A DNA stretch of 64,000 bases. Origin: Symmetrospora coprosmae. Taxonomy: Eukaryota > Basidiomycota > Cystobasidiomycetes > Symmetrosporaceae. Below, in pieces: positions 1 through 64,000 of this stretch. Each line of letters starts with the position of its first letter. Position 1 is the stretch's first letter. The position numbers were made by a program, and so were the translations under genes. The stretch covers positions 124,001-188,000 of the forward strand of contig VUYT01000031.1 in NCBI GenBank assembly GCA_008802785.1, given 5' to 3'. The notes under the pieces are model-generated. The model was not told the origin of the DNA, made no database searches, and was given only the letters and a program-made list of their open reading frames with translations.

Positions 1-1
1 A

Positions 2-572
2 TTCGCTCTCGCCATGAATTCGCTGCCGTTCCTAGCCTCCATTCCACTGCTTGTGGCAGATCAGCGACACTTCGGCCTGGCCTTCGGGCTCTGGTACACC
101 TACGAGAATTGCGGGCAAGTGATGACGGACGTTATCGCAGGCGCCATACAGGACGCGACGGCAGGCGCAAGGTGAGCTGGGTGTGTGTGCAAGATCAGCG
201 AGACAAGGCTGACCGCCTTGTGTGTCATCATCAAAGCTACGTCAACGTCTTCTACTTCTTCATCGCTGTAAAGGTGAGCAGTCTCTCGAGCAGCATGTGC
301 GGTACGCATGTCAGACTGACTTGCTTCACTGGCCGCAGTCCCTTGCCGTTCTGAACGGCCTCTTCTACGACGTTCTAGACCGCCGCAAGCTTGGTGGTGT
401 CCTGCGAGTTTCTGAAGATCGACGTCTAGCGGAAGAGCAGCAGCGCACTTCACTAAGCGAATCACCATTGAAGCGGCCTCAGCGGTCATATACCGCTGTC
501 GGCTTGGCCTGGCTCGCAGTGTTGGTAGTCGTAGCCTGGGCGTTGTATCTTGTTTATGCGAGGCCATCATAA
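2..572 (+). CDS. MFS transporter, MFSD1-like (3' part only)
   Basis: Partial gene cut by the window edge; exons <2..171, 237..273, 339..572, joined in frame (phase 2, then phase 0). The visible part is the C-terminal end of a polytopic membrane transporter of the major facilitator superfamily. A run of small and aromatic residues with the motif RHFGLAFGLWYTYENCGQ resembles the second-half helices of MFSD1-like solute transporters (lysosome/vacuole lineage in animals). A final hydrophobic helix (about 18 residues beginning AVGLAWLAVLVVV) lies just before the stop, after a charged loop DRRKLGG. Substrate is unknown. The subfamily assignment rests on motif memory only and could be another MFS clade; that it is an MFS-type membrane protein is more secure. 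Confidence 0.6.
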
Positions 573-759
573 GAAACACTTCCGCTTGTGCTCCTCCGTG
601 CCGTCGGATCCACAGTGCTGTTGCATTGTCGCTACAGGGTAGATAGCGGGCGTCACAGCTCTGGACCGGGGCGCATCCCTTCGGTGTCAAACCTACACCC
701 GCAAGGCCGGTCCTGCAAAGAGTAACAGCAGGAGGCACCTCTAATGCAGCAGAGGCGTC

Positions 760-3700
760 ATGGACGGCGACGCTAGCAGGAAGGCCGTTGTAGGCGACCA
801 GTCGGAGCCCAGGCAAGGGGAGGAAGCAGCGGCAGTGACAGGGCAGTCCGCAGCTCACGACGGGCCGCCAAGCAAGCACGATGCAACGGCAGCAGAAGGA
901 GATGACGAGATGGAAGCTGTCGAGCTGAATGGAACTCCAGCTGTTGACGTCTCGTCGCATGCTGCTGCCGCCAATCCTGGCCAAGACACGACCCAGTTCA
1001 GCAGTCCACCCGGAGCGCCCCACGATAGCAGGGCGACAGCCACCGAGCCTGCGCCCGAGACGGGTAACACCATGCCGAGCAGTGCTCGCGAGGAGGAACC
1101 GGTGCTTGGTCATGTGAGCCTCCAGTCGAATGGGCATAGTTCGCCGAAGCGGCCGCGGCCAAGTCGCACGCAAGATGTCTGTGACGTACAAGGTGTCCTG
1201 CTGGACGCGCCTGAAAACGCAACAGCGTCCGGGGACCACCTTACACACCCCGTCCACCGAACCAGCCAATCAGCCACGAGCGGGGACGACGACGGGCCTG
1301 TCTCGCCCACGGTGGCATTTGGAGGTCAGTGGCAGCGAGCTGGCAGTGTCGCTCGTCAGGGCATCGTCTAAGATCGTCTCCATCTGCAGTGGTGCTTGTC
1401 GGATTCCACCACTCACTCGGGCCTGTTGTCGACTGCTCCTACCCGCCTTCGCTTAAGGATGATGACGACATCGTCAAGAACCTGCCGTTCCTTGCTCTGC
1501 CGGACGGAGCGCATCTTGTGAGGATGCACGCGCGGCTTCCCACGTTCGGCTCGATTGGCTAACAGTGATGTGTTTACCTAGCGCGACGAGGATTATAGCT
1601 GCTTCCACCTCTACCTTCCGTCATTCTCTCGACAGACCGTCTATGGCATCTCGTGCATTCGGCAACTTCGCTCGGATGAACTGCTCAACCGTACCCCAGA
1701 CATTACGCGTACTACAGTCCAAAAGGCAGTCGTGGTCCTTGCCAGCACGCCCGTCTTTGGACCGATCCGCGACAAGCTCGGCGTCATCACACGCGCTTTC
1801 TTCGCCCAGCGAGACTTCGAGAACACCGAGATCCTAGGCGATTTCTACACGAGTCTCCAGCATGCGCTCAAGGACGAAGATCAGACGAGCGAGGCGGCCA
1901 TCTACATGAGCATCAGTCTGCGGGAGTTCGTGCACCGCTTCCGGATGCAGACTCTTTCGCTGCTCAAACTGCTCCTGCTACAGCGAAAGGTCAGTGCGCA
2001 TCCATTCATGGCCGACAACTAGCTGAACTGTCGATGCGTGAACTCTCCGCAGGTAATGTTCTATGGCGTGCAAGTCGAGAGATTGGTCTCCTTCCAGTAT
2101 GCGCTCATCTCGCTAGTGCCCTGTGAGTGATGGCAATTCCGCTCCGGCCGGCATTACAGTACTTATATTCACCAGGAAGCAGTGCTCCTGATGCACCTGG
2201 AGGATGCGGCGTCGCCTTTGCTAGAAAGCCGGGCTTTCATCGCAAAGAAGCCCTCGTCACTGAAGACGAGTGATCGTCGGAGCCTGCTCAGCTTCATTGG
2301 TCTGCCATTGAACCTGTTCGGCATCGTGAGTGAAGGCTTATCCAACACCCGTCCAGGCCGGCGACTCTGACGCTTCTTCTGCGCAGGACTCGTTCTTCCA
2401 GCCCTACTTGCCTCTACAGCAGCTTGAAGTGCTGCAAACAGCCCACTCGTATCTTGTGGGAACCACTAATAGGTAGGCGCTATCTGCCTGAGACGTTCGT
2501 ATTGCGGTCCCACGGCTAATGACCAAATCTACTCAGCATCTTCCAGTCTCAGCGAGACTGCAAGATCGATGCGATAGTCAATGTACGTCCGTCCTTGGCT
2601 GATTCACAGATAGTCTGCCCACCTGATCATGTCTTCTCGGCCCTTCAGATTGACAACGCTACTATTGAGTATCGCGATACCCAACTCGCCTCTCTGGTAA
2701 CGCTCACAGCGGCTGATCGGAAATGGATGGACGATGTAAGCATATTCTGGTTCTCATTGCTGGAGTACTCAGCTGAAGCAGATCGCCGAACAGATTGTAA
2801 AGACTATCGACTCGTCCTGGAACGCCACGGATCCTGGACGACCGTCTGGGATGGGGTTCAAAGCGTCTGATGACTGGCTCAGGTTCAAATTCGAAGAGTA
2901 CGTATGCTCTACGCTCTCCGCCATCAAGTTCGTCGACTTCCTGAAGCAGTCGAATGACGCGAGAGTGCTAGTCAACACCACCGACCCGACTGGTCTCGCA
3001 AGCTTCAACGAGAGTTGGCTAGCTGCATTCCGCAAAACGCACGCCTTCGAGGTCTGGGACCGCAATACCGATCCTGTCATATTTGACCTCGTCGAGCCAC
3101 GGCATCCTTGCGAAGGTCAGGCGCACATTATCGAAGACGTCGGAATCCGTCTCGCGAACGGTCTTCACGATCTACACCTCGACGAGCGATTGGGCCCTGC
3201 CCAGGAGGCAATCAACAAGGGGCTGGCTACAGGCTCTGAGGGCGTTTGGAATTTCTACGCCTCAGTCAAGGCGGATCTAGCGAAACGTCAGGAGGAGTAT
3301 CGTCAGCGGAAAGTTCGCGAGGATAAGGAAACAGGAGGCAGCGGAGGCGATCGTCCCGATGCGAGCAGGGACCGGGCAAATGCCGACCAAGCTCGTGCCA
3401 TCGCCCAACCCGAACCAGCGGATGTCGCAGGCCAGGTCCTTGCGGGAGCTGCAGAAGTGGGAGGTCGAGCTGCGTCTCTCGCAAGTTCTTTTGGCTCGTT
3501 CCTGGGATCCAGACTGTCGAAACAGAAGTCGCAGTCATTTACCGAGTCTTCGGCTGCAGAGCCCGTCACGAGCGGCAAATCTTCGCTCGACTTTTCCAAT
3601 GCAGCCGACCTGGGCAGCGAGCCAGGCACGTCCAGGCCGCACGAGTCGCTAGGCCAGCCTGTGTCGAAAGCCAGCTCATTCTTCTCAAGTTGGCGGCAAA

Positions 3701-4065
3701 CGTCAGCTCCAACTATAGCTGCCGAAACGACCCCGGCCGATGCGGCGAAGGTCGTTTCTGGCGTGCAACCCTTATCTCCACCGCCTGGGCGGGCTTTCCC
3801 GGTCTCGGCAGGCCTCGGCAGCCTTTTTCGCCGAACAAGCGGCTCGAGCACAATTGCAGCGCCGCCTGTGCCAGTATCAGGGGTGGGAGGAGTGGCAGAC
3901 TCTGCTCAGCCTAGTCCTTCACACGACGGCACGACACTGGAAGACTACGAGGACGTCTCTGCGATCCTGCAGATCAGAAATCTTGACGAAGAACGTGAGC
4001 GGGCGACCGTCTTCCCTCCCACGCCAGCATCAAATCCGGAACACGTCGACTCGGCCGTCAGATAG
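760..4065 (+). CDS. AVL9: Late secretory pathway protein AVL9
   Basis: Nine exons: 760..1324, 1390..1517, 1582..1989, 2053..2122, 2180..2325, 2387..2472, 2537..2582, 2649..2735, 2782..4065; all junction phases agree and give 939 aa. An acidic, disordered N-terminus of about 188 residues precedes the AVL9 core: VVLVGFHHSLGPVVDCSYPP and LPFLALPDGAH, then the RDKLGVITRAFFAQRDF block, LLKLLLLQRKVMFYG, FFQPYLPLQQLEVLQ and DDWLRFKFEEYV, all signatures of the AVL9 family (a DENN-related fold). In yeast, Avl9 acts in Golgi-derived exocytic transport together with Apl2/Vps1-dependent routes. The C-terminal 300 residues are Ser/Ala-rich and probably disordered. Gene order with neighbours suggests no operon-like relation. 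Confidence in identity is high; the exact ATG and the last exon boundary are less certain. Confidence 0.9.
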
Positions 4066-4659
4066 CGGAAGTAATGCCCTCGTCATTCATATATGGATCA
4101 TGAAGACTAAATCCCATGCGATGGTCACCGGTCTTGTGTTCACCACCGCAGCACGCGGTGTGGCGGAAGTCATGATGTTGTCTGCACTATCGGCGAGAGG
4201 TCAGGTTGGAGAACTTCTGTCGAGCCCATGCAGAATGTATTTTGCAGAGCCACCGACTCTGTCGCCTGCGAGCGTGCGCGGTGGAGACTGTCAGCCGCGT
4301 CTTCTGCGTCCACTTTGGCGATACTGACTTCGGACCCGACCCGATCGTTTCGTCTTGACGCAGCCTCGACGAGATGTAGCGATGTAGGCCACATCAAAGG
4401 GTCTTCTGCAGTCTTGTCCGGCGGATGAGGGGGAGCATCGCCACCGGTGATTACGGAGGTCGCGAAGCAGCTGATTGATGCTGCACGAAGAAGAACGTTG
4501 GTACCCGCCACGACGTCCGACCGGTGCCCGAAGAGCACGATATGACCCTGCCCCAATGATCAGAATACCGACCAGATATAAGATGGCTGTCCTGGACCAG
4601 CTTTCTTGGATCTCGCTCTTCTCCGTCATTCTCACATTGCGAGGCCGCTCTAACGGACC
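4066..4659. other. Intergenic region upstream of the first trio gene
   Basis: No coding frame with family similarity was seen on either strand. The distal part holds the presumed promoter of the next gene. Segments around 4400-4490 resemble the region 6880-6990 upstream of the second paralogue (for example CTTGTCC.GCGG and GC.AAGCAGCTGAT), so the duplication probably included upstream DNA. Confidence 0.5.
4468..4486 (+). promoter_or_regulatory. Shared upstream box, copy A
   Basis: CAGCTGAT followed by a weaker match to the 19-nt box seen in copies B and C. It lies 192 nt before the ATG of the first trio gene. Conservation among paralogues suggests either a regulatory element or recent common ancestry; no factor can be named, although CAGCTG is an E-box core. 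Confidence 0.3.
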
Positions 4660-6441
4660 ATGGGGTTCATCCGTGATAGCGTTGTACTCGTGTACGCATT
4701 CGGAGCTGCAGTCGCCAGTGAGTTTGTCTCCGCCTGACGGCCCATGTGCGGCCACCTTCCTCGCTAAGCCTGCTCTACAGTTACCTCCATTGTGGTTGCC
4801 ATTTTCGCTACACTATATCTCGATACCTATCCAAACGACGCCAGGGATGAAGGGCAAAAGCAAGACGTGTACTACTCTGGTCAGTTCTGTTACTCACTCA
4901 CACGACGGTGCCCCCCGCAGCGAGCCCGCACTGACGCTCTCGCATATAGTCTTCTACCTCAGGTGAGCGTGCTACTTTGGCTTGCCTTTAGGAGGACTGC
5001 GCTGCTGATAAGTGACCCGCCATTACTCCGGTTACGCAGAATCCTCGCGATCATGACCGCCATCTTCCTTACGTGCTACATGGCATGGATGTACGCAGAC
5101 TCCAGACACCGAGTTAACGGCAAGAAGAACCGCAAGCTATTCGCTCTCAACAAATTACGCTTGTATCAGATGCAGCTTACCATTGGAGAGAAGAGCGCTG
5201 GACATCGGAAAAAGCTCCTTACCGGATTCTTGGTCCTTTTCATTCTATGGCTTCCGCCCGCATTGATGTACGGCGGCCCGTATTCATCACTTGGAGAAGG
5301 GCGCAAGTGAGCTGACTATAACGAACTCGGCACTGCAGAATGTGTTTCCAAGGCTGGCTGGTGGGCAGACATTGTCACAAACATGCTGGATACCTGGCTC
5401 ACGTGAGACTCGTGCGCTGACGGTCCTGCGAGCTTGTAGTACAAATGGAAGAAACCCGACAAAGCGGCCACCCTGCTTCATATCTGCTCTGCTAACAGCA
5501 ACAGGTCATCCACATGCGCTCGGTTATATGAAACGGGCGTCACCGCTCTTGTGGAGAGCCTCTTCATCTTCTTCGCTGCTTTGATCATGTTCATCTCGGG
5601 CAGATCCAGCGGTGCGTCTTTTGGTGCTTCGTTCAGCTGACTGCATTCAGCACTGACGCGAGACCACCCGCTTTCAGATGTCGAAGCCGACGTGGAGCGG
5701 CAGAAGCTGCTGGATGCCCGCGATGACTTCAGAAAGAAGTGGGAAGCTGCCAATGGCCAAGTCGGCGGTCTACAGAGCGACATTGCCGCAGCCAAGTTGG
5801 CGGCGGAGCAAGCAAGCAACCGCGAGAAGCAGTTGGGCGGCGTCCTCCAAAAACAGACTGACCTCGCGCAGCAGCGTGCGAGCGCTATCAAGCAGCACGA
5901 GGCTAATCTTGCTGCTGCGACCAAGGCTTTAGGCGAGGCACGCGACAGGAGAGCCGCCGAGGAGGCCCGTGCACGACTATTTGGAGGAGGGAGAGGTCGT
6001 TATAGCGGTGGGGCCAGGGGCCGCTACGGAGGGCCTGGAGGAGGCGCAAGCGAAGATAGCAGCGGAGCTTCCAGCTCTGGTGACAGCGGGGACGATCGAC
6101 GTCGGTATTACAACCGGCCACGGCCAGCACCTCGGCGCCCGGAAGCACGCCACCAGGCTCGAACGCCTTCTCCCAGGCGGCCTGAACCTCGACGAAGAAG
6201 AGAGTACGAAGCGCCGCGCCCGCGCCAGCGGTCACCTAGCCCGTACTTCACTGGACCACCCCGGAGATACCGGTCTCCTTCTCCATCATATCCGCCGATC
6301 ATCCGTACCGCCCGCGATACCTACGACTTCGTCGGATATTCTGACCGCGGATATGCCGTCTATAGAGGTCGACGGTACGACTACAACGTCGAGTCGAACG
6401 GTACAGACTTGATTTTCTACGCCGGCCGGGTGTTTGCTTGA
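4660..6441 (+). CDS. Tandem trio protein A: four-TM, coiled coil, Arg/Gly-rich tail
   Basis: Seven exons: 4660..4717, 4781..4879, 4950..4962 (13 nt), 5040..5267, 5339..5360 (22 nt), 5440..5611, 5678..6441; 451 aa. The family is not recognised. Residues about 8-38 form a hydrophobic stretch after MGFIRDSVV; a second TM (about 55-77) contains AIFLTCYMAWMYADSRHR, a third (about 117-140) contains FILWLPPALI, and a fourth (about 175-195) contains LFIFFAALIMFISGRSS. A basic KNRKLFALNKLR loop separates TM2 and TM3. Residues about 198-285 are heptad-rich (coiled coil) and the tail is Arg/Gly/Pro/Ser-rich, ending in a Tyr-rich segment with YDFVGYS. The last exon is the variable part between paralogues. 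It may be a membrane-anchored scaffold, but no function is claimed. Splice sites are supported by exact agreement with two downstream copies. Confidence 0.85.
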
Positions 6442-7155
6442 CAAGAACCCAATCCTCGTGCTCTGAAGCTATGAGGGCTACCAGCGGCACTCAGGAGTGG
6501 CTTGGACACCACAAGGCTACAAGAGCGCGAAGGGCTATCACTGGAAATGTTCATCTATGTCAGAGGGCAGAACTCCACAGTCCCCGCCTCGCTGCAGCGT
6601 CAGCTCCAGGAAGGTGCGCTGCCCTTACTCTTGCGGCAGATGAAGAGATCCTGCAACTGTCGAACGGAGGCGACTTCACACTGCATCAATAGAGGTGCGG
6701 CTCACCTGTCATCTGTCTTCTGGCTGCCTCGTGGCTTGGCTGCACAGATGACGGTTGACGCTTGACGCTGCTTCCGATCGTCGCCTTTTGCAGTGACTCT
6801 TGTACGAAACGATGCAACCAGTCACGACTTAGCGCCTGAGCCTGTCTTGGGGAACATCTCATGCCGACCACAGCCCATGCGCCATCTACAGCCTTGTCCA
6901 GCGGTCCAATCGACCGGCGGTAGCACCGCCACCACCGCCTCGAGTCCTCGAGTCTGAGATTCGCAAAGCAGCTGATCCATGCAAGACGAGGACTGAAATC
7001 TGTGCCGTCAGACAACGATCAGCATCAGTGTGTTACAAGGACTCTCAGCGTCGGGACCTGGGGACGCGAGATCTTCAAGCACCCAGCGCCCCTCGACTGC
7101 CCTTGGATTCCGCCAGCTCTCGATACCTTTGCAACGCAGCACCCACAACCTCAAG
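6442..7155. other. Intergenic region between trio genes A and B
   Basis: No supported gene. Open frames here (for example 6438..6692 and the minus-strand frame 6686..7015) show no family features and differ from the corresponding spacers at the other two copies. The last 200 nt carry the shared upstream box. Confidence 0.5.
6969..6987 (+). promoter_or_regulatory. Shared upstream box, copy B
   Basis: CAGCTGATCCATGCAAGAC, 187 nt before the ATG of trio gene B. It differs from copy C at two of 19 positions. Confidence 0.35.
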
Positions 7156-8991
7156 ATGGGAGTGATACGCGACAGCGTCATACTGGTGTATGCTTTCGGA
7201 GCTGCAGTCGCCAGTATGTCGGCGCTCTCTGCGTAGCGGCCAGATCTCCCACCGCTGACCCCGTTACGCAGTCACGTCCATCATAGTCACTGCTTTCGCA
7301 ACACGGTATCTCGACACGTACCCCAATGACACGAAAGACGAGGGACAAAGGCAGGATGTCTATTACTCCGGTGCGCCTCCTTACTTGAGATTGTCGCCAC
7401 AGCTAGCGGTCCAGACTCACCGATTCCGTTCACCCACAGTGTTCTACGTCAGGTGCGATGCCCCGCAGCGATCCTGTGCTCTCTTCTGTAGACGTCACGA
7501 GCTGATGTCTCGAGCATTACACCGTCTCTACTGCTGTAGAATCCTGGCCATCGTGACGACCATCTTTCTCACATGCTATATGGCATGGATGTACGCGGAC
7601 TCGAGGCATCGAGTTAACGACAAGAAGAATCGCAAGTTGTTCGCCCTCAACAAACTACGCTTGTACCAGATGCAGCTTGCCATTGGAGCAAAAAGCGCTG
7701 CACATCGGAAGAAGCTCCTCATCGCCTTCTCCGTTCTCTTCATCATGTGGCTGCCACCAGCGTTAATGTGAGCTGGCTGGACATATCACAACTTGAATAT
7801 GGACATTGGCTGATCTCGACCGCCTCACCTCTCAGCATGTGTTTTCAAGGCTGGCTAGTAAGTATGGGCTGCCCTCCTATTGCCGACATTGAACGAGGCT
7901 TAACAACGCCTATACGCGCATCCTGCAGTACCAGTGGAAGAAACCTGACAAGGCGGCTACTCTGCTTCATGTCTGCTCAGCCAAGACCGACAGATCGTCC
8001 ACATGCGCCCGGCTGTACGAAACGGGCGTCACCGCTCTCGTTGAGAACCTCTTCATATTCTTCGCTGCCTTAATACTCTTCATCTCGGGGAGATCCAGCG
8101 GTGGGTCGATTCCTCGGCACACTGTATATTGCGTCACACTACAGCTTACATCTTCATGCCTCTAACGCAGGCGTTGAGTACGATCTCGAGCGTCAAAAGC
8201 TGCTCGACGCTCAGGAGGATTTCAGGCGGAGATGGCAGGATGCCAATGATCGCGTAGGGGCGCTACAGAACGAGGTCACCGCAGCTCAACAGGCGCAGCA
8301 GGCCGAAGCTGCTCGAATCGGCACCCTCGAAGCTGACTTAGGCAAGGCTAACAAAACGGCGAACGACCGTGCGAAGGAGGTCAAAACGCGCGAGGCCGAT
8401 CTGGAGACCGCGAACAAGGCTCTAGCGCAAGAACGCGACCGGCGGGCTGCCGAAGAAGCACGAGCACAACTGTCCGGAGGAGCCCGCGCGTATGGCCCAG
8501 GCGGTCACGATGCGCGAGGAAGCCGTCGCGATCGAGGGAGGGCGTTTGATGGCGGCAGAAGTATCAGCAGCAACGGTAATAGACGTTGGAGCTCCGGCGG
8601 CAGCTCTGCAGCAGGCGGCAGAGGGTACAATAGGCCACCACCATACCCTCGGCGACCTGATCAGCGCTACCATTCACAAACGGCTGGGCGATATCCCGCC
8701 CCCGGCAAAAGACATTACGCTCCTCCTCGTCGTGCTCGCCCCTGGCAACGACGCCCAGAGAGGCAACATCCCTTCTCACCGGACTATCGTTACAGGCCGC
8801 CTCCTCCATCACGGCAGAGTTACGCCTCGTCTGCTCCGTCAATGGTCAGCAGAGGTGGCGGTGCTTACGACTTTGTCGGGTATTCGTCGAGCGGCGTCTA
8901 TTCGGTCTATGAGCACAGGCCTAGCCGCCTCCGCTACGTATTACATAGGGGAGAGCTGGTTCCCTATCGAGGCAGCTTGTATTCGACGTGA
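7156..8991 (+). CDS. Tandem trio protein B: four-TM, coiled coil, Arg/Ser-rich tail
   Basis: Seven exons: 7156..7213, 7272..7370, 7440..7452 (13 nt), 7540..7767, 7836..7857 (22 nt), 7929..8100, 8171..8991; 470 aa. The first six exon lengths (58, 99, 13, 228, 22, 172) are identical to those of genes A and C. The protein starts MGVIRDSVILVYAFGAAVAS and keeps the same four hydrophobic segments, the MAWMYADSRHRV and WKKPDKAATLL motifs and a Cys-containing loop before LYETGVTALV. Residues about 198-295 are a long Glu/Lys/Ala coiled coil; the tail is rich in Arg, Ser, Pro and Tyr and ends near YDFVGYSSSGVYSVY. Copies A and B are the closer pair in the membrane domain. Membrane location is inferred from hydrophobicity; function is unknown. 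Confidence 0.87.
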
Positions 8992-9680
8992 TGAAGACAG
9001 AAGATCGCCCTCGCGTAATGGAAAGGGAAGAGACACCAGCCCTGATCCTACCCGCCAGACGTAGACGCAAGCCACCAGATGCGCTGCTCGATCTCAACGC
9101 AGGCACAGTTCGAAGCTTGGAACTTGGCCGAGCAACAATAGTCCTACTGACCATCCCAGCTTTTTGCCAGCCTGCGTCTACTCAGCAGCCTTGCGGCAGC
9201 GGAGCCCACAAGCGAGGATACACCGCCCACCTCTGACACCTCACCGAGAACTTAAGCACCCAAGCATCTGCTTTCCAGTCACGATTACGGCGGACTTCCG
9301 TCTGGAGACCAGCCTGGATCGATGCTGTTGGCACGGCACCGCTTTCACCTAGCTTGCAATCGCATGCAGGGCCGGCTGCCTGGAATCGATCTGCAGCGAC
9401 AATTATACGGTATGCTACGCTGAAGAAGGGCACCGATCGCACGTACGCCAGCAGCACCCAGACGAGCTGATCATGCGCCTCGAGCATGGTCGCAATTTCC
9501 CACGATCCAGCTGATCCGCGCAAGACAATCGTCCTTGGGACACACCGTGTCACGTTGGACGTGCGGAAGCGTCGTCTCTCTGGTCATCTCCTGATCTCAA
9601 GTGCAGTACGCTCGTTCTATACGCCTGCGCATCGATAACCTCTTGGATCCTGCCGAATCACCCGAAGTTGAGCGAGAAAG
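8992..9680. other. Intergenic region between trio genes B and C
   Basis: No supported gene on either strand. The 19-nt upstream box shared with copy B lies near the downstream end; the rest shows no repeat or RNA feature I can support. Confidence 0.5.
9508..9526 (+). promoter_or_regulatory. Shared upstream box, copy C
   Basis: CAGCTGATCCGCGCAAGAC, 173 nt before the ATG of trio gene C, matching copy B at 17 of 19 positions. Confidence 0.35.
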
Positions 9681-11417
9681 ATGGGCGTCATCCGAGACAG
9701 TGTCATACTAGTCTACGGCTTCAGTACCGCGGTAGCAAGTGAGTCTCGCTTGTTATCGCTCCCACTGAAGGCACCTGTCGCTTATGGTTGTGCTTGGCTC
9801 GCTGCAAGTCACGTCCATCGTTGTGGCGGTTTTCTCCACGCGCTACCTCGATACGTATCCCAACGATACAAGGGACGACGGGCAGAAGCAGGATGTCTAC
9901 TATTCCGGTACGCTCCGTTGACGGGCCTGCTGATCTAATGTCACCAGACTAACCCACTTTCGCCCACTATATGGACAGTCTTCTACATCAGGTAGGTTTC
10001 CTGACAAACCAAAAAGCACAATAGCCAATGAAACACGTTGAACCAGCAAACCTTGGACGCTAACAACCTGCACATCCCTGCTTGGCAGAGTCCTGTCCAT
10101 TATTACTGCCATTTTCCTCACCTGCTACATCGCATGGATGTATGCAGATTCGAGACACCGAGTTGATGATCAGAAGAACCGCAAGCTCTTCGCCTTCAAC
10201 AAGCTGCGCATGCACCAACTGGCGCTTGCCGTCGGCGAGAAGAGCGCTGGACACCGAAAGAAGCTGCTCATTGGCTTCTCGATCCTCTTCGTCCTGTGGC
10301 TTCCTCCAGCTCTGATGTGAGTGGGGGCGGTGGTCTCCGCAAGAACAGCAAACATACGAACTGACCACGATCCGTCAATCACATTAGCATGTGTTTCGAA
10401 GGATGGCTGGTAAGCATGCGGGGACCTGTCCGCTCTGCCGTGGACAATGTGGAATGGATGGCCGCTTACAATGACTTGGCTTTCCACCCCGCAGCACAAG
10501 TGGAAGAAGCCCGACAAGTCTGCAACACTGCTCGATGTCTGTACTGTAGGCAAGGCCCGGTCCTCAACTTGTGACCGTCTGTACGAAACGGGCGTGACCG
10601 CGCTAGCGCAGACCCTGTTCATCTTCATGGCTGCACTTACGATGTTCATCGCGAACAGGTCGAGCGGTGAGTTGACGAATAGACCCTCGCGGACGGCTCG
10701 CGATGGGGACGCTGACGGGAAACATATGCAAGCGCAGGTGTGGAGTATGACGTCGAACGGCAGAAAATCGTGGATGAGCGCGAAGCAATCAAGAAAGAGT
10801 TTGAGAAAGCCAATACCGAAGCGGCGAAGGAGCAAGCGGGTTTGAAGGGGGAGGTTGAAAAGGCGCAGGCGGCCGCGGCAGCAACTGCGACAGCCTTGGC
10901 TCAAGAGCGTGATAGACGGGCCGCCCTGGAAGCACGAGCGCGACTAGACAGAAGAAGTGGAGGTCGACGCGAAAATGGAGGTGGCAGAAACGGCAGACGA
11001 TGGGGAGGGTGGTACGGTCATCAAGGGTCCTCATCGGACGGAGGATCCAGTTCAAGCGGAAGTGGTAGTGGGAGTGGACTTTGGGGAGGTAGCGAAGCGT
11101 CAGGGAGTTCGTCTGCCCTACCATATCGCAGGCCTCAACAAGCACACTGGCGCCCACCAAACGCCCGAAGGGGTGGGTTTCGGCATCCAAGATACAGAGA
11201 CTTACCCCCGTTTCTACCTCCGCGACCCCGACACCGACCCATACCAGCAGGAGTAAGGCCGATCATCGAAACACAGTACGATATCTTTCGATGGGTCGGC
11301 AACACTTCCCCGAGCATGGCTGGTCACAATGTCTACCGCGGAGACTGGTCTCGCGAATTGCGAGCCTACCGGCATAGGTACGGCGCATGGTACCCGTGGC
11401 ATGGCCTTTACTACTAA
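9681..11417 (+). CDS. Tandem trio protein C: four-TM, coiled coil, Gly/Ser-rich tail
   Basis: Seven exons: 9681..9738, 9809..9907, 9979..9991 (13 nt), 10089..10316, 10388..10409 (22 nt), 10495..10666, 10738..11417; 423 aa. Exon lengths one to six equal those of A and B. Starts MGVIRDSVILVYGFSTAVAS. The membrane domain is conserved (FLTCYIAWMYADSRHR, LFVLWLPPALI, HKWKKPDKSATLL), while the coiled-coil part is shorter and the tail has its own Gly/Ser-rich block followed by a Pro/Arg-rich stretch and a Trp/Tyr-rich end. It is the most diverged copy, which suggests two successive duplications. Not recognised as a named family. A role at an internal membrane, with the coiled coil and tail facing the cytosol, is only a topology guess. 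Confidence 0.87.
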
Positions 11418-11756
11418 GGAGAGCCCTGCTAGCTTGCTTTGTGACAAGGCAGAGTATGAGCGTGACGAAGTAGCGCTGGCGACGTTCATCTTTTGCGCAG
11501 AGTGGAGGCAGGCACTGTGCCACCACGACCATCGGCGGAGTTGGGGCGTGAAGCGCTGCCCGCAACCCTAGGGCCGGGTCGTCGTATTCTTGCAATGATG
11601 GTACGCGTTCGTAGACCTTTGAATGTGCGGGCATGCCTGGGGGATCGGCCGTTTCAAGACGGCTCTGGCCGTCAAAGGATCTTGCCGTGCTCGCTCGTCT
11701 CTCCAGCGCCTCTGTTCGTGACTGCCCAACAACAACTGGCTCAAGTCTCGGAGACC
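11418..11756. other. Intergenic region before LSM2
   Basis: No supported coding or RNA feature in these 339 nt; presumed terminator of the trio and LSM2 promoter. Confidence 0.4.
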
Positions 11757-12415
11757 ATGGTGCGTTGACGGCAGGATGCTGCATAGCACAACACCGCGTC
11801 TGATTGAGCATCTTTGCCGCTCGCAGCTCATCTTCAGCGTGCTCAAAACGCTGACGGGGCAGGAAGTGACGGTCGAGCTCAAGAACGATCTCTCCATCTC
11901 TGGTACACTCAGGAGCGTGGACCAGTTGAGTGGCAGCGTCACTTGGCTTGTGCGCAGATCAGGCCATGAATGGAGCTGCCGGCTGATTCATGGCCGATGA
12001 TGTCTGCTCCTGATTGTCCTCTGTGGAACCTCCACTCGCCTACGTCCGCGCCTCGCGTGACCGACCGACCTACACGCAGATTCCTCAATATCAAGCTCGA
12101 CAACATTGCCGTGCAGCAGCCAGAACGCTACCCTCATCTGGTGAGCGGTCTGCCGACTCGCCCTGTCGCCGTTGCGCTCTCCCGGGAATCCCCTGACGCC
12201 AGGCTTCCATCATTGTCAGCTCGCCGTCCGCAACATGTTCATTCGGGGAAGCGTCGTCCGCTACGTCCAGCTACCAAAGGCAGCAGTTGACACAACACTC
12301 TTGGAAGATGCAACGAGAAAAGGTGAGCTAGAGCCTTTGTGCGTACAAGTCTGCGCGGAGCCCACTGACATTTCCCGAGTCCTGCACAGATGCGAGCCAG
12401 CAGAAAGGCCGGTAG
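11757..12415 (+). CDS. LSM2: U6 snRNA-associated Sm-like protein LSm2
   Basis: Five exons: 11757..11759, 11827..11924, 12080..12140, 12220..12322, 12390..12415; 96 aa, the normal LSm2 length. Exon 1 is only the ATG; exon 5 supplies eight residues after a split codon. The product matches LSm2 along its whole length: LIFSVLKTLTGQEVTVELKN (Sm1 strands), SGTLRSVDQFLNIKLDN, then MFIRGSVVRYVQLP (Sm2 motif with the IRG signature) and a VDTTLLEDATRK tail. LSm2 is a subunit of the LSm1-7 ring (mRNA decapping, cytoplasm) and the LSm2-8 ring (U6 snRNA, nucleus). Intron 2 uses a GTTGAG donor, chosen because it restores the VDQFLN motif in frame. The ATG-only exon is inferred from LSm2 proteins that begin ML(F/I)F; a longer start at 11776 read through the first acceptor is less likely. 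Confidence 0.92.
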
Positions 12416-12722
12416 CAACCCGACCTGAGCAAAACATGTGTTGTAGCAGGGTCATTAGAACAGTCATTAAGGAGGCTCCACTCTGGCAGATCAGAGTATC
12501 GCTCTTTCCGCTGAGGTCTGAGGTGTCAGGTTGGACGCCAACGCCAAACCGACCGAACACCGCACAGACCGACTTGACGGAAAAGCCGTGACTCAGTAAG
12601 GACTAACATGGTGTGCTCTTGCTCGACGGGATGCTTGGACTAAGCCTCTGGCTATCAAGGCGGGCGCACCAGCTTGGCCTCGGCCGCGATGCCTGCTGCA
12701 GCTACAGAGATCAGGCGCAATA
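12416..12722. other. Intergenic region between LSM2 and the BTB gene
   Basis: No supported feature in these 307 nt on either strand. Confidence 0.4.
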
Positions 12723-13941
12723 ATGGCACAAACGCTCAACCTGGTCTTCACCGGCTTTGTGCTGCTTAATGGTAGTCTTCTCCCGGCAGGCCGATCCTCT
12801 CTTGGCGACCCAAACCCACCCACCACCATGCCGCTCTCGCTAGCCCCATCCGTCAAGCCACAGGAGCGACCGCTCCTCGAGCTCGCTGGACGCTTCCAGC
12901 AGCTCACCCTAATTGTTCTGCAGCCGGCATCGCCGGACCTGCTCCTCCTCGATACACGCGATCTTGACGCCCTCCTCCGAACTACGCTGCAATCCGTGCG
13001 ACTCACTCTCTTTTGCGAGACGAGCAGTCTCGACGTTTCTGCTCACGTCGGTTCCTCGGCGAAGGAAGTCATCCCTCTGGCATCAGCGCGGTCCCACCAG
13101 CCATACATGACTTTCATGCAGCGGTGTTACGAAGGTGGGAACAAGCTGCATTGCGCCCTCACCTGCACCTTCGCTTATCCGATGCCTGCCAGTGAGTAGC
13201 GAGCTGTGCGCACAACGACAGAAAGCCTCGCGATGATGCTGATGCCCAGACACAGACTCCAGCCTTCCAGCAGAACTGAGCGACACAGTCCGTGACCTCA
13301 CCCTCGTGCTTGTCTTCCCTTACGAAGGACGCCGTGGCTGCTATCTCCAGCATCCTCTGTCTACCTTGGCCGGGTGGTCTCGATACTTTCAAATGCTAGC
13401 TAGTGCTAAACTCATTCCGAGCCTCTATGGGGAAATATGCACGACGAGCTGGAAGAAGCGGCGAGAAGAGCTCGAAGACCTCGTCTTGCCCTATCGACGT
13501 GGGGCAAAGCGTACCACGCTCATGTCAGAGGACGAAGACAATGAGCCGTGTAGCCTGCTCTTCCGGGCTCTCCCAACGCGGCATCTGGAGCGCGACTCGG
13601 TTGTTCCCTCACGCACCCGCTATCTCGTAGTGAAGCATACCAGCTATGCGACGTACAATGCAGTCTTCGACTGGCTGATTGCCGGCAAGATCCGCTTTAA
13701 CCCGGTCCGATCTGCCGGCGGCATTGCAGGTGCGGTTGCCATGCCCAACACAGGAGTCTCGCCCGTATCAGTCTTCAGGCTAGCATCGCAGCTTGGTCTG
13801 ACCACGTTAGCCTCCTTGGCCCTCGACAACTATCGCGCACAGCTTAGCCCAGATAGCGCTCGCACCGAGCTCTTCCAAGAATCTTGCAATTTCTACGAAG
13901 AACTGGGTAGCGCGACAATGCAAGCCATGGGACTTATGTGA
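12723..13941 (+). CDS. BTB/POZ-domain protein, hypothetical
   Basis: Two exons, 12723..13191 and 13250..13941 (phase 1), giving 386 aa. The N-terminal half (about 1-200) looks like a beta-rich region, without a family I can name. The C-terminal third has the layout of a fungal BTB domain: an RYLVVKHTSYATYNAVFDWL block (a strand, then the first long helix), IRFNPV, and then SVFRLASQLGLTTLASLALD followed by LSPDSARTELFQE, which resembles BTB proteins of basidiomycetes. Such proteins often act as substrate adaptors for Cullin-3 ubiquitin ligases, but no MATH or Kelch partner domain is visible here. An acidic patch MSEDEDNEPCS precedes the BTB part. Convergent with the next gene (stop codons 118 nt apart). 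Confidence 0.7.
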
Positions 13942-14059
13942 AGGAACCATGTCCCAGATCATGCTGTGTGTATGGTTATATGTGAATGCTACAGATATAT
14001 GGAGACAATGGCATGGTACCCCCAAATGACGATGTGAGGCTCAAGATCTTAACGACTAA

Positions 14060-17000
14060 TCACTTGAAAAGACGGCCGATCTTGCCAAAGCGAGCTTTGG
14101 TAGGGCTTGGCGCGGCTTCTCCCCCTGCGCGCGTCTCGACATGGAATTTTGGCGCCATGACCGTCTCTAGGCGGAGAAGCTGTGGTTGTCGCGGCGTATC
14201 ATCGCCAAACACGCCCGCTGTGGGCGTCTCGGGCGACTGTGAAGCCGAATGATGACCCTCTCCTCGGCTGGAGCCGGAAGGCCGAAGCCGGTCGCTTGAG
14301 TGATGGTGACCCCCGCTCACGTGGCGATGGCTCGACCGCGGCTCGCTGATCAAGGACGAGTTGGCACTGTCCGTTGCTGCCTCACTTCCCGGTCCCGCAA
14401 CGACGTGATACGTCGTCGAGGGCTTCTCTCGCTCTCGCTCGCTAGACGAGCGGGGTGACCGTCCCGAAGGCGATGGCAAGCGAGGCGACTTGCGGTGGAC
14501 GGCCAGCTCGGATCCGAGCAGGGTGGACGATGGCGGTGCGAGGTGTCCACTGTACGCAGAAAGAGTAGACGAGGGCTTGTTGCGCAAAGTCGGCTCTTGT
14601 ATCGCAAGGGTAGCTGGTATAGGCTGCGTTGGGCTGTCCGCGCTAGTGTTCGAGGCGTGGTGTACGCTTGTATTCGGCGAGGCAGTCTCTTGTGACGAGA
14701 CTGCGAAAAGCTCCAGCATTAATGTCGTGTGCAAATGCGCTGCATGTAGTATAGGTCAATCATCCTCACCTTTTGTGAGTTCACGGCTGGAGCTACCCGC
14801 GGCGTTGTTGATCACTGTGCCTACGCTACTGATAGAACTAGCAGGGCGATGACCGGATGACGTGCCTGCGGGACGAGTGAGGGGCACCTCGTACGGCGAT
14901 ACCATCTTGTGTGTCCACATCTTCTGCAAGTTGGCCTCCTTCTCCTTGTCCTTGGCACGCTGCCCTTTAGTGACAGGCATTGTAGTCCTGGTCTCCTTGC
15001 CCAGAATTTCCCAGCTGTACTTTGCAGTTGATTGAGGACCCTCATGGCCGGTGGGGCTATGGCGGCGCGCATGCTGGGCGCTCAGGAGCTCGCGCTCCAT
15101 GGCCAGCGAGTCACCATATGCTGCGAGCTGCTGCGATAGCGATGGTCGACGCGCTTCGTCGGATGCAGTCGTGCGAGGCGTGTACGAAAGCAGTTCCTCC
15201 TCTTTCCGTTTGACCATCGAGTGGACTTGGGCATGTGTAACGGTATTGGCCTTGCTGCGAGACGACTCGGTGATCGATGAAGAGACGCTTGGAGCAGTTC
15301 GAGGAGGTGAGGATACGACGCTTGTCGCCGTCGTTGAGTTCGAAGGCTGGTACAGCGAATGAGAGGAAGAGCCTGTCGACATCCAGGGAGGAGGCCTGTT
15401 AGCACACAGCAGGTATTGTCGAGCAAAGCCCCATGGAACTTACCCGGAGAGGACGAATAATCGAAGTTGAGAAAGCGCGTAGGAACGGGACCTCCTTCTC
15501 CCAGAGAGCCGCTCCGACTCGTCCGCGTATCGGTCGTAGTCGAGCCGCTTCTGCTCGGTCTCGCAAAGCTAGCCCAGGTGGCATTACTGCTGCCGCCAAC
15601 GTGATCGCTTTCAGCGACAGCCGCTGGTTGCTGCTGGAAAGAACCCGACGACATGGCAGGCGACGCATTGCCGATGGACGCTCCGCCAGAGATGCTTCCG
15701 CTGCTCTGGTACGCGTTCGAGCTGGAAGCCGAGCCAATGCTGTCGACTCGGGCACGGCTGCCTGCCCTCGAGCGGGTCGCAAATGGCCTCTCCTGATTAG
15801 TTGGAAAAGTGTCTTCGCTCTCGCGTGCAGTCTCGGGATCCAACTCCTGCACCGACAATTCCTGCTCGATCTGGCCAAGCTCGTCGCGCTCTTGAGTCGT
15901 CTCTGCGTGCCCTTCCGTTCCCGCACTGCCTGAAGCACCGGCCGCTGAAGCTGGCGCGCCGTGACTCTGACTCCGCTGTCGAAAGTCGAAGGTCTGGTAC
16001 TCGAGCACGTCCGGCAATGACGAACGCACCCCAGACAGACCATCGCTCGAGGCGCGGGAGTGTCTATTGCCGGATGACGAGCCTGGTGGCGAGAATGCAG
16101 GCGTCCGGCTGCCGAAGCGGCTTGTCCCGGCCGCAACTGAGGAGTCGCCAGTGGCGGGCGGAGAGACGGGCGTGCGGGCTTGGTGCGAGTGCGACGGGTA
16201 CCTGGAAGTCCTATATGTCGATGCGGACGAATTCGCGGATGTGGCTTGCAGTGTTGGCCGGCGAACGATGACTGAAGGACCTGTGAGCGGCACACCATTT
16301 GCAGTCCCGTTCTCCTCCTCCTCGTCGTACACTGCCGTGTCGGGGTAGGAGGGGGAGAGGAGATGGCCATAATGGGTTCCACCTCCACTCTCTGCCACTT
16401 GCGACGAGTGGAGAAAGGTGCTGCGGTCCGCGAGCGTGCTTGCGGAGTTTGATAGCTGGCTCGACTTGCGCGGCCTGTAAAAGCCTGGTCGCGAGATGGG
16501 CGGGTTATTGTGGGCGGCGGAGATGGCAGCCTTGCTGAAGAAGGGCTGCGTGGACGACGAAGGCGGTGGTGGGATAGGCGCTGGAATGATTAAACTGGAG
16601 GAGGACGAGTGCGGGCTGAGCATGGGCCGGAAGCGAGCGAGATCACCACTTGATGTGTTCGCGGCCGGCGCCTCGTACTGGAAGAAGCTGGTCTGAGAAG
16701 GCGGGGCCGTTGTCGGGTGGTGCCCTGCTGAAGGCGGCGGTGGTCCCAATGCACCACCGCCTCCGCTGCTATAACCGCGATGGCTGACGCTGCGCCCACT
16801 TCCGCTGTTGTTTGTCGCTGCACTGCTTCCGCTTCCTGCCCTCGCTCGAGATCCCTGCGCTCCGTTGCCATATTGTCTCGAATATGGGTAATTCGACGAG
16901 AGCTGCTGGTGATAGCCTTCATCTGCAGAGCCATCTCTGTGGGCATCGCTCACACTATTCGTCCGCAGGAATGCATCACGTTCCGCCTGTTCGAGCTCGT

Positions 17001-18658
17001 CGTCGCCGGTGAAGAACGAAGACGCGGCAGGTGACAGCGGTTGGCTGATAGGTTCGTTGCTTCCTCGGTCCTTCCCATGGTGTCTAAACACGCTGGACAG
17101 GCTGGTCCGGCTTCCTGATCTCCGTGGCCGCTGAACAAGGTTATACGGGTCGTGCTCTTTGCCGCCGGACGCGGAGCCTGCGCGGCTCGAATGTCCGCTT
17201 GCGCCGCTTGCGGCGCTGGAAGTCATGCCAAGAGCTTGCTTGATGCTCTGCGAGGGATGAGCAGCCTTCTCGAAGACAGACGGAAGCGAAGGCCGCCTCG
17301 CCTTGTCGATATTGATGACTTGGTGAATGTGCGGCGCAACGCCGGAACCTGAGCCCGGAACAGTAGTCTGGCGAGCCATGTTATGCGCTCCGGATGTACC
17401 AGCAGAGTGCGACGCTGCCCTAAGCGGGTTTTGCCGCAGTGCGGTTGGCGTCGGTGCGAACGACGAAGCAAGGTTCTGTGCACCTGTATGCGTGACGTGC
17501 GAGCTGTGCTGGCTGCTGGTATTGGCGCCGAGCAGTCCAGCAAGATTCGGATTGGATGCTGCCTTGGCCAGCTTTTTGCCTTTGAGCGAGATGGACTCCA
17601 ATGAAGGCTTGATGGAGATCTTCTTGCTCGTGCTGGCGACACTGTGCATCGAAGCGGCCGACGATGCCAGCCTCGGCCCTCCGGCTGATGGGCTGAAGGA
17701 GCTGGACGACACAGATCTAGGCGAGGCAGGTGTCGAGCTACCCAGTAGCTTGCGTATTGCCGTGGATGCTCCGTCTCCACGCGCGGTCAAGCTCGATTCG
17801 CCTCCGTCTGAGCCCCTCCTTGCCGACGCGACGAGCTGTTGCTGCTGCATCTCGCCACTCCGTCTCCATGATTGGATGACTTCGGTGACGTTACTATGCC
17901 CGCCCTCCCTTGCCAGGTCCTCCGCAGTGAGACCGTGCTTCTCCTGAACATCCGGGTTTGCTCCATGTGCCAGAAGCAGTGTGACGACATTGGCGTGACC
18001 GTTTGCAGCGGCAAAGTGCAGTGGCGTGGATCCTGTCCGGTGCGTACAGTCCGGTCAGTCTCGCTCTACGCTACGGCGTATCTGCACTGGTACACGCACC
18101 GGCTGCTCCAATGCTACTCGCAGCTTTCGCTCTGTCGACATTGTACTTGCGCGGAAGCCTTGGGTGGCAGGGTAAGAAGTCAACGAGGAAGAAACGGTCT
18201 GGCGTGCAGCTCCCGGTCACTCACCTAGCAGCGTTGACATCCGCTCCCGCGTCAATGAGCATCTGTACGACGAGCTCACTGCCTGAACTAGCTGCAATGT
18301 GGATCGGCAGGACACCGTTAAGGACGCTGTTAACGGGCTGCCCGTGCATCAAGGCATATTTGACCAGGCCTGCGGGGCGAACGAGGAGACCCTCCGGTCA
18401 AGTCAATGTGCGCTGTAGCCTGGATCCTAAGGAGGGCCTGCCTCACCAATATTGCCATTGGCAGCAGCCGAGTGCAGCTGCAGATCCGGGCTGCGGCGAG
18501 TTGGTGACGACAGGGCGCGGCAGTGGTCAGCGGCAGTGCCAGGGTCAGCTCTGAGGCAGCAGTCCGCGCAGCCAGCAAGCGCTCGGAACCACTCACTAGT
18601 CTGTAGCGACACCATACTTGGCCTCTGCCTTCTGCACCTGCCGGGCTGACGGGGCCAT
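14060..18658 (-). CDS. Ankyrin-repeat protein with long Ser-rich C-terminus
   Basis: Seven exons on the minus strand, from 5' to 3': 18597..18658, 18447..18490, 18225..18369, 18100..18158, 15444..18032, 14770..15372, 14701-free end 14060..14700; 1380 aa, all phases consistent. The first four small exons and the start of the fifth encode ankyrin repeats: LQLHSAAANGNIGLVKYAL, LPIHIAASSGSELVVQMLID and then STPLHFAAANGHANVVTLLL with AHGANPD. Four repeat-like units fill about residues 20-180. The remaining 1200 residues are Ser/Pro/Gly-rich and disordered, with scattered basic clusters and one Lys/Glu-rich segment (MVKRKEEELLSY). It ends FGKIGRLFK. The architecture is seen in uncharacterised basidiomycete proteins; a signalling-scaffold role is only inferred. 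Acceptor and donor choices were fixed by reading frame. Confidence 0.78.
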
Positions 18659-19599
18659 TGCACCGCGTCCGACGGGATGCTGGGGGCCGAGAGAGAGCGA
18701 GCTTGCTCGTCGACGGGCTCAGACGGGGGCGATTCCAGCAGAGAGGTGTGGGGCACTCCGAGCGGACGTATCCAGGATGGTGTATATGCGCGTGCTATGG
18801 CTTCTTCATCTGCCCGCTATCCGAGCCAGTCCGTTGCAAGGGGTGGTCCCCTCTCCTCCTCTGCCCCTCGTGCTCCCCGTCCCTCCAAGTCCCGGCGGAT
18901 ATCGCCGCTCCGTCCGACAGAGAGGACGCGACAGTGGGAGGCGATGCCCGCCTGGTCGATGATGCGCGGATGTACTGCAGAGCTCGCTGACCGTGCTTGG
19001 CCGCGTCTCAAAGGGTGAACAGCCGTCTGTGAGGGCGGAGCTCTTCGTCAAGGTGCGGGCAGGCAGGCAGGGCGCTGACCACCCAGCGTGACAGCTGCTG
19101 ACCGCAGACAGCGCACGAAGCTTGCGTGCGGGACGAGGTGCGGCGCGCAAGAATGTGCGAGACTGCACAGGCTGCAAGAGGTGCACCAGAAACCCTTGTT
19201 CAGTAATTGGCGGACTGAATGGCACAGATGTAACCTCGCTGGCACACGGACAGGACAGACGATGAAGCTTCGATGATCATGAAGACTGCATCCGAGATTG
19301 ACAGCATGCTCTAACGTGCTACGTGGAAAGCCGATAGTGTGAATCAACAACATCAGAGTGCTAGAAAGATGGAATAGACTTCTATGAGAAATGAAGACCG
19401 CTTTTTGGGATGGGATAGATGGGAAGATGGGGAAAGTGGAGAAGAGACTGCTGCAAGGGGACTGCGAACGTTGTGAAGGAAGGGAAGATGAGGGGATACA
19501 AGAAAGGTATGAGAACAGTAGAATAGGCTACATGATTAGCACTGCAATGGCAGGTGCGGTGGTCGGGCACGTCGCAATAGTCTCACCGCTCGCGCGCAG
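18659..19599. other. Gene-free stretch
   Basis: 941 nt between the start of the ankyrin gene and the stop of the ELL-like gene, both on the minus strand. No supported coding, RNA or repeat feature; probably the ankyrin gene's promoter and 5' UTR plus the 3' UTR of the upstream gene. Confidence 0.5.
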
Positions 19600-22500
19600 C
19601 TACCGCGCGGATACGCTGCGAGATACGCTCGCTTCGGCCGCGGCTGCCTTCTCTCGCTCGCGGCTGTACTTCGTCATGGCATCCTTGATGCGCTCGAGCT
19701 CCTGCCCTCGTTCGTTCGTCTCGTCGACGAGAATCTGCAATTCGCGTGTCGATATCCTAGGCGCACTGCCATCAGCGGTGCCATTGGCAATGGACGCCTC
19801 GAACACGTCGAGCCTGCGACGGAGGCGCAAGTAGGCGGGGAAGAGCTCGTCGGAGAACTTCTGGCTATATCGGTGAAAGTCGGTATCGGACGCGATGACC
19901 ACAGCTGCTCGCGGTGGACTGCCCTGACCGGGCTGAGCTCCGGGAGAACGAGCCGGAGCGTCGGAAGAGTTGGGTGTAGTAGCGCGAGAAACGGTCCCTT
20001 CGCGCAGGAGCTCGGACGCTCGACCTGTCTTTTTCGCCTTGGCGCCGGCCACGCCCGACTTCTTCGAGAAGGAAGGGAGGCCATCCTTGTTCTTCTTGGC
20101 ATCATTCCTGGACGTTGATGCTGACGAGTCGTCGCTCGTCGTCCTAGGTCGCGAACTGCTCCCTGCCCGCGTCCGTACGGCGGCAGCCGCGGCGACTTGT
20201 CGGGCGTCCCTGGGCCGCTCTGGATTAGACTCCTCTGCCTCGCCCTCTTCGCCCTCCGAGCTCGTCCACACAATGTCGGCTCGGCTGCCCTCGGTCTTTT
20301 TCGAACCCGTCGCCTTCTTGAGGCGCTTGGCTGACGACTTGACGTCGCCCGGCCCAGTTCTGCGATCTTGCAACTGATCCGGCCTTGTTGCATTTGACTT
20401 GCCGTTAGGCATGCCGCCTTGAGCAAATCCGCTGCTTTGACTCGCAGCAATAGTCGACACGATTGGACTGCTTGCTCGAGAAGCGGGTGCAGACGTTGCC
20501 ACGCCGTCCACGATCTTCGACCGAAGCGACGCATTCGACGCAGACCGCTTCAGGCTGCCTTCCGAGGGCCTGGCAGTGCTCTGGCCAAAGGGCGGAATGA
20601 CCGTGCTGGGCTTGACAGGCAGAGGCGCTGGTGCAGGTGGCGCTGGACTTTGCCGAGCATTCACAGCCAAAGTATCACGTGCGCTCGTAGGGGCGGCAAT
20701 GACCGGCCTGGAAGAAGGGACTGGGCTGGGAGGCGCAGACTGTCCGGTGTCTGTCCCATCGTATGTCGGGCGTGGCCCAGGGCTGATCTTCGTAGCGAGC
20801 AATAACGGTGAACGGTTTGCGGCGATGGGCGATACGGTGGGCTTGGCGGGCAGAGAGGGGTGCGAGAGACCCGGTGAGCGGAGAGGCGAAGCCAGTTTGG
20901 TCTCTGTCATGTCTGCCGGTGAGCGAGCCACCGTTGGCACGGACAGCGTTAGGGACAGCTTGTCTGGCGGTGAGGGTGCGGTTGCTCCATTGGCGGTGGC
21001 AGGTCTGGTGGGAGGTGATGCAGCGCTTGCAGGAGAGACGTCAGAAATTCCGGGCCCGCTCTCCTTGTTGGTAGGCGGCGATGCAGATGCGGCCGACGGC
21101 GCTGGCGAGAGCGAAGTCGCCGATGGCGCAGGCGAAGCAGACTTGCTGCCTGCTTTAGAGCCCGGCGCTCGCTTCGGAAGCGGCTTCGACAGGCGCGTAC
21201 CGCCAGAAGTCCGGCCTTGCGTGCGCGGCCCGCCTCTAGGAGGGCTAGCTTGCACGCGAGTCTCGACGCCTGTTGTCTTGCTCGCGCTTATCTCTGGTTC
21301 CGGCGTCGCTGCCTTCCTCGTCTTAGCCTTCTTGGTGGCCGGCTGCGGCACTTGCAGACTGTCGTTACTGCCAGTGGCGTGAGCAGTCGTGCGTACCGCC
21401 TCATACTTTCGCTTGGCTATGCTCATCTCTGATGTCGATGAAGCAGATCGCTCATCTGACGAGACGGACGAAGCTCGGGACGAAGATGCCGTCGATGATA
21501 TCGTTGGCGGCATTTGCGGCCGAACTACGGCGGGAGCTGCAGCGCTGTCGACTCCCACGTCTTTGGACTTGCTGCCTGAGTTCACCGTGCTGGCCGGTTC
21601 AGGAGCTGCGCTAGGCACAGCGACCGCATCCGACTTGGTAGGCGAGACGCGCCTCGCCAGCGGCATGACGTCCTCCATCTCGTCATCCGAGCTGCTGGCA
21701 CTGGCGAGATCGTCGTCGTCGATGCGCGGCTTCGGAGGGGACTGCTTCAACTTCTGGGCGGCTGATACATCAGAGCTGGCCTCCTCAGCTTGCGTGTCGA
21801 GGAGGCGATGCACAGACGCGCTCGTCGCAGACGTGGAAGCGGACGCCTGAGTTGACGCAGAAGCGGAGCTATATGACGACGTTGACGAGGTCGATGAGGC
21901 CATCCTGACTTTCCCAGCTGCACCCGTCTGCCCAGTGCCCGCTTCGCGTTTTGCGTAGGGCAATGAAGCGGGCGCAGTGGTGGCCTGTTGTTGGGCGGTT
22001 GCTGCCACCTCTGCCTGCTCTGACAAGATCGCCTGCTTGTTCCGCTCCTTCTCGGCGTCGATCTTGGCCTGCTGCTCAGTCCGCTCCTTCTCCATCCGGC
22101 TCATGAGGCCCTTGGCTGCCTCGCTTGCGACGAGTCTGCTCGCAGGGCGTGGGGCAGGGCCAGAAGAGGCGCCGAGGAGTGGAGATGCACGAGGCGAAGA
22201 GCCTGCAGGAGACGCATGCCGTTGCGAACTGGCTGCAGAGGCGCGAAGGAGAGGCGACGCTGTCGTCCGGACCCGATAAGCTCAGTCCGTGCAGTGGCAA
22301 TCAGCCGTCGCGTATGAGCGAAGAGCAACGCACCTTTGGCGCCTATTGGGCCTGTCGACGAAGCAGAAGCGCCTTTCTTGCCCACTCGTGCACCCTTCTT
22401 GCCGCCACCCGCGCCTGGACGCAGCACGCCTGCTGCGTCGTCCAGGACGACCACCTTGCGCTTCTCCTTCTGCTTTTCGAGCTGTGCCGCGCGCTCGCGT

Positions 22501-23253
22501 ATCCGTTCGCCCATGTTGGCTGCCGTCTTTTCCTGTGCAGCCGTGACATCTGCTCCTGGAGCGGCAGCCGCATCTACAGCCGGTGCGCGCTTGGCGGCAG
22601 CTGCTGTGGGCGCCGCTCCCTTGGATGCTCCCACTTTACGCGTCGAGGAGGAAGAGGAGGCTTCCGCAGTTGAAGCGAGGGAGGTGATGTACTGATGCTG
22701 CAGAGCCTGTGCCACATACTGCAGTGCTGGTGCTGCTGTGTCTGCGGCGCGCTGACTGCTGCTCCCAGCGCGTGGGGCTGGCGTCGGCGTCACCCGTCGG
22801 AGGAGATCGGTCTTGAGGCCCGCCGTGGCAGGACGAGGTGCGAGGCTGAACGAGTGCGAGCCAATGCGGAGGGACTGGCAGGGTACAGACAGGTGGGATC
22901 AGCATCAAGGTCTTCCTGCCCATGGGTCTGCTCTCAGCCTGGCTCCCTTCCCTCACCATCGGTCTGTCGCCCCCACCGCTGCTATTGTTGTACCCCGCTG
23001 CTGCTGGCACCTCAAGCCGCAGCTGGCCTGAACAACTACCAGCAGGAGCAGCGTTGAGCGCTCTGATCTGCTCGTACGCCGCAGCCGTCAGCTTGAGGAG
23101 GATTGCCTTTGGCGGGTGCGGCCCATCCTCGCTGCTGCTCCCAGGAGCTCTCGGTAATCCATCGCCGCCGCCGCCGCTGCTGCTGCCCGACAACACGGTC
23201 GAGCGAGACGGCTGCAGGCGGAAAGTCCCGTCCAGCGTGGCGGACGCTGTCAT
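19600..23253 (-). CDS. RNA polymerase II elongation factor ELL-like protein
   Basis: Three exons, 5' to 3': 22957..23253, 22334..22874, 19600..22232; 1156 aa with matching phases (0, 1). The N-terminus has the layout of the ELL N-terminal domain: ILLKLTAAAYEQIRAL, QLRLEVP and, after the first intron, MSLRIGSHSFSL. The middle is a very long Ser/Pro/Ala-rich low-complexity region with basic KK/RK clusters. The last 100 residues contain FHRYSQKFSDELFPAYLRLR followed by a helical segment with LQILVDETNERGQELERIK, which could correspond to the occludin/ELL homology domain. In animals and fission yeast, ELL binds EAF and suppresses Pol II pausing in the nucleus. The assignment is moderate: fungal ELL proteins are poorly conserved, and an unrelated nuclear protein remains possible. 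Confidence 0.55.
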
Positions 23254-23530
23254 TGTCGCATGAGGTGGTGCGTGCTGCCCGTCCTTGCTGCTGCTGCGAT
23301 GGGAGCTCGAGTACGCGAATCCCTTTGTCGCTCGCGAAAGAGAGTGACGGCTCTCCGCCCCGAGCGCAAGCGGGCTGGGCGGCGTTGGGTGCAGTGGCGA
23401 GGACAGACCATCGCGTCGGTCGCGTCTACAGTCGTGTACAAGGACAACAACAGGTTGCGAACGAAAGGATTACTGCTGCTAGAATGTGGCGTACGAAGTA
23501 TACCATCGAAACGGCGAAAGCTCCAGTGCC

Positions 23531-24848
23531 TCACAAACCGGCGAGGATCTCGTTCAAGACTTGGCTCACACGCACTGACGAACAAGCAAGCGTGAAACGT
23601 CAGACTCGCGCGTAGGCGGAGTATCAGTCAAGAGCAGGTGCGCACTCACATCCCATCTCTCGGACACTCTCCCGCTGGCTTTCGCCCTTGACGCGCCGGA
23701 CGTACTTGTCAAAGCGATCTGGGTGATACGCCAGAACAGCAGTGCGAATGGCCATTTTCTCCTTCTTCTTGCGCGCATCCTCGTCGAGGTCTTCGTCGCT
23801 GTACCGCAGATGCTTGGTGAGGAACTCGAGCACGCCCTCGGCGTCCAGCTTGCCCGCCCGACCCTGATCGACGGGCCAGGGGAAGTCCTCGACACGCAGG
23901 TCCTGGTCTTTCGCAGTGTCGGAAGCGACCAGCCGCGCCCAGGACGCCTGATACGCTTCCCGAGTCTGCTTGACACCTGCGGCCGCCTTGTGGCGCGCCC
24001 GCTCCTCGAGCTTGCGCTGCCGCTCCTCCTCCATTGCCTTGACGCGGGCCATCGTCTCAAGTCGCTTCTTCTCCTTGAGCGCCTGCTGTCGCTGGTACTC
24101 CTCCTCTCGCGCAATCTCCTCCTTCCGCGTGCGGCGGAACATGCCCCTCCGAACGTGTTCAGCATATCTGCGTGGGAGACCGGGTCAGCGGCGCAGGAAC
24201 TGGTATTGGGATCTGCGCAGGCAGAGCGCCTCACTCTTCGTCGTTCATGGCGTCCTTGAAGATGACACGATTGAGCACGACACCAGACACTGGGTCCACG
24301 AACCGGTCATCTCGCACGCCTGTCCGCCCGAACGTGCCGTTCCCGACAGAAGGGTCCGCTTCCCGGTAGTCGTACGAGAAGCCCGAGTATCGCCCTGCCT
24401 CACTGTAAGGGTCCAATCCACCCTCGTCCTCGCGCATGGCATCAAACAGCTTTTGGTTGAACTCCTCTTCCTCTCGCGCTCGGTCCGGCTTGTGCGATGA
24501 GGCGGAAGGGATGCGCGACTCGGTGTCGTCGTCATCGAATGAGTAAGGAACGTAGGGCCTGTCTTTGCTCGGGCGTGGAGGGACATAGCTGTCCGAGTCT
24601 TCATCAATGTCGTCCTTTGCGCGCTCCTTGCCCTTCCTGCTTCGTCTGGGCTTGTCCGAGTCTGACGAAGAGGATGAGGAGGAGGACGAAGAGCGGTAGT
24701 GTTTGCTCGGACGCGATTCGCGCGCTGTAGCCTCCTCCCTGCGCCGCCGTCGCTTCTTGCTCCGCTTGCTGGCCTTCTTCTCCTCGAGCTCCCTCTGCTT
24801 CCTGTCGAGACGCTCCTGAGGCGTCTCCTTCATGCGCAGCCGGCCCAT
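23531..24848 (-). CDS. NFKBIL1-like protein with J-domain-like C-terminus
   Basis: Three exons, 5' to 3': 24235..24848, 23650..24167, 23531..23574; 391 aa, phases 2 and 1. The ATG at 24848 is preferred because the protein then begins MGRLRMKETPQERLDRKQRE, a start shared by fungal members. A Lys/Arg-rich SRSK-like region with a Ser run (about 30-75) resembles splicing-associated RS sequences. It is followed by acidic and Tyr-rich segments, a long basic coiled coil (REEEYQRQQALKEKKRLETM), and a C-terminal block VLAYHPDRFDKYVRRVKG, the HPD-type helix found in NF-kappa-B-inhibitor-like 1 proteins. Human NFKBIL1 is linked to mRNA processing. A role in pre-mRNA handling is inferred from that and from the RS region. 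Divergent from SGT2 across 239 nt. Confidence 0.7.
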
Positions 24849-25087
24849 CCTGCTCAACGCCGGCGGTGCGACGAGACCAGGATGGCGGGTCTCCCTGCAG
24901 TCTATTGCGGCAAGCTGCCTGTATGCGTGTGTGTTGCGGACCAGATGAGGCGGAGTGGGAGGAAGGGCAGAACAGAACAGGTGGCGAAGGAGGGTGGACC
25001 CTCTCTCCCGACCGGCTGGCTGCTCCGAGACGGGGTACCGTACCGTTCGCACCATCCGATCTCCATCAAACCCAGACGCTTGCAAGT
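24849..25087. promoter_or_regulatory. Bidirectional promoter region, NFKBIL1-like / SGT2
   Basis: Only 239 nt separate the two start codons, so both promoters must overlap here. No TATA box is obvious and no specific site can be named. Confidence 0.5.
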
Positions 25088-26686
25088 ATGGCAGACAAGT
25101 GCGTGGGCAAGCTTTGTGCAGGTGCCATGCCTCTTCCGAGTTGATGCTGATGCTGATGCTCGCCTCGTCATTCGCCCCGCAGGAAGCAGCGCCTCGTGTC
25201 GTCCATTCTCGAGTTCCTGACGGACTCTATGGAGGACGGCTCCATCAAGCAGGACGACAAGGAAGGGATTGAGGTGGCCAGTGAGACGCATCCCGCTCTG
25301 CCGTATCTAGTTCCGAGCTTTAGGCTAATCGCTTGTCTTTGACCGCGCCCCCGTTGCAGTCCAGTGCATCGGCGAGGCCTTTGGTGTCGACGTCTCGGAC
25401 GAGGCGCAGAAGAAGCAGCTCTCCGTCAAGCCGACCACGCTCGCGCAGATCTTTGACGTCTACCTCAAGACCGAGGCCAAGCGGGGCGCCGCTGGCCCCT
25501 CCGCCTCCAAGGCCGCTCCCGCAGCTGTGCGTCCTGCCCCTGGAAAGCCACGTCACGCTATCATGTCGCAATCCGACTGAAAGGCTCCATCTTCTGCACA
25601 CACGCACACGCAGACCCCCGCTGCGTCTACCGCAGCATCTTCAGGCAGCAGCAGCAGCAAGGAGCCCAGCGCAGCAGACATCGCTGCCGCCGACAAGCTC
25701 AAGGGCGAAGGCAACCAGCTCATGGCTGGCAAGAAGTTCGCAGAGGCCATTGAAAAGTACACGCTCGCCATCGAGAAGAACCCGAGCAACCCAGTCTATT
25801 ACTCGAACCGCGCCGCTGCGCACTCGCAGGCGGGCGACCATGAGAGCGCAATTGAGGACGCCATGAGCGCGAGGGAGATTGACGAGAACTACACAAAGGC
25901 CTACTCGCGCATGGGGTGGGCTGCTTATGTGTCGCTTGGCTAGGATGATGTGCGTGTGAGCTGACTGTCTCGCTCTGCCCCCGCCAGACACGCCTACTTC
26001 TCGCTTGGTCGATACGGCGAGGCAGTTACCGCGTACGAGAAGGGAGTCGAGCTAGAGCCGAGCGTGAGTCGTCTGAGTTCGGCTCACTTCTATGCTCATC
26101 CTAGCTGAATCACCCTGGATGCGCCCCCGTAGAACGCATCTATGAAGGCTTCTCTCGCGACAGCGCGTCAGAAGGCTGGCGAGGGTTCTGGTTCAGTCGC
26201 GTCACCGCGCTCGCCGCCCGCCGCTGGAGCCGGCGGCAACCCCTTTGCAGGTCTGGGCGGCGGCGCAGGCGGCATGCCCGACCTCGCCAGCTTGATGAGC
26301 AACCCGCAGCTCATGCAGGCAGCGCAGCAGATGATGGGCGTGAGTGCTCGGCCCGCTCGGTGCAGGCCCATGTATTGGTTCCCGCTGATTTGACGATGAC
26401 GTGCGACAGAACGGCGGACTCGAGAGCCTGATGCAGAACCCGATGCTCAGGCAGATGGCCGAGCGCTTCGGACAGGGCGGCGGGGTGAGTGCCTCCGCTA
26501 GTCCGCAATTTGCAGACAAATGGTCCTGCTGACAATGTGCTTCGTCTGCAGATGCCGGACATGAATACGCTTATGTCGGACCCGACCATCAGGCAGATGG
26601 CGGAACAGTTCGGACGCGGAGCAGGCGGTGGTGGCTCTTCATCCGGCAACAACAACAACGGCAACAACCCGGACATGTACTCGTAG
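25088..26686 (+). CDS. SGT2: Small glutamine-rich TPR co-chaperone Sgt2
   Basis: Eight exons: 25088..25098, 25183..25280, 25360..25526, 25614..25915, 25988..26063, 26133..26339, 26410..26484, 26552..26686; 356 aa. The three parts of the family are present: an N-terminal dimerisation domain (MADKKQRLVSSILEFL, IQCIGEAFGVDVSDEAQ), three TPR motifs at about 115-230 (GNQLMAGKKFAEAIEKYTLA, YYSNRAAAHSQ, AYSRMGHAYFSLG), and a C-terminal Gly/Asn/Met-rich region with NPQLMQAAQQMM and two further MPDxxxLMS/ PxxRQMAE repeats that form the hydrophobic substrate-binding domain. Sgt2 captures tail-anchored proteins in the cytosol and passes them through Get4/Get5 to Get3. The first exon is 11 nt. Small, regularly sized introns divide the Met-rich repeats, one repeat per exon. 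Confidence 0.95.
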
Positions 26687-27292
26687 AGCTCGGAGACGCC
26701 GGATGCGACGATTCCGCTAGGACACTGATGGCGCCTCGACAAATGACCGTGTGGCTGACCGCGAACTAACAATTGGCTGACTGTTCTGCAGTCACTTCAG
26801 ACTTAGCTGAAGGCCGGTCTGCTTGCTGAGTCCTGCTGCGTGGAGCTTTGTTCTGCCAAGAGGTCTGGACCTCACGGTTCGTGCTCGCATCGGGTACAGC
26901 CGCGACCTGCACAGCCAACACCGTCTGGCGATCGAGCTGTTTGACAGCACGACCTTGCGTGAGAAGATCACCAGGGGTAACCTGCGTAGATCTCGAGTAT
27001 ACTTCAGCGATGCAGTTCCCTCATCCCCTCTGCTTTGCTTCCTCACTCAAGAACAGCCATATTGACCTCCTTCCGTGATTCCATTTCCGCCATATCACAT
27101 CATCGCGTCTCATATCTGCGCCTGTCACATCAGTAGGTCTGAACATGTCACGTCTCTCGATGGAGCAATCGGACGACCAATTCTTGGCCAGGCAGCGATC
27201 TTTCAACAGGTTCTACCCAATAGTCGGGTACGGAGCCACGTCTTCAGCCAGCGCCTCCTCACTCTCCCTTGCTGGGCCCGACGGACGCTTCG
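26687..27292. other. Region downstream of SGT2
   Basis: No firmly supported gene. A short frame starting with the ATG at 27145 (MSRLSMEQSDDQF...) runs 58 codons to a stop at about 27321. It could be a first exon of the following ORF, joined from about 27222 to 27299 in phase 0, but this is speculative. Confidence 0.3.
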
Positions 27293-27757
27293 ATGCAGAT
27301 CGCAGGAGGCTGGCGCTCTAATTTCGACGCACATGGCCGAATAAAAAAATCGTCGTCCTCGACTCTTGCGCGGCCAGAATCGAATTCTTCGCGCGGCGAA
27401 GCTTCAGCTGGTATCCCACGCCCTCACGCTCTGATAGGGATGTCTCGTCCTGCGTCTGAAACGGAGTCGTCCAATCCTAGCCTCAGTTCCAGTGCATCAA
27501 ACGGCCGACGCTCCACGTCTGCAGGTCTGTCGCCTCGGCGACCGAATTCATTCACCGAGCAACGTCCTGGGACACCCACGACAGCAACGGGGGTGTCCAA
27601 TACCAGGGCTCCCGGAGCACGCATCGCGGCGGGAGCCACTAGAGCCGATATCGGCGTCGGCGCTGGAGCCGCAATTAAGAAACCTTCTCTCAAAGCGCGC
27701 GTTGTACCGCCTGACAGTAGGAGAGCTCGCTTCCTGCAGCGTTGCACCCCGTCCTAG
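27293..27757 (+). CDS. Ser-rich ORF ending Cys-Thr-Pro-Ser (Cys-box ORF 1)
   Basis: A 154-codon frame from ATG 27293; start uncertain (an upstream exon from 27145 or an internal ATG at 27440 are alternatives). The product is Ser/Arg/Pro-rich and apparently disordered, then has a basic C-terminal block (KKPSLKARVVPPDSRRARF) ending QRCTPS. No domain is recognised. The end block resembles those of two other ORFs within 3 kb, which is the main reason to believe that it is coding. A Cys four residues from the end recalls a prenylation box, but Pro at the third position is atypical. Confidence 0.4.
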   Translation: MQIAGGWRSNFDAHGRIKKSSSSTLARPESNSSRGEASAGIPRPHALIGMSRPASETESSNPSLSSSASNGRRSTSAGLSPRRPNSFTEQRPGTPTTATGVSNTRAPGARIAAGATRADIGVGAGAAIKKPSLKARVVPPDSRRARFLQRCTPS

Positions 27758-28849
27758 TTTCTCATCAGCCGCTCACGAGCTTGCCCGTGTCTACCACATA
27801 CTCGCCCTCTACGTAGTCACCTAGATCGCCCTGCCACATCTGTCTGTCCACTTTTTATAAACCTCACGCAGGCTTAACACGGCGTATCCTGTGACTCCGG
27901 CTCATATCAGCTGACGCGCATAGTATGCAGCCAGCCGAGCTCCCTCCAAGTCCGGGGACATAATGCAAGTCTTTCCTTGAAATCACGCACACATGTCGCT
28001 GATTCAACTGTGTCGTCGCTGATTCACCTGTGTCTCTGGCATGTACCATGCAGTGACGTAGCGCCGATTCTAGTATCGCTGGCGCACCTGACTGCCTAAA
28101 CTCACCTGGTCGCCTCAGTTGGTGTGGGTATCGTCACACGTGCCAGAAGTGTCAGAGTGACCTCTGCTCCCCAGCTGACCCGCCCCTTTGACAGCCTGTC
28201 AGACGGGCTTTGCCTCTCCCAATCCACGAAGCAAAAAGTGCGACGAGCGCAGTGTAGCACGGGTCAGCATAGAACCACAAGGAAGCGTCAAAGCCGCATG
28301 CCACATGCAGCCGAGATGGGCATTTGTGGCGCCGTAACCACCTGAACAGCCCTTGGTGTACACCGCCCCAACTGCAAGGCAGCATTTGCCACCAAGCCGA
28401 GCGAACTGGTCAGCTGGATAGAGGTGCACAGCCCGCATATCGGCGCACCTGGCCTCAGGCGATGGAAAGTGGATCTCAAGATGATAACGCTCTCTGGTTC
28501 TGCTCTTACAACCGTCCATCCACCTACACGCGTTCTGTCCTGCCAGCCCCTGCCATCCCGACACTTCTCGCTGTGCACCCTCTATCGCATACACTTACAG
28601 ATGCCGAAGTCTTTGATCTCCGGGCAAGCGGGCTCCAGAACGAGCAATGCACGTTCACCTCACACGCGTAGTTTCCCTGGTCCATCCAGCCACCCCGTCT
28701 CTCAAGGCAGTGGCTGGTCTCGAAGCAGCAACCCTACTGAGGGTAGCCGACCCGCAACTCCTGCCTCAGACGCCAGAGGCTCGTCGGACACTCTTCGACG
28801 TCAGCTCGGTCTGCAAAGTTCGCAGTCGTCAGGAGCTCGTTCGTCCTAG
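27758..28849. other. Gene-poor stretch between Cys-box ORFs 1 and 2
   Basis: A frame from ATG 28601 (MPKSLISGQAG...) runs 82 codons, is Ser/Arg-rich and stops at 28847-28849, in the same frame that then continues open into Cys-box ORF 2. It may be the upstream exon of that gene, but no splice pair I could find removes the stop in phase. A TATAAA-like string lies near 27855. The other open frames look like chance. Confidence 0.35.
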
Positions 28850-29206
28850 CTCGTAAGACGGGCATCTTGCGGAGCCCGCACTTCGACCCATGCAGTTGCC
28901 CAAAGAGTCGATCTTAGGAAAGGAGGCGGACAGACTGACGATATTGTGACACCCGATCGCACCTCCAACAGCCCTAATGAGATTGTCGAGCCCCACCCTG
29001 GAATCTTGAAAACCTTCACTGGCTTGTGGAGAGACGCTCACAATGCAAGCGCGCAGGATGGGAGTCCGATGGCAAATCCTCCAAAGGAGACCGAAAGGAC
29101 ATCTGCGTTCAGAGCACCTCGCCAGCGCTCCGGATGGAGAAAGATGGTCCCTCCCGGTTCCAAGCGAGCCGTGGCAGCGCTTAAGATGGGATGCAATCCC
29201 TCGTAA
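28850..29206 (+). CDS. Ser/basic ORF ending Cys-Asn-Pro-Ser (Cys-box ORF 2)
   Basis: Open frame without an early ATG; the gene probably has an upstream exon that I could not place. Visible part: a polar region with PHPGILKTFTGLWRDAHN and ending SGWRKMVPPGSKRAVAALKM followed by GCNPS and the stop at 29204-29206. The RKMVPPGSKRA block aligns with VVPPDSRRA of ORF 1. No family is recognised. Confidence 0.35.
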   Translation, partial: LVRRASCGARTSTHAVAQRVDLRKGGGQTDDIVTPDRTSNSPNEIVEPHPGILKTFTGLWRDAHNASAQDGSPMANPPKETERTSAFRAPRQRSGWRKMVPPGSKRAVAALKMGCNPS

Positions 29207-29720
29207 ACGCCCTAGCTTCAGCCACGCCGGTCTCCAGTCTGTGTTTGTCACTGCCATTGAATCTAAAGACTGCACTAGCCATCTTGACGATTCTATAGAA
29301 TGGGTATTGGAACGTGCTCGCTTACAGCAAAGAGCCAGCTCTAGTACAAGGTCCGATCTTTCACGTCCTCCCTTTCATTAGCGCCTCCTCTATCGCTAGT
29401 CCAGGATGACGGGTGCGCCAGCGACATCCTGTATATCGCCTAGTACTGACGTATCCGTGGTAAAAGTATCAAACTGCACCATTGGCAGAGCTTGCAAGTA
29501 CAACGACAAGCCGACAATCGATCGCCACCCGGATGGAGGCTCCGGCGCCAGCACAGCGTCAAACTTGCGCACATAGAGTCGAGTGGTGGCGCCCTGTCGT
29601 GGCTGTGTTACCTCACAAGTGTACATAATGGCTAAAGGCAGGTCGCCTCTTGGACTGTTACGACATACCTCGCCCTCCAGCACCGGTCAACCTTATTAGA
29701 AGCCCTGCCCGGCCATTACC
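29207..29720. other. Spacer between Cys-box ORFs 2 and 3
   Basis: 514 nt; the longest minus-strand frame (29396..29683) has no recognisable feature. Nothing supported. Confidence 0.4.
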
Positions 29721-30287
29721 ATGTCGAACGCACCCACGAAGAGATCATCCAACGAAGCCCTGTTTCGGGACCACAGGCTTGGCAGCAGTCACAGCGGCCA
29801 ACTTCAAGAGACTCAGCCACGCAGGTCGACTTCGACTTCAGGGTCGATGCACAACTCCAACCCAATCGCAGTGAACCCAGCGTACCAGCGGACCGCGTCA
29901 CCTAGAAGGGGTGCCACCTCGGGTGCCACCTCGGACGTTCGCACTGGACTACTAGTCCCTCGAGCCTCCACGACATCGCGCCCGAACTCGGCCATTTCGA
30001 CGCTGTCCGAAGGGCGCGCTGGGAGAATGCTCAGTGACATAAAAGATCACACTCGTAAACAAAGCATAGTGGATACTTCGAAGACCACCGAAGTCACTGC
30101 CAATTGGGCTGTTCCAACGGCCTGGGACCAGGGCCCTCCGGGTAACAACAGCCAGCCAGCTGCAGGTCAAGGCACACTGCGAAGGGTGGGTCGTAAGCTG
30201 GCCCCTTCAGGGAGCCGGCGACGTGACATGCTCGATGGGGCTAGAATCAGAGTAAAAGCATTCGGATCAGGATGCACTCCTTCATAG
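29721..30287 (+). CDS. Ser-rich ORF ending Cys-Thr-Pro-Ser (Cys-box ORF 3)
   Basis: Intronless 188-codon frame from ATG 29721. Ser/Thr/Arg-rich and probably disordered, with a C-terminal part LRRVGRKLAPSGSRRRDM, a short insertion, then KAFGSGCTPS at the stop. The order of basic residues, PS/PP, Ser, Arg-Arg and a terminal Cys-Thr-Pro-Ser repeats what is seen in ORFs 1 and 2. This is the clearest of the three because it has its own ATG and runs unbroken. Function unknown; lipid-modified or secreted short-peptide precursors are conceivable but unsupported. Confidence 0.45.
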   Translation: MSNAPTKRSSNEALFRDHRLGSSHSGQLQETQPRRSTSTSGSMHNSNPIAVNPAYQRTASPRRGATSGATSDVRTGLLVPRASTTSRPNSAISTLSEGRAGRMLSDIKDHTRKQSIVDTSKTTEVTANWAVPTAWDQGPPGNNSQPAAGQGTLRRVGRKLAPSGSRRRDMLDGARIRVKAFGSGCTPS

Positions 30288-30576
30288 GCGATGGTAGTCA
30301 CTTCCGCTGCAATGTTCCCGTCTAGGTCTACTCGTCTACCAATGCGGACGCTTGCGCCGACTGTGCTCGTCAAAGTAGATCTTCCTGCAGTATGACAGTC
30401 TATAATCTATCACCGTCCCCCGAGAAAAATACTTAGTCGTTCAACCGGTAGGTAGCTGCCTGTTGATGACTGTCCGGCGTTAGGCTGGTGTGGCGAATCT
30501 CCCTCAATTGGCAATCCGACGCTCGCTCTTCCGCTCAGATGCACGCTCGCTTTCTTTCGTCAATGTGTACAATAGC

Positions 30577-32582
30577 ATGGTCGAGGAGCCGCGCACGACC
30601 AAGTTCCGCAAGCGGAAAGCCGCGAAGCCAAAGCTCTCGGAGAGGTCCGTCGGCTTCAGACCGCGGGAGGGCCTGGCAGGCCTGCAGTGTGTCACCGCTG
30701 ACATGCCGCGACATCTCTCAGGTTCTTCCCTCGACTCCCGCAGCCGCCTGGACCGTTCAATGTCGGAGTGCTCGACATAGAAGGTGCTGCGTGGGCTCAT
30801 CGCGACCTGCTGGAATGCGAGTGCGGCCTGACACATGTTCTCCGACAGACCGGGCGAGCAAGCCAGAGAGCTTTGGCGAATTCGACATCTGGCACGGGCA
30901 GCGCGAGAAGCTCGTCTTGGAATCTGCGTCCATCACGCTCTACTACCCGACGCTGGTCGAGGGGCAAGAAACGCGCGAGTACTACCGCCCGCGATGGGTG
31001 CACCCGCCCGTTCGGATATACGCGCTCGGCTGGACGCGCGTAGCGGGACTCCCTCCAGCCCTGGCTTGGTTCTTTGCCAGCTTCGTCGTGGCTTTCATCT
31101 ATGGTATCCGCCTGTTCTCGCTCGACGGCGCGCCACTCGTGCCAGCTCGAACTCGCGTCCACGAAGACGACACGCATCACGATGACGCACCGCAGATGCC
31201 GGAGAAGCTGCCGGTAGTCGTGTTTTCGCACGGTCTGTTCGGGACGCCGCGCGTCTACTCGGAGCTGTGCGGCGCTCTCGCAAGCTATGGCTTCCTTGTG
31301 TGCGCCGTAGAGCATCGCGACGGTACTGCTCCTGCGGTAAGCTGCAGCAAGCTACAAACACAGGCACGGGACTATCGATACTGACGCGAGTATCAATAGG
31401 TCCTGCTTGATCCCGAAAAGGTAGACGCGGAGAAGCTGCCGTTCAGCACGCGGGATGTACACCCGAAAAAGACGACGACCCGCAAGGCGTACCCCTACGT
31501 CATGCCGCCGAACGTAGGTTGTCCCGAACAGCGACAACGGGGATATATCTGAGCCTCGGCCTTTGCTCCACAGATGTGGCTGATCGGCAAGAGGACACCA
31601 GACTGGTCTGATGCGGGAGATTCAACGCTGATCCTCCGACGTGCGCAGCTCAAGATGCGTGTACGAGAAGTCGAAGAGGCCCTGATACTCCTCAACAGGC
31701 TGAACGATGGGCAACTACAAGGCGGGATGGTACCATTCTTGGGCGACAAGACCGGTCAGCCGGCGTCGCTGGAGCGCCGGAAAGCCGCGCTTGATCAGTT
31801 CATGGGCAGACTGGATCTCACAGATAACATCACGGTGCGTCAGCTATGCTACGTGGCAACAATATCAGCGAAGGGCTAAGTCATCGCCCATGCAGATGGC
31901 TGGGCATTCCGCTGGTGGCGCCACTGTCGTCGAGGTACTACGAGCTCTGCGGGATGGCAGCGAGGACACGAGCGGGTCAGACCGAGCTCGGTATCCATTC
32001 AAGCTCGGCATTCTTCTCGACCCGTGGTCATCTCCCTTGCCTCCACCCGACGAGGCATACATCCCGCCTGACTTCACTGCGCCGCACCACCCGCCGGACA
32101 ACGGCGGACCAGGCTCTATACCACGCGGGTGCCTCAACGTGCCCGTCCTTGCACTCAATTCGACGATGTTCAGCAACTGGGACGACGTCTCGCCATACAC
32201 CAAGGCGCTGGTCGAGGAAGCTGCCATGCACAGCGGCAAAGGCGTCTCGCTCGAGATCAAAGGCTCAATCCACCTCTCGCAGACCGACTTCCCTCTGCTA
32301 TTCAATTCTATCCTGCTGTTCAACCCGCTCTCGGCGCTTAAGACGTCTGCGAGCAGGTGCATGGACCTCAACATCAAGGCTACGATGGAGTTCCTCCGAG
32401 AGGTTCTCCCGCTCGATAGCCTGCCTCTGCCCGAGCCGGGGTACGAGTGTGATTTTAGTAAGAGCGACCTCAAGAGTCAGGGCATCACGCGCAGGCATCA
32501 GAAGTCGTATCTTGCACGACGAGGCGAGCGCGTCTTGCAGGGGGAGGCGAGTGAGGTGGTTGTCCAGTTCAAGAAGCTGTAG
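30577..32582 (+). CDS. Platelet-activating-factor acetylhydrolase family lipase
   Basis: Six exons: 30577..30644, 30722..30783, 30849..31336, 31400..31513, 31574..31834, 31896..32582; 559 aa. A basic N-terminus is followed by PPGPFNVGVLDIE (family N-terminal signature), an aromatic strand SITLYYPT, one hydrophobic segment (about 135-160, LAWFFASFVVAFIYG) that may anchor the protein, and PVVVFSHGLFG with SELCGALASYGFLVCAVEHRDG (oxyanion-hole region). The nucleophile elbow GHSAGG (Ser about 336), an Asp in GILLDPW (about 373) and a His in SIHLSQTDF (about 457) complete the catalytic triad. PAF-AH enzymes hydrolyse the sn-2 acetyl or oxidised acyl group of phospholipids. Intron 1 uses a GTCCGT donor and is placed by frame; intron 5 ends just before the catalytic-Ser exon. 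Convergent with FAP7. Confidence 0.85.
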
Positions 32583-32760
32583 CAGACCAAGAGCGGGCCT
32601 GCACGGTGGAGCCAAGATAATCGGTCAGTTTCTATCAGTATATATACCATCGGGACAAGTCATTATAGCAATCTGGTGGAGCTAGCCACGTGTAACAATC
32701 TCCTAGAGTTCCCTCGAATGCATAGCACGGAATTGCGAGCTCTCGAACCACGAAATGCTT

Positions 32761-33515
32761 TCATGCAGCCTCATCCGCTGATGGCTCTTCTGACAAGCCC
32801 CTCTGTATCCGCCAATTCTTGACCCACTGCACCATCCTGTCGACGTTGCTGTCGAGCTCATCTGGACTTTCCGATGTGAGCTCGACAATGATTTCCGCCG
32901 GGTAAGATGCGCGAGCTTCTTCCAAGACGGTCTGCATGATCTCTGCCTCGTTGTTCTCCTGGATCTTGTTCAGTGCGTAGCCTCTGGACCCGCGAGAAGA
33001 TGCGTCAACGTCGTCGAAAGAAGCCGTCCAGGAAGGAGAAGCCAGCGCACCTTTTCTCGAGCCGCTCCCACAGCTTGGCGTGGTCGCACCGTGTCACAAT
33101 GACGAGGTCTATCCATCGTTCCGGAAAGAGTTCGCAGCTGTGCCAGTCAATGACCTTGCCTCCCGGCTCGACCAACGTTTCCAGCTCGTCGAGGAGCTGT
33201 CCGCGAGAAAACGTGACCCACCGCAGCGACGTCAGGTCAGCCTCGATGGAAGCTCTGCAGGAAGACCGCATGCATAGCGTACACGCCCACCTTGTCGTCG
33301 TCTACATCATAGCTCTGCCACTCCTCATTCCATCCCTCGTGCAAGCCTTTGTCCTTGACGAGGTCGCCGACGTTGAGGTGCTCGAACCGGAAAGGCAGGG
33401 CGGCCTCGACGAACGCGCTTGCATGCGACGTTTTGCCTGTGCCAGGTGTGCCGGTGACGACGATATTGGGCAGCTTCCGGCTTGAGGAAGGTGCAGAGGT
33501 TGACGGAGATGCCAT
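32761..33515 (-). CDS. FAP7: Adenylate kinase isoenzyme 6 / Fap7
   Basis: Three exons, 5' to 3': 33291..33515, 33051..33196, 32761..32983; 197 aa. The Walker A loop GTPGTGKT sits at residues 22-29, followed by LNVGDLVKDKGLHEGWNEEW, DDDKLLDELE, the invariant IDWHSCELFPERWIDLVIV block and EKRGYALNKIQENNEAEIMQ, all diagnostic of AK6/hCINAP/Fap7. The enzyme is a nuclear/cytosolic NMP kinase-ATPase that interacts with Rps14 and is needed for 18S rRNA 3' cleavage. The start at 33515 is chosen because it leaves a short tail before the first beta strand; an in-frame ATG at 33557 would add 14 residues. The second intron is 94 nt; the first 67 nt. Confidence 0.93.
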
Positions 33516-34053
33516 GTCGTCTGCTGCTGTCGTCGTCGACGAGGTGTGGGAGAGCAAGAGAGGAGCCGGCTCTTCCGACAGGCGCAGGCTCGTGACGGCG
33601 AGGGCAGCACACAGCTTTCACGCAACCCAACAAGGTCGTCGATATTTATGGCTGCAGGCTGAGCGCTTGTGCTCAGAAGTGGACATCCTCCAGTCAAGTC
33701 GCATTCCCGCGTGCTCGTATTGCCCGCTGCCGTCCACGCGTCCGCTTGACGACGCTCCTGACCGAGGCCTGCTGGCCCTGACGACGAGCGAGAGGGGAGG
33801 AAGAATGGTTCCTTACCTCCCTGCACTCCGCTCTTCTGACGACTCTTCAGAGCATTTCCTCTCTGGCACCGCACTATACCCCCTCACAGCTGCTGGTCGG
33901 CCTTATCCTTCTTCTCCCGTGCTGGCCACTCTCCTTTCCGACCCGTTTCCTCCAGATCATACGTTATAAGCGCTATTCGAGCCTTCTTGCCTCCGTCAAA
34001 GTAGCTGGACTGTCCCTGCCCGTCATAAGATACCCGCCCATCGACAGGACAGG
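33516..34053. other. Divergent intergenic region, FAP7 / polytopic membrane protein
   Basis: 538 nt containing both promoters. Pyrimidine-rich tracts occur on the plus strand near 33990-34040; no gene or RNA feature is supported. Confidence 0.4.
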
Positions 34054-36874
34054 ATGTCCTTCAACAGCTCGACCGGCGGGATGGACTGGCCCCAGAGCCT
34101 TGTCTGGTCCAACAAGGTCGAGGTTCAGCTGCTCCTGGCAGACATACCCCTCATCGCGATGGGCGTGCTAGGCCTCGGATCTGCCATGCTTCTGCAATTG
34201 AGCAGCCGTCTGTGGGTGACTGCGACACCTACCTGCGAGTCCTGAACCACGACATGGCTAATTGGCATCCACTGCCTATCTGGATCCTCCTCCTTCTCAG
34301 ATCGCGGTGAGTGCCCCTGCATCCCCCGCATGCCTGACTTGTATGCATGCTCACAGACCCCGGCCTGTTCGCACCCAGCGAGTCCCTTCTCCTCACCTCG
34401 GCGATGCTGCTATCCTTCTGCACTGGCTTCTTCCATCTTTTATCTCTGCTCCACTCGGAGGATATCGTGGCCAACGCCGAATACGCCGGTTCCAGCGCAC
34501 TTAATGTGCTCTCTGAGCTGTTCGACGGCGCTTCTGCCGCTCTGGTCGTTGTCTTCATCTACTTCCGCCTTGTGCAGCTGATGAGCTTCAGCAGCAAAGA
34601 GTGCGAGGACCAGCACAACAGCGAGATCTCGTACTTTATGAGCGAAAAAGACGAGTTTGGAGTACAGATCAAGTGCAGCATCTACGCTGCGCTCTCGAGC
34701 CTGGTCACTATGCGGATCGCCTTTGCGACAGCAGTGAGTGCGATGCACCTCAAACATCGGTGTATAGAGCCTGAAAAGTCTTCCCCATAGACCCTGCTCT
34801 TCGCCCTCGAGGTCGCGTGGCGTCACCTGCTCCTCGGTCAGCGCAACCCGAGCTTCCAGCCCGTCTATCTGCTGAGCAACGTCGTCCACTTTCTTCTCCT
34901 CGTGAGTTGTTCTCTCGCCTCGCAGCATCAGCTTGCACCGATTGAACAAGCTTGTTCGCTATCGTTTCCCTTCGCAGCTCGGAGCAAGCGGTATTGTCGT
35001 GATGGAGCTCGTTCGAAGCAAGAAGCGCGGCAGATTTGCGCACTGCTGGCTTCCGATGCTAGCCGGGCTCGTTATCGACACTTCCGTCAAAATTGCTGGC
35101 TTCCCCGTCCTGGGATTCAGCATTACGCCCCTGGCCCGTCTCTTCTCCGCTGCGACTCTGTACATCTGGCTGCTGGACTTGCTCGTTTACGACTTCAAGC
35201 GCGAGCTGTCGGCTTCCAATTTCAGTTCTCCTGCTGGGACGCCCTACACCGAAAACGGCAACAGTCTGGATAGCGCTGCTACTGGCTCTTCGAGCTCGGG
35301 TGCGACTTCGTCATCGTCGAGGCGTGGCCCCCGGCCTCTGCTGCCGCCAAAGCAGCTGCGCCTGCTCGTCACCTCGCCTTTCAGAGTCGACTCGCCCCGG
35401 AAGACTGCCAACTCGCTCTCGCCATCCGTGGCACAGGCACAGGCTAGTCTAGCCGAGATTATGCAGGAAGAGTCAGGGTGGCAGCACAGAAAGTCCTTGT
35501 CTATCGGACCCATCATCCGACGAACGAGCAGGCTGCCTTCGTGGCTCATGGTCACCGGAACTGGGAAAAGCACCAGGGGCAAGAGAGGGTCGTCCGATAG
35601 CGGGGATGGTATCCTCGATGTCGACATCGAGCAGCAGGCTGGTCCTGCCGAGCTCGGGTCGGACTCTGATAGCGGCCAGGCGGCATCACACCACCACAAA
35701 GCGGGTCGAACACCTTCGAGCAGTCTGCAGTCGATCGAGCCTCCAATCACCAAGCAGAGTGCCATGCACTCACCCCGGCCATCCGTGTCCTCGACTAGTG
35801 GAGGAAGGTACGATCGGCGAGGCACCAGGCTTGACTCGCCCATCGAGGTCGAGATGCCGTTCGGCGGCAGTAACGTCAGCCGCAGCGTCAGCACCGAATC
35901 ATCCCGCATCACATCGCCGATCGCAGTCAGGGCCAGGTACCCCATCTTTGCAGCTGCGAACCTCCCATCGATGAACGAAGCGGTTGACGAGATACAGGAG
36001 GGCGAGACCCGTCTAGTTCCCACGCCTGCTAGCGAGAGGCTTCACGCTACTACCTTTTCCAATCACTCCAGCTACCACTCGACCCCATCCGGTAACCCGT
36101 CGCTGAACTCTCGAGAGAGCGCCATCTCGCTCTCGTACTTCCCTCGTCCGCCGTCACCGAGCTCTCCGAAGAACCATGAGAGCACGCAGTCAGGCACGGT
36201 ACCCGCCGGCGCATTCTTCCAGGATAAGCCACGCGTCCACCGGCGTACGTCAATGGCGTCCGAGGGTTCGCTTGCCCCGCCGCAGATGCCCGCTGCGCTG
36301 GCCCACCAGCACCAGCACCAGCACCAATTGAGCTGGCAGAGTTCTGACACGTTCGCTGGGAGTGTGGATAGTCTAGTCCCGCCTGGAGAGCACGGCAGGG
36401 GTTTCAACGTGACTTCGTGAGTCGCTTCATGCCTTTCCTCCCGGAGAAGCTCACACCTAGCTGAGATGACGGTATGGCACTGACAGCTTCATTGGAGCGT
36501 CAGCTGGTCCTGGGGAGCAGCAGGCCCGTCCGAGTACGCCCGACTCTTTCCGCGGAGGCGCGACCATCATGCGCGCCAACTCTGTCACACGGCACTCGGC
36601 CAAGCTGCTCGATAGGACCGCTTCTCTGCGCCAGTCGCGCACTTCATCGATCAAAGGCGCGTCTGTCACGCTGGCTACTTCGGCTCTCCCTCCTCGATCC
36701 GACTCGCTTAGACGGGGCGCAGGCCGCCACGGCACCCAGTCCCGCAGCAGCAGCGACGAGAGTCAGACAGGCTTCAAAGCTCCCGGCGTCTTCCTGACGA
36801 GGCCAGACGCTGTCAGAACCGTTTCGCACAACGCTGGCGTTCTGCGCGACTTGGTTGGTTCGTACGCTCGCTGA
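34054..36874 (+). CDS. Polytopic membrane protein with long Ser/His-rich tail
   Basis: Proposed exons: 34054..34164 (end uncertain; 34116 is the alternative), 34206..34306, 34379..34733, 34791..34901, 34978..36416, 36487..36874; about 834 aa. The first intron (41 nt as drawn) is the weak point; the remaining junctions match in phase. The N-terminal 330 residues contain about seven to nine hydrophobic helices, for example LPIWILLLL, LLLTSAMLLSFCTGFFHLL, ALVVVFIYFRLVQLM, VYLLSNVVHFLLLL and LFSAATLYIWLLDLLVYDF. The 500-residue tail is disordered, with Ser/Pro clusters and a His/Gln run (HQHQHQHQ), presumably cytoplasmic. Not recognised as a characterised transporter or receptor; a receptor-like fold is possible given the helix count and tail. 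Confidence 0.6.
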
Positions 36875-37212
36875 ATGCCCTTCCACCGCGGTCCAAGTCC
36901 GGACGAGACGGCTCGCAGTCACCGGGTGTTCAGACCCGCGCAAACACGTCCCGATCCTGCATCTGCATGTCAGGCTGCTTACTTTGGCTAGCCCCGTACT
37001 TCAGTGCCCACCCTTTCAAGCAATATATGCGGGCCTTGGCCGGCTCTCCTGATGTTTGCCACAGAACCGCCCTTTGATGTGGCTGCACTGGCACTTGAGG
37101 AGCTTTCGCGGTACTAAAGCAGGGCGCAAGAGGTCTCTGCTTAACTCTGCATCTCCATCTCCGTTCGCACATCCCCTGACAGCTTGACGCTCCTCGCATT
37201 CGAAATCACAAC
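36875..37212. other. Intergenic region
   Basis: 338 nt without a supported feature; the last part is presumed promoter of the small membrane protein gene. Confidence 0.35.
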
Positions 37213-37708
37213 ATGGCTCCCATCGCTTCCGTCTCGCACATCCCCGCAGCCGCCTATGCCGTGGCAGCGGCTACTCGCGCCTCCTCTGTCGTCGTCGCCA
37301 ATGCAGCTGGCTCTGCAACTGCCTCGACTGCCGACGCCGTCTCTGGGATCCGGCTGCGCGTGCTCCTTGAGGGTTCTCACCCATTCTGGCTGCGGATGCT
37401 CGTCGTGATGCTCTACGCGTGGGTCGGCGCGTGTCCCTCGTGCAAGAATCGCGCTGACGTCGTGTGCATGATCCCGCAGCACGCTCATGTCGCTCATCGG
37501 TCATTCCGTGCTCCTGCTCATTGCATCGGCCTGCCAGAGCGTCTCCAATGCCATCGACAGCTTCCGGCAGCGCCCTATCCGACTCGACGAGTACTCGGAG
37601 GTCCCGCAGAGCAGTACCGCCGTCGAGCACTTTGAAGGTGCCACGACCGTGCTTCTGCCTCGCGTTGACTGCTGCTGTGACCGGTGCCCATCTCTTGAGA
37701 AAGCTTGA
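37213..37708 (+). CDS. Small single-span membrane protein, hypothetical
   Basis: Two exons, 37213..37418 and 37480..37708 (phase 2, GTGGGT donor); 144 aa. An Ala/Ser-rich N-terminus leads to LRMLVVMLYAATLMSLIGHS and LLLIASACQ, a continuous hydrophobic segment formed across the splice junction (residues about 60-92). The junction is supported because it produces one uninterrupted helix. The tail is polar, with LDEYSEVPQ and a Cys-rich end VDCCCDRC. Another 3' end using a further intron from about 37641 cannot be excluded. No family is recognised. Confidence 0.5.
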
Positions 37709-38057
37709 GAGACAGTCGGGCTCACGAAGCAAGGGCGCATCATCGGCCCTGAAAGGACATTCCTCCGCAATCTAGACCAGCCTTTCTCTCCTGTCTCCTT
37801 CCCTGTAGCTTTATCGGCATACTATCGTTACTGTCCGTGGATTGAACGTCAGTCATGTGTGTCGCCGGTCGCGCTTCTTGTCAGCCCGGTCAGTCTCGGT
37901 CTATCGGCCTGCCCCTTTCTTCAGCTCTCTGCACACTCCCCACCCGGCTTGAAGCAAGCAAGCGTGTACTGGATGGAGCAGGAGTATCTGAGCAGCGACA
38001 GACGCGCCGACTCCACTGTCAATGTGACTGGCAGTCTGTTACGGTGAAAACAGGACG
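37709..38057. other. Intergenic region
   Basis: 349 nt upstream of the zinc-finger gene. Nothing beyond presumed promoter sequence is seen. Confidence 0.35.
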
Positions 38058-41000
38058 ATGGAGGAGGAGAGGACGACAGATGGACGCGATTCTAGCCACA
38101 GGCAGCAGCAGCATCAGCAGCAGCAAAGACAGCAGAAGCTGCAGCACCAGCACCGCCAAGCAGCAGCAGCAGGGACAGCACCGCCGACGAGGTCACAATT
38201 CCTAGGATGCTTTGCATTGAGCAGGACAAAGAGCAGCAAGGCTGCCGCAGTGCTGAGGGAGGACGACGGCCTTCCGGAGCAGCTCAGGAAGCGGAAGCGG
38301 AGTCAACAGGAGGAGGGGCAGCAGCAGCATCCAGCGCCAGCAGCACAGACGAAACGGCAGAAGCTCGTGCGATGCGAGTCCATCGTCAGTATCTCGAGCA
38401 GTGTGAGTGTGCGCTGCTGTCTGTGCCGCTCCTGCTGCGAGCTGACGTGTATCGGCCTGATCTATACACAGGAATCCTCGTCATTTGACCCGACCGCGCT
38501 GCTCGCAGAGCACGAGGAGACACCCCAGCAGCGCATCACAGGCGCAGAGGACGACTGGCTGTTCACATCGTTCTCCAAGCACGCAACATCGGCATCGCAC
38601 TCTCCTACGAGAAGAGCGTCCGACTGCGATGCGACCAGACCGACGTCCCGGCGGACAGCGGCGCCAGCGGCCACCCCGGAGCTCGAAGAGGCACCGCTGT
38701 CAGAAGCAGAGAAGAGGGAGAGGCTGCGCCGGGCGGAGCTTGCACATGGTCATGGCCATGTAGCTGTTGCTGCTGTCCCGTCCTCGGCGGCTGCACCCGC
38801 TCGTCGCGTCCCCACCGTGGCCACGATCACGTCGCCGGCCCCGCCCCGCGACCGAGAGCACGAGCAGCACGAGGAGGCGTCCGACGCGCAACAAAAGCTA
38901 GCCCGGCACAGCAGCAGCAGCAGTGGCAGCTCCCGCAGCTGGAAGATCACGGATGCCGCTACGTCGGCCCTGCCGCCATTCTGCCCGCCGTCATTCGCAG
39001 GGCATACAGTCGCGCCACCTGCTGCCGTAGACCAGGAGGGACCGTCTGCGATTGCCGACACGCAGCAGCAGCAGCAGGTCCCTGACTCGGCGGAGAGCAC
39101 CAAGACTGCCTTCTTCAGCAGCCCCGCGCCCTCGAGTCAAGGCTCACTCGCTAGCAGTCGCAGCTGGTTACAGCTCGCACCTCCGTTGGACCCTGCAATC
39201 GCAAAGCCGACTGCAGTAGCGCCTGCATCTGCACCATCCTCACTGGTCCAGGCGCAAGCCACGGATGCTAGCACTCGAACGTCTCAACCCTCGAGCGGAG
39301 ACTGCGTGGAAGACTCGCAACGAGCTGGAGCGCCATCTTCGGCTGCGCCGGGACGAGCGACCCCAGAAGTGACAGCCAAGGAGGAGACTGCTCAGCCAGC
39401 AACGGCGATTAGTAGATCTGTAGATCTTGCAGCCAGCCAAGGCCGTCTTAGAGCCTCCCACGCAGCGGGCGGGACCACGTCGACTTCGGCAGCTTCGGTC
39501 GACGATTTGCCACGGTCTGCCAGCACAAGCGACAATGCCGCAGCAGGATCTCCGGAGCTCAGATCCACTTCACCAGAAGTGGTTGTTCCGAATCGAAGCG
39601 CCCGCCAGCCCGCTCGTCCGCCGCGCCTCGCAGCGACCATTGACACGGACGACGAGACGGCCAGCGACAATGCCCTCCGGCCCGACTTTGGCAAGAAGCG
39701 ACAGTCCCTCGCCAGAAGGAAGCCAAGAGACGCTCCTAGCGGAAGCCGCAGGGACAGCCAAGGCTCGGCGTCTGGAACGGAGACGCAGACGAGGAAACAT
39801 GGTCGTCGGAAGCTGAAGCTGCAGCTGCCTGCTGAGAGCGACACCCAGACGGACGGATCTCGGGCGTCTAGCGCGTCAGGCAGGCTAGCGATGGCTCTTG
39901 CCAAGCCGTTCGCCCGTAACCCGAACCCAACAAGAGAGGAGAAGATTGCGCTTGCTGCTCGCACAGGCCTGACAACGAGTAAGTCGGGTCATGACGCCTC
40001 TGTATCATTGATCAACCCGCTGATTCCCTCATTTCTACAGAACAAGTCGGCGATTACTACAGCAAGGAGCGGCGCCGTGCTGGTATTCCCACACTTCTCC
40101 GCCCTGGCCAATACCGTACATCAGCGTCGCTCGAACCGCTCGGCACGACCTCGGCCGTCTCGGATCGCACATCCTCCGGTAGCGGCAGTAGCAGCAGCGG
40201 TAGCGAAAGCGAGACTGAGCACGTTAATATCGTCGAAGAAGCAGATACGTACGATGATGCGCGGTACAAGGACGCTTCGTCGCGGCGCGTCAAGGCGGAG
40301 CTCGAGCGGGCGAAGAAGGAGCTGCAGCCATTCTTCCCCTCATCGTCTCTGACGTCCATCGCCGAGAGCGATGCATCCGCACATACGGTCACGCTTGCAG
40401 CTGGTACACGCCCTACCAAGTCAGCACGCAAGGAGAAGCTTGTTCGGGGCAGGCTCACTGCGGCGCAAAAGGGCAAAGGGCGCGCCATCGAGACGGCTAA
40501 GGCAGCAGAAAGCAGCACAGAGCATGACTTCAGCTTTGACGACACCGACATCGAGCCAAACAAAGTCCCCTCTCGGCCAGTTTCGCGCCTGGGTAGACCA
40601 GGTCGAGGACAGCCGAGTCGAGTGGGCCGAGCAGCATCGGGCCGTCCGCCCAGAAGCAGGCATGGCCCCGGCGGTCACATCAGCTACCAAGTGCCGGCCA
40701 GACCACCGACGTCATCGGGCGCCACCAAGCGCACGAAACTGGGTTCTGGACTCGTGCCCCCACCTGCCTTCGGCGAGGTCGAAGCCAATCCCGTGCGGTA
40801 TACTCGCTCGCGCACCTCGCTCGCTAATCCGAACGCGGCGCAGTGCCACCGCTGCGAGGCCTTCTACTCGAAGTCGGGCTGCTTCAAATGCATCACCTGC
40901 GTTGGCGCCGTGTGCCAGCGATGCCTCATTGAGCATTATTCGGACCAGGGCGTTTACATTGCCATCGTGGCTTTTCTCGTAAACAAGATGAGGGAGGAGC

Positions 41001-42545
41001 TGCGGCTGGCCAAAAGTCAGCAACACAAAGGTACACCTGATCTGACGGACGGCGCTGCGATGGAGACCGGCACTTTGGCAGCTGGGGGCGAGGTCGGCTT
41101 CTCCAACTCGGCAATGAATCGGGTCTTCAATCTCCCGCCCACGGTCGATCTCTCCACCCTGGATTTCCAATGCCCAGTCTGCAAGATGCTCTGCATGTGC
41201 GCGAACTGCTTGCGTGGGCCATATCCCATCGGTCACCCGCTGCACAAGAGCTCCCTTCTTGCTGCTGCTGCCGAGGCCGAAAACCCGTCGCAGCCGGAGC
41301 AGTCCGGAGACGGAGACGATGAAGATTGCGACATCGACGAGGATGCCATCCAAGTCGTCACTGGCAGGCGGCGACCGCTACCTCAGTCTGACAGCGAAGA
41401 CGGGGTCGAGGTCGAGGTCGAGGTCGAGGTCGAGCAGTTCTCGCCGCCAACGACCACCACCAGGCCGCACCATGCTCGCAGGCGGTCCTCAAATTGTCCA
41501 GCGCCTTCCTCGTTCTCCGTCTATCGCTCGCAAGAGGCCCTGCAGCAGGCTCGAGCGGACCGCCGACGTATGGATGAGGACGAGACCGAGGCTGTTCCTT
41601 TCGTGGTTGCGCGACCGAAGAGCACGGCACCGTCCAATCCGCGCGCAAATGCCGTGCCGAGGTTGGGTAGCCCTCCTCTGGCTCATCCTTCCCCTCGTGT
41701 GACCCAGAAGGTTGGTGAGATCCCAAGTGCAGCTCAGACCGAGGCCGTCATGCCAGTCCGCCGAAGCGCCAGAGTGCGTCTGGCCACCAAGGTCGGGGAG
41801 CAGCTTGGCGCTGGGAAAGGAGGAAAGTCGACGACAGCAGGGTGAGTAGTGAAGTCAATCAAGGCGAGACGAGAACTCTGCTAACGCCTTCCATCGTCAT
41901 AGTATCGCCAACAGACCCGCCGAGCCGGTCTTCACCTTTCCCGATGGTACCTGGTCGACTGCAGCAACGCCGGGGACAGAGTACGAGGCGCATATGCTCG
42001 AAGAAGCGGATGAGGTGGAGAACGAACCCCCGACGATTGGCCCTATGGAGGGCTTGCAGGCTGAGCTGGCGGACGCGGGCCATATGACCATCGAGCAGGG
42101 GGACGAGATGGTCAGGCAGTTCGCGTCGATACCGGATGCGCCCGCGACCGGGCTCTACGATGATGGCGACACTATCATCCCCGACTTCGCGTACGCTTTT
42201 TCGGGCTCTCTAGGCGAGCCGGACAAAACGCAGACTGCCAGCACGCTCGACATGGCAACTGGCTCGACCTTCTCCACGGCCAGCACCGATTCCTCCCTAG
42301 CGTCGCCGTCCGCCTTTCCCGACGGCCACTTCGCGGCTCTGCAGAGCTTTGATAAGGACTCGACTAATCCGCCCGCTTTCCTCGACCTCGAGGCTTTCAT
42401 CCCTGATCACATCGCCAGTCGCCCAGGCGACGATTGGATGGACTATACCAGCGGTCTGAACTTCAGTCCGAGCAAGTGCGGCGGCATCGGGTTCGACAGT
42501 GCTGACTGGCAGCAGACTCTCCAGCTCTACGATGATGCGTTCTAG
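38058..42545 (+). CDS. CDCA7-type zinc-finger protein (zf-4CXXC_R1)
   Basis: Four exons: 38058..38402, 38472..39978, 40041..41841, 41903..42545; 1431 aa. The first intron is 69 nt and in frame, but GTGAGT...ACAG edges and the Cys-rich translation of the insert support splicing. The N-terminus has Gln and Ala runs from CAG/GCA repeats. The key domain lies at about 885-1010: CHRCEAFYSKSGCFKC, CVGAVCQRCLIEHYSD and, after a 65-residue insertion, FQCPVCKMLCMCANC. Its CxxC pairs match the zinc-finger domain of CDCA7/R1 proteins, which in animals and plants bind hemimethylated CpG and recruit the HELLS/DDM1 remodeler. A QVGDYYSKERRRAG motif begins exon 3, and a repeated Val-Glu stretch follows the finger. 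Nuclear location and a role linked to DNA methylation or chromatin are inferred from the family. Confidence 0.8.
41405..41435 (+). repeat. GGTCGA microsatellite inside the zf-4CXXC_R1 gene
   Basis: Five tandem GGTCGA units in frame encode a Val-Glu run just downstream of the zinc-finger domain; length likely varies among strains. Confidence 0.8.
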
Positions 42546-42897
42546 CCAAAGAGTAGCGACAGCATTGCAGAAGTGTGTTGTGTATATCCAGCAAAGGCCA
42601 TATCGCTCTACCCCCAAGCATGCTGTCCGTTTTCAGTAGTCTTCCCCAAAGCAGACGCTCCCCAGTCAGTCGTTATGATAGGCGATAGATGCAAGTGCGG
42701 AGCGCAACCCCGCCTTTAATCCGGAGCATATGTGAAGCTCGCCATCGAGAAAGCGCTTGGCAGACTTGCACGGTTAGGGGACAGACTACGTCCGGCAAAG
42801 AGCTTAAGACAGATTACTAGCTGGGTTGTGACAGCTGATACCGCTATGTACTGGAGGGTAGTCACCACTGTCCACCACATTCTGAAATCCCGAGAGA
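42546..42897. other. Convergent intergenic region
   Basis: 352 nt between two stop codons; 3' UTRs of the flanking genes presumably meet here. No feature is supported. Confidence 0.4.
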
Positions 42898-43832
42898 TTA
42901 CTCCGATCCACTCCAGTCCACACGCGCAGGCCCGCTAATCTCTCGCTTGGGCTTCTTCTTCGGAGGCGGCTTCTTAGGTGGGGGCTTTTTCGGAGGGGGC
43001 TTCTTGGGAGCTGGCTTCTTGGGCGGCGGCGGAGGAGGTGATGGAGTCTTTACGAGTGCGAGATCGTCGTCAACTTTTCGCCTTGCTTCGAACATGCTAG
43101 GATTCGGAGAAGCACTTACCCCTGGTTCACAGAGTGCACCGAGGGGCTGACTGCACCCTTGTGGCGGCACGTTGATGCTGTTGATGCTGTACAGCGCAAT
43201 GCATGTCCCTTGGTAGTTGTCCGTGTTCCACGAGCGGATCCAGGCCCCCACTCCACCGGTCATGGAGGTGGCTTGACCCCAGTTGTACGCCTGGAACAGA
43301 CAATGGAAAGTGCATTGAGCAAGTGCGATTCTTACTCATGCTGACGAGTGGGCGATCTACTCACGTCGATAGCGGCAAGCTGCTTGCCTGGTCCGCAAGC
43401 TGCTGCTGCCGCGTCCCTTGTGAAAGCTCCGGGAATGAACGTGAGAGGGTGCGTCGTAGGTGGAGGTAGGATCTGCCTCTCGTGCAGGCTGAGGGCCTTT
43501 CTCTGTTCCCTCTCCTCCTCTTCCCTTCTCTCCGATGGTCCACTGCGTGCCCTCTGTAGTGATGGTCGTCGGCCAGGGAGCCGGTCCTGGTCATCTGGCT
43601 GGCTGGCATGCGAGGCGTAATACAAGGGACCTTCCGAGCTGCGTTGAAGTGGCAGTGGAAGAGGAGTTGCGCTGACAGCCCCTGTATGAGCGCAATGTCC
43701 ATCGCTGAGGGACAGGCGCAGCACAGGCGAAGTGTGACTCAAGCAGAGGGCGAAGAAAAGCCACGCTGCGCAGCGTGCAGGGCCGGGCAGAGACGTTGGT
43801 GTCGTCGTGCCAGACGATGTCGACCTTGTCAT
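42898..43832 (-). CDS. Predicted secreted/cell-surface protein with Pro-Lys repeats
   Basis: Two exons, 5' to 3': 43365..43832 and 42898..43290 (phase 0); 286 aa. A hydrophobic segment near residues 20-42 (AAWLFFALCLSHT) is a likely signal peptide or anchor. A basic/acidic linker with RRxxER clusters follows, and then a compact domain CGPGKQLAAIDAYNWGQ, GVGAWIRSWNTDNYQGTC, INSINVPPQGC and LGALCEP with four Cys, which looks extracellular. The C-terminus is a run of PPKKP units (about 240-275), encoded by a degenerate tandem repeat. A GTAAGT after LCEPG (intron from 43119) may indicate another small intron, but the frame is open through it. I do not recognise the domain. Alternative start codons exist upstream up to 44090. 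Confidence 0.6.
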
Positions 43833-44754
43833 GACTGGCGGGTGAAGGAGCTGGTACGGTCCCAGGCGGGGAAGAGCGAGTGCCAGACTCGCTGGATCCG
43901 TCGAGGGAAGGAGGAGAATGTTCCTCTGATCAGCCCAGCTGACCGGCGGCACTCGTCGGAGAAGCAGTACGCGAGGGGAGATGGAGCGAGTGTCGAGGAG
44001 GTAGAAGGATGTGCTGACGCCCCCCGGGCTCTCTTGTGTTTCAGCCTGAAGAGGCGGGCGGGCCTGGCGAGCTCGCTTTTCACACCGCAAACCGCATCCC
44101 GGAGCTCAGACCGCGGCTCACGCGCGGAGCTCGAGAGTTGCGGGAGGCCGCGCTCTCATGTTGACGTGTTTGCCTCCTCTTCGGCGGCGATTTGGAATCG
44201 GACTGGCAGAATCCGTCGAAGCGCGGGCGTGGCTTTGCCCCATCACCTTCGCAGCGCAGGCATATCAATCTGGACCGAGCAAGATCAGCGTGCTCTCAGT
44301 TGTGCACAACGCGACACGATGCGATATGCGATGCAGGTCCATTGCATCGTCCTCGTATCGTCTTCCTCAGACAGGTAGTGCGTCACACAGAACGTCAGCT
44401 GTGCGCGACACGCCGGCAGAGCCAATGATCGTGCGAACTCGCTCCTGACGTCCTGGCTATCTATGCATGGGCTCTGCTGCAATCATCGTGAAAGACTCTG
44501 ATCTCTGCATTGCAGATCCGCAACTGATCTGGATTGGCGAGATGCGAAGGGCTCCTGATCGGATGGCCGTAAATGATATTGCCCGGACGAGGTTTCCGCT
44601 CATCATCCCGGGAGGACACGACATTCTTCTAACTCTCCTGCTGTTCCCGTACAGATTACTGACTGACAAAGAGTCCATGACCACTTCTGATGCGCTCCTG
44701 TCACTGCGAAACTGCGAGATACTGACTGCACTGATGGACGTCTCGACCTTCTCC
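43833..44754. other. Gene-free stretch
   Basis: 922 nt between two minus-strand genes. Frames here are upstream extensions or chance; no supported feature. It includes the promoter of the upstream gene. Confidence 0.45.
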
Positions 44755-45683
44755 TCAGAGGCCCACCGCCGTGAAGAAGGCGCAAAAGGCGCAGACGACA
44801 AAGACAAAGAAGACGCCCGAGGCGGTACCGACGACTTTGTTCATGACGGCGTCGCTGGTGTGCTGCACTTCGGCCGTTGCCAGGTGGGTGGCCTGGACTT
44901 GTCCTTCTTGCGCCTCTGCGCGGACGGGGTCTGTTGCGGCAGAGGCAGCCGTAGCATTGCTGGAACCGACCTTGCGAGCGTGCACACCCGCAGAAGCGGA
45001 GCTTGAAGCGGGCGAGGACGGACTCGGAGCTGAGTCGGAGACAATGATGGGGTATGCGATGTCCCCGCTGCTCTTGATGTCGTATCCTGCTGCGATGCAT
45101 CGAGGCAGGGCGGCTGTGGGGAAGGCGACCGCTTAGTTGCGGCGTCCGCACCGTAGATACGCAAGAAACGGCTGATTTACATTCAATGTACCTGGCCAGC
45201 GGCAACGTGTCACCAGAGCCTTCATTGAGGACGAACGGATCGCACTTGGCGCATCTGCGAAGGGCGCGTTGGAGAAACGGCCTCAGTCTCAAAAGATGCA
45301 CGTGCACTCTGGATGACGCGAATCGGCGCGAGAGGGGACGCACTGGATGAGCGTGTTGAAGACGTCTGGGGGGCAGACGCAGGACGCCCAGCCGTCACAC
45401 TGCAAGAGGTCGGCGCTGCGGGCATCGCAGGAGCTGCGGTGATGGTTGCAGCAGCATTCAGCAAATTAATTCTTGGAGGTCCGACCGCGCGCGTGGGTCC
45501 AAGCTGGGCCAGAGGAGAGGGACAAGCGACCCACATCTTGCAGTCGCCCTTGAGGGATAGCATCGATGGAGGGAGGACCTGTCTTCGCTGCAGGTGAGCA
45601 GCTGCTGGACGTTGGTGTGCTCGAGCGCCAAGTGCAAAGACGGCCGACAGGAGAAACAGGGCAGGCGGGGCAAGAGCGAGCAT
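44755..45683 (-). CDS. Cys-rich secreted protein with C-terminal hydrophobic anchor
   Basis: Four exons, 5' to 3': 45486..45683, 45302..45399, 45181..45254, 44755..45113; 242 aa, all phases consistent (0, 2, 1). A classical signal peptide MLALAPPALFLLSAVFALGA precedes a Cys-rich domain: CKMWVAC, CDGWASCVCPPDVFNTLIQC, ECTCAKCDPF and a last Cys in ALPRCIAAGYD. The Cys spacing recalls CFEM-like fungal extracellular domains, although it is not a clear match. A Ser/Ala-rich region follows, then a C-terminal hydrophobic stretch VGTASGVFFVFVVCAFCAFF to the stop, as expected for a GPI-anchor signal or TM tail. Likely located at the plasma membrane or cell wall. The frame stays open upstream of the ATG, but the signal peptide fixes the start. 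Confidence 0.72.
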
Positions 45684-46898
45684 GGGGATGTATCGACGAA
45701 GGAGCGACTGGGGTGAGCAAGTGCGGGTGAGATAGAGATGTGCGATGAAGCAGAGCAGAGCTGCACACGACACGAAGTCGGTCCGGGCGGACTGTATTAT
45801 AGCTTTCACCGCACCAGAGTCGCGAAATTGCCCCGCCCTCTGCCAGTGTCTCGCGATGTCATCTTGAGCGGGTCCGCAACGGGCTGGGCCCTTTGATGCC
45901 CTCAGCAAAGGTGACTCCGCCCATAGCAACCAGCCAGGCTTATCGGTCGCTGCAGGTGGCAGCTGCAGGAAAGGCCATCCGTCGCATCCGCGTGGCTGGC
46001 CTGCCGTCGTAGCCGCGCGGGCACTATATGCAGAAGCACGGGCCCGCATAGGAGACAAGGCAACGAAGCCTTCAACGGAGCTGCTCCGGTCTGCCGGACT
46101 CCGCTTCGGGGACTCAGAACGGCGGAGAAGGCCCATCCACGTTCAGTCCTCGCAGGCCAGTCCTCAGCGAATGTGCAGCGGAGCACCTCGTCATGCGCGA
46201 TCTGCGCAACTGCGTTTCTCACGGTCACGGCTCCTCCATAATACTGTACTTCCATTACGTATCCGCGTATCCGCGTGTCTGCATCTCATCGCGCTGTTAC
46301 GCTTCTGTGCACAGCGCAGCCTCGAGTACGGTCGGTGGGTACTGTCGTTTACGTCTGCACTTTAGGGCTGCAGAACACCATCTTCCGTCGCGGTCAGCCA
46401 GAGGACCTGCTCAGAGACGGCCGAAGAGGGTCTGGGCAGCGCGAGCTGAGCCGTTGGACAAGTCCGATACCATCAGAACCGCGGAACGGCCAACAACACA
46501 AAACGCCATACCACGCAGTAACAGCGAGGCGTGCCGCGACCGGACGCGCCCGGCAAGACAATGCAGGCGGAACCATCTGGCGCGAGGATTCGCCGTAGAG
46601 GCTCAGCCGACATGGACTCGCGACCCTCTGGGCAGACATCGAAGGACCAGCCACATGCTGCGCGCTGGCGCTTGAAGGGACCAGCTGAATCAGTCACGGC
46701 CGAGGTCAGGTGCCTTCAGCCAGACTTCCGTACTCCTGCTTTCAGTGCCTCCGTGCCATTGCAGGAAGCTTGAGAACATCAGGAGTGCAGCAACTCCATT
46801 TGTTTGCTTTTTCGCAGTTGGCTGCGATACTGGCTACATGTGTGTCTCGGAAAGTTGGCCATAGAACAACGAGCTCGCGCCGTTTCTGAGACAGGCCT
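45684..46898. other. Gene-free stretch
   Basis: 1215 nt upstream of the Cys-rich protein gene. The longest frames (45902..46255 minus, 46193..46675 plus) have no family features and are probably chance. No repeat or RNA feature is seen. Confidence 0.45.
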
Positions 46899-47633
46899 TT
46901 ACTTGCTGGGCGGGCGGCGCGTAGGCGGCTTTGTGCCCTCGTGCTCTACATGAAGGAAGACAGGCGCATCCGCAGACGGTCAGCGATTGCAGCTGAATGC
47001 ATGTGTCTCTGGGTGTCTGGTATGCACTCACCAGTCTCCTTGTCGGAGCCGCCCATCGCGAGGTCGTGTCCCTCAGGATTGAGCTTGCCGAGGCCGCCGC
47101 TCTTCTGGCTGGGCAGGCTTGACTTTGCCTGTTGCCGTGGCCGCAAAAGTGCACACAGGGCACAGGAGAGAGTCACACGTCAGCAGCTACTCTGGCAGCA
47201 CAGCCGGCCAAATTGCGACCATCATCAACGCACCATTGCCTTGCCGAGCTGGTCTGGCTCGCCCGTCTTGCGGTAGTTGAAGAAGGCAAGGGCCCCAATG
47301 GCGAGGGCAAAGGCGGACGCGACGGGGATGAAGTTTGAGCGGCCCGCTGCTGTCGCTGCCTTTGTGGTCGCGTCGGCGCCAGGGTTGGGCGGGTTGCTCT
47401 GGAAGCGCCTGCAGATGGAGAGAAGGCAGGCTCGGGGAAGGTGGCGGGATACCGAGGAGGCGGAGCAGTGAATAGAGACGTGGTAGATTCAGAGTGCCAT
47501 CGCAGAGCAGATGCAGCTGCCTATCCGTCATCCCTGAGCACCGGACTCACTTCGCGAAGGTCGCCCCGGGCGCGGCTGATCGGCGGCCGGCGATTGGCGC
47601 TGCGCTGCGTGCGGTTCGGGTGAGTGCCTGCAT
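46899..47633 (-). CDS. Small mitochondrial membrane protein, hypothetical
   Basis: Four exons, 5' to 3': 47551..47633, 47234..47408, 47032..47122, 46899..46945; 131 aa with matching phases. The N-terminus MQALTRTARSAAPIAGRRSA is Arg/Ala-rich without acids, as in a mitochondrial presequence. A short linker RFQSNPPNPGAD leads to a single hydrophobic helix FIPVASAFALAIGALAFFNY, then a basic/polar tail with GGLGKLNPEGHD and KPPTRRPPSK. Probably an inner-membrane protein with the tail in the intermembrane space or matrix. No family is recognised. Introns are 142, 111 and 86 nt, longer than usual in this window. Located immediately downstream of PSD1, another mitochondrial gene, on the same strand. 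Confidence 0.65.
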
Positions 47634-48039
47634 ACTGAGGTGAGGTAAGATACTGCGAGAGTGGGCGTGCTAGAGGAGCAAGTAAAGTGTTGGTGGTGCA
47701 GTGGAGCGGATCAAGGTGGCCGGGGCAGCTCTCTCGCTCTGCGTCATCTCACCCAGGCCAGATCGTCTGATCGCGAGGATAGGGGGAGACTGACGCTGGG
47801 CGACGCGACTGGCCGGTCTGCTCGACAGTGAAGGAGGTACAAGGGGGTGTGCACTACGAGCAGCCAGCAGCGCATTGCTTGGGCCTACTCCCTTCCAGTC
47901 TCTTTCTGTGTGTTGCCATGTTTCTAGCTTTCATACACGCACAAGCTCCTACCGCACCGCTCATTTTACGTACATCCGCATCATGGTTTCGCATCTCCCG
48001 AGGTCGACCAGTCTCTATCGCTCACCACCTACGGACCCT
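47634..48039. other. Intergenic region
   Basis: 406 nt between the small mitochondrial gene start and the PSD1 stop. Nothing else is supported. Confidence 0.4.
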
Positions 48040-50217
48040 TCACTGCGCAGGTGCCTGCTCTACCTTTGCCTCTGCTGGCAACGGCCCAATCTTGCCGAGC
48101 GGTTCGCCCATCTTGATCTTTTCGCCCCGCTTGACGCAAAAGTGGAACCCTTCCTCGCCGTTCGAGGGCGCCTCGAAAATCATGACGATCGTGCTTCCAA
48201 GCCTGCGTCCACACCAAATGCACGCAGAGGTGCCATGTCAGCCGATACTCGTTCGCATGCTTGCCTGGGACCGGGGCCGGGACGCACCAGAATCCGCCCA
48301 TCTCCTCGCCGGCCTTGAGCATCTTGCCACCGAGCAGCGTCGATGATTTCGCATACGTTGCCTCGCTGTACTCGCCAACGAGCTGCTTCCTCTTCGCCGG
48401 GCTGTTTGTCTTGAGGTCGGCGTCGAAATTGATGCGGATCGAGCCGACGTTGGTCGCGCCGACGGGGACGTAGCTGAAGAAGCCGTGCTTCCACCTGCCG
48501 AGGAGGGCGACGCGCTCGTTGAGAACAAACAGGTCTTTAAGCAGGCGCGTCATGTATGGGCTGACGCTGAACAGCTCGCCTGCAAAGTGCCGGCGCCGCT
48601 CAACGACCCAGTTCACGGGCGAGTGGAAGCGGTGGTAGTCCCCCGGCGCGAGGTACACGACGCAAAAGTACATGCGGTTGCCTGGCTTGGGCACACCGCG
48701 CAGCGTCCAGTGCCCGGAGGAGGCGTCAAACGTCTGCGAGGCCAGCTTGAGCTGCTCGCCGAATGTGTGCTGGTTCGTCGCAGAATCCCCGCCGTCCAGC
48801 GACGAGTCGGTCGTTGACCGCCCGGTCGTCTGGGAAGGGAGCGAAGCGTCGTGCGCCTCCTTGTGAGGTGTGATGATGCTCTGCGAGCTCGAGCTGCCTC
48901 CCTCCTGCCCGGGTTCCTGGTTCGCGTGCGCCTCGCCGCCCACGAGTTGGTCGACGGTGTAGTGCAGCCCATTCAGGTTTGCAAACTCGCGCTCGTCCAC
49001 GACGGCCTCGTCCGACGTCTGCTCCTGTCCCGCTGCGATCCGCGCGTGCGTCTGTTCTGGCGCGGCCGACCGGTTCTTTGGCACTCCCGACCCTGCTGCC
49101 TGTCCCGCACCGGAGAGGAGCTGGTCGAGCGAGTACGTGACGCCCTTGACCTGCTCGACGCGTCTGTTCTCGATGTAGCCAAAATTGACGACGCGCCCGT
49201 CTGCAGGGCTGACGAGGTCGTACTGGTCGCTGTGGATGGGCCGGACCCCGTCCTTCAGGCGGCGCATGAAGAACTCGGACAAGGAGCGGTAGTTGCGCAG
49301 GTCTTCGTCGGCGCATTCCGACAGGTTCACCCCAAAGATCCAGGAGTAGAGCTTGTACCCTGGGACGCGGAACCAGACGGGCAGCGTGTATTCGTTGAGC
49401 GCACCGTAGATGCGCGAGATGGTCCGCAAGGGCAGGGCGCCAATGACGTGGACCTGCGTGCAGGTCAATATAGAGGTCTGGGTGGTCAGCGTCTGGACAG
49501 ACACGCAAGCGGTAGCGTGAGCCCGGGAGCAACAGGTGCGCCGGGTGCTCCATACGTCCTTGGACGCTCATGCATCCGTCGCCCGGCGCCCAGAAAGGCG
49601 GAGCAGCCGCAGATTACCCACTTGCCAGGGCCCCTTCACGCTGGGCATGTTGTCCTCTGTCGAGTCATACGTGCCATCTCTAAAGTCCGGATGCGAGTGT
49701 GACGACTGCTGCCTGGACTGCTTCCAGAGTGTCAGCCCGGCGAGCACGGCAATCCCGCCTGCGATGGGCAGAGGGCGCCAGCGGATGGGCGTTGTGTTCC
49801 ACGAGTGCCGCATGCGGGCTGTGCGAATGCGCAGTTCCGCGGTGAGGCATGAGAGCGTCAGCTACGTGGCTTGACCATGCGCGTCGCCATGGGGCTCCCT
49901 CGACAAGCAGCCCGGATGGGCCGGAACGCACCGCTCCACGGTGCCTGGCTCTTGCTCCCGCTAGCTGAGGGACCCGCAGCGCCGGCGGCGGTCTTGCTTA
50001 TGGGAGCCTTGCTGCTGCCACCAGGCTCGGAGCCCGGACCAGGCGGCGGCGTAGGCGGCGTGGACGTTGTCAATGCCCGCCGATGACGAGGAAGAGCGCC
50101 TCGACCCTGGAGCCGTGCATGGTGGACGAAGGCTGCATGCGACGGCGACGGCGACGGGCCAACACGAAGAAGCACGCTCGCCCTGGCCGCTGCCATGGAA
50201 GGGCTCGCACTGCTCAT
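48040..50217 (-). CDS. PSD1: Phosphatidylserine decarboxylase, mitochondrial type I
   Basis: Four exons, 5' to 3': 49866..50217, 49622..49818, 48288..49453, 48040..48202; 625 aa, phases 1, 0, 2. An Arg/Ala/Ser-rich presequence (MSSASPSMAAARASVLLR) and one TM segment (about 135-155, PIAGGIAVLAGLTL) fit an inner-membrane type I enzyme. The catalytic part shows IGALPLRTISRIYG, NLSECADEDLRNYRSLSEFF, SPADGRVVNFG, GDYHRFHSPVNW and the autoprocessing motif LGST, placed just after the last intron (Ser becomes the pyruvoyl cofactor). It converts phosphatidylserine to phosphatidylethanolamine. An Ala/Ser/Gln-rich insertion of about 130 residues lies between SPADGRV and GDYHRF. The third intron is 85 nt; the second, 168 nt, is the longest. 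Divergent from the FYVE gene. Confidence 0.95.
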
Positions 50218-50611
50218 CTGTCTATTATACCGTATGTGCAGCGTTGTCCTGCGGTGAGCCACGGTCGGCCAATTTCCGGTCGGGCAACGCGGCTGCTGCC
50301 TGGGTAGGACGGACGGGCGGGATCTCCGGGGGCCGCGGAGACGGGGGCGGAGGGAGGAGCGGAAGCATGCACACAGGCTCATCGCCTCTGACAAGCTCCT
50401 CGACTACTGGACTGGCTCTCATCTCCCTTCGCTCTTTTCCGTCCGCATTATATTATACACTCGCCTTTCAGACGCAGCAGTCTAGCAGTCTATTCTCGAC
50501 TGCTGCTGTTCTCCTTGTTGCAGCACTCGTCTTCCCCCCCAACTACGTGCGCTCCAACGCGCGCCCTCCGCCCGCCTCAAAGTCACGAGAAAGCAGCAAC
50601 CGCAGCTGGAG
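50218..50611. promoter_or_regulatory. Bidirectional promoter region, PSD1 / FYVE gene
   Basis: 394 nt separate the two start codons. An AT-rich stretch (TATATTATAC) lies near 50448-50457, oriented towards the FYVE gene. Confidence 0.4.
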
Positions 50612-52772
50612 ATGACCACCCAGCTCGACGACAGCTGCGGGTACGCCCTCACGGTATCGAGCAGAGCGAGAAGGGGCAATAGACCTCTGCACTGTCCCGC
50701 TGCTGTGAGTCACCACTCCTTGTTGCTCTCCAGCCAATCTTGCTCGTCCCATCTGTCGCCGCTGCCGCTGCTGCCGCCTCCTCCGCCTCCGCACGCATTT
50801 CACGCGGTTGTCTTGTCCTCGTCTTGTGGTAAGGCCGGGGTAAGGGGCGGCGGTCAGGGCGGGGGAAGGGACAGGGAAGGGAAGGTGGCAAAGAGCAGGC
50901 TGCAGCGCAATACCCATACAATCCCTCAATTGCACATGTGCTGATTCCCGTCTTGCTACTAACTCTGTCCCCCATCTTCTGCTCACAGCTCCGACGAGAT
51001 CGCCCTGCCTCGAACCTCCCCGCGCTTCACCTGCCTCCGTCCTACACCTCCGCCCCTAGCAACACCAGCCCGACACAGAGCAAACGCAGCTCAAGTACGA
51101 GCACAAGCACCCATGCAGGCCCACCTACCATTCCCATCGCACGGAGATACTCGCCTTCAGGGACGCCCTCCTCCGAGCTCCGCGGCAACCCTTTCGATGC
51201 ACAGGGAGCATCCATGCCGGGAGAGCAGCGACGGGGAGCAATGACGCCCACGGGGACTGCTTCCATGTCAGGCTCCATTGCGAGCCTTCGCTCCCCGCTG
51301 TCGCCCAGCAGCAGCATCGCCACCTCGTCCATCACTTCACCGGCTGGCCCGAGTCAGTCGGCAGCGCCACAAGGCAAGATGCTCCCTAGAGCTGAATGGC
51401 ATCCAGATGCGTCCACATCGCGCTGCTCCTACCGCGACTGCACTGCCGTCTTCCCACCTGTGCGCGCGTCGCCACCCTCCGCGTCCGCGTCCGCAGAGGA
51501 GGCTGCCCCAACAGGGCAGAAAGGCCTGCGCGCCCTGTCCGCATCCCTCGCGCACCTCGCGCACAACCCGCTCCGCTACCACCGCAGACACCACTGCCGC
51601 GCGTGCGGGCGCATCTACTGCGCTGCGCACTCGAGCAGCACCCTCCCGCTCGAAGTGGCGCCCGAGGACCGCGACTGCCCGGGTGCGCCTGGCCTGCCGT
51701 ACGCAGCGGCGGCTGCAAGTGCAGACACAGAGCAGCAGGGCTCGCCGTTCATCATCGCGCGCATTACGGGCCGAAAGGGCTCCTGGACGCCTGGCGCGCC
51801 TGCGAGGGGAGCGGGAGCGGGGACGATGCTCACTCCACCGCTCTCTACGGACGGCAGCCCATCCGAGCACTACTTTGCCGGCGCCGGTACCAGCGCCGGC
51901 ATGCCGGCTCCCGCTCCTATTCCCACTCCTGCACCTGTGGTCAACGCGCGCGTCTGCGATGACTGTCACGTCTCGCTGCTTGTCGCTGCCTCCCTCGCGA
52001 GCATCAACCAGGCGGCTGTAGCGCAGCTGCAGAGCGGCAAGGCGTCCCCGCCTCTCGCACGCCGGCTGGCTGCTGGTCAGCGATCATCGTCTACTGCACG
52101 CGACGCACCGAGTCAGGTGCGCACCTCGGCGCCAGCGTCTGCCAGGCACTCGCCTGCAGCTAGCACGAGCACAAGTCCGAGCGCCACGACGGTCGTCGAC
52201 CAGCGCGCGCGTCAGGAATCCGGCGACAGCCTCGCTTCTGCCACTTCGTCGGCATGCGCCTCGACGTCGGCTTCGGCGTCGAGCAGCGCAGTCAGCCTAG
52301 ACACTGCGGGGACCACGCCACCTTCTGCGCCATCTGGAAAGATGTCGCCTCGCTCGCCGGCAGACGACAGTAGGCTTCTTGTCGCCGCCGCTGTTGACGG
52401 GCAGCACGCGGCAGCGCCTACCACACTCATCGCTGGAGACGACGCTGCATCTCCGAGCATGGCGGAGCAGTACGGCGTGCCCCAGCGCCTGACTGCAGAT
52501 GTCCAAGTGGAAGACCAGGCGCAGCTGAAGCAGCAGGCGCAAGCGCAAGCGCATTACACCCACGCACGGGTCGCTCAACTCGCAAGCAACCAGATGCACG
52601 TCTATGGCGAGGGCAATCCCGGCACATCGGGCCCGCCTGATAGCCTCGAGAGCTCCATCGGCTCCACTCCTGGAGCTGGGTGGACGTGGTCAACGTAAGT
52701 GGTTCTGCATCCACTTGTCAGATCAGGATCCGCGACTGACTGTCATCCCTCAACCTACGCAACAGGTTCTGA
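50612..52772 (+). CDS. FYVE-type zinc-finger protein
   Basis: Three exons: 50612..50704, 50989..52694, 52766..52772; 601 aa. The last exon adds only one Phe and the stop (7 nt). The first intron is 284 nt. The FYVE-type domain starts at about residue 168 with EWHPD, followed by CSYRDCTAVF, a 45-residue insertion, YHRRHHCRACGRIYCAAHSS (RRHHCR core) and TLPLEV, and closes after a long insertion at RVCDDCHVSL (about 352). All eight zinc ligands can be assigned. Such domains bind phosphatidylinositol 3-phosphate on endosomes. The flanks are Ser/Pro-rich and disordered. Related basidiomycete proteins of unknown function have the same split FYVE. The exon-1 choice (31 residues, GTGAGT donor) is the least certain element. 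Confidence 0.78.
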
Positions 52773-53165
52773 GCATGCCACACTGGACATAACCCTTGCT
52801 GTCTTGGCGATCCAGCAGTGCAGGTCGCCTCGCTCGCCTGCTTGACCGTTCCCAGCAGTTCGTCCCAATATCATCGTTATCGCATCAGACGCATCTTTCG
52901 ACAGTGTTTTGTTGTTCATAGAGCTTTCATTCAGCATTGTCGGGTAGCATCGCATCCTTCGCACGCGGCCGATCAGGGTCGAGCAGTAGCAATTATAGAC
53001 GTGGGGCGTAGTTCACTGCACGTTCTCGACGAATATGAGCTGGAGTATGTCTTCCCAAGCCACTATGACAGACCGCAGTACCCTTCAAGATATGCTCGAT
53101 TGTCCGACTTCCGCATTTGCTATCTTTCACGCTCGCCCAAGACTGCAAACGAGCGATGCTCGCGC
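52773..53165. other. Convergent intergenic region
   Basis: 393 nt between the FYVE gene and GET3 stops. No supported feature. Confidence 0.4.
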
Positions 53166-55216
53166 TCACTGCTTCAGCCCGGGCGGAATGTACGGCGTCA
53201 CCAGCATCTTTGAGAATCTGGATGGACGTGTGCAGTGCGCAGCAAGCGTCAATGCATCAGCTTCTGCCCCACATCCTCGCATCGCATCGTGCGTCCTGCA
53301 CGCGCATCGGGCGGGCGGAGAAGCAGCACGAGGCAACGAGACGCACTCTTTGATCTTTTCGCTCCCGCGCACCTCCTCCGTCAGCAGAGGCATCTTTACG
53401 ACGTGGAAGTCCTCGACGTAGAGGTCGTTGATCTCGTTGAGGTACTTTTTCTGCATTGCCCAGCGGACCCTGCAGTGCTCGCAGGAAGAGTCTGTGCGCA
53501 AGGCAAGGCAACGCAACGTACGCGCGCCAGGGAAAGCGGAGGCAGTCAGGGCATTGCAGAGAGGGCGAGAACTCGGACAGTGCACAAAGCCGTCGTGTTA
53601 GGAACGCACCGGCTTTGGGGAAGAGCAGCTGATTGACGACAATGCTGTGCGTGTCGATCTCGTAGCTCGTGAGCTCCTGGATGAGGCGCTCCGTCTCGTA
53701 CAGGCTGAGGAACTCGGAGATGCACACGCAGACAAACGTCGTCTTTTCTGGGTCTTTGAACTGCGTGTTGACCTCGGTGATGACCTCGCGCATGCTGTCG
53801 AGCTTGCTGAACATCTCGTCCGTGTTGGTCGGGACGCCCATCATGGAGGACATCTGGAGGAGAGGTCAAGCGAAGAGGAGAGACGACAGGCGGGTGCGTG
53901 CCCATGGCGGCGGTCAGCTCGTACCGAGTGCAGAAGGGGAAGCTGTCTGCCTCATTGAGCCATCGTGCCGTAGCGAGCGAGCAGACGGTTGCTGATGCTG
54001 CTTCTGCTGCAAGCGATGGTTGCACACGCACCGACTGCATCATTGGCCCAAACTTGCCAGAGAGCGTCGAGAGCTTTGCGAGGGCCTTCTCGAGGACCGA
54101 AGGGAACGAGAGGAAGCGGAGCGTGTGTCCCGTGGGCGCCGTGTCAAACACAATGACCGAGTACTGCATCGACTTTACGTGCCTGCGATGCATCCGGCAG
54201 GAACAGCTGATTAGACGGTTGCACCTGCAGGCAATCTGCGAGACCGCAGCCAGCCTGCGTGCGACCGGCGCCGACGCACTTCATGATCTCGGCGAAGCCC
54301 ATGGCCTCGTCCACGCCTGGAATAGCGAATGCCAGGTCCTGAAGCATGCCGCCCATCTGTCCGCCTTCGTCTGCGATGGCGGGCGATGGGCAACAGCAAT
54401 GCGGGCGCAAACGCACATGAATCAACGCGGCAGCGCAACGGCATCAGCGGGGCTCACACGCGCGCGTCGCTCGCTTCGCGTCGCATCCGCAGAAGGCACG
54501 TGGCGCAGCACGCAGCACCCACTGCTGTCAATCATCTCCTGCATGCTCCCCGATGGGTCAATCTCCATTGCGTACAGGTTCGGGTAGCCGTTGACGAGGG
54601 TGGCATCTTTTGAGAACTTTTGGCTAAAGGCGTCCGACAGGTTGTGAGCTGGGTCGGTGGAGCTGCGTGTGTGCGTGTGTGCGTGTGTGCGTGTGTGCGT
54701 ATATGATGCGCGTCAGTCTGTGGGGATGGGGATGTCCACGTGTCGAGGTGCATCTGCCCCAGCCCGTAAGGTAGGACGCACATGAGGAGGACGGACTCCC
54801 GCGCAAAGGAGAGCTGGGTTGCCAGAGAGCAGGCTGTGGTTGTCTTGCCTGTGTCGGGTGTCGTGTGTCGTGTGTACGTGTGTGTGAGCCTTCCTTGCTC
54901 GTCGCTACAGGCGGGCGAGGTGAGGACGCACCGACACCACCCTTTCCACCTGAGCAGCGATGACTTGGCCGTGTCAGCAGTGGGAGCAGTCGCAGCAGTC
55001 GCAGCACATATATATTCGTCGAACGCACCGACAAAGATCCACTTCAGGCTGGCAGTCAGCATGATGTCCCGTGTCAGCTACAGTATAGCCTAGCCTGCCC
55101 CATACGTTGCCCCTCCCTTCCCCTCACGTCTTCTGGTCGATGATGGTCTGCAACGAGGCCTCGAGGGCGTTCTCTGGGTTCATGACTGCATAGTCTGTGT
55201 TGATGGCCTCTGCCAT
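53166..55216 (-). CDS. GET3: Tail-anchored-protein targeting ATPase Get3
   Basis: Ten exons, 5' to 3': 55128..55216, 55029..55048, 54932..54949, 54782..54848, 54523..54662, 54280..54370, 54032..54182, 53610..53853, 53347..53491, 53166..53217; 338 aa, the normal family length, all phases closing. The deviant P-loop GGKGGVGKT (residues 37-45) is split over three tiny exons. Then come [12 protein letters not shown] (switch I), [16 protein letters not shown] (switch II), [22 protein letters not shown] (base-recognition), the zinc-binding CEHC pair and the C-terminal [13 protein letters not shown]. Get3 is a cytosolic homodimeric ATPase that receives tail-anchored proteins from the Sgt2-Get4/5 complex and delivers them to Get1/2 at the ER. 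Introns (79-178 nt) are longer than in neighbours; one holds a GTGTGTGC microsatellite. Confidence 0.96.
54664..54702. repeat. GTGTGTGC microsatellite in a GET3 intron
   Basis: Several tandem GTGTGTGC units within intron 54663..54781; read on the gene strand, they are CA-rich and lie close to the acceptor. Confidence 0.85.
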
Positions 55217-55339
55217 GGCTGCTATCTATGCGATATTGAATGTGTCCGATGAGAGGAGATGAGCGCGCTCCCTGTTACATGGTCGCCCTGCCTGCCTGCC
55301 TGCCTGCCTGCCTGTCTGCCTTCTGCCATTCAGCCAAAG
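55217..55339. promoter_or_regulatory. Bidirectional promoter region, GET3 / SRP68
   Basis: Only 123 nt between the two start codons, including a tandem CCTG run (55287-55320) immediately upstream of SRP68. The short distance makes shared regulation likely. Confidence 0.55.
55287..55320. repeat. CCTG tandem repeat in the GET3-SRP68 spacer
   Basis: About eight CCTG units (one with a T variant) directly before the SRP68 start codon. Confidence 0.8.
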
Positions 55340-58271
55340 ATGAGCGAGTCCACTTCACCACCACCACACACGTCGCAGGCAAAGGCGAAGAAGATCAACG
55401 TCAATGGTGGGTGGGATATGACATGCATGCACGGCAGTGGCTTGGCTCGTATTGATGGGTACTGCGAATGATGGACATCGCAGCCCTCAAGCTGCTCCAG
55501 TCGTCGCGGCAGACGTACGGGCTGAGGACCAACGACTACACGCGCTACCACAACCACGCAGTGAGGAGGATTGCGACGCTGAGGAGAGCGACAGACACCG
55601 TCAATGGCAGTGGCAGTGGCAGCATAGCCAAGGGGAAAGGGAAGCAGCAGCAGCACGGCCAGGGGACAGCCGCAAAGGCGGGTCAGACAAAGAAGGCGGC
55701 TCCAGCAGCGACAACCACCGCAAAGAAGGGCAAGGGCAAGGGCAAGGGCAAGGGGAAGGGGAAGGGAAGCGCAGGCAAGAATGCTGTCATATCCACCTCA
55801 AAACCCGCCTACAGGTCCACCACAAAGAGCATCGACGCCCCATCCATCGCCAAAGACGGGCGCCTCGTAGAGCTCCTCCTCTGGGAGGCTGAGCGCGCCT
55901 GGTCCGAAGGGCTGAAGCAGCGGGAGGCGCTCGCCCTCCTCGAGCGCGCAAGCGCAAACGCAGGGACTCTTCCAAAGCCCGGCAGCGGCCTCGCAAAGAA
56001 GCGCCACCTGTCGCACAAGCGCCTCGCAAGAGCCGCAGCCCACGCCGACCGCCTGGCCCGGCTCCTCCGCCTGCTCTTTCACCGCGCAGCGGCTGCTTCC
56101 ACCGGCGAGCATCAGGACAGGGAGGGTACCGCAGCTACAGCCATGGCCACGGCCACGGCAGCTAAAATCACCGCATCGACCCTCCTCCAGATCGAAATCT
56201 ACTCGCTCTACATCTCCGGGACGCACCACTTTGCCCTCGCCTCTGCCCCCGGCTCGGCTGCAGACGCGGCGCGCTCGGCAGCACACAAGGGTGCGCACGA
56301 GCTCAGCGTCGCGTATGTCCTCCTCGAGGCGTTTGGCAAGCACACGGAGCGCGCACAGGACGAGGCGCTGGCATTTGAAATGCTCGACGAGCTCGAGCCC
56401 ATGATTCGGTTCTGCGCGTACAAGGCCGACATCCAGAGCCAGAGTCAGGGTCAGGGCAACAGCAGTGCAGGTGGCGTGGGCGACACAGCCCGCGCCGTGG
56501 GCTCGCCCATCGTCGACAAAGACGAAAAACCCACGCTGTATGCGACCCTCGTCGCCGCGTACGCGAGGGAGGAGGCGGCCTCAGGGCGCAAGGCGAGAGC
56601 GAAAGAGGACAGGATCGACGCCGTCAAGAGCATTACCTGGCGAGACCTCGACGTGCCGGTCAAGAGCGCAGAGCTTTCCACTGCGCTCGGGCGGGTCGAG
56701 GCTGCACTCGACTCTGTCGAGAAGACAAGGAACAGCATCGGTGCCAGCAAGTCTGCCACAGCCAACAGTCAGAAGAAGAGCCGTCCTGCCAACAAAGCTG
56801 GCAAGGGGACCGCGGGCGGAGGAGCGGACGAGGACACTGCCGTCACTGCCCCGCCAGAGCCGACACCCGCACGAGCCGCACCCGCGCTGACGCTGCCGCC
56901 CAAGGCGTTCGTCAGCGATAAGGCGCTGGCCCGGTACGACAGCGCGCTCTCGGTCCTGCAGGACGCCGAGTCGGTGACCAAGAAGCTCGTCAACGACAAC
57001 GCGACGGCGCTGTCGCGCGCGCACTCTGCGCGGTTCGAGAGCGCGACAAAGCCGCTCGCCGTCGCGCACGCGTGGGTCAGCTACCAGCTGCTCAGCCTGC
57101 GCATCTCGCGCGACGAGGCCCTGCTCCGCAACACGCTCGCCAAGCTCGAGTACCGCGAGGCGCGCACGCGGGCTAAGAAAGACGCGAGCAACGGAGGCAA
57201 GCGCTACAATGGCACGGGCCCCGTCCCGCTCGCTCTGCGGAGGAAGAGGGCAAAGACATTCCCCATGCTCGCAAAGCTCCTCGAGGGCAACCTGCAGTCG
57301 CTGGAACAGATCCGCGAGCTCGATATCGTCGAGGAAGACGCCGACGACCTCGCTGGGAGGGTCGACGGCAAGATTGCGTACGACAAGGCGAGGAGGTGTG
57401 TCTGGGCTTCCGCTCGATCCCACGCTTCCGCTAGTCTTCGATGGCATGGACTAGTCAACTGATGCCAAAAACGTGTCCTGTTCCTACCAGGTGCCTGTAC
57501 GTCGGGCAGACGTACGCGCTCGTCGACAAGTACGCAGAGGCCCTCTCGCTCTTCCAGCGCGCATCGCTCTACATCCGCCAGCTCCGGTCGTCCGCCGTGC
57601 CACTATCCGAGCTGGTCGAGGCCACCCCGGACACGCCTGCCGCAAAGCACCATCATGGCGTGACGCCCCTCCTCATCCCCGACACATCGGTCGCGGCGCT
57701 TGAGGCGCAGCTGAGCGAAGCGGAGGACCGCGCGCGCAAGGACTGGTTCCTCTTCCAGCATGCAGCCAGATCGACCTTTGACGCCGACGCTGCCGAGTCC
57801 GGCGCCACCGCCACCGAGGAGCAGTGGCAAGGGCACGGCCTCGACTCGGCCGTCAAGAGCCTCGCGCTGTATGGGCAGCCCGGCGCAAAGCGCCCCAAGA
57901 AGCGTACCGGCCCGCTGTTCTTCGACGTTGCCTTCAACTATGTCGCTGGCATTGACCTCGACGTCCTGGATCGAGCAGCAAAGGGCGACCCGCTCGGAGC
58001 CGCCGCGGCATCTCCCGCTGCAGCTGCAGCGGCAGCGCCAGAGCCAATGCAGGTCGATAAAGCTGAGAAGTCCGGCGAGAGTGTGGCGCACACAGTGCAG
58101 AAGACGCTCGAGCAGACGGCGAAACAGGTCGCGCAGAAGGCCGAGCAGGCGGCCACGTCCGTCGCGGCAGCTTTGCCGGAAGCCAAGCAGGAGCCAGCGC
58201 CAAAGCAGCAGCAGCAGCAGCCCCCGAGCGGCAGCAGGTTCTGGGGTCTGTTTGGCGGAGGCAAGAAGTAG
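55340..58271 (+). CDS. SRP68: Signal recognition particle subunit SRP68
   Basis: Three exons: 55340..55406, 55484..57395, 57491..58271; 919 aa, phases 1 and 2. Recognised by LKLLQSSRQTYGLRTNDYTR followed by YHNHAVRRIATLRR (the arginine-rich RNA-binding domain start), LLLWEAERAWSEGLKQRE, SHKRLARAAAHADRLARLL, and TPR-like repeats with AKLEYREARTR and RRCLYVGQTYALVDKYAEAL, ending in a low-complexity tail. SRP68 forms a heterodimer with SRP72 and bends the 7S RNA in cytosolic SRP. The protein is longer than the roughly 600-residue animal form because of Ala/Gly-rich insertions, including a Lys-Gly alternating run (about 85-100) from a GGGCAA repeat. A Pro/Gln-rich C-terminal extension with QQQQQ is seen. 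Head-to-head with GET3. Confidence 0.93.
55729..55769 (+). repeat. GGGCAA repeat in SRP68
   Basis: Tandem GGGCAA/GGGGAA units encode an alternating Gly-Lys run near the RNA-binding domain of SRP68. Confidence 0.8.
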
Positions 58272-58882
58272 CGGCCCGTTCTAGCTGAAGCGTAGCATTG
58301 CGCGCTGCTTGTGTGAAGGGATGAACGCGGGCAGCTAGCTGCACAATGCTCGCAAATGACAGGTGTCTGCGCCTTCTTCCTCGCCGTGCTGCGCTACCGA
58401 TGACCTACTCACCGCGCCATAAGGCTACGCGTAAAGTGGGATCGTCCTAATGTACCAAGCTCAGATTTCCGCAGTAACCGCCGGCCATCACCATGCGCCA
58501 GGCCGATACTCGCTCCTCCAGACTGCACGCATAGGTGATCGTGGATACCGGTGTAGTTTTGGCCGCCTTCGCTGCGCCATACCAGGCACAGTTGTCAAAG
58601 CGCCCGGAGGGATGCCCCTGCACGGAAGCTCCGGATCCACGTGGCTCGCGGATTGTCTCACATCGACCGATCGACATAGTCAGCATGTCACCCACTTCGG
58701 GTGACTTTCTCCACTTTTCTGCTCTTCATGCGCATCCTGTTGGGCCTCGGGCATCACCTCCGTCTTCCAGGCGCAGCGATGCATCATGCCCTAAGGACGA
58801 CCGCCGCATCGGAGGACACAAATTGTTTAGCGCTCCTTCCTCCATCTACGACTCATAGCTCGTTTCGTTCGGGCTACGAAGT
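58272..58882. other. Intergenic region
   Basis: 611 nt without a recognisable coding or RNA feature on either strand. Confidence 0.4.
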
Positions 58883-59818
58883 ATGAACCAGCCAGATGAG
58901 CCTCTGCTGCCGCCACAATACCGAACATACACCGCCTTCTCGCAGGCGGTGATCCAAGCCGCCTGCAACCGCGTCAGTGAGCATATAGACGGACTTGTCA
59001 CGCGTAAGTCGTCACTGGCCATTCCACCGTGGTGGAGTGGACCTCGGGCACCCCGAGGATGTGACCTGATCGCGCTTCTCAATCTCTCGACACGCAGAAG
59101 TGCCACAGAACGCAAACTTGCCGGATGACGACCGGGCCCCGCAAAATGGAGGAGTCGAGGTACTCCGTCGTCTCAGAGCACTCAGAGAGTTTGCACGAGA
59201 GGCCCAATGGGCGGGCCACTTGATCGAGCAATACCTGAACGGCTTCGTGGCGATCATCCAGCGTCTCGGCTGGGGAGTCGTCTCTGGGTGCCTGGCTGCA
59301 GCTGCAGGAGCCTTTTGGCTCTTCAGGCTGTTAGCTCGTGGCATTGCGGCAGCTGCTGGGCCTGCCGCTGAGGATGCTGGTGGAGCCGCCCTCCGATACT
59401 TCCATGCTCGGCGATACTTCACCTGGGCGGTGATGGTAGCCGCAGGTGCTGGGTGTGTGAGGGACGCGGCCCAGATTCTAGGCGCGCGGGAGGCCGACTT
59501 CACGGAGCGGCGCGATGCCAACATGCGTGTTCTTCTCGACCACTTGTTCGAAGAGGTCACTGTGAGCCCGCATGCCACTTTTGTCCGCGCTCATACGCCG
59601 CTACTTGCTGATTAGATCACCGCACCCAGACGGCACTCACAGACAGATACATGGCCCGAACCTTTGCCGGCATCCGCGACCCTGCAAATGCCCACCGGCT
59701 GCTAGAACAGCAGTTCGGACGACCGGAGCTCGTCAATGACACGAATGTTGCCGCAGTGTTCCGGGCCGTTCAGGACGCTGTGCAAGCGCAGGGGAACTGG
59801 GGACTGCCCGCCGCGTAG
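58883..59818 (+). CDS. Two-span membrane protein, hypothetical
   Basis: Three exons: 58883..59003, 59098..59561, 59630..59818; 257 aa, phases 1 and 0. The second acceptor (CCCAG at 59629) was chosen because it continues in frame to ALTDRYMARTFAGIRDPANA. Hydrophobic segments: about 105-130 (VVSGCLAAAAGAFWLFRLLA) and about 150-168 (FTWAVMVAAGAGC), separated by an Ala-rich loop. An N-terminal basic helix RRLRALREFAREAQWAGHLI and a polar C-terminus with ADFTERRDANMRVLLDHLFE are otherwise soluble. Not recognised as a known family; peroxisomal or mitochondrial membrane proteins can look similar. Confidence 0.6.
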
Positions 59819-60077
59819 GGTGCATGAATACTGTACCTGCCTAGAAGTATCCACCTCTGCCTAGAAGTATCTTATCCCAGATAAGGATCGCAGCGACAAC
59901 AGGTTCCTCGCATTCTCTCGGCAGACAAGAAAGACACGAGAAGGTCCGTTGCACATCTGAGACAGCCGCAACGGCGACAGCCGGTGCATGCAGCTTCGTC
60001 GCCATACAGCAATCCCGTCTCAACAAGGCTGGACGGAGCACTGCATACAAACTGCACTGCCCTACTGAAATGGTATG

Positions 60078-63000
60078 CTACTGCACTTCGTGTGCGATGC
60101 TGCCTTGCAAAAGTCGTCTCTCTGACATACCACTCATTACAGCCGTCAACGCGGCGTCCTTCTTCTGCAAGTGCTTGAGCACCAGTCGCGCCAGCTTTTC
60201 CTGGCCCCCCTGATCGCCTTTCATTGTAGCTTTCGGCGATTCGAACGTCTCGTCGGCAATGCGGACGCTCAGCTGCATCGCTTTCGCCGCGCCACCGCTT
60301 CCCAGAGGCGCTGCATCTACCTTCCACTGCGGTGTTGGTCGCTTCGTTGCATTGCAATACTCTGCACCATGCGGAGGAGGAGGAGACTCTTCAGACTTGC
60401 ACGCTGCGCTCGGCATCTGCATAGACACCCGACTCACCTTCGAGCTGCACGACGTGCGACACTTTGAGCTTTGGCTGTGGCTTTGGCTTGTCCAGCGTGA
60501 TCTTGAGCTCGTCGTCCGACCCGCTGTCCTTGCCCAGCTCCTCCGCCTGCGCTGCCCTTCTCGCCGGAATAGTATCCTCGCGCTCCTGCTTGACCTGTGC
60601 GGCATGCGCCAGATCAACCGCGAGCTCCCCCCTCGGCGCCAGTGCTTTCAGCATCGTGAGCTTGAGCTTGCCGATGATGTCGTCCTCGAGCGCCATGCGA
60701 GAGACTGCGTCTTTGGCGGCGGCTTTGCCCGTGTAGATCATGTCCGTTTTGTAGATCGAGACCGGACTGGTCTTGACTGTTAGAAAGGCGCCGTACAGCG
60801 CTTCGAGAAGAGCGGGAGGAAAGTTGGGTCAGCCACGAAACAGCAGTAGCGTTGAAGCACAGCCACACCCACTGGTGTGCTCCTTCGTGGTTAGGTCATA
60901 ATGCGGTCGCTCCGCGTCTTCATGACCCAGAAAGAGCTGGCAGACCTGATGCAGGTAGCTGACCGGCTGACTGAACGGATCCACTTTCACCTCTGGCGAA
61001 TCTTCACGAGCCAAAGCTGGCGGTCCATCTGGGGCTTCTCGCCTCCTCCTGGCGATCGCAGCAGGACCCCATTCCCTGTCAATGAGTGCCAGCAGACCCT
61101 CATGTACCGCCTTCTGCGCCGCTGCCTCTTGAGCCAGTCTGCGATTAGGATAGGACAGCGGGGTGGAGAAGGCGTACTCTTTCCCAGCTGGATCACGAAG
61201 CAGCATGGTCCCGCCGTACAAGCTGCCATCGGCCGATGTTTGACACGTATAGGAGATGTGATCCGCCTTTGCCGCGTCCCCGATCTTGCTTGTGGCTTTC
61301 TCATCGATCGCAGTCATGTACGTCTGCGCTGCCGACGTCTGCGCACTTATCTGAAGGTACTGCGAAACGTCCGCAGCGAAATGTCTTGTCCGCTCTGCTG
61401 GTCCGGAGCTTGTGCTAGAATCTGCACTGAGTATAGCACTCGTCTCTCCACTGGCCGGGTAGCCTCCTCGAGTTTGCTGCTGAGACAAGTACTGCTGGCG
61501 TGCTACCAGCGGATTGGAAGAGAGACTCGGCTGAGTGGGTGCCCATCGCCCGCCATCACCTGCTTGCGACGGTCTAGCCGTCCGCGTATCGACGTAAGGT
61601 GGTGGTGCCGTCAAAGCCTCGTGTGTGACGGGCGCTTGCACGACCGGTACCAAAGGGCGGCTGTTGGCGAACGTGGCATATGGATACGAGCCAGCGTCGC
61701 CACTGACGCCTGTCGGGATATCGTCTGCTCTGTAAAGATTCGGATAGCCGCCCGGTCCTGCGAGAATGTGCCCGAACAGGTCATCGCTTCGATGAGAGCC
61801 AGTCGTGCTGCTGGGAGTTCCGGAACGAGATAATGAAGATGACGGAGCGAGCGATGGCGACCGTCCAAACTTGCTGACCTCCTTGGCTTGCTTCGCTTCC
61901 TCTACCAAGCCCTGCTTGACAGCCAGCTTGGCGACGCTCTCCTTGGCTGCCTTCTTTGTCGGAAATTCGGGTACAATTTCGTACCGTAGGACTCGCATAT
62001 CTGCCAGTCTTGCCGTCAGTGTGCAGCCGAAGCGTGCGTCTGCCGTTCCGTGAATCAGTGCTGTGCTGTGCTGCATGCTAGCCAGACCCTTGACTGGATG
62101 GCACTTACTGATGCTGCGAGCGAGAGTATGCATCGGGCCAATCTCGGAAAACTCAAAAGCAAGAACGTCTGGTCGTCCGGTGTAGGCTTGCATAGAGACA
62201 TTCAGGTATGCCACAGCGCTGAAGTGTTTAGACAAGTCAGCTTGCGCCCGCTCAAACCCGACACTGATCACAGTCTCGGGGACCCACTTCTCCAGATAGT
62301 CCGCATCTTCCGGCTGAACCGTACTCGCCTTCGGCGGGATAAGCGACGAGAACCCAGCCTGCCTCGGACCCAGTCTGTTGATTGCGAGCGTCGACGCCTG
62401 CAGAAGCCGCCGTTGTGCCTCCAGCTCAGCCTTAAGGCCAGACCGCGCTGCAAGTCTGCACACTGCCTCCTTTGCATCCTTCTTCGATTTAAGACAGGGC
62501 GACATGTCGTAATGCCGCACGTCGTCCGGCTTGATGGCGATACGGAGCTTGGCGCCATGCAGTTCCGCTGCAGATGGAGTAAGTACATCAGTCGGAGTCG
62601 TGATGCAGAGCACATGCGGACGGTGAAGACGCACTGCCGTCTCGTATTGCTGACGTGTACTCGCACTCCATGGCCAGCGGGTTCCTCGTCACCTCCTGCA
62701 CCAGCTGCCCCAGCGTACCTGCCGAGTTCTCCTCTTCGACGGGATCGTGCTCCTCTAGAGTCAGCGGGACTGGTACGCCCAGCTGCCGGCATATCTTGCT
62801 TGTGAAGGAATTGTGCAGCTTTAGCAGCGTGACGATCCCTTCTTGGAGAGCGAGGCGGGTTGCTGCCTCCTTGGCGGCTTTTGCGGAAGTGAAATCGACA
62901 TTTGTGCGGTACATCTCGTGGAAATCGGGCGTTGTGCGGACCGTTAGGGTGCAGCCGTGGAGGCGATAATTCCCGACGGCTACATCAGGGTTGTGAGCGT

Positions 63001-63810
63001 CAGGGAAGGGGGAGGACTAGCTAACAAGCCCAGCCCGTGCTCACGGGACGATCCGGACTCGTGTGCATACAGCAGAGCGTGCGAGGGTGTTTCGACGCAA
63101 TACCTCTGGACAGCCAGGTTTAACGCCGTGACAGGATTCTGCGCAGATGCGACCGTTTCTTCTTCCTGGTTGCTAAGGATGGGGACGATGTTGAATCGCT
63201 CATCTCGCCTCGGCAGCGGCTTCGGGCGGAAATGGGGCGCATTGTCCGTGCCGATTCGGTCAGTCTGCGCCATGCTTTCCTGTGCGAGGTCGAGAATGCC
63301 TTTGTGTAGGGCATACTCGGACACCGCACGCTTCGCAGCGCGCTTCGAAGGGAAGGCTGCCTCAGAGGTATATGTGCGAGTCCCGCTTGGCGGGATAGCG
63401 AGCGTCAGCTTGCAGATATAGCTTCGCTTCGCTGCGTTCCTGTAGCAGTGATAGATTGGCGCCTGAGGCGAGACCTTCCGCCAGAACTTCTGGAGATACA
63501 GCGTAGGGCTACGTGCGTGTGCAAGAAGTGATAGAGTCAGTCAGCAACGAGCCCGTCCGACTTGAGGAAGGCCAAACAGCTTGACAACGCACTTGGTCAT
63601 GCGCTCGTCCGGGTCATCAACCAGGTCCCGGTAGGGCTCCTGCGTGTCCATGTCCGAGCCAGACTCGTCGCTGAGGACTGCAGGATCGCCATCGACTCGC
63701 AATGTTGATTCCAGACTGACTTCCATCCTGCTGCCTTTTCGGAAGCCCACTCCAGATGGGTCGCCGAGGCCCTCGCCGCCACCATCACCCTGTACGTAGA
63801 AGTCCGTCAT
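60078..63810 (-). CDS. Protein with seven dsRNA-binding-domain-like repeats
   Basis: Seven exons, 5' to 3': 63562..63810, 63045..63489, 62635..62979, 62109..62567, 60873..62039, 60438..60800, 60078..60361; 1103 aa, all phases closing (0, then 1 five times). Repeats follow the dsRBD plan: an N-terminal helix, three strands, then a conserved final helix with KKxAKxxxxxxAL. The helices are recognisable as KRAAKRAVSEYALHKGI, AKAAKEAATRLALQEGI, KKDAKEAVCRLAARSGL, KKAAKESVAKLAVKQGL, RRLAQEAAAQKAVHEGL, KAAAKDAVSRMALEDDI and, less canonical, GQEKLARLVLKHLQ, at roughly residues 130, 270, 385, 530, 795, 930 and 1075. A Ser/Pro/Gln-rich linker of about 170 residues separates the fourth and fifth. No helicase, RNase III or deaminase domain is seen. 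RNA binding is inferred from the fold only; the lysines that contact RNA are variable, so some repeats may mediate protein contacts. Start at ATG 63810. Confidence 0.75.
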
Positions 63811-64000
63811 TGAGCAGCGAACAAGCACAGAAGGTGAGGCCAGCTTCTGCGACTACGAGCAGAGCTGTAGCACGCAGTCGCTCGATGTCTGGAGCGCTGA
63901 CCGGAGCTCAGCCGAGGTGCCAACACATCTAGACGCTATCGTTTGCGCAAAGGCCGAGAGCTGGATGCGTAGGGGCCTGCGATGGCTGCGAGCGTCCACC
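63811..64000. other. Upstream region of the dsRBD-repeat gene
   Basis: 190 nt to the window edge; presumed promoter. Nothing further is supported. Confidence 0.3.

Follow-up and report, generated by a model that had tools for sequence, protein, structure and literature searches.

A seven-exon gene of Symmetrospora coprosmae predicted to encode an array of strongly diverged dsRBD-type repeats

The window, that is, the whole stretch of 64,000 nucleotides of contig VUYT01000031.1 that was analysed, rendered no match in an Rfam scan. On its minus strand, at 63810-60078, a spliced open-frame model describes a single gene of seven exons and 1099 amino acids, and the coordinates proposed for it in a preliminary description were precise, with the ATG at 63810 and the stop codon ending at 60078. 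The six introns (84, 65, 67, 69, 72 and 76 bases) are all of the GT..AG type, and their removal leaves 1099 codons open. Such short introns, like the genome size of 20 Mb, are compatible with a fungal or basidiomycete origin. The features of the locus are as follows.

60078..63810, minus strand: whole coding region, seven exons, 1099 aa (spliced model and splice alternatives)
63593..63810, minus strand: exon 1, N-terminal acidic tail and initial residues of repeat 1
63045..63508, minus strand: exon 2, repeat 1, linker, and alpha-1/beta-1 of repeat 2
62635..62979, minus strand: exon 3, phase 1-1, second half of repeat 2 followed by first half of repeat 3
62109..62567, minus strand: exon 4, phase 1-1, second half of repeat 3 followed by first half of repeat 4
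60873..62039, minus strand: exon 5, phase 1-1, from the second half of repeat 4 through the long linker and repeat 5 into the first half of repeat 6
60438..60800, minus strand: exon 6, phase 1-1, second half of repeat 6 followed by a linker and the initial residues of repeat 7
60078..60361, minus strand: exon 7, remainder of repeat 7 and C-terminal tail
63286..63600, minus strand: repeat 1, aa 71-147, KRAAK retained (AlphaFold pLDDT 83)
62825..63141, minus strand: repeat 2, aa 196-279, AKAAK (homology, motif scan)
62425..62725, minus strand: repeat 3, aa 313-390, KKDAK (homology, motif scan)
61897..62223, minus strand: repeat 4, aa 458-543, KKAAK, with GPMH at aa 486-489 (homology, motif scan)
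61330..61896, minus strand: linker between repeats 4 and 5, 189 aa, Ser- and Pro-rich (sequence)
61084..61329, minus strand: repeat 5, aa 733-814, RRLAQ (AlphaFold pLDDT 76)
60667..60975, minus strand: repeat 6, aa 851-929, KAAAK (homology, motif scan)
60162..60462, minus strand: repeat 7, aa 998-1072, the least certain unit, with a dsRBD-like front half and DQGGQ in place of the lysine motif

Sequence comparison identifies repeats 1-6 as certainly homologous to each other, since their leave-one-out HMM scores (41.2, 47.7, 32.5, 34.5, 17.9 and 30.0 bits) exceed that of every shuffle, the best shuffle per repeat reaching 10.0, 8.9, 9.2, 9.8, 12.3 and 7.4 bits, respectively (2000 shuffles per unit, 1835 to 1983 of them scored). 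Their pairwise identity is 16-30%. Repeat 7 scored -0.5, a value reached by 596 of 1926 scored shuffles, and is therefore not recognised by repeats 1-6. Its front half (LEEYCNATKRPTPQWKV) scored 19.1 against a dsRBD profile, the best of 200 shuffles being 18.9, a narrow margin of 0.2, and this likeness depends on intron 6 ending at 60362, one of its three acceptors. A single-protein search of the PDB with repeat 7 alone rendered no match.

As judged from profile comparisons, the repeats are of the dsRBD type, strongly diverged. The proposal of seven such units in one gene is borne out by the gene model together with the profile matches, the seventh unit resting on the weaker, separate match described above. 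A profile of repeats 1-6 rendered 13 rows in the PDB, 10 of them dsRBD or Dicer proteins and all of them weak singly, the best being the dsRBD of Dus2 (8b02, E 0.0035) and the remaining ones at E 0.19-3.2, while the reversed control profile rendered a single, unrelated row (0/1 dsRBD). With the profile of all seven units, dsRBD or Dicer proteins made up 9 of 13 rows, weak singly, with TARBP2 as the best (E 0.011). A profile-profile comparison of repeats 1-6 with a dsRBD reference gave a probability of 94 and an E of 1.1e-7 (for one comparison) over 64 columns; its reversed control gave a probability of 16 over 15 columns. When single units were compared with the reference, units 1-5 and 7 scored above all of their 200 shuffles and unit 6 above all but two of 200, with a margin over the best shuffle of 1 or less for units 3, 4, 5 and 7, and two linkers scored at chance (48/200 and 38/200 shuffles). 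The hhalign probability of single units was only 3-55, whereas two dsRBDs that Pfam does recognise in this genome reached 94 and 97. Direct searches were negative: Pfam, run at E up to 10 on the full protein and on the seven unit pieces, called no family, including dsrm PF00035 and PF03368, and a phmmer search of the PDB with the complete protein (E up to 10) returned no row, dsRBDs of every family included. Units 1-6 gave a single weak row in Pfam (PF15539, unit 1, E 0.26, 11 bits for a cut-off of 27) and another in NCBIfam (NF052256, E 0.16), both dismissed as chance.

AlphaFold predicted the alpha-beta-beta-beta-alpha order in both units modelled out of the seven, repeats 1 (pLDDT 83) and 5 (pLDDT 76), the first helix of the latter being split, so that the structural check suggested in the preliminary description came out in favour of the fold for these two units. 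In Foldseek, repeat 1 was convincing as a dsRBD, with HYL1 dsRBD1 at the top (E 0.024) and Staufen dsRBD5 also among its rows, and repeat 5 gave a mixed list; neither model had a match at E 0.001 or better.

The residues expected to contact RNA are unevenly distributed. GPxH is the region 2 loop motif of type A dsRBDs; it is found only in repeat 4, as GPMH, and is missing from the other six units, and RNA binding may therefore be weak or lost. The region 3 lysines (KKxAK), by which type A and type B dsRBDs are told apart in PMC5716075, are kept in repeats 1, 3 and 4, partial in repeats 2 and 6 (two of three lysines each), replaced by arginines and a glutamine in repeat 5 and gone from repeat 7. 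The pattern [KR][KR]xA[KR] is found at three places in the protein, one each in repeats 1, 3 and 4, which corrects the earlier claim of a KKxAK helix in all seven. Repeat 4 has the full set of contact residues, repeats 1 and 3 have the lysines only and repeats 2 and 6 a partial set, while in repeats 5 and 7 the set is weak or lost; by its motifs repeat 4 would be the most canonical putative RNA-binding unit. Repeats 1, 3, 4 and 7 are basic (pI 10.1, 8.5, 8.9 and 9.3), repeat 2 is neutral (7.1), and repeats 5 and 6 are slightly acidic (6.1 and 6.0). A division into repeats 1-4 and 5-7 is not clean, since repeat 7 is basic without the lysine motif and the motif of repeat 6 equals that of repeat 2. 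No catalytic part had been noticed before, and at Pfam sensitivity this stands: the scan found no RNase III, ADAR, PKR or DHX9-type catalytic domain in the same protein.

We propose, with a probability of about one half, that the gene encodes a non-catalytic dsRBD-array protein serving as a dsRNA-binding scaffold. This reading of its function is based on the gene model, the homology of the units, their dsRBD profile matches, the AlphaFold models, the Foldseek list of repeat 1, the distribution of motifs in the light of the lysine-based distinction of types A and B, the absence of a Pfam family, the placement of introns and the RNAi-gene matches of the genome. Repeats 1-4 would hold the dsRNA backbone through avidity, with repeat 4 (GPMH loop and KKAAK) as the strongest site and repeats 1 and 3 assisting via their alpha-2 lysines. 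Repeats 5-7, beyond the 189-aa linker, might mainly be type-B-like modules acting in dimerisation or in holding a partner, as in TRBP, PACT, Loqs and Staufen, where the last dsRBD has this role.

It can also be the case that every unit has turned into a protein-interaction module (a type-B dsRBD) and that the protein is a multivalent adaptor which no longer binds RNA. The absence of GPxH from six of the seven units, a lysine motif that is incomplete in four, the low identity among units 1-6 and the failure of the Pfam dsRBD model to see them would fit such a loss. Against it, the basic KxxAK face persists in repeats 1, 3 and 4, and repeat 4 has GPMH as well, the sole such motifs among 1099 residues; we consider this reading rather unlikely for the protein as a whole. 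The earlier suggestion of protein-interaction modules may nonetheless hold for repeats 5 and 7.

A Staufen-like factor for the transport or stability of mRNA or structured RNA, outside RNAi, is somewhat less probable still; it overlaps with the scaffold, and the likelihoods given to these readings do not sum to unity. Dus2, which modifies tRNA, carries a single dsRBD, and the DRBs of plants have fewer dsRBDs than the present array; one of these DRBs, HYL1, besides leading the Foldseek list of repeat 1, appears in both PDB profile searches. The protein shares with Staufen, as described in PMC6477676, several dsRBDs, the lack of an enzyme domain and a degenerate last unit, and Staufen dsRBD5 is found by Foldseek; against this, it has seven units, and no sequence relation to Staufen was found by phmmer in the PDB, where Staufen dsRBDs are present and no dsRBD of any family was retrieved. 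TRBP, PACT and Loquacious likewise have some units that keep the RNA-contact lysines and others that lack them, including one of type B (PMC5716075), but they have three dsRBDs and their sequences are very distant. The seven-unit profile also matched an ancestral Dicer construct at its residues 555-628, which we take to be DUF283 (Dicer_dimer, PF03368). This domain is in the same fold class as the dsRBD. Unlike Dicer, the array has no helicase or RNase III, and Pfam calls no PF03368 on it.

The organisation of the introns bears on the integrity of the gene and on its origin. All six lie within repeats, so that a split of the locus into several genes, considered at the outset, is unlikely; moreover, introns 2-5 are all in phase 1 and interrupt repeats 2, 3, 4 and 6 at a common site just upstream of strand beta-2, which argues against a split as well and suggests exon duplication. 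Most likely, the array grew as phase 1-1 exons were duplicated in tandem and in frame, each spanning the second half of a domain plus the first half of the one after it. That the gene is decayed or wrongly joined seems very improbable. Its splicing is predicted, its weakest splice site is the AAG acceptor of intron 5 (start of exon 6), used in spite of an alternative CAG, and in intron 6 the simple branch motif searched for is missing and two further acceptors could be chosen; nevertheless, the frame stays open across seven exons, the introns (65-84 bases) have GTRNGY donors throughout and interrupt repeats that splicing restores, and, in our reading, the CAG of intron 5 would delete the beta-2 strand of repeat 6. 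A different alpha/beta fold imitating the dsRBD pattern, for which the negative Pfam result, the best Foldseek E of only 0.024 and the mixed list of repeat 5 might be invoked, is hardly credible, as sequence profile, profile-profile comparison, AlphaFold and the Foldseek rows of repeat 1 all indicate a dsRBD.

An RNAi partner for the proposed scaffold is possible, since the genome has Dicer, Argonaute and RdRP domain matches (RNase III and Dicer dimer on C7, Piwi on C35 and C10, RdRP on C2 and C55). Nothing ties the gene itself to RNAi; its named neighbours appear to be housekeeping genes. A bolder idea, which we regard as distinctly doubtful, is that of a fungal dsRBD-array family, enlarged through tandem copies of circularly offset phase 1-1 exons and hidden below Pfam sensitivity, that would act as a Dicer/Argonaute cofactor, the counterpart of R2D2, Loqs and TRBP. 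That the array compensates for a Dicer devoid of a dsRBD was dropped as unproven: after its last RNase III domain, the C7 gene has no more than a dsRBD-like stretch at chance level (score 4.3, E 2.8), which speaks neither for nor against a dsRBD there. Among the best candidates scored, a protein search of the same genome for paralogues returned only the gene itself. In viral contigs, a search with residues 1-552 of 1099 found 34 stretches with a pattern and no relatives. A viral fold search with repeat 1 rendered a mixed list with a moumouvirus DRBM protein at the top (E 0.013), a match not counted as evidence of viral origin.

Type-1 dsRBDs number one to five per protein according to PMC4551942, so that the seven units do constitute an unusually high number, as had been noticed from the sequence, or three if the full lysine motif is required. 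Among the matches listed from the open PubMed Central literature, no protein with more than five dsRBDs and no fungal dsRBD-array protein was recognised, and phrases with six or seven dsRBDs were absent from the 17 papers in which they were looked for. Similar arrays may already be deposited, because databases contain many unnamed basidiomycete 'DRBM domain' proteins. If such diverged dsRBDs are common in fungi, domain databases undercount fungal dsRNA-binding proteins; the same doubt is raised for fungal Dicer domains in PMC12663654. The gene is a testable candidate for a dsRNA-binding scaffold within a genome having RNAi genes, and a likely example of domain growth via duplicated exons with borders inside the domains.

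The limits 60078-63810 proposed in the preliminary description are the exact ends of a coding region on the minus strand, with the ATG at 63810 and the stop codon ending at 60078. The predicted gene, obtained by reading three frames and joining them at GT..AG sites, has seven exons and would encode 1099 residues, with repeat units as follows.

Repeat 1: aa 71-147
Repeat 2: aa 196-279
Repeat 3: aa 313-390
Repeat 4: aa 458-543
Repeat 5: aa 733-814
Repeat 6: aa 851-929
Repeat 7: aa 998-1072

Splice sites were chosen on frame, donor, branch motif and acceptor, with restoration of the repeat as a further criterion in introns 1 and 5; the alternatives scored were frame-keeping GT..AG pairs up to 60 bases from each site. 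Within this range introns 1, 2 and 3 each allow one choice that combines a GTRNGY donor with a YAG acceptor. For intron 4 there are three choices; the shortest lacks a branch motif, and the longest, by our reading, would remove strand beta-2 of repeat 4. The acceptor of intron 5 is AAG, and the single CAG alternative would remove strand beta-2 of repeat 6. None of the three choices for intron 6 has a branch motif, and both unused ones would remove the front half of repeat 7.

Repeats 1 to 6, with pairwise identities of 16-30%, are mutually homologous: in leave-one-out profiles the left-out units scored 17.9 to 47.7 bits, and the real score was reached by no shuffle (1835 to 1983 of 2000 scored per unit). 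Repeat 7 was not recognised by the other six in this test (-0.5 bits, equalled by 596 of 1926 shuffles), and in hhalign against the six-repeat profile its score of 13.4 was equalled or bettered by 24 of 300 shuffles. The latter test is weak, since a dsRBD that Pfam does recognise elsewhere in this genome, on contig C75 in a protein that we take to be mL44, scores even lower (10.7).

No Pfam family was found in the whole protein or in the seven unit pieces, which bears out, at the sensitivity of Pfam, the absence of a catalytic domain noted earlier; by score the protein does not belong to Pfam dsrm, and a second Pfam scan of the units gave a sole row, sub-threshold and unrelated, in unit 1. A single-sequence search of the PDB with the protein returned no match. 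With an E-value limit of 10, the seven-unit profile drew 13 rows from the PDB, nine of them dsRBD or Dicer proteins, including the top eight (best E 0.011). With a profile of repeats 1 to 6, ten of 13 rows were such proteins and three were others; 8b02 came first (E 0.0035), the E-values of the remaining 12 rows ranging from 0.19 to 3.2. The same repeats reversed gave a single unrelated row (E 2). The weight of this sequence-based evidence is in the agreement of the rows, not in individual E-values.

Against a dsRBD reference profile of 73 sequences (our own consensus, 12 eukaryotic pieces and 60 bacterial ones), the six-repeat profile aligned with a probability of 94 (E 1.1e-7 for one comparison), the 64 aligned columns running from helix 1 to helix 2; the reversed alignment gave 16 over 15 columns. 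Taken singly, unit 1 aligned over 64 columns (probability 54), unit 2 over 67 (probability 55) and units 3 to 7 over 10-19 columns only (probability 3 to 33), whereas two single dsRBD pieces of this genome that Pfam recognises gave 94 and 97. None of 200 shuffles matched the real score of unit 1, 2, 3, 4, 5 or 7, the margin over the best shuffle being at most 1 for units 3, 4, 5 and 7. For unit 6, 2 of 200 did so, and for two linker controls 48 and 38 of 200 were as good. The front half of repeat 7 matches at the correct place, model positions 6-22 (19.1 versus 18.9 for the best shuffle, n=200). The claim of dsRBD-like repeats is supported for repeats 1 to 6 by mutual homology and profile; repeat 7, the least certain unit, is dsRBD-like in its front half only, by a margin of 0.2.

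AlphaFold, run on contiguous pieces aligned with pieces of other units, predicted the dsRBD topology that had been suggested, helix-strand-strand-strand-helix, for both repeats modelled, repeat 1 (pLDDT 83.0, pTM 0.70) and repeat 5 (pLDDT 76.4, pTM 0.58; first helix split). For repeat 1 the best Foldseek row had E 0.024, so that none reached 0.001. Among its best 30 rows, 28 are proteins with dsRBD-type domains, identified by their titles or, in the case of the Dicer, Drosha, DHX29 and mitoribosome chains, as proteins known to carry such domains, and two are phage T7 Gp1.2 complexes; the nearest superpositions are DHX29 with TM 0.67 and Dus2 with TM 0.64, both at rmsd 1.7. Repeat 5 gave a mixed result, with DHX29 and DRB2 in rows 1 and 2 and unrelated folds from row 3. 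By profile and predicted topology, the protein is a member of the dsRBD fold superfamily.

As to the RNA-contact residues, the whole protein has three instances of [KR][KR]xA[KR], found where helix 2 begins in repeats 1, 3 and 4. Its single GPxH belongs to repeat 4 and sits in the beta-1/beta-2 region:

62128-62139, minus strand: GPMH, aa 486-489, directly behind strand beta-1; the residue split by intron 4 is seven residues further on

The expected KKxAK lysines and loop residues are present in part: of the repeats without the full lysine motif, 2 (AKAAK) and 6 (KAAAK) retain some of it, while repeat 5 reads RRLAQ and repeat 7 DQGGQ. Type B dsRBDs, which lack the two critical Region 3 lysines, bind proteins, according to an excerpt of PMC5716075, and on this distinction repeats 1, 3 and 4 look like RNA-binding type A in sequence, 5 and 7 like type B, and 2 and 6 intermediate. 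A Ser/Pro-rich linker of 189 residues separates repeats 4 and 5. The split between front and back is not clean, since repeat 7 is basic (pI 9.3), repeat 2 is neutral and the motif of repeat 6 is no poorer than that of repeat 2.

The most likely function, to which we give a probability of about 0.5, is that of a non-catalytic dsRNA-binding scaffold, the front half of which would engage RNA and the back half mainly partners. We infer that the protein may actually bind dsRNA and that RNAi may be its pathway. A pure protein adaptor, suggested by the type-B-like repeats and disfavoured by the lysines of repeats 1, 3 and 4, is rather doubtful. A Staufen-like mRNA factor, whose odds overlap with those of the other readings, is unlikely. 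The absence of Staufen from the single-sequence PDB search carries little weight for or against a relation, as that search returned no dsRBD of any family.

Intron 1 is in phase 2 and introns 2 to 6 are in phase 1. Introns 2, 3, 4 and 5 sit 8, 4, 4 and 3 residues ahead of the conserved beta-2 start (repeats 2, 3, 4 and 6), and such an intron is absent from repeats 1, 5 and 7. The chance of at least four of six introns falling in these zones is 3e-5, or 4.5e-4 with zones doubled in width, by a simple binomial estimate for a zone picked after the data were seen. Exons 3, 4, 5 and 6 are phase 1-1, and in each the back half of a domain is followed, at the other end, by the front part of a different one. 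Exons of this kind are duplicable in frame, and the array probably grew through such duplications. All six predicted introns lie inside repeat units, so that any division of the locus into separate genes at an intron would break domains, which argues against its being several genes.

In the genome (20 Mb, 77 contigs), a protein search found no paralogue among the best-scoring candidates. Among the genes to the left are those for SRP68, a FYVE protein and phosphatidylserine decarboxylase, and MFAP1 lies to the right, past the window. Six of the ten open frames scanned around the gene had no Pfam match. Among the open frames of the window are three long ones and one beside the gene:

15082-17850, minus strand: 922 aa, no Pfam match at E 0.001
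19600-22104, minus strand: 834 aa, no Pfam match at E 0.001
38058-40352, plus strand: 764 aa, no Pfam match at E 0.001
59100-59615, plus strand: 171 aa with hydrophobic segments, close to the gene's 3' end; Pfam gave no match

Contig C7 has two RNase III matches and one Dicer dimer match; RNase III was also matched on C49, C22 and C33, and weakly on C74. Piwi is represented by matches on C35 and C10, RdRP by matches on C2 and C55. The Pfam dsRBD model matched the genome three times at E 0.001, twice on C33 and once on C75, and did not match this gene. Two loci are recorded here:

C7, 21501-31500, minus strand: Dicer-like gene carrying the three C7 matches; the only dsRBD-like stretch behind its last RNase III match is at chance level (score 4.3, E 2.8)
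C33, about 384700-386930, minus strand: two tandem RNase III-like stretches, each with FEAY(I/V)GGL followed by a dsRBD match, probably a gene duplication

A phrase search of the open PubMed Central literature found no protein with six or seven dsRBDs, and there may be undescribed relatives in sequence databases. A Hydra ADAR with five dsRBDs is cited as unpublished in a passage of PMC11334849. The seven dsRBD-type units found here stand against the one to five type-1 dsRBDs per protein given in an excerpt of PMC4551942.
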